Notes under the pieces: model-generated | Seen by the model: only the letters and a program-made list of their open reading frames with translations | Databases searched by the model: none | Told to the model about the DNA's origin: nothing | In this document: positions 1-23,153 of the stretch, piece after piece | Numbering within the stretch: position 1 is the stretch's first letter | Layout of the letters: each line of letters begins with the position of its first letter | Made by a program: the position numbers and the translations under genes | DNA from: a virus | Reading direction: 5' to 3' (one strand) | Length of the DNA stretch: 23,153 bases | Virus record (IMG/VR): IMGVR_UViG_3300042554_000022 | Span: 1-23,153 of that record

Positions 1-142
1 GGAAACCACTAGTGCTATCACATCTTGGACTTAGTTTTACAACTAGATCTGTATAAGTACTTGGGATACTTGTAAAGTCAATAGTGCTTGCACCACCTGA
101 TCCTACTGTAACGGATGCAATCTTAGTATATGTATTAGCCAT
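1..142 (-). CDS. Beta-rich phage appendage protein, paralogue 1 (3' end missing)
   Basis: The ATG at 142-140 opens a frame that stays open to the left edge, giving 47 visible residues that begin MANTYTKIASVTVG and continue with DFTSIPSTYTDL. The same opening pattern (Y-x-x-I-A-x-x-T-V-G, then FTSIPxTYxxL) recurs in the next two genes upstream (171-671 and 675-1235), so this is the third member of a tandem paralogous set. A ribosome binding site (AAAGG) sits just upstream of the ATG. By position at the distal end of the tail/appendage genes I infer a virion surface or tail-fibre-associated protein. No catalytic motif is visible, and the C-terminus lies outside the window. Confidence 0.8.
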   Translation of the reverse strand, partial: MANTYTKIASVTVGSGGASTIDFTSIPSTYTDLVVKLSPRCDSTSGF

Positions 143-170
143 TATGCCGCCTTTCTAAAGTTAGTAGTCA

Positions 171-671
171 TCAGGCCGCCAAGATTCCATAGAGTGTAAA
201 GGTAGAGCCAGCAACAAAGTTTACAGAACCATTGTTAATAATTAAAATAGAAGTGATAGCAGAAGTAGAACGCCATAGATTGACAAGGGCTCTTGTTCGG
301 TCACTTGCAATACCTGCTCTGGCTAAAACTGTTTTATTTGTTGTAGTATTGCTGTAATTCATTACTTGAATAATGTTTGTAGACCACTCGCCAGCAGTAT
401 CGGTTGCTAAACCTACAGCCATTTGTGTTTGACTTGACGCTCCGCTAGAATCAACAGAGGAACCAGTACCTGTTACCAAAGTGAAAGAGTAATTAGATGC
501 TGTGTCTGAATTAAACTGGGCTTGTATAGCAGATGCACCGCCACCTCCAGACATTCTTGCACTTATTACCAATACCAAATCAGTATAGGTACCTGGGATT
601 GATGAGAAGGTAACAGTTGCAGCGGCAGAGCCTAAAGTATTGGTTGCAATCGGTTCGTATGTTGATGGCAT
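171..671 (-). CDS. Beta-rich phage appendage protein, paralogue 2
   Basis: This 166-residue protein starts at ATG 671-669 behind an AAGGGG ribosome binding site. The N-terminal pattern YEPIATNTLG...FSSIPGTYTDLVL, the central FNSDTASNYS and the C-terminal TSILIINNG...FTLYGI match the neighbouring gene at 675-1235 position by position. The composition (Ser, Thr, Gly, Ala, alternating hydrophobics, no Cys) suggests an all-beta fold, typical of small phage head or tail decoration and fibre-tip proteins. The exact attachment site on the virion cannot be told. Only 28 nt separate it from paralogue 1 and 3 nt from paralogue 3, consistent with tandem gene duplication. Confidence 0.88.
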   Translation of the reverse strand: MPSTYEPIATNTLGSAAATVTFSSIPGTYTDLVLVISARMSGGGGASAIQAQFNSDTASNYSFTLVTGTGSSVDSSGASSQTQMAVGLATDTAGEWSTNIIQVMNYSNTTTNKTVLARAGIASDRTRALVNLWRSTSAITSILIINNGSVNFVAGSTFTLYGILAA

Positions 672-674
672 TTG

Positions 675-1235
675 TTACCCCTTAATTCCGTAGAGTGCAA
701 ATTGTGTGTACTGGCTAAAGTTTCCAGAAGTAGGAAAAATAAGTATGCTTGTTACTGCAGCGGTGTTTCGCCAACTTCCACTAGCATAAAGTATTGCTTG
801 TCCAGCAGTTCCATTAGTCTCATTACCTGTTAATGTTCTAGTAGTCTTATATTTATTTGTATTTGCATAATCTAAAATATCACATATACCAACACCAAAC
901 ATAGCAGTTGTTGATGCAAAATAATTTGAACGAGAAACATAGAATTTTGAATCATTTGCAGTTGCGCCTGCTGCTACTGTTCCTGGTTCAGCATAAATAT
1001 AGTGGGTACTGTAATTGCTTCCAGTGTCAGCATTAAATTGTGCTGTAATATAACTAGCATCAGGACTTCTTGTAATGCCTCTAATTTGTAGATGCTGATA
1101 AGTAGCAGGGATGCTAGTAAAACTAATGCTTGCTGCACCACCGCCACCAACAGTTACAGTAGCAATAGACTCATAAGAACTCGGCGGTATTCTTACATAG
1201 TTTTGTGAAGCAGTGATTCCTAGGATTGGACTCAA
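675..1235 (-). CDS. Beta-rich phage appendage protein, paralogue 3 (TTG start)
   Basis: This 186-residue protein shares with its downstream neighbours the segments SYESIATVTVGGGG, FTSIPATYQHL, FNADTGSNYS and the C-terminal TSILIF...FALYGIKG. It has about 19 extra residues at the N-terminus before the conserved block. No ATG exists upstream of or within that block. The best start is TTG at 1235-1233, which overlaps the upstream gene's stop as TTGA and has a GGGGGAT stretch 5 nt upstream (1241-1247). Translation is therefore probably coupled to the gene at 1232-1585. The function is inferred as a virion appendage. The family is common in environmental phages, but I know no characterised role. 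Confidence 0.85.
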   Translation of the reverse strand: MSPILGITASQNYVRIPPSSYESIATVTVGGGGAASISFTSIPATYQHLQIRGITRSPDASYITAQFNADTGSNYSTHYIYAEPGTVAAGATANDSKFYVSRSNYFASTTAMFGVGICDILDYANTNKYKTTRTLTGNETNGTAGQAILYASGSWRNTAAVTSILIFPTSGNFSQYTQFALYGIKG

Positions 1236-1585
1236 GACAGATCCCCCACAATCAGAAACGTGTTACTTGCTGTGCAGATTACAGTTCCTGCAGAGTAACG
1301 TGCTCTCAAGATTGGAGCTGCAGCACTTGCACCAGTTGATGTAATGGTCACACCAGCACCTGCTGCAAAGGATGTAAGCCCTACTCCGATTGATGCCACG
1401 TTGATCTGCTGACCTGCAGTAAAGACTGATGGTGGAACTGTTACTGTCACTGCAGAAGCATTAGAAGTTGTGACCAGTTTGTTCTCAGCATCTGCTGCCA
1501 CCAAGGTATAGGTAGTTCCAGTCTGAGCGTTAAAGTTTAATTGTGCTGAGGCACTGGTCGTGCCACCTACTAGATTAACCGCCAT
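1232..1585 (-). CDS. Small beta-rich appendage protein, stand-alone copy of a C-terminal domain
   Basis: This 117-residue protein starts at ATG 1585-1583 behind a GGAGGG site; the ATG overlaps the upstream stop as TAATG. From residue ~15 it aligns over about 100 residues with the C-terminal third of the protein at 1905-2708: TYTLVAADAENKLVT against NYTLIASDVNKLVT, then TVTVPPSVFTAGQQINV against TLTVPNGVFTTGQQINV, and both end VGDLS or IGDLS. I infer that it arose by duplication of that domain and is a phage surface or fibre-associated beta-sandwich module. Its last codons (GGG GAT CTG TCT) also form the ribosome binding region of the next gene. Confidence 0.88.
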   Translation of the reverse strand: MAVNLVGGTTSASAQLNFNAQTGTTYTLVAADAENKLVTTSNASAVTVTVPPSVFTAGQQINVASIGVGLTSFAAGAGVTITSTGASAAAPILRARYSAGTVICTASNTFLIVGDLS

Positions 1586-1905
1586 TAGTTACCCTCCGAG
1601 CCGAACGCACTAAAGGATGAAGTTCCTGTAGTTGAATAAACTGTAATAACATCTGTGTTAGCTAAGGTGATACCAGATGTAATAGCAAGTAATGACCCAC
1701 TAGGCACCTGTACTCCAAATGCTATGTAATGCAAGTTAGCCAGCGTTGCACCTGCTGGACGCACTGCGATACGGATGGTATCTGCAGCACCGCCTGTGTT
1801 TGTAATGTTAAGTGTTGAAACAATCGTTGCATTAGTTGCTGTATACAGCGTTGTATCAGTTGTCGCACTAGGCGCAGATTGTGCTAAGACCTTATAGGTT
1901 GCCAT
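1585..1905 (-). CDS. Small beta-sandwich phage structural protein
   Basis: This 106-residue protein starts at ATG 1905-1903, overlapping the upstream stop as TAATG, with GGGGATC upstream as ribosome binding site. The pattern YKVLAQSAPSATTDTTLYT, then IAVRPAGATLANLHYIAF, then GITLANTDVITVY and a terminal FGSE is one I recognise from many phage genomes, where it appears among tail-fibre or head-decoration genes. The role is inferred from that association and the beta-rich composition; nothing enzymatic is present. It lies between two paralogous copies of another domain, so the duplication that created 1232-1585 must have spanned or inserted around this gene. Confidence 0.88.
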   Translation of the reverse strand: MATYKVLAQSAPSATTDTTLYTATNATIVSTLNITNTGGAADTIRIAVRPAGATLANLHYIAFGVQVPSGSLLAITSGITLANTDVITVYSTTGTSSFSAFGSEGN

Positions 1906-2708
1906 TAGGATAGATCCCCAATCACTGTGAAGTTGTTACTAGATGTGCAAACAATTGTTGCTGCGCTAAACTGAGCACGTAGGTCAGGGGCAGTAGATGT
2001 AGCACCAGTAGAAGTTAGAACGCTAGTTCCATCGCTTCTAATCTGGACTGCTCCAGCGCCAATGCGCTGTACGTTAATCTGCTGGCCTGTAGTAAAGACA
2101 CCATTAGGCACTGTCAGTGTCAGTGTTCCAGCATCACTCATAGTAACCAACTTGTTAACGTCACTTGCTATCAATGTGTAGTTAGCAGTCTTTGCGTTAA
2201 GAGTAAGATCTGGGATAGATGGTGTTGCCCACTTAACTCCCAGTGTTGCTGCTGAATCTGCAGTAAGGACTTGGTTATTAGTTCCAACGGCTAGGTTATC
2301 TACAACACCAGATGCTGAGGCTACGAGTAGGTCAGCCTTGGCGGTTACTATTGACTCAGGTACTGCAGCATCTGCTGTAGCTACACCTGCTGTGTAGAAG
2401 TTAAGGTCATCAGAAGTTAATACGTGCTTGACGGTAGCACCGCCAGTATGTGAGATAGCAGATGTTCCAGCACGACCACGAACAATGGTAAAGGTGTCGG
2501 TAGATACTGCGGTGATATAAACTACTTCTTCGTTTTGTGTATCTACATCTAGTGCGACTGTGAAGATGTCTACGTTGCCTGCTGCCAGCGTGACTCCACC
2601 CATAAGGGCAGAACCAGTACCAGCGGCTACAGTCATAGTGGTTGCACTGTTAGAGATTCCCGAAGCCAGCGTTGTCTCAACGCTGATGGACGAATACTTA
2701 CGAGTCAT
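1905..2708 (-). CDS. Two-part tail/appendage protein
   Basis: This 267-residue protein starts at ATG 2708-2706 behind AAGGAAAG. The N-terminal part (residues ~5-100) has the layout TTLASGIS...TTMTV...EEVVYI...RGRAGTSAISH, a module I associate with phage tail or baseplate proteins and which recurs in looser form in the next gene upstream. A central stretch (~105-165, rich in Ala/Val/Asp) looks like a linker or fibre-shaft segment. The last ~100 residues are the paralogue of the whole protein at 1232-1585. It is probably a short fibre or adaptor carrying a terminal beta domain. No catalytic motif was seen. Confidence 0.87.
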   Translation of the reverse strand: MTRKYSSISVETTLASGISNSATTMTVAAGTGSALMGGVTLAAGNVDIFTVALDVDTQNEEVVYITAVSTDTFTIVRGRAGTSAISHTGGATVKHVLTSDDLNFYTAGVATADAAVPESIVTAKADLLVASASGVVDNLAVGTNNQVLTADSAATLGVKWATPSIPDLTLNAKTANYTLIASDVNKLVTMSDAGTLTLTVPNGVFTTGQQINVQRIGAGAVQIRSDGTSVLTSTGATSTAPDLRAQFSAATIVCTSSNNFTVIGDLS

Positions 2709-2721
2709 TGGCTTTCCTTAC

Positions 2722-3624
2722 CTAGCGGGTGTAGTGAATACGGATTGGATACTTGTCTGACAACTTCAACGCTTCTTCATTAAGACGCTGTTGATAGAGG
2801 GCAAAGATGTAACGAGAGGCTGCAGCTCCTGCAGATGATGGCAACTTAGAATCGTTTATATCGGCTTCAGCACTAGAGAGATTGATTCGCCCAGCGTCAA
2901 GGTAAGACAGTAGTTTGTATGCTGCGCCGAGTACGACAACATCCTTACAAGACTCAGGCAAGCCAGATACGTCAGCAAAATCATCTGTGTTTGCGTCAAG
3001 AGTATTGGGCGTGGCTGTATACCAAACTTGAATTGTACGACCAGGTTGTACGTTCTCATAGATGTTAAGTGTATTATTAGTATTGAAGGTAGCAGCGTTA
3101 GCCATACCATCTAAGCGCCAGCGATTTACTGGTAGCCATTCCTGGCTAGAGCCTGTGGTCTGCCAAGAGATAAAGAGTACGCCTTCGCAGTCATCAGGCA
3201 ATGGATATGTAGTCTGAGATGCGTTAAAGGTAAATGTGTAAGAGTTAATAATCCAGAGCTTAGGATAGAAACTGTTGATCGTATCGTTGATAGCCTTCTT
3301 AATAGAGTTACGTGGGAAGGTTGGAGATAGAGTCACTGGTGCATACTGTGAATGAGGCGATGCTGTAGTTCCTTGATATCCACGACCAAAGCCTGGGATA
3401 ACGTTCATTACGTTATTAGTTTTGTCGAAGGAATCAATCCACATCAGTTCATCATCAACTTCGATAATACCTTTGGCTAGGTTAGAAGATGAGCCAACGG
3501 TGATAGATGTGCTAGTAGTTGTTAAACCAGCAGGGTTAGCAACATAGGTAATACGGTCTTGGCGTAGTGCATAACCTTGTAGGTTAGCCTTTACCTCGTC
3601 TACCAGTTCGTTCAGTGTTGGCAT
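2722..3624 (-). CDS. Probable tail adaptor / tail-tube-associated structural protein
   Basis: This 300-residue protein starts at ATG 3624-3622 behind AAAGGAAA and overlaps the glycosyltransferase stop as TAATG. Residues ~25-100 hold a beta module ending GRGYQGTTASPHS, related in pattern to the N-terminus of the next protein. The C-terminal ~75 residues (from about ESCKDVVVLGAAYKLL) look helical, with a YQQRLNEEALKL segment resembling helices of phage head-tail adaptor or tail-tubular proteins. The placement at the head of the tail-appendage genes fits an adaptor role, but the assignment is from architecture only. A plain tail structural protein is the safe reading. Confidence 0.78.
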   Translation of the reverse strand: MPTLNELVDEVKANLQGYALRQDRITYVANPAGLTTTSTSITVGSSSNLAKGIIEVDDELMWIDSFDKTNNVMNVIPGFGRGYQGTTASPHSQYAPVTLSPTFPRNSIKKAINDTINSFYPKLWIINSYTFTFNASQTTYPLPDDCEGVLFISWQTTGSSQEWLPVNRWRLDGMANAATFNTNNTLNIYENVQPGRTIQVWYTATPNTLDANTDDFADVSGLPESCKDVVVLGAAYKLLSYLDAGRINLSSAEADINDSKLPSSAGAAASRYIFALYQQRLNEEALKLSDKYPIRIHYTR

Positions 3625-4685
3625 TATTTCCTTTCATACCAGCCATCTCCCCATAGTGTGAGAAGTCTTGCGAAGTATTGTTCATATTGTGGTGCGATAG
3701 CATCTAAGGAATACAGAGATACTGCTCGCTTGTGTATTGCTACTGGGTCTAACTCTTTAACCCACTCTGTTGCTGCTGCAAACTCCATTGCATTTCTGCA
3801 ACGGTATCCAGTAACACCATTAGGATTAGTTTCTGTGAATGCTCCCCAGTCTGTGGTAATCGTTGGAGTTCCACAGGTCTGTGCTTCGATAACTACATTT
3901 CCAAAAGGTTCTATGTAAAGCGTTGGTGCAAACAAGGCAGTAGCACCGCCCATTAACTTTGCTCGCTCTTCGGGACCAACTGGTCCTACCCATTCGCCAT
4001 ACTCAATCTTTGGGTCTTTACCAGGTCCTGCCATAATCAGCTTAAGGCCTAGTTCTTTTGACACGTGCTGGGCAATGACTAGACCTTTGCGATCTATCAT
4101 ACGTCCTACGTAGAGGTAGTAATCTTCCTTCTTCTCTTGCAATGGAAACATCTCAGGTTCTAAGTACCCTGGAATAACAGCATCATAGAAGTTGCCATCT
4201 ACTACTGTTGGGTTTCTAAACATTGCATAGATGCTGTGCATCCAAGCGTAGGATTCAAACACCTTGTACTTACTAAACACTCCACCGTAACCCACACCAA
4301 ACTCTACAGTTATGTGGTTTGGGTAAGCATCTGCTATTGGCTTCTGACTTGCTCCACCGATAATGCAGATAAAGTCTTTCTGCTCTAGCCTCTTGCCTAG
4401 TTCCTTAATGGCGTTACCATTAAAGATCTGCCAGTGAGGTAGTTCGTTATCAAAGGCTGCCTCTGTGAAGTGCTTACCAGCTAGAGCTTCTGCTTGTTGC
4501 TCTTTAGTAATGCAGGTAATTAGTTCATCTACTGGTGCTTCGTTATCCTCGCTGGCATAGAGATAGACCGTATGCCCAAGGTTCTTCATCATTATACAAA
4601 AGCGTCTAACCTTTTCGGTATAGGCGCAGTTAATGTAATCTTTAGTTGTTTGCGTATGGGGCAGGCTAATAACGTGGAATCTCAT
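3624..4685 (-). CDS. Phage-encoded GT-B glycosyltransferase (GT4-like)
   Basis: This 353-residue protein should transfer a sugar from a nucleotide-sugar donor to an acceptor. The C-terminal domain shows the classic GT-B retaining signature: LYVGRMIDRKG (R195, K200), LKLIMAGPG, and the E-x7-E motif EPFGNVVIE (E259, E267) followed by A-x-x-CGTPTIT. The N-terminal acceptor domain has HTQTTKDY near residue 10 and a nucleotide-binding-style IIGGAS near 108. The length is normal for the family and no key residue is missing. It lies 9 nt after a Thr-rich collagen-like gene and overlaps the next structural gene as TAATG, so it is co-expressed with virion proteins. I infer that it glycosylates a virion component; the acceptor is not shown by sequence. 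Host surface modification is the alternative. Confidence 0.92.
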   Translation of the reverse strand: MRFHVISLPHTQTTKDYINCAYTEKVRRFCIMMKNLGHTVYLYASEDNEAPVDELITCITKEQQAEALAGKHFTEAAFDNELPHWQIFNGNAIKELGKRLEQKDFICIIGGASQKPIADAYPNHITVEFGVGYGGVFSKYKVFESYAWMHSIYAMFRNPTVVDGNFYDAVIPGYLEPEMFPLQEKKEDYYLYVGRMIDRKGLVIAQHVSKELGLKLIMAGPGKDPKIEYGEWVGPVGPEERAKLMGGATALFAPTLYIEPFGNVVIEAQTCGTPTITTDWGAFTETNPNGVTGYRCRNAMEFAAATEWVKELDPVAIHKRAVSLYSLDAIAPQYEQYFARLLTLWGDGWYERK

Positions 4686-4694
4686 ACGAGAATC

Positions 4695-5937
<1,243 letters not shown>

Positions 5938-5941
<4 letters not shown>

Positions 5942-6222
5942 GATGACACCGCTCTGAGAGCTTGCGCTGCAGGTAGTTGAAAAGTACCAGCGATGAGGTT
6001 ACATACGCCATTGTAATCAAGACGATTATCGCTAGACGTACCCGCAATCGCATTTAGAACTCCTACTGTGTCTGTTAAGTTTGTTGATACTGAACGCGCC
6101 ACAGCCCATTGACGAGCTGCTTGTGCTTGGTCAACCATCTCACCTGGTGCTCGATAGGTGCCACCATTAGCTAGACGATTCAGTTCATCTAATAGTGTTG
6201 TACCGTATTGTCCTAGTGCCAC
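5938..6222 (-). CDS. Small phage protein of unknown function (GTG start)
   Basis: This 94-residue protein starts at GTG 6222-6220, supported by GAGGT about 6 nt upstream. I do not recognise a named family. It looks helical (LLDELNRLANGG, MVDQAQAARQWAV, AAQALRAV), with a conserved-looking DYNGVCNLIAG near residue 70. The DNA at its C-terminus (AGAGCGGTGTCATCTTGA) closely resembles that of the next gene (GGAGCGGTGACAACTTGA). It sits between the basic micro-proteins and the fibre genes, and the TTGA overlap suggests coupled translation with the Ig-like protein. A virion component or assembly factor is possible but not shown. Confidence 0.82.
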
Positions 6223-6231
6223 CTATTTACC

Positions 6232-6396
6232 TCACTTCTTCTTTTTACGAGATGCTGCTGCGTTATCTACTAGATTTGGATAAGGTCTTCCTGCTGCCCT
6301 AGCCCTTGCTTTCGCCGCAGTCTTTTGTGCTGGCGTTAATTTCTTTGACTTCTCTTTAGGATTTTTCTTATCCCAAAATGCTGCTTTCTTTTTCAT
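6232..6396 (-). CDS. 54-aa Lys/Ala-rich micro-protein
   Basis: An ATG at 6396-6394 opens a 54-residue frame: MKKKAAFWDKKNPKEKSK, then KLTPAQKTAAKARA and AAGRPYPNLVDNAAASRKKKK, ending at TGA 6234-6232. The start overlaps the upstream stop as ATGA, so it is translationally coupled. The block AGRPYPNLVDN is one I recall from small basic proteins in other phages, supporting a real gene although it is below common length cut-offs. It is strongly basic and may bind nucleic acid or be packed in the virion; that is inference only. Confidence 0.85.
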   Translation of the reverse strand: MKKKAAFWDKKNPKEKSKKLTPAQKTAAKARARAAGRPYPNLVDNAAASRKKKK

Positions 6397-6671
6397 TTGC
6401 AACTACAATCCCAAGCACGTAATGACTTGTTTATTCTTGAATTCGGATCTTTAGCTGTCTTACTAGAAGTGTTTTTGGCCTTCATCCCACACATACGACC
6501 ACAGAAAGACTTACGTCTTGCTGCAGACTTAGGAGATTTAGCAGCCTCAGCCTTCTTAACTGGAGGCTTGAGATTCATACCTGCAGCCTTGGCAGAGGCA
6601 CGACCTTTTGCGTTCAGGCCACCCTTTGGGTTCTTACCTGCTGCTCTCTGCCACGCTGGAGACTTTGCCAT
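6393..6671 (-). CDS. DUF6321-like basic phage protein
   Basis: This 92-residue protein begins MAKSPAWQRAAGKNPKGGLN, has RRKSFCGRMCGM in the middle and ends KTAKDPNSRINKSLRAWDCSCK. The N-terminal AWQR-x-x-GxNPxGGLN, the SFCxRM and the DPxSRINKSLRxW motifs match my recollection of the DUF6321 family, common in large and environmental phages. Its function is unknown. Four cysteines (57, 61, 89, 91) could bind a metal; the C-terminal C-x-C also ends the 21-aa protein nearby. The start at ATG 6671-6669 overlaps the upstream stop as TAATG. Confidence 0.88.
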   Translation of the reverse strand: MAKSPAWQRAAGKNPKGGLNAKGRASAKAAGMNLKPPVKKAEAAKSPKSAARRKSFCGRMCGMKAKNTSSKTAKDPNSRINKSLRAWDCSCK

Positions 6672-6844
6672 TACTTCTTCTTACCCATTCTTTTCTTAGT
6701 CATCTTTGCTTGAGACATTGCAATAGCAACCGCTTGTTTGCGGTTTGTAACTACTGGACCTGTGCTAGATCCTGAGTTCAAAGTACCAGACTTAAACTCT
6801 TTCATTACCTTAGCAACTTTCTTTTTCTTAGCTGCCTTCTTCAT
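6671..6844 (-). CDS. DUF6496-like 57-aa basic protein
   Basis: A 57-residue frame from ATG 6844-6842 to TAA 6673-6671: MKKAAKKKKVAKVMKEFKSG, then TLNSGSSTGPVVTNRKQAVA, then IAMSQAK and a Lys-rich tail. The pattern KVMxEFKxGxLxSGS followed by VxNRKQAxAIAxSxA is characteristic of the DUF6496 family of short phage and bacterial proteins, whose function is not established. Both ends are TAATG junctions, so it is coupled to both neighbours. The high Lys content suggests binding to nucleic acid or to an acidic partner (inference). Confidence 0.88.
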   Translation of the reverse strand: MKKAAKKKKVAKVMKEFKSGTLNSGSSTGPVVTNRKQAVAIAMSQAKMTKKRMGKKK

Positions 6845-6909
6845 TAGCACTTACACGCTTTGTCTGACTTACCGCACTTGCGGCACTTACCAGGTTTTCT
6901 GACTGCCAT
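6844..6909 (-). CDS. 21-aa cysteine micro-protein (zinc-knuckle-like)
   Basis: ATG 6909-6907 to TAA 6846-6844 encodes only 21 residues, MAVRKPGKCRKCGKSDKACKC. Cysteines at 9, 12, 19 and 21 form C-x2-C-x6-C-x-C, which could coordinate one zinc ion. The ATG follows directly after the upstream stop (TAA ATG), GGGAAAGG lies about 11 nt upstream, and its stop forms TAATG with the next gene. That exact fit into the operon, the regular Cys spacing and the absence of room for anything else argue that it is translated. The length leaves some doubt. Confidence 0.66.
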   Translation of the reverse strand: MAVRKPGKCRKCGKSDKACKC

Positions 6910-7062
6910 TTACTTTGCTGCCTTTCCCATTGCACCTGTCTGAAGTGATTCATATGATGAATACTTTGATGCGTTTGGGTATTGCTTGTCTGGAGTTGGA
7001 TAAGGCATTAGATCTTCTTCTAAGCCCATATCATCCATCTTGCCGTTTTCTGAATTCTTCAT
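6910..7062 (-). CDS. 50-aa small phage protein
   Basis: ATG 7062-7060 to TAA 6912-6910 encodes 50 residues: MKNSENGKMDDMGLEEDLMP, then YPTPDKQYPNASKYSSYESL and QTGAMGKAAK. Unlike its neighbours it is acidic at the N-terminus and rich in Tyr, Ser and Pro in the middle. Its ATG overlaps the upstream stop as TAATG and its stop abuts the next ATG. I do not recognise a family. The placement within a coupled micro-ORF series is the main evidence; the function is unknown. Confidence 0.75.
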   Translation of the reverse strand: MKNSENGKMDDMGLEEDLMPYPTPDKQYPNASKYSSYESLQTGAMGKAAK

Positions 7063-7193
7063 TACTTCTTCTTCCCCATCTTCTTCATAACCTTCTTGGC
7101 TGCTACTTTCTTACCAGTCTTCTTAGCCTTGGCCATAGCTGCTGCCTTGCCCTTTGCTGTGTATGGAAATTCTGTTCCGCCTACCATTGGCAT
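7062..7193 (-). CDS. 43-aa Lys-rich micro-protein
   Basis: ATG 7193-7191 has a canonical AAGGAG six bases upstream (7200-7205), the best ribosome binding site in this small-gene series. It encodes 43 residues: MPMVGGTEFPYTAKGKAAAM, then AKAKKTGKKVAAKKVMKKMG and KKK, ending at TAA 7064-7062 (TAATG with the next gene). The KMGKKK end resembles the end of the 57-aa protein (RMGKKK). The GGTEFPYTxxGxAAA start is a pattern I associate with short phage proteins. It is very basic; binding to packaged DNA is a guess. Confidence 0.82.
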   Translation of the reverse strand: MPMVGGTEFPYTAKGKAAAMAKAKKTGKKVAAKKVMKKMGKKK

Positions 7194-7203
7194 AATATGC
7201 TCC

Positions 7204-7476
7204 TTAGTCTTTGAATGTCATTGAGATACCATCGAAGGCTTTACCAGCCTCGTTGGAAAGTTGTACTGCTGCATCTATATCTTTACTCTTTGTTGAACGT
7301 GGCTCTATGCCCTGTCTTGTAGCATCGTAGTAGGACTGTAGTTCCTTATCGTGCTGCTTAGCAGTAGGTATACCCTTGTGATTAGCCATACCTACGCTCA
7401 ACTCTAGTTCGCCTATCTTGCAACCAAAGCATCCTTCGACGTACTCTGGATGCGTTGTGCGTCTATGTAAACTCAT
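7204..7476 (-). CDS. Small CxxC phage protein
   Basis: The protein is 90 residues when started at ATG 7476-7474, which overlaps the upstream stop as ATGA. A longer frame from TTG 7491 would add only five residues and has no better signal. Residues ~3-22 show HRRTTHPEYVEGCFGCKIG, with a His-rich lead and C-x2-C suggesting a small metal site. The rest is polar and helical (KQHDKELQSYYDATRQG; AAVQLSNEAGKAFDG). I recall similar HPxYVxGCFGCK proteins in phages, always unnamed. The function is unknown. Confidence 0.84.
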   Translation of the reverse strand: MSLHRRTTHPEYVEGCFGCKIGELELSVGMANHKGIPTAKQHDKELQSYYDATRQGIEPRSTKSKDIDAAVQLSNEAGKAFDGISMTFKD

Positions 7477-7796
7477 ACTGGAGTTAACCAACTTCCATAT
7501 CCTGCAGCGGTAAGTACTGCTGCTTGCTGATCTCCAATGACGTACTCGTGACCACCGAGGAAGTAGTAGTCACAAGCTGCCAAGTCATCTTGGCTTGGAG
7601 TCATATTGATAACAACATTGTTACCAGTTACTAGCAATGATTGTCCACGTGGAATATCTGTAAGGCTTGGTGCAATAGGTCCATCAATAGTTCCGCCAAC
7701 AAGACGACGACCTGCAAGACGTGAGTATGGAGTGAACTCGTTATACCCTGCGCCCCAGGTTTGCCACTGGTACGGAGTTGTTAATGTGTATGGCAT
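7473..7796 (-). CDS. Small phage structural protein next to the capsid gene
   Basis: The protein is 107 residues from ATG 7796-7794. AGGAAAGG (7803-7810) lies 6 nt upstream of this ATG, which decides it over a TTG two codons earlier that would touch the ribosome binding site. The protein is rich in Tyr, Gly and Pro, with TPYQWQTWGAGYNEF, LAGRRLVGGTIDGPIAP, IPRGQSLLVTGNNV and a C-terminal YVIGDQQAAVLTAAGYGSW. It is the first gene after the major capsid gene, a position often held by head-decoration, head-completion or adaptor proteins. I do not recognise the family, so that role is inference. Confidence 0.85.
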   Translation of the reverse strand: MPYTLTTPYQWQTWGAGYNEFTPYSRLAGRRLVGGTIDGPIAPSLTDIPRGQSLLVTGNNVVINMTPSQDDLAACDYYFLGGHEYVIGDQQAAVLTAAGYGSWLTPV

Positions 7797-7802
7797 ATCC
7801 AA

Positions 7803-7810
7803 CCTTTCCT
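7803..7810 (-). promoter_or_regulatory. Ribosome binding site that fixes the 7796 start
   Basis: Read on the minus strand this is AGGAAAGG, six bases before the ATG at 7796. The alternative TTG at 7802-7800 would directly abut it, so the ATG is the start. Confidence 0.75.
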
Positions 7811-7817
7811 AAGTGAC

Positions 7818-7841
7818 AGAGGGCGGGTTTCCCCACCCCCT
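7818..7841 (-). terminator. GC-rich hairpin with GAAA loop after the capsid gene
   Basis: On the transcribed strand the arm AGGGGGTGGG, the loop GAAA and the arm CCCGCCCTCT form a 10-bp stem (two G-T wobbles, the rest Watson-Crick) closed by a GNRA tetraloop. It begins 18 nt after the capsid stop codon and ends 7 nt before the next ribosome binding site. No U-tract follows, so full intrinsic termination is doubtful. An attenuator, mRNA-stabilising or processing element that raises capsid over downstream expression is likelier. Confidence 0.6.
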
Positions 7842-7859
7842 GCCGAGCAATAACGGGAA

Positions 7860-9044
7860 TTATCCGTTTGTTGCTGCTGACTCAATGCGATAGAGAGCAG
7901 CTTCACGAAGGCGAGCAAAGCCTCCGAAGTAGTACCAACCGATTGTGCGGAAACGACGTAGAGCGTCGATCTCTGGACCGATAACGGTTGAGATATCTGC
8001 TGCCTGTGCTTCAGCCAATGCTTCACGACCTGCGACGATTGCGCGGTAGTTGTTGGTGAATGTAACTGTACCTGTTGCTGCAACAGATGAAACTGTCTGA
8101 GCAAGAGCGTACTTGATTGTTGAACCTGTTGTACCAGAGATGGTTGTGAAGGTTCCGTTGAACAACGCGTTAGATGAAGCAATTGTAACAACCTGTCCAA
8201 CTCCAACACCGTGTGCTGTAGATGTAGTGATTGTTGCGTTAGTTCCATCTGCAGCAACGTTAGTGATTGCTGTACCAACTGTTGTTGAGATAAGGCCGTT
8301 TGACTGTACAGCACCATTTAGGACACGTGGTGTCTCAACGATGAATGCACCTTCGATTACGCCTACTGCACCAGCAACGAACGGTGTACGCTCAACGTAC
8401 TTTGTTAGCTCCTGGAATCCACCTGTACCAGTTTCAGCGCGAAGATCGGCTGACTGACGTGGGTGTAGGTATGCAGCATATAGTTCGCCCATACGAGGCA
8501 ATGCCTTGTTTGTGCGAAGTGATACTACAGCGTTGCGGATATCTGCAACTGTCATTGTATCTACAGGTAGAACACCTGAAGATGATGTTGGTGCAGAACC
8601 TGATGGACCGTTTGAGTAGATCACGTTAGTTCCTGCTGAGAGGACCTGACCTACAACGTTATCAATAGAGTCTGCTGCGTTGTATGCGATGATGTCAGCA
8701 AGAGCTGAGTCAACATCGTTGAATGAAGTTAGGTTTAACTTCTTTGTTGTTGTTACTGCTGAACCGTATTCGTTCAGAGTTACTGTAACCTGTGATGGGT
8801 TACCTAGTGCAATGCTTGATACATCTGATGCTTCGCTCAATGTAGAAGTAGCTTGTGCCAAATCTGAGTAGATTGAGAAAACAACTGATGATCCTGGCAT
8901 AGCCTGTTGTACTGGCTTCACGTCAGCAAGTGAACGCATAACAGGAATGGAACGTAGTGCCATTCTTACATACTGATCGTATGCTGTTCGTACGAGGTTG
9001 CTGATTTCGGAGGTGCCAGTGGGGGTACCTTGTGGTACTGCCAT
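7860..9044 (-). CDS. Major capsid protein (HK97-fold, N4 gp56-like) with Ig-like insert
   Basis: This 394-residue protein starts at ATG 9044-9042 behind AAAGG. It should form the icosahedral shell. The scaffold-like gene immediately upstream, the length, and motifs typical of N4-gp56/P22-type coat proteins support this: LPRMGELYAAYLHPRQSADLR (181-202), the PFVAGAVGVIEGAFIVETPR stretch (221-240) and a C-terminal IGWYYFGG...LREAALYRIES. Residues ~254-330 look like an extra beta domain inserted before NNYRAIVAGREAL, with the ITTSTAHGVGVGQVVTI pattern seen in phage surface Ig-like domains. It is followed by a strong hairpin. The assignment as capsid is firm; the subfamily is by eye. Confidence 0.9.
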   Translation of the reverse strand: MAVPQGTPTGTSEISNLVRTAYDQYVRMALRSIPVMRSLADVKPVQQAMPGSSVVFSIYSDLAQATSTLSEASDVSSIALGNPSQVTVTLNEYGSAVTTTKKLNLTSFNDVDSALADIIAYNAADSIDNVVGQVLSAGTNVIYSNGPSGSAPTSSSGVLPVDTMTVADIRNAVVSLRTNKALPRMGELYAAYLHPRQSADLRAETGTGGFQELTKYVERTPFVAGAVGVIEGAFIVETPRVLNGAVQSNGLISTTVGTAITNVAADGTNATITTSTAHGVGVGQVVTIASSNALFNGTFTTISGTTGSTIKYALAQTVSSVAATGTVTFTNNYRAIVAGREALAEAQAADISTVIGPEIDALRRFRTIGWYYFGGFARLREAALYRIESAATNG

Positions 9045-9072
9045 TTGTCTAGCCTTTCGTTAGGATCGGATT

Positions 9073-9540
9073 TTAGAGTCCAGACATCCTAATGATTTCA
9101 TCCAGTTCTTCCTTGCTGTTTGCATTTACTAACTTGTGCATAACACTGTCATTGTGACCAGGAGATGATCCTGATTCAACAGCATTAGTCATTCGTTTAT
9201 ATGCAGCAGCTTGGGCTGGATCTACATTAGGTGTTGCCTGGTTTTGGTTTGTTTCAATACCGAATACATCGGCATAGTCTTCAAGCCATTTAGATACAGA
9301 CTCTTCAGTTGGGTCTATATCCTGTGGGATAAATGAAGCAATTTTGCCATTTACCCCGCGACTTTCGAGGGCATCTTTGATTGCTCGTTCTCTTTGCGCT
9401 TTGTTAAGACTTTCAAACTGTGCTTTTAGTTCAGCCAGTTCCTTGTCTTTTTGCTTAGTAGCTTTACGCAGTTGTTTTACAAGGTCATTGCTGCTGTCTT
9501 CCATATCGAAGTCATCATCCTCGTAGTCATAATTGGACAT
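9073..9540 (-). CDS. Scaffold-like protein for capsid assembly
   Basis: This 155-residue protein starts at ATG 9540-9538 with GAGAAGGA upstream. The N-terminus is very acidic (YDYEDDDFDMEDSS). Residues ~20-55 form a charged coiled coil (KQLRKATKQKDKELAELKAQ...), followed by RERAIKDALESRGVNGKIASF and a PxDIDPTEESVSKWLxDY region. The C-terminus is a short helix (KEELDEIIRM). This layout, and the position 28 nt upstream of the major capsid gene, match phage scaffolding proteins, which guide shell assembly and are then lost. No protease motif is visible. The alternative is a minor head protein. Confidence 0.8.
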   Translation of the reverse strand: MSNYDYEDDDFDMEDSSNDLVKQLRKATKQKDKELAELKAQFESLNKAQRERAIKDALESRGVNGKIASFIPQDIDPTEESVSKWLEDYADVFGIETNQNQATPNVDPAQAAAYKRMTNAVESGSSPGHNDSVMHKLVNANSKEELDEIIRMSGL

Positions 9541-9671
9541 AGGTCCTTCTCCCGTTCTTTGTTAGATTGACGCAGGCCTCATATTCACCTTGGGGCGGGT
9601 GGTATGGCTCCTACTACTGGTATTGTTGTCGCTCCACTAGGCCAGTCGTTCTAGTGGCAGGCTTTATTTAT
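9541..9671 (-). other. Longest intergenic region (131 nt) with inverted repeat
   Basis: This gap separates the large virion-protein genes from the scaffold/capsid pair. It contains a perfect 7-bp inverted repeat (CCACTAG 9634-9640 and CTAGTGG 9651-9657, 10-nt spacer) starting 14 nt after the 465-aa gene's stop, and the scaffold gene's ribosome binding site. No U-tract follows the stem on the minus strand and I find no convincing minus-strand promoter hexamers. It is the most likely place in the window for a transcription boundary, because every other junction is tight. Confidence 0.5.
9634..9657. repeat. Perfect 7-bp inverted repeat, possible hairpin or operator
   Basis: The arms CCACTAG and CTAGTGG flank a 10-nt spacer just after the 465-aa gene's stop codon. 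It could be an RNA hairpin or a protein-binding palindrome; the sequence alone cannot decide. Confidence 0.5.
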
Positions 9672-11069
9672 TTAGAAATTGCCAGCACGTTCTCTAGCGA
9701 TTGCACCTACACCAGCCCTACCGCTAAATGCGGAGGTTTCTAGTTCGGTTAACTTCTTGCGCTGTCTTTGCGCTTCTACTTGACCAGGAAGGTTGAAGAT
9801 TTCCTGTTCTGCAGTTGCCTGTGTGTAAGGCCCCTGCTTGTAAATATCTGCTAGTTGTGATGCACGTGGAACAATTTGTGCTGCAGTCTGGTAGCCCTGA
9901 TCTGCCTGTTCCTTAGTGACACCGTAGCGTTGTAGGTACTCAGCATCTGCAGCGCTTGTAGTTAGACCAGCACGTACTGCTGCTCCACCGATTTCTGCTG
10001 CTGTTACCTTACGCTTAATATCTTCGATAGCCTTAGATGGATCGAGTGTATAAGCCAAAATATCTCCTTGAGAGATGCCTGGGTAAAATGTTCTAAGAGC
10101 TTGTGCTACCTCTGGGTTAGCGTTGATAACACGCTTTTGTGCAGTAGAGATACGGTCTTCAAGTTCTACATCGCTAACATCGGAAGCAATTAGTTTTTCA
10201 AATCCTTCTTGACGACCCATCTCACCACGTGTGTAGTAAGTCTCTGGCAGTCCATAGCGACGCATAATGTCTTGGTAAGCATCTTCTTTTGCAATATATT
10301 CTGCTTCGGATATTGCACGAAGACCCTTGTTAATGCGCTGAGCATTAGCTGCAAAACGCTTCTTATAGGCATCTGTCTGACGTAAGCGAAGCGTGAACTC
10401 TGCTGGAGAAATACCTTCTTCAATAAATGTTTTAAGGTCTGGCACTAAAGCACCTACACCTAAAGCCTCAAATTCACTGTAGAGTAAATCGTAAGCAGAC
10501 TTTCTTTCTGCTTCTTGCTTTCCGCTTTTTGCTAAAATCTTTGTTGTTCCATCAGACATAACCGCAGTTACGTCACCAGTTGTTGGGTCTGTATAGGTGC
10601 TAACAACTGTCCCACCTGAACTAAAATTTGATGTGTTCACATCTCCTGAACTAGAAGCAACAAAAGCATTTCCAGAAACATCTACAGAATCATCTGATCC
10701 TTTAGGAATTATTGTTCCGCTAGGAGTTGACTGGTATCTTGCACCTAAAAAACCAAAATTGCCAGGAGAATTTTGGACAATAACTTGTCCTGTTTTTTCA
10801 TCAAAAGCATAACCCGTCATACCCTTAAATGGGTTGTAATTAATTGTATCTGTCTCACTACCACCGATAACATCTCTTATGTTTTTAGGTAGGTTACCGT
10901 AGGTTGCTTTTGTAACAGTAATAGCACGACTGCCTGGGGTGTAAGTCACGCCTGTTGCTTTATCTTCTACTTGTTCAACGCCAGGAGGTTCAACAACCAC
11001 AATATCTGGTTGATTGTAAAGTCGTCCACCTGGTAAATAATCTTGTGGAGTTACTATAAATTCAGCCAT
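9672..11069 (-). CDS. Large virion-type protein, beta N-terminus and helical C-terminus
   Basis: This 465-residue protein starts at ATG 11069-11067, forming TAATG with the 741-aa gene. Residues 1-180 are Pro/Gly/Ser/Thr-rich and probably beta or extended, with short strand-turn repeats such as DPTTGDVTAVMSDGTTK. Residues ~183-465 are helical and charged. Residues 211-232 (DLKTFIEEGISPAEFTLRLR) match an element present twice in the 741-aa protein. No lysozyme, protease or polymerase motif is visible. The position between portal and scaffold in a run of large proteins suggests an internal virion or DNA-ejection component (inference). It precedes the 131-nt gap. Confidence 0.85.
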   Translation of the reverse strand: MAEFIVTPQDYLPGGRLYNQPDIVVVEPPGVEQVEDKATGVTYTPGSRAITVTKATYGNLPKNIRDVIGGSETDTINYNPFKGMTGYAFDEKTGQVIVQNSPGNFGFLGARYQSTPSGTIIPKGSDDSVDVSGNAFVASSSGDVNTSNFSSGGTVVSTYTDPTTGDVTAVMSDGTTKILAKSGKQEAERKSAYDLLYSEFEALGVGALVPDLKTFIEEGISPAEFTLRLRQTDAYKKRFAANAQRINKGLRAISEAEYIAKEDAYQDIMRRYGLPETYYTRGEMGRQEGFEKLIASDVSDVELEDRISTAQKRVINANPEVAQALRTFYPGISQGDILAYTLDPSKAIEDIKRKVTAAEIGGAAVRAGLTTSAADAEYLQRYGVTKEQADQGYQTAAQIVPRASQLADIYKQGPYTQATAEQEIFNLPGQVEAQRQRKKLTELETSAFSGRAGVGAIARERAGNF

Positions 11070-13294
11070 TATCCTTGGAATCCTAACTGTTGTAGAACAT
11101 TAAGTGCGATACCTGAAACTTCTTGACGAGCATTGTTGGTATACTGCCAACGTGGGTCCTTGCGTAGCGCACGTTCCCAGTCGTAGATAGTCATTTCTTT
11201 TTCAGGACCAATTGCAGAACGTAGAGTCTTGTCATCTAGTCCAATAGTCTGTGGATTAACTTCAAGTACAGAAGCCATAACATTCTTGTATGGTGAGTAG
11301 ATAGTCTCTAGGTCAACGCCGAGATCTAGTAGTGAACCAACCTTCTCAGGTAGACCCAACTTTGCAGTCTGGCGAATAACATTCTTAAACGCATCTGGTG
11401 ACTCACCTTGGAGAATCTTTGAAAGCCAAGTCTGAGCTTGGGTTCCAAACTGCTTATCAAAGTCAAGACCGTTAGCTGCAGCAGTTGCCTTAAGTTGAGC
11501 AAGAGCACCACCTGCAGCGCCACCTAAAGCCTTGCCTGGTGCATATGAAAACTTAGCGCGAATGAGTCCATCTACTAAAGATGAACTTGCACTGATTCCC
11601 ATAGACAAAGCATTGCTAACTATGTCGTCAATCTCATCGTTGCCAAGTGTCACACCTAACGCAAGAGCGCGGTCTGCAATTGACTGACGGATATCAGCAG
11701 TTTGACCTGCCTGCTTAGTTCCCTTAAAACGTGAATCTGTACGAAGCAGTGCTTCAAAGTCTGAAAACTTCATACCACCTGCATCGGTAAATGCCTTGGC
11801 AAGTAGTGGGTCAGTAGGCTTAATGCTACTTGCAGGAATATCAAAGTACTGAGACATCAAGTTAATATAGTTACCATATACGCCGTTAAGGTCATAGCCA
11901 TTCTTGAGCAAGTCCTGAACGAACTTGTTCTGGCCCTGTCCTGCTCTTTGACGAATCAAAGATGAGAACTTATCAACGCTCTCACCATTGAGAATAGCGT
12001 TTAGCCAAGTATCCTTCTGGTCTGCAAAATCTACATCAAGATCAAAGCCGTTGTTCTGGGCTACACGACGCAGCGCTTGTAACGCTGTGCCTGCTTCTCC
12101 ACCTACGGCTGCTGTTCCAAACTTGCCTGCACCAGTAACAGCCTTGCGAATCTTGACTGTGTCTGCTTCGTTAGCATAGTCATAGATATCCATTGCAAGA
12201 GAGCGAGCAGTTGTATCGTCCAGATCCTTGCCTTGGCTAATTGCCTCTTCTTTGAGAGACTGAATAACTTTTTCTAGCCCACGACCATACTCAGAAGTCT
12301 TGTCTAGTTCAACAAGTTTCTTTTGATAGTTTGGATCTTCTGTCTTTAACTTGCTGACAAGTGCGTCATATTGACGCTTATAGAATCCACGCTGACGAAT
12401 TGGACCAGCTTGTGTCTTAAACCAATTTGTATTTTCAAGAAGATTGATAAACTGATCTTCTGTAAAGTCATCATTAGGGTCTTCAACTTTACCCAAAGCC
12501 TTGATAAGAAGTGCTTTAAGTTCTTCATTACTCTTAAAGATTTCATCAATAGCGCCATATCTTTTTTCAGCGCCAGCTAAGGCTTTAGCAAACTGATCTC
12601 CAGTAGCTGCGGCAGTTGCAGGAGTTGCAGGAAGTCCACTTGCTGCAGCGATTCCCTCGGCAGTTGTTGTATTAACAGTACCAGTTGCAGTAGTACCTGT
12701 AGCAGCGGTACCTGTTGTAGCAGTGCCTGTAACAACTGGAGGCTTGGTTGTTGTTATAGGCTTAGGAGGCTTGGCAACAGTTACCTTCTTGCCATTCTTA
12801 TCCCAAGTTTCGCCATCTAAAGTGTACTCACCTGTGACTGAATTAAACTTAGCTGTAGCAGGTACGCCAGTAGGACGGTTGCCTGTAGTTGCTGTCTTCT
12901 TAGCAGCAAGTGCATCAGCAAGTTTTTTCTTACTTGCTTTTAATCTTTCATCAAGGGCTTTAGTATCTTGACCAGAATCTTTAGCCTTTGCAATCTGCTC
13001 ATTAAGAGACTCAATCATTGCCTTAGATGACTTAGCATCAGCGGCTGACTTGGCTAATGTAGCCTTCTTGTTGTAGTCAGCCTTAGCTACATCATTTGCT
13101 GCCTTGTATGCTTTCAGCTTTGCAGCTTCTGCAGCTTTTGCTGTAGCAAGTGCTGCCTTTACCTGAGCATAATTTGGAGACTTTGTTGATGTTTCATCGA
13201 ATGTTCTTTGTGCCTTAAGACGTGCGGCTTTTGCTACGTCGTAGGATTCGGCTGCGCGTTTTACTTGTGGGTAGTCAGATGCTTTATACGCCAT
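11069..13294 (-). CDS. Large internally duplicated virion-type protein
   Basis: This 741-residue protein starts at ATG 13294-13292 (TAATG junction). Residues 1-135 are a Lys/Ala-rich coiled coil. Residues 145-172 contain a beta hairpin (GEYTLDGETWDKNGKKVTV). Residues ~180-235 are a Thr/Ala/Gly linker. Residues 355-545 and 549-739 are two copies of one helical domain, sharing ALxxLxxxAxxNGxDxD, TWLxxILxGES, DLxxxYxxYxNxM and a final F/W-x-x-x-L-R-x-D-x-R-F/W element. Residues ~275-303 (FTEDQFINLLENTNWF) look like the end of an earlier, degenerate copy. No enzyme motif was seen. I infer a structural or ejection protein. Confidence 0.87.
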   Translation of the reverse strand: MAYKASDYPQVKRAAESYDVAKAARLKAQRTFDETSTKSPNYAQVKAALATAKAAEAAKLKAYKAANDVAKADYNKKATLAKSAADAKSSKAMIESLNEQIAKAKDSGQDTKALDERLKASKKKLADALAAKKTATTGNRPTGVPATAKFNSVTGEYTLDGETWDKNGKKVTVAKPPKPITTTKPPVVTGTATTGTAATGTTATGTVNTTTAEGIAAASGLPATPATAAATGDQFAKALAGAEKRYGAIDEIFKSNEELKALLIKALGKVEDPNDDFTEDQFINLLENTNWFKTQAGPIRQRGFYKRQYDALVSKLKTEDPNYQKKLVELDKTSEYGRGLEKVIQSLKEEAISQGKDLDDTTARSLAMDIYDYANEADTVKIRKAVTGAGKFGTAAVGGEAGTALQALRRVAQNNGFDLDVDFADQKDTWLNAILNGESVDKFSSLIRQRAGQGQNKFVQDLLKNGYDLNGVYGNYINLMSQYFDIPASSIKPTDPLLAKAFTDAGGMKFSDFEALLRTDSRFKGTKQAGQTADIRQSIADRALALGVTLGNDEIDDIVSNALSMGISASSSLVDGLIRAKFSYAPGKALGGAAGGALAQLKATAAANGLDFDKQFGTQAQTWLSKILQGESPDAFKNVIRQTAKLGLPEKVGSLLDLGVDLETIYSPYKNVMASVLEVNPQTIGLDDKTLRSAIGPEKEMTIYDWERALRKDPRWQYTNNARQEVSGIALNVLQQLGFQG
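11078..11650 (-). repeat. Domain repeat copy B of the 741-aa protein
   Basis: It encodes residues ~549-739. Aligned with copy A it keeps LAQLKATAAANGLDFD, TWLSKILQGESPDAF, VIRQ, LGVDLETIYSPYKNVM and the closing DWERALRKDPRW. The two copies are adjacent and of nearly equal length. Confidence 0.75.
11660..12232 (-). repeat. Domain repeat copy A of the 741-aa protein
   Basis: It encodes residues ~355-545, with the same order of motifs: LQALRRVAQNNGFDLD, TWLNAILNGESVDKF, LIRQ, NGYDLNGVYGNYINLM and a closing DFEALLRTDSRF. The identity to copy B is moderate, so the duplication is not recent. Confidence 0.75.
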
Positions 13295-14034
13295 TACTTA
13301 ACACCTATCGCTGTCTTGAACGCATCATAAAGACCAAAGATCTTATTCTGCTTGGCTTCATCTGTCTTAGCAATTTCTTGGTACAAGAACTCTTCTGTAT
13401 CAGCACCACCTGTAGTTGTGGCCTTAACGCCACCACCTTTTGCTCTCGCATACTTGGTTACTACTGGCATAGACTTTTCGCGTTCAACAGCCTTCTTGTA
13501 AATTTCGTTGAGCTGTTCTTCTGATAGTCCTCGACCTAGAAGAACTTCTGCTGCTGCAGTTGCACCTTTGCGAATTGAAGCCTTAGTAGATTGTCTCTCC
13601 TGGATGTATGGCTTTGGAATTTCATCGCCTGTTCCCATACCTGCTCTAGTGCCAGCAACATCCTTGAGGTAACTACTTAAATCAAACTTTGTAGTAGCAA
13701 GACGCTGTGGGTCATTAGCCTGAAGCATTGAGATTTCAGAACTAAGATCTCTTGATGCAGATAGGAAAGCCTCACGTACTGTTGAGTTGTACTTGCCAGT
13801 AACAGGTACTTTATATCCAGCGCTCTTAAGTTGCTGAGCCAAAGCCTTACGTAAAATATCAGTCATAGAACCGTACTGTGCTATTAACTTCGCTTCACTT
13901 GCTTCAGTACGTGTTGATGGTACGGCTAATCCACCAGGGGTTGGAATCCTTGCTCCAGTGCCAGGTGTTGAAGAAGTGATTAACCCACCGCCACCTGTGC
14001 CAGCACCGTAATTAGCGCCAGTTAGACCTGACAT
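13294..14034 (-). CDS. 246-aa virion-type protein of unknown function
   Basis: The protein starts at ATG 14034-14032, 1 nt after the 1585-aa gene's stop. The N-terminal ~40 residues are Gly/Thr/Pro-rich and disordered-looking (TGANYGAGTGGGGLITSS). Residues ~45-110 contain a helix and a YKVPVTGKYNSTVREAFLS segment that resembles peptidoglycan-binding-type helical repeats only weakly. Residues 140-195 (IQERQSTKASIRKGATAAAE...RGLSEEQLNEIYKKAVEREK) are helical and charged. It sits between two large virion-type genes and is coupled to the next by TAATG. I do not recognise a named family; a minor virion protein is likely by context. Confidence 0.84.
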   Translation of the reverse strand: MSGLTGANYGAGTGGGGLITSSTPGTGARIPTPGGLAVPSTRTEASEAKLIAQYGSMTDILRKALAQQLKSAGYKVPVTGKYNSTVREAFLSASRDLSSEISMLQANDPQRLATTKFDLSSYLKDVAGTRAGMGTGDEIPKPYIQERQSTKASIRKGATAAAEVLLGRGLSEEQLNEIYKKAVEREKSMPVVTKYARAKGGGVKATTTGGADTEEFLYQEIAKTDEAKQNKIFGLYDAFKTAIGVK

Positions 14035-14035
14035 C

Positions 14036-17000
14036 TTAGTTCTCCCTCAAGAAGTTGCTAAACAGAACAGTAAAGACTGAACTAGCATTTGGATTTGTTT
14101 GTGCAATTGCTTTTAATTGTGCAAGTGTTGACTCACGAATTACATCTCGTGCCTTAACGTCGCGCTCACTGCGTGAGTTATAGACATTGTCCTTGGCGTT
14201 GAGATACTCTTCATAGATACCAACCATTCTACGAATAGAGTTAGTAGCTGGATTGCTAACTTGTGTTTCGTTCAACATACGCTTTAGATCATCATATGCA
14301 GCCATACGCTTGACATTATTACCAGCAGAATCTGCAAACTCTTGCTGTAGTAATGGACGTGTAGCCTTGAATTCCTTTGACCAGGCATCCCAAACATCGT
14401 TGATGCGAGCACGTTCTGAGTCAGTTGCTGCTGATGTTAGAGCTTGCTCGTAACGATCACGCTCTTGGTAGAAGAAGTACTTAGACTTAGCAACCATTGT
14501 CTCCTGTAGGAAGTCACCAACGAGTTTATTCTCGCGGTAGCCATTGTCCTTGAGGAACTGGTATGCCTCCCAGCTAAAGGTTCCACTCTGTGGAATCAAG
14601 AAAGCTGCACCTTCTGGATATGCCTTGATGAGATCTTGGTTGCCATCAACCCAGTTTGCTGCTGCGTTGCTTGTCTTAAAGTTTGCTTGGAATACAGGGT
14701 CTGATTCGTTAAGAACATATGGAACCTGGTTTGGAAACAGCTTAGTCCAGTCAGCCATAGCTCTGCCGACAGGATCTGTAGTACCGCTGTACTCTTCAAT
14801 GAGCTTTGAGAATACCTGCTTGAAGTTAACGCGACCATTCTCACGAACCCACTCAGCCATATCTGACTTGAGCGATGTTGTTGGTGATGCTGGTGCAATA
14901 AAGCCTAGAGCAAAGCGTGTCAATAGAACACCACTGATAGTTGCACGTAGTTGCTTCTGATACTCAGCTAGTTCACCAGGAGTTGCTGTTGCAGATGGGG
15001 TATGCCCACCTGCTTCTAGGTATGTAACTGCCTTACGGTATGCAGATGCGTACTGTGAGTCGCGTTCATCCTTATCTAGCGCTGTTAACAAACGGTTAAC
15101 GTGACCAGGTAAAGCTGCTTGGAAGATAGATTGATTTTCTCCAATAGAACCAAGTGTGTACTGCTCTGTTGCCTTTACTTCCTTGGCAAGCATTGAAAGA
15201 ATTGGGATATCTGACTCAGAGAATAAACCTGCTGTGTTATAGATAACCTTAAGTGACACACCAGCGATTGGACCGCTAAATGTTGGTAGCCAAGACTCTG
15301 TGTTTGCAGATGGTGTCAGCATTCGGATTGAAGATCCGAACTGCAATGGCATTGGAGAGACGAACTTATCGCCTAGTCCAAAGACACTTAGTGACTTGTT
15401 AACTGCTGCATAGACAGGGGCTACACCTGGATAGATGAAGTATGGCTCGCCTTGGTCATCGCGTTGTACAAAACCTGTGTGTGTTACACCTTCATAAGTC
15501 AGTGCAAGTTTACGCAAAGCCTCTGGATTGTAACGAACCGTACGATATAGACGACGGTAAGCATCTTCAGTAGCACGATAGAAACGTGCAAAGTTACGCA
15601 TAGACCAAGCCATCTGTGTACGAACATCTGGGTTATCCACGAATGCTAGTACGCGCTCAACGCCTAACTTCTCTGACATCTCAACTACACGACGAGTTGC
15701 CTCTTCTTTACCAACCTTAGCTGTTAGATCTTCTAAGTATGGTTGTAGCTCCTTGCGGATATTAAAGGCTGCGTCAAGAACAATTTGGTCACGTGACATA
15801 CGTGCATTGGCATCTCCCAGCCAATCCCATACGCGGGTATTAAGGTCTGAAATAATGTTTGCAGATTGTGTCGCTGGAATAAAGCGTGGACCTGTGATTG
15901 ATTGAGGCAAGTCTGCACGTTTGGTTGGAAGCCAGTCAAGAGAAAAGTCATCTAACTTAGTAGCAAGGTCTCCCGCTTCATCTGCCTGAACAATCTTGCC
16001 TAGTAGTTCATCATTGATAGAACCATCTGCTCGTCCAAACAAAGCCTTAAGGTCATCAAAGATAACGCCTGCGTGTTGAGTAGATGTGTATGTCTCATCA
16101 ATGTAGCGATCAAAACTTTGTTTGTGCTTAGGCAATACCCGTGTATCAATATGCTTAGATAGCGCTGCAACGAATGCACCACGGTCATTACCGTACTGCT
16201 TGAGCAGTTTCATACCCTCTGAGCCGATTTCATCACTGCCTTTGGCCACAATCTGGAACGCCCAAGCGAGCTTTCCTTCTTGATCCACTGGGCTTAGCTG
16301 TACGAAAGAGCCATATTGACGGGCATAGTCTTCACCATCAATTGAGAAGTCAACTACTCTGCCCTGCTTACGGCTTACTTTAGTAGCACGTGAGAAGAAA
16401 TCGTTACCAGCGTTAAGGTTATATGCACCTTCGCTAGCAGACTTGAGTAGGTTCTCGAAGTCTCCGTGCATAGCAAACTCATATGTAAACTGGTCAAAGT
16501 CTTTGCCAAAGTTACCAATTTGTGCGTCATCAAACTTATCGCGTAGCAATACCTCAGCAAGCAACTTGCGCTTTGCCAGTTCTTTCTCTGCAGAGTTCTT
16601 GAAAGCACCTACTGTTATGATTTCATTGCCATCAACAACTTCGCGCTTAACGCCATTTTGAATATCTTTGAACTTGCCTAGGATTAGTTCTTTATCTTTG
16701 CCTTTTGCATAGCGATTGAACATACCTAGTGCTAAATCATCTTCAGTCATACGAATCTTTGTAGCAAGACGACGAGATCTCACTACAGATCCAACAGACT
16801 TGATAGCACCCTTGCCATTAGATAGATAGAAAAGGTAATCTTCCAAAGCATTACGTACTGGGAAACGTGGACCTGCTAAAGTACCTGTAACGAATGTGCT
16901 AATAGCATCATCTGCTGCCTTTGAGTACTGAGCGCCCCATAGTTTTGCTAGGTATCCATCACGTGCTGCGAAACGATCTAGTTGCTGTGGGGTAATAAAG

Positions 17001-18793
17001 GCAGAACGGTCATTGAGTTGGTAAACATAAGCTGCTGAATCAAAGCCATCAATCTGTGATGGGATAATTCCATCAGGATTAGCGTCATCAAACACACGAT
17101 TGGTGTAAACAGCGTCACGTCCTACAGTTCCTAGCGTCTCTAGGAGCCTGCGACCACCTGCTACACCACGAAGTCCACGTAATTCGCCTACTGCAGACTG
17201 TAAACCTGTAAACATCTCACGACGTTGAGCAATATTACCTGCTTGGTAGGCATCACCAAGCTGACGTGCTGCGTAACGACCATAGATAAAACGTGCATAA
17301 CGCTCAAATGCGATATGAGCCTTTGGAGATGCGTGGTTTCCAAGCTCTGCCATATCAGGAATTAATGCAAACTTGCGAGTGATGTTATCTAAACGCTTGT
17401 TAATACCGAATACAGAAAACTTATTGTTATATTTTTCTTCAGATGCAGTCAAACGTCCAGCGGTACGGATACCTGCTTCGATAGCAGTCTCTCCTGGACG
17501 ACCAGCAAGTGACTCAATAGCAGCTTGTTGTACACTAACGCCACGAATATCTGCCTCATCAAAGACGATATTGCGTAGAAAGTTTGTACCATCTTCGTCA
17601 AGATTAAATTTACTATCTACTTTTGTGTAAGTATCAATTACTTTGCGACGAGCAGGACTTAAACGTGGCATAACCTTGATTTGAAATCCTGGCTGTCCGT
17701 AGAATAAAGGTTCAATACGCTCTGCACTTGATAGAAATGCCTTGGCTGTATTAGCATCAAGGATGCCACCGAAGTCTTGGTCAGCAAACTTGATAAGTTC
17801 GCTATCTACTCCATTGGGTCCAAAGGCTGGATTCAAACGACGAAGTCGTCCGATACTACCTGCAACATCTTCACCAGCACGACGTGCATCACGATACTCA
17901 GATAAAGTTTTTGTGTAATCATCCCAGAAACGAACAACGCCAGGATTAGTAAAAGCATTTTCTACTTTTTCTGCTGTACCAACTGTCTTAGATAAGGCAA
18001 ACTTAGATGCTTGGTATGCTTTACTAGCCTTACCAAGAAGAAGTGTTGGGTCTGCGATGATACGAAAAGCTGCATCTGTTGAACCTGAGATCCAAGTGTA
18101 TAAACCACTTTTACCTTCAAGGTCTTTTGGAAGAAAAGCGTTAGCAAGTTGACGACCTGGTGAGTACTTAGCAGCGTTAACCTTTGCTACTACCTCATCC
18201 ATCAACTTGTCTCCTTCAGGCTGTGCTGCCTTAGAGACTAATAACTTTTGGTTGTCGTTTTGTGCTGTAGCAAGAATCTTATCTAAAGGTATTCCAGATG
18301 AAATCTGTTGTGCAACGTATACGTAATCTTTACCGTATGTAGACATTGCCTTTTCAATACGACCTGGATTAAAAGCCATTTCGCCATTAGCGCCAGACTT
18401 CTTCCAAGCCTCTGCAAGATCTACTCCTTGAGTAGCCGAAATAGCACCAGCACGATAGGTGCGTGTTACTTGGTCTGATGCCCAGTTAGCTGCATTAAAT
18501 ACAGCCTTAATTGGTTCTACAATTGGACGTGAAATAATATAAGCAGTTTGACCAATCCATCCACGACGTGGAGACTGGTCATCTTCGCCACCGAAGAATT
18601 CTGCCATCTTCTTTTGCTTCTCAGGATTCATTTGAGAAAACTGATAAGCACCTACCTGTGCAGGTAGATTGGAAAGTTGTACGTGTGTTGAGTACATATC
18701 AGACAAAGCATTGATCTGATTCTTTTGAGATGCGTTAAGCCCAGCCTGCTGTGCAGCCTGGTAAATGTTTCCTTTATTAAGGTTCTGACCCAT
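14036..18793 (-). CDS. Giant 1585-aa virion protein, probable internal/ejection protein
   Basis: The start at ATG 18793-18791 overlaps the upstream stop (TAATG) with GAGGAC upstream. This is the largest gene in the window. It is mostly helical. Recognisable landmarks are SPGRQLANAFLP...SGSTDAAFRIIADP (211-249), GPRFPVRNALEDYLFY (641-656) and RNFARFYRATEDAYRRLYR (1066-1084), followed by a beta-rich DDQGEPYFIYPG. I associate these motifs with very large virion proteins of actinobacterial and environmental phages. No polymerase, protease, lysozyme or transglycosylase signature was found by eye. It could be an ejection protein lining the DNA path, or act in place of a tape measure, as no tape-measure gene is in the window. 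Both readings are inference. Confidence 0.88.
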   Translation of the reverse strand: MGQNLNKGNIYQAAQQAGLNASQKNQINALSDMYSTHVQLSNLPAQVGAYQFSQMNPEKQKKMAEFFGGEDDQSPRRGWIGQTAYIISRPIVEPIKAVFNAANWASDQVTRTYRAGAISATQGVDLAEAWKKSGANGEMAFNPGRIEKAMSTYGKDYVYVAQQISSGIPLDKILATAQNDNQKLLVSKAAQPEGDKLMDEVVAKVNAAKYSPGRQLANAFLPKDLEGKSGLYTWISGSTDAAFRIIADPTLLLGKASKAYQASKFALSKTVGTAEKVENAFTNPGVVRFWDDYTKTLSEYRDARRAGEDVAGSIGRLRRLNPAFGPNGVDSELIKFADQDFGGILDANTAKAFLSSAERIEPLFYGQPGFQIKVMPRLSPARRKVIDTYTKVDSKFNLDEDGTNFLRNIVFDEADIRGVSVQQAAIESLAGRPGETAIEAGIRTAGRLTASEEKYNNKFSVFGINKRLDNITRKFALIPDMAELGNHASPKAHIAFERYARFIYGRYAARQLGDAYQAGNIAQRREMFTGLQSAVGELRGLRGVAGGRRLLETLGTVGRDAVYTNRVFDDANPDGIIPSQIDGFDSAAYVYQLNDRSAFITPQQLDRFAARDGYLAKLWGAQYSKAADDAISTFVTGTLAGPRFPVRNALEDYLFYLSNGKGAIKSVGSVVRSRRLATKIRMTEDDLALGMFNRYAKGKDKELILGKFKDIQNGVKREVVDGNEIITVGAFKNSAEKELAKRKLLAEVLLRDKFDDAQIGNFGKDFDQFTYEFAMHGDFENLLKSASEGAYNLNAGNDFFSRATKVSRKQGRVVDFSIDGEDYARQYGSFVQLSPVDQEGKLAWAFQIVAKGSDEIGSEGMKLLKQYGNDRGAFVAALSKHIDTRVLPKHKQSFDRYIDETYTSTQHAGVIFDDLKALFGRADGSINDELLGKIVQADEAGDLATKLDDFSLDWLPTKRADLPQSITGPRFIPATQSANIISDLNTRVWDWLGDANARMSRDQIVLDAAFNIRKELQPYLEDLTAKVGKEEATRRVVEMSEKLGVERVLAFVDNPDVRTQMAWSMRNFARFYRATEDAYRRLYRTVRYNPEALRKLALTYEGVTHTGFVQRDDQGEPYFIYPGVAPVYAAVNKSLSVFGLGDKFVSPMPLQFGSSIRMLTPSANTESWLPTFSGPIAGVSLKVIYNTAGLFSESDIPILSMLAKEVKATEQYTLGSIGENQSIFQAALPGHVNRLLTALDKDERDSQYASAYRKAVTYLEAGGHTPSATATPGELAEYQKQLRATISGVLLTRFALGFIAPASPTTSLKSDMAEWVRENGRVNFKQVFSKLIEEYSGTTDPVGRAMADWTKLFPNQVPYVLNESDPVFQANFKTSNAAANWVDGNQDLIKAYPEGAAFLIPQSGTFSWEAYQFLKDNGYRENKLVGDFLQETMVAKSKYFFYQERDRYEQALTSAATDSERARINDVWDAWSKEFKATRPLLQQEFADSAGNNVKRMAAYDDLKRMLNETQVSNPATNSIRRMVGIYEEYLNAKDNVYNSRSERDVKARDVIRESTLAQLKAIAQTNPNASSVFTVLFSNFLREN

Positions 18794-19185
18794 TAAAGTC
18801 CTCTGGATTGTGCTTGCTCGTAGAGCGCTGCGATTTCTCCATTAGTATCGTAGGGAAGCATTGTTGCAAGGATCTGAGATAAAGATTCCTGTTGTGCCCT
18901 CATACCTAATACCTCTGGTCCAGGACCAGGTCCTATTCTATTGCCTGCCATAATGTCTTCGCCAGGGCGAGCTGAGTCGGCAAACAGTGGAGTTAATGCT
19001 TGTTGGCTCGCAGCGGCGCGAATATCAGCGACTGGTGCTGGAGTTGCAGAAGGCTTAGCGGTAGTTGGTGCACCTGCGATATCTTCTGCCATTGCCTTGC
19101 GATCACCGTAATTTTGTGACGGTGGTAAATCTTCACGTACGGAGAACTTTCCTGGACCGCCTATTTGTAATGGGCTATCTACCAT
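18793..19185 (-). CDS. 130-aa Pro/Ala-rich phage protein
   Basis: The protein starts at ATG 19185-19183 behind a perfect AGGAGG and overlaps the upstream 74-aa gene by 11 nt. It is low in complexity and probably disordered for most of its length: MVDSPLQIGGPGKFSVRED, then a Pro/Thr/Ala stretch (TTAKPSATPAPVADIRAAAS), and a more ordered C-terminal helix (ESLSQILATML...EIAALYEQAQ). No known domain. The TAATG overlap with the giant virion gene suggests stoichiometric coupling, perhaps a chaperone or a short tether, but that is speculation. Confidence 0.84.
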   Translation of the reverse strand: MVDSPLQIGGPGKFSVREDLPPSQNYGDRKAMAEDIAGAPTTAKPSATPAPVADIRAAASQQALTPLFADSARPGEDIMAGNRIGPGPGPEVLGMRAQQESLSQILATMLPYDTNGEIAALYEQAQSRGL

Positions 19186-19399
19186 CGGTATCCTCCTGAA
19201 TCGTTTCTAAATCGTTTGTAAATTGTTCCCATACTCTGCCAACTTTAGATTGACGGTTAGCGTGGTAAATTGCTATTTCCATTATTTCTTCTGTCAGTGT
19301 ATGTACAGATCCTGCGATGTTATGTACAAAACCTGACAGGCTTACTAAAAAATCTGCGAAGTGTACTGGACGCGGAACATCGTTGTTATTTTTATCCAC
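19175..19399 (-). CDS. 74-aa small helical protein (GTG start)
   Basis: The start is GTG at 19399-19397, supported by GGAGGT seven bases upstream (19407-19412); no ATG precedes the coding region. The protein is MDKNNNDVPRPVHFADFLVS, then LSGFVHNIAGSVHTLTEEIM and a polar C-terminus with WEQFTNDLETIQED. It has a moderately hydrophobic amphipathic stretch at 13-45 but no clear transmembrane segment or signal peptide. No family recognised. It overlaps the 130-aa gene by 11 nt. Confidence 0.78.
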   Translation of the reverse strand: MDKNNNDVPRPVHFADFLVSLSGFVHNIAGSVHTLTEEIMEIAIYHANRQSKVGRVWEQFTNDLETIQEDTDGR

Positions 19400-19428
19400 G
19401 CCCAGTACCTCCGTTAATTAGAATTTTC

Positions 19429-19572
19429 TTAGCCCTTCTTTACAGAAGTTCCTCTGCGACCTGCTGGCATCATTGATGGTACCACCTTGCCTGGTCCTGC
19501 TGGCTTGGAAGTATCCTTCTTGCCCTCAACAGGCTTTGACATTGGTGCTGCTGCACGTGATCCTTGATTCAT
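19429..19572 (-). CDS. 47-aa basic micro-protein after the portal gene
   Basis: ATG 19572-19570 has a strong GGGAGGTG site and encodes 47 residues: MNQGSRAAAPMSKPVEGKKD, then TSKPAGPGKVVPSMMPAGRR and GTSVKKG, ending at TAA 19431-19429. It is basic, rich in Pro, Gly and Lys, and probably disordered. It fills the space between the portal and the 74-aa gene exactly as expected for an operon member. Similar PAGRRGT(S/K)VKK ends occur in short phage proteins I have seen, but the function is unknown. Confidence 0.8.
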   Translation of the reverse strand: MNQGSRAAAPMSKPVEGKKDTSKPAGPGKVVPSMMPAGRRGTSVKKG

Positions 19573-19588
19573 TTTACACCTCCCTCAG

Positions 19589-21346
19589 TTATGCTGCGCC
19601 GCTTATAGAAGCTAGCAGGGTTGCTATATCTGGACGTTGTTGTGAACCAGCAGCAGGGGCCGCTCCGCCTTGTTCTGGAGTTGGCTGCGAGGCACCTACG
19701 GGGGCCGCACCTGCTGCTGGAGTTCCTGGTGCGCCTGGCATCATAGGCATTTCTGGCGCTTCTGGTTGTTCTTTAGGTGCAAATGCTTTACCAATAATGT
19801 TTTCTAACTGAAGACCCTTTTGGCGACCTTGAATAACTTCTGCAATACGGGAAATGATTTGGCTTGGATCTTGGCCTTGCGCTGCAAGAGCTGGAATCGC
19901 CTGAGCGTACTGAGCAACAGCAACACGCAAAGAATCGCGCATCTCTTCAATGTCAACACGTTGTTCCTCCTGCGTAACATTAAGCTCCATAGGAATCTCA
20001 CGACGTACATAGTCACGAGATACGAGCTTATCTGAACGCATTTGTAGTAGAGCGATGATTGCACGGTTTGGATCCATACCAGACATAATGCCGTAACGGA
20101 CATCTACGCCGTAGTTACCTGCAATTTGCTTTGATGGAATGTACTTCATATTGAATGGAGTACCGTCGTCAACGCCCTTGATTTCCTTGGTCATATTGCC
20201 AAAGATTTTTTCGTCTACTTCAAAACATAGAGATACTAGGTCAGTAAATAGACGAGCAAATTGTGCTTGTGCTGCCTTGATCTGTGTATCAAAGCCAGCT
20301 TGTAGTGCTTGTACGCCGCGACCTGTAACGATAGATGCGTCAATGTTACCTGAGCGAGTCTCTGGGTAGCGAGCACCTGTACGTAGTTCGCGTTCTAGGA
20401 CACCAGATTCTGTAAAGACTCCAGCAGGTAGTTCTAGTGGAACACGACGAATGCCTTGTGGGTTAGCAGAACGCATAATCGCATCAGGTCCCAATGCAAG
20501 TTCTTGCACATCCTGTGGGATAGCAATAGGTGCTTGGATAGATTTCTCTGCTGCTTGGATCTGCAACACTGCAAAGCGAGCACGAGCAAGCTGCACTGAG
20601 AGAACATCATCAAACTGTCCACGTGCTTCGCCATCAATAGATGAACGCATAGCTACACCTGCTAGGCACTTGCCTACTGGATTAGGTGTATTAGATAGAA
20701 CTAAGTTCTTACGCTCTGGAAGGAAAATAAGATCTTGGTCTTTATCGTGGTAGCGAACTAGAGATACATAAGGAGAACCTTGACCGTAGACATTGCGTGG
20801 CATAATCTGGTCAGCAAACTCTGGGTACTGAGCTGCAAGGCTTTCTGCATCTGTTTCAATTATTTGTGAGATCGAGAGGGTACGACCAAATCTATCAACT
20901 TCAGGATATACACCAAAAGGATTAAGCAGACGTATTCTCGGATTATTGGTTTCATAGTCCATCTCAATAATTGCTGGCAACATACCGTAGGTATTGAACC
21001 AGTCAGCACCTGTGTACATCTGAATTTGTAGTTCAGATCCACTGACGAAAAAGTTTGCAATGCGTGTACGTGTATCTGCAGCTTTACGTGCAGAGTCTGA
21101 AACCATATTGGTAGCAGCGCAGTTAAATGATGGCAGTGGTGCCATAACTTCTGCTAAGTCACGTGCAGCTACATCTACGAAGTTAGCAACTAGAGGCTTT
21201 GGGTATTCCTCTGAAAACATCGCAGGGTAAACCTTTGAGATGTCTCCCTGGCGCACTGAGAGAACGTCGCGCATTCTCTGGTCACGTGCGGCGTAGCGTG
21301 TTTGTAGACGTGCTACTTTAGCTACTACCTCTTTAGTTGATAACAA
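19589..21346 (-). CDS. Portal protein (TTG start)
   Basis: This 585-residue protein should form the ring at the packaging vertex through which DNA enters and leaves. It is the second gene after the large terminase, has a normal portal length, and shows portal-like blocks: an N-terminal helix (VVAKVARLQTRYAARDQRM), YPKPLVANFVDVAARDLAEV, a beta-rich wing region with NPRIRLLNPFGVYPEVDRFG, GRGVQALQAGFDTQIKAA in the stem/clip region, and a Pro/Ala/Gly-rich C-terminal tail (~530-575). No ATG lies before the conserved start. TTG 21346-21344 is used, with AAGGAA five bases upstream (21352-21357). The portal assignment rests on position and architecture. Confidence 0.84.
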   Translation of the reverse strand: MLSTKEVVAKVARLQTRYAARDQRMRDVLSVRQGDISKVYPAMFSEEYPKPLVANFVDVAARDLAEVMAPLPSFNCAATNMVSDSARKAADTRTRIANFFVSGSELQIQMYTGADWFNTYGMLPAIIEMDYETNNPRIRLLNPFGVYPEVDRFGRTLSISQIIETDAESLAAQYPEFADQIMPRNVYGQGSPYVSLVRYHDKDQDLIFLPERKNLVLSNTPNPVGKCLAGVAMRSSIDGEARGQFDDVLSVQLARARFAVLQIQAAEKSIQAPIAIPQDVQELALGPDAIMRSANPQGIRRVPLELPAGVFTESGVLERELRTGARYPETRSGNIDASIVTGRGVQALQAGFDTQIKAAQAQFARLFTDLVSLCFEVDEKIFGNMTKEIKGVDDGTPFNMKYIPSKQIAGNYGVDVRYGIMSGMDPNRAIIALLQMRSDKLVSRDYVRREIPMELNVTQEEQRVDIEEMRDSLRVAVAQYAQAIPALAAQGQDPSQIISRIAEVIQGRQKGLQLENIIGKAFAPKEQPEAPEMPMMPGAPGTPAAGAAPVGASQPTPEQGGAAPAAGSQQRPDIATLLASISGAA

Positions 21347-21355
21347 TGGAATTCC

Positions 21356-21778
21356 TTACTTAGTCTTCTTCTTAACTTGTTGCTTAGACTTAGCAACAGT
21401 TTTTGGCTGAGAACTAATCATCGATCCAGAAACGCGTGGTGTGGTAGAAGCAGTGCCAGTAATTTTTGTCTTTGGCATTTGCTTCATTTTTTCATTTTTC
21501 TTACTTGCTGCAGTTCCACCTGTAGTAGCCTTAAGCATTCTTGCTTCGGCTGCTTTCTTTTCTGCACGTGCTACTGAACCCTTAGCGCGAGCAAGAGCGC
21601 GTGACTGGTCTAGTACACGGCGTGGGTTAATTACGTTTCCTGCTGCTTCTTGTTCTCTTGGCGTTAGACGAGCAGGCTTTGCTAGTGCAGAAGCAATGCG
21701 TTGTGACTTGCCAGTTGTATTTTGTGTTAGAAACAACTTACGTTCCATAGCGCTAAGTTTTGAACGTGATGATGCCAT
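21356..21778 (-). CDS. Lys/Ala-rich basic protein between terminase and portal
   Basis: The protein is 140 residues from ATG 21778-21776, chosen because AAGGAG (21785-21790) sits six bases upstream; an ATG at 21829 would add 17 residues inside the terminase coding end and has no such site. Residues 1-60 (SAMERKLFLTQNTTGKSQRI, LTPREQEAAGNVINPRRVL) are partly ordered. Residues 60-90 are an Ala/Arg/Lys helix and the rest is a Lys/Thr/Ser-rich tail ending KKKTK. It is strongly basic, so DNA or RNA binding is plausible. A small terminase subunit normally lies before the large one, so I do not call it that. Confidence 0.82.
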   Translation of the reverse strand: MASSRSKLSAMERKLFLTQNTTGKSQRIASALAKPARLTPREQEAAGNVINPRRVLDQSRALARAKGSVARAEKKAAEARMLKATTGGTAASKKNEKMKQMPKTKITGTASTTPRVSGSMISSQPKTVAKSKQQVKKKTK

Positions 21779-21784
21779 TATTAT

Positions 21785-21790
21785 CTCCTT
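21785..21790 (-). promoter_or_regulatory. Ribosome binding site that fixes the 21778 start
   Basis: Read on the minus strand this is AAGGAG, six bases before the ATG at 21778. It overlaps nothing but the two bases before the terminase stop, and it argues against the upstream ATG at 21829. Confidence 0.75.
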
Positions 21791-21791
21791 A

Positions 21792-23153
21792 TTAGATGAA
21801 TGTACGATCTTTTTCTGCGAGCAATTCATCTATATTGATAACTGTTCGCTTACCCTGTTCATAACGAGACAGGAATGGATTTTTCATATGGTGGGTAGCG
21901 TGGATACCTTGGTTGAGCATCTCACGTGCGCGGATCTCACAGAACCACAGCGCCATCACCATATCTGTTTTACCCTTAGTCGTTGGGGACCAGGTAATTA
22001 ACTGCTCAATCATTGCCTTAATGTTTTCCGTTTGGTCACTAGGCATATGAATTAAATTGTCGCGGTGGTGCTTTCCATCGTGTTGCTTGGTGCCAAACAA
22101 TGTTGACATAGACGCAACACCGAAACCCGAGTCCCACTTGTTGTTACCCGTGTGATGCTCTCGCAGTAACACGCCTCTGGATGCAAGGTTGGCACGGATG
22201 CCTTCGTCTTGCGTAAGGAATGATTGAAACGCATTCTTCTCCACGATCCATTCACTAGGACTATAGAGGGTAGTCCAGTCAAAAATTAACTGACGTATCT
22301 GAGCAGGCGTTGGCCTAGTGATTTTAATAGCATCCACGATATAACGTTTGTGACTAACGCGATCAACAGCGTAACAAACGGCGGCTGTATCACCAACCAT
22401 AGCGGGATCAAGACCACAAATAAAAGAAAAGCCATTAACATCACGCGGATGGCCTGGGTGACCAGGAACCAAACGACCTGCTTTACGCATACCATCTATA
22501 GAACCTCTCACACATACTGGGTCAAAGATGGCATCATCTGAAATATCTTGCTGCTGGTAGACCAGCGCCCAAGTAGATGCGTCCATAGCTTGACGTTCGT
22601 TGTAGAGGTTACGTCCATTCCATCTAGGATAGAGGCCGTCCTCATTCAAATCTGATTCTTCTTGCCCATCAAATGGAGCATCCGATGCTGGCCAGAGGGT
22701 AACCCACTTGTCAGGGTCCTCATCTGTCTCCAGCAAAGCTGGCATCGCTAGGTACTTCCAAGGAACTAAGCCACCTGGATAGCGGTCTGGGTTACGCAGC
22801 TCTCTATAAAGGTCAACTGCTGCCACACGGGTTCCAATGATAATTAATTTACCAGTAGGGTTCAGACGAGAACGTACGTCCTGGGTCAACCACTTGATCT
22901 GGCGTTCAAACTCATTGGCGTTTTTGAGAGTAACCGCGTCATCCACGATAATCATATCGGCACGTTTACCGTAGATCTGACCACCGATACCAACGGCCTC
23001 GATATTCGGGTCCTTTTCAGAGGACTCACGAAGCTCATCACCAAAGGTGATACGGGTCGCCTGCCAGGAGGCAGACTTAGAGTTAAACCCTACGCCAGCA
23101 GCATAAGCATTTTGAAGGTTCTCATACATTGGGTGAGTCAAACGCTGCTTGAT
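21792..23153 (-). CDS. terL: Terminase large subunit (5' end outside window)
   Basis: The frame is open to the right edge and 453 residues are visible. It is the ATP-driven DNA packaging motor and headful or end-cutting nuclease. Seen in the protein: Walker B ADMIIVDDAV (visible residues 65-74), the coupling motif KLIIIGTR (102-109), then the RuvC/RNase H-like nuclease domain with its three acidic positions in FICGLDPA (D249), WIVEKNAF (E305) and KTDMVMALW (D397). The ATPase Walker A is missing because it lies beyond the edge, not because it is lost. The stop is at 21794-21792. The next gene's ribosome binding site follows immediately. Identification is firm. Confidence 0.95.
   Translation of the reverse strand: MKQRLTHPMYENLQNAYAAGVGFNSKSASWQATRITFGDELRESSEKDPNIEAVGIGGQIYGKRADMIIVDDAVTLKNANEFERQIKWLTQDVRSRLNPTGKLIIIGTRVAAVDLYRELRNPDRYPGGLVPWKYLAMPALLETDEDPDKWVTLWPASDAPFDGQEESDLNEDGLYPRWNGRNLYNERQAMDASTWALVYQQQDISDDAIFDPVCVRGSIDGMRKAGRLVPGHPGHPRDVNGFSFICGLDPAMVGDTAAVCYAVDRVSHKRYIVDAIKITRPTPAQIRQLIFDWTTLYSPSEWIVEKNAFQSFLTQDEGIRANLASRGVLLREHHTGNNKWDSGFGVASMSTLFGTKQHDGKHHRDNLIHMPSDQTENIKAMIEQLITWSPTTKGKTDMVMALWFCEIRAREMLNQGIHATHHMKNPFLSRYEQGKRTVINIDELLAEKDRTFI

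Follow-up and report, generated by a model that had tools for sequence, protein, structure and literature searches.

A constant, modular micro-ORF cassette linked to the capsid gene in an IMG/VR virus record and related loci

Six coupled ORFs of 43, 50, 21, 57, 92 and 54 aa (in order of transcription) form a cassette of 962 nt (7193-6232, minus strand) behind the capsid gene (MCP) of the IMG/VR record IMGVR_UViG_3300042554_000022. This virus record of 23,153 bases, called the window here in its full length, has its genes on the minus strand and probably stems from an uncultured freshwater phage. The six ORFs are genuine genes, and the constant, capsid-linked and modular cassette that they form appears to be undescribed in the literature searched. 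Tentatively, and at a little short of even confidence, I favour reading it as a late micro-operon of modular make-up, whose small, mostly basic products would be linked to the head and would probably bind nucleic acid. A capsid-linked locus with a near-constant core is a concrete place to ask about the role of these families.

Layout of the cassette

The ORFs are tightly coupled: the 43/50, 21/57 and 57/92 junctions are TAATG with a 1-nt overlap, stop and start codons abut directly between the 50- and 21-aa ORFs, and the 92/54 junction is an ATGA with a 4-nt overlap. The first-pass annotation had listed the same six lengths, extent and junction types, all of which proved correct, and a blind ORF-chaining script run on the window returned exactly these six ORFs. 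The ATG of A43 is preceded by an SD-like AAGGAG, and a scan for sigma-70 promoters gave fewer hits than in shuffled sequence. The cassette had also been described as basic, which stands for five of the six ORFs as judged by their net charges (Table 1), but the 50-mer is acidic and is moreover the most constant member; this, the modularity and the hairpin behind MCP had escaped the first-pass annotation. Cysteines are found in the 21-mer and the 92-mer, four in each.

Table 1. Features of the cassette and of its surroundings in the window
Feature	Position	Strand	Description
MCP	7860..9044	-	phrog_1357 (2.6e-71); anchor of the synteny analysis
13-bp G+C-rich hairpin	7815..7844	-	follows the MCP stop codon and precedes V109, U95 and the cassette
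V109	7473..7802	-	phrog_8987; between MCP and cassette; 73/73 loci
U95	7204..7491	-	phrog_10483; left border of the interval; homologue in Streptomyces phages
A43 (43-aa ORF)	7062..7193	-	basic, net +13; ends KKMGKKK
B50 (50-aa ORF)	6910..7062	-	acidic, net -2; core motif [ST]YE.(L/I/V).TGA.G (alignment)
C21 (21-aa ORF)	6844..6909	-	net +7; C-x2-C-x6-C-x-C
D57 (57-aa ORF)	6671..6844	-	DUF6496; net +17; ends KRMGKKK
E92 (92-aa ORF)	6393..6671	-	DUF6321; net +21
F54 (54-aa ORF)	6232..6396	-	net +16; motif LTPAQK..AKARA.AAGRPYPNLVDN
G94	5938..6222	-	phrog_27452 (2.4e-29); right border of the interval; 73/73 loci by selection

In most relatives both A43 and DUF6496 end in MGKKK right before the next start, and the Lys-rich tails might on this account serve the mRNA, with ATG GGN AAG AAG AAG TA(A/G) supplying the following ORF with a purine-rich ribosome site. 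I regard this as highly improbable. F54 is the last gene and has no close ORF behind it, yet it has the most basic tail of all, with a mean of 3.8 K/R in the last five residues versus 2.2. The share of AAG in the tails (74%) is only slightly above that for internal Lys (67%), and SD matches are weak at the coupled starts other than that of A43, so that the explanation of the MGKKK tails as ribosome sites is weakened.

Upstream of the cassette, the window encodes a terminase, a portal, several large proteins, a scaffold-like protein, MCP, V109 and U95, and downstream of it follow G94, H113, a collagen-like tail fibre, a glycosyltransferase and a 300-aa protein. With scaffold-like, MCP, tail fibre, portal and terminase genes at its flanks, the cassette does lie within the virion gene block, where it had been placed from the first. 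Two further proteins of the window were noted: a 157-aa Lys-rich protein between terminase and portal (21356-21829, minus strand) has no Pfam or PHROG match, and a 1585-aa protein in the virion block (14036-18793, minus strand) has no PHROG match.

Coding density and selection

Related loci were fetched by their MCP and not by the cassette genes, which gave 81 loci including the window, 73 of them with both U95 and G94. In these 73 loci the interval from U95 to G94 is 97% coding on the cassette strand, versus 33% for the opposite strand and 43% after shuffling of the sequence, and the two commonest junction offsets (n = 427) are -1 (138 junctions) and -4 (75 junctions). Pooled over 16 related sequences, dN/dS was measured for 13 genes and came to 0.26 for the 43-mer, 0.145 for the 50-mer, 0.17 for the 57-mer, 0.064 for the 92-mer and 0.11 for the 54-mer, next to 0.136 for MCP; the 21-mer was too rare in the 16-sequence set for an estimate. 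The DUF6321 value of the 92-mer is the lowest of the 13 genes and lies below that of MCP. Frequent frameshifts among relatives, named in the first-pass annotation as what would speak against the ORFs, were not seen. I count the purifying selection, tighter on DUF6321 than on MCP, in favour of the late micro-operon. Because the lowest dN/dS of all 13 genes, MCP included, belongs to DUF6321, the strongest conservation within a virion operon can evidently fall on genes of 21-60 aa, which gene callers easily skip.

Conservation and modularity of the cassette

The gene order MCP-V109-U95-cassette-G94 is fixed in the 73 MCP-anchored loci, which bears out the early suggestion of a conserved gene order next to the capsid gene, and together with the coding density and the junction offsets this fixed address speaks for the late micro-operon. 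The content of the cassette varies, with 27 arrangements in the 73 loci. Clustering found B50 in 73/73, DUF6321 in 72/73, the 54-mer in 66/73, DUF6496 in 50/73, A43-like genes in 49/73 and the 21-mer, always at the same position, in 15/73. The members nearly always follow the order A43-B50-C21-DUF6496-DUF6321-54-mer; L261 and L264 have DUF6321 in first place. DUF6321, the acidic B50 and F54 are thus a near-constant core, and A43, C21, DUF6496 and others are optional. Since membership is partly optional, an essential structural role for each member is unlikely.

Such varying membership is also that of accessory genes, and the cassette could accordingly encode small regulators of the late phase with RNA or ribosomes as their targets, or factors for host takeover, which would act inside the cell and stay out of the virion. 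Very small, basic proteins would suit this role, as would the Cys-x2-Cys motifs of the 21-mer; nevertheless, the fixed place in the virion block away from the early genes, the constant core and the virion evidence for DUF6321 carriers (see below) make it clearly unlikely. Peptides of an anti-host, antimicrobial or counter-defence kind that are delivered along with the DNA are a still poorer match. They could well be cationic micro-proteins with accessory members swapped beside a conserved core, but selection on DUF6321 is strongly purifying (dN/dS 0.064) and not diversifying, and none of the six ORFs matched a PADLOC-DB family at an E-value limit of 0.1, which is weak evidence against a counter-defence role because that library covers defence and not anti-defence. 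I consider such peptides very unlikely.

HNH-like genes have entered the cassette in some loci. In L250 an HNH-like gene (8221-8682) interrupts DUF6321 at codon 7; the part of DUF6321 behind it has gained a new ribosome site and a TTG start, which would give a near-normal N-terminus, MASAWQR versus MAKSPAWQR. In L231 (2517-2954) and L232 (8476-8913) an HNH-like gene stands behind the 54-mer, whose end is new and rich in Lys; the tail known from the 54-mer of relatives is found at the end of the HNH ORF in L232. An Rfam search of the HNH-bearing loci and of the window gave no intron. The survival of the reading frames argues that both products, DUF6321 and the 54-mer with its basic tail, are worth keeping, and the harmlessness of the inserted HNH element argues in the same direction. 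I count the regeneration of a full-length-like product at these interruptions in favour of the late micro-operon.

In L109 the reading frame of a proteasome-like protein (3258-3965; PF00227, 1.5e-6) continues into A43 without a stop, and L108, L118, L126 and L130 have a similar arrangement.

A conserved hairpin behind the capsid gene

The hairpin behind the MCP stop codon folds at -29.4 kcal/mol in the window (z -3.0), and a stable fold at this place, of -23.7 to -34.9 kcal/mol, is shared by all 72 loci examined, versus a median of -12.7 for segments within the cassette. In an alignment that took in hairpins of one length only (18 distinct sequences of the main type), 12 of 12 pairs are kept and 7 have changed on both sides, compared with 0-2 in slid controls. 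No T run follows, and the hairpin is therefore not a textbook terminator; the phage Abafar likewise has an annotated terminator just after MCP. The hairpin may stabilise the MCP message, it may thin out transcription downstream, or it may lower or protect the downstream message. The cassette would be read from the same late transcript as MCP, behind the hairpin, and ribosomes would move from ORF to ORF by reinitiating at the overlapping stop and start codons.

Protein families and predicted folds

The first-pass annotation had suspected DUF6321 and DUF6496 among the six ORFs, and both exceed the Pfam gathering scores. The 92-mer is DUF6321 (PF19846; 72.9 bits versus a gathering score of 28.5, E 3.5e-20, model 1-72 of 72) and the 57-mer is DUF6496 (PF20106; 37.8 bits versus 24, E 2.5e-9, model 7-58 of 58). 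Both families are known by name and uncharacterised, and no paper naming either was found in the literature searched. The 54-mer belongs to phrog_34011 (E 1.7e-26, profile 1-54 of 55), the 43-mer matches phrog_33179 (E 5.6e-5) and the 92-mer also matches phrog_4689; the PHROGs entries of these three give neither a function nor the cassette. Assignment of the 54-mer to DUF3072 (PF11272) was rejected at 13.8 bits, under the gathering score of 27.5. B50 has no match in Pfam, PHROG or NCBIfam, and the 21-mer has none in the family libraries searched, Pfam and PHROG among them. The 21-mer was also rejected as a CCHC zinc knuckle (C-x2-C-x4-H-x4-C), as its Cys are spaced otherwise (Table 1) and it has no His.

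The AF2 model of DUF6321 is all helical (pLDDT 87, pTM 0.69), and that of DUF6496 consists of two helices and a hairpin (pLDDT 81, pTM 0.60). A fold search of the PDB with both models gave no usable or informative match and no DNA-binding fold, which I list against the late micro-operon, and sequence profiles of the two families found no solved relative. In a viral structure library good E-values were obtained only to DUF6321 proteins, as expected of homologues. Lys-rich composition alone is no demonstration of DNA binding.

Relatives and distribution of the families

By MCP and the 300-aa protein, the nearest cultured relatives are Streptomyces phages, whose MCPs are 46-49% identical over 59% of the length. 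The Streptomyces Beephvirinae FlowerPower and Manuel, and also Abafar, have MCP, the 300-aa gene, a scaffold-like gene and a U95 homologue in common with the window, but they show no match to a cassette family, and their annotation lists no series of micro-ORFs from MCP to the 300-aa gene. In ct2KA10, a record without annotation, the interval from U95 to G94 holds DUF6496 along with other micro-ORFs. An actinobacterial host is hinted at by the related contig L180, which was placed in the bin of an Actinomycetota MAG, the binning of viral contigs being weak evidence. Compared by DNA, close isolate phages gave short matches only, most of them in DUF6321. A tblastn search of phage records with the 54- and 43-mers found nothing, although a more sensitive search placed the 54-mer family in MinM2.

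DUF6321 itself is widespread, with tblastn hits in at least 458 phage records out of the 50,697 searched. It follows terS in S-P4, lies between terS and terL in S-P4-like, P-HM1, S-CREM1, S-CREM2 and S-SCSM1 cyanophages, is the second gene after the capsid gene in HTVC115P, stands three genes before TerL in MEP402 and in HTVC033P belongs to a series of small ORFs that precede an amidase, whereas in P-SSM4 and S-SSM7 it is located elsewhere. Contig L096 has the order TerL-F54-DUF6321-DUF6496-portal. The presence of DUF6321 in late modules of independent phages counts for the late micro-operon. Its form differs between phages: most of the cyanophages seen carry it as one domain in a protein of 233-994 aa, often between terS and terL, and the cyanomyovirus T4-GC119 proteins carry the same domain as the cassette 92-mer at their C-terminus, whereas in the window it is free-standing, 92 aa long and behind MCP in a podovirus-like genome. 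S-CREM1 has a free-standing DUF6321 91-mer.

DUF6496 is found on bacterial chromosomes as well, at a distance from phage genes, whereas here it is always in the capsid-linked cassette, and I count the chromosomal members against a role in the head or virion. One DUF6496 gene (L182, 5971-6153) was seen on a 150-kb Flavobacterium contig with apparent housekeeping genes around it.

A broader reading would be an exchangeable kit of virion-borne, nucleic-acid-binding micro-proteins that spans aquatic phages and coats or delivers phage DNA in the manner of protamines or nucleoid proteins. The kit would stand behind the capsid or terminase genes of unrelated podovirus-like phages, T4-like cyanophages and pelagiphages, and it would include an acidic partner, B50, and Cys-rich members of 21-32 aa. 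I consider this reading unlikely.

Virion evidence and possible roles

The main support for a place in the head comes from cyanophage proteins that carry DUF6321. S-CREM2 gp137 (108049-109521, 490 aa), which has DUF6321 at residues 415-488 (3.5e-10), was identified through 4 unique peptides (4.1% coverage) in the proteome of virions purified on CsCl, and terL is absent from the same virion protein list (PMC10665884 Table 3). S-SCSM1_29 (42662-44215, 517 aa) ends in DUF6321 (3e-22) and is labelled a virion protein in its record. I take this label to mark proteins detected by MS, although the text of the paper, which reports 45 such virion proteins, does not say so (PMC9602691). In S-SCSM1 a 69-aa DUF3008 protein of similar basic make-up is also labelled a virion protein, so a small basic protein can stand on that list. 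The S-CREM2 and S-SCSM1 proteins are carriers and analogues and not the window's own proteins. Against a head or virion role I count that the evidence comes from proteins of considerable size (490 and 517 aa) in which DUF6321 takes up just the end, that it consists of 4 peptides only in S-CREM2 and of a record label only in S-SCSM1, and that T4-GC119, the cyanophage family, was still called hypothetical in a 2010 study with virion proteomics (PMC3037559).

Among the three roles proposed in the first-pass annotation (DNA-condensing virion proteins, RNA-binding regulators and anti-host peptides), the virion one gains most, by way of the DUF6321 carriers of S-CREM2 and S-SCSM1. Protamine-like and internal head proteins of DNA viruses are small or cationic and are thought to condense genome DNA. 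The ascovirus protein P64 is a protamine-like example to which this role is ascribed (PMC6163548). The cassette proteins share the small size or cationic character of such proteins, with no sequence relation to them seen. In the late micro-operon that I favour, the products would most likely be minor virion proteins of the head interior that bind packaged DNA, or else cofactors of head filling; the window proteins would thus be expected to bind nucleic acid and to be carried in the virion, and they may divide the labour between them.

Head-assembly or packaging cofactors that are absent from the mature virion, e.g. chaperones of the portal, terminase or capsid, are an alternative, with the basic proteins binding DNA during packaging. 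Several unrelated phages have cassette families next to TerL, portal or MCP, and the acidic B50, present in every locus, is a possible counterpart of the basic proteins. The detection of a DUF6321-bearing protein in purified S-CREM2 virions, in a list without terL, is at odds with this, and I regard such cofactors as possible but on the unlikely side.

Cysteine-containing members

Cys columns 57/88 and 61/90 of DUF6321 covary over 118 rows (57+88 alone in 90, all four in 19, none in 7 and a shifted pattern in 2). On the tree these amount to no more than 3-5 independent changes (p 0.25 or 1 in a sign test), and one of the Cys-less rows, P-SSM4, may be an alignment fault, so that a disulfide or metal pairing in DUF6321 is suggestive only. 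A 32-aa Cys-rich protein (MCAKC.CKCK...) follows DUF6321 in L193, L215, L226 and L252. It is found in 4/7 loci with a Cys-less DUF6321 versus 0/65 others, counts that ignore kinship, and the idea that it stands in for the missing Cys of DUF6321 is therefore kept as a remark only. C21 homologues are 21-23 aa long and keep the four Cys. Finally, a Cys version of B50, MC.xCGCGYATYDD(I/L)(E/Q)TGA, was found in 41 viral contigs (L346-L386), where it mostly adjoins DUF6321 and MCP relatives.
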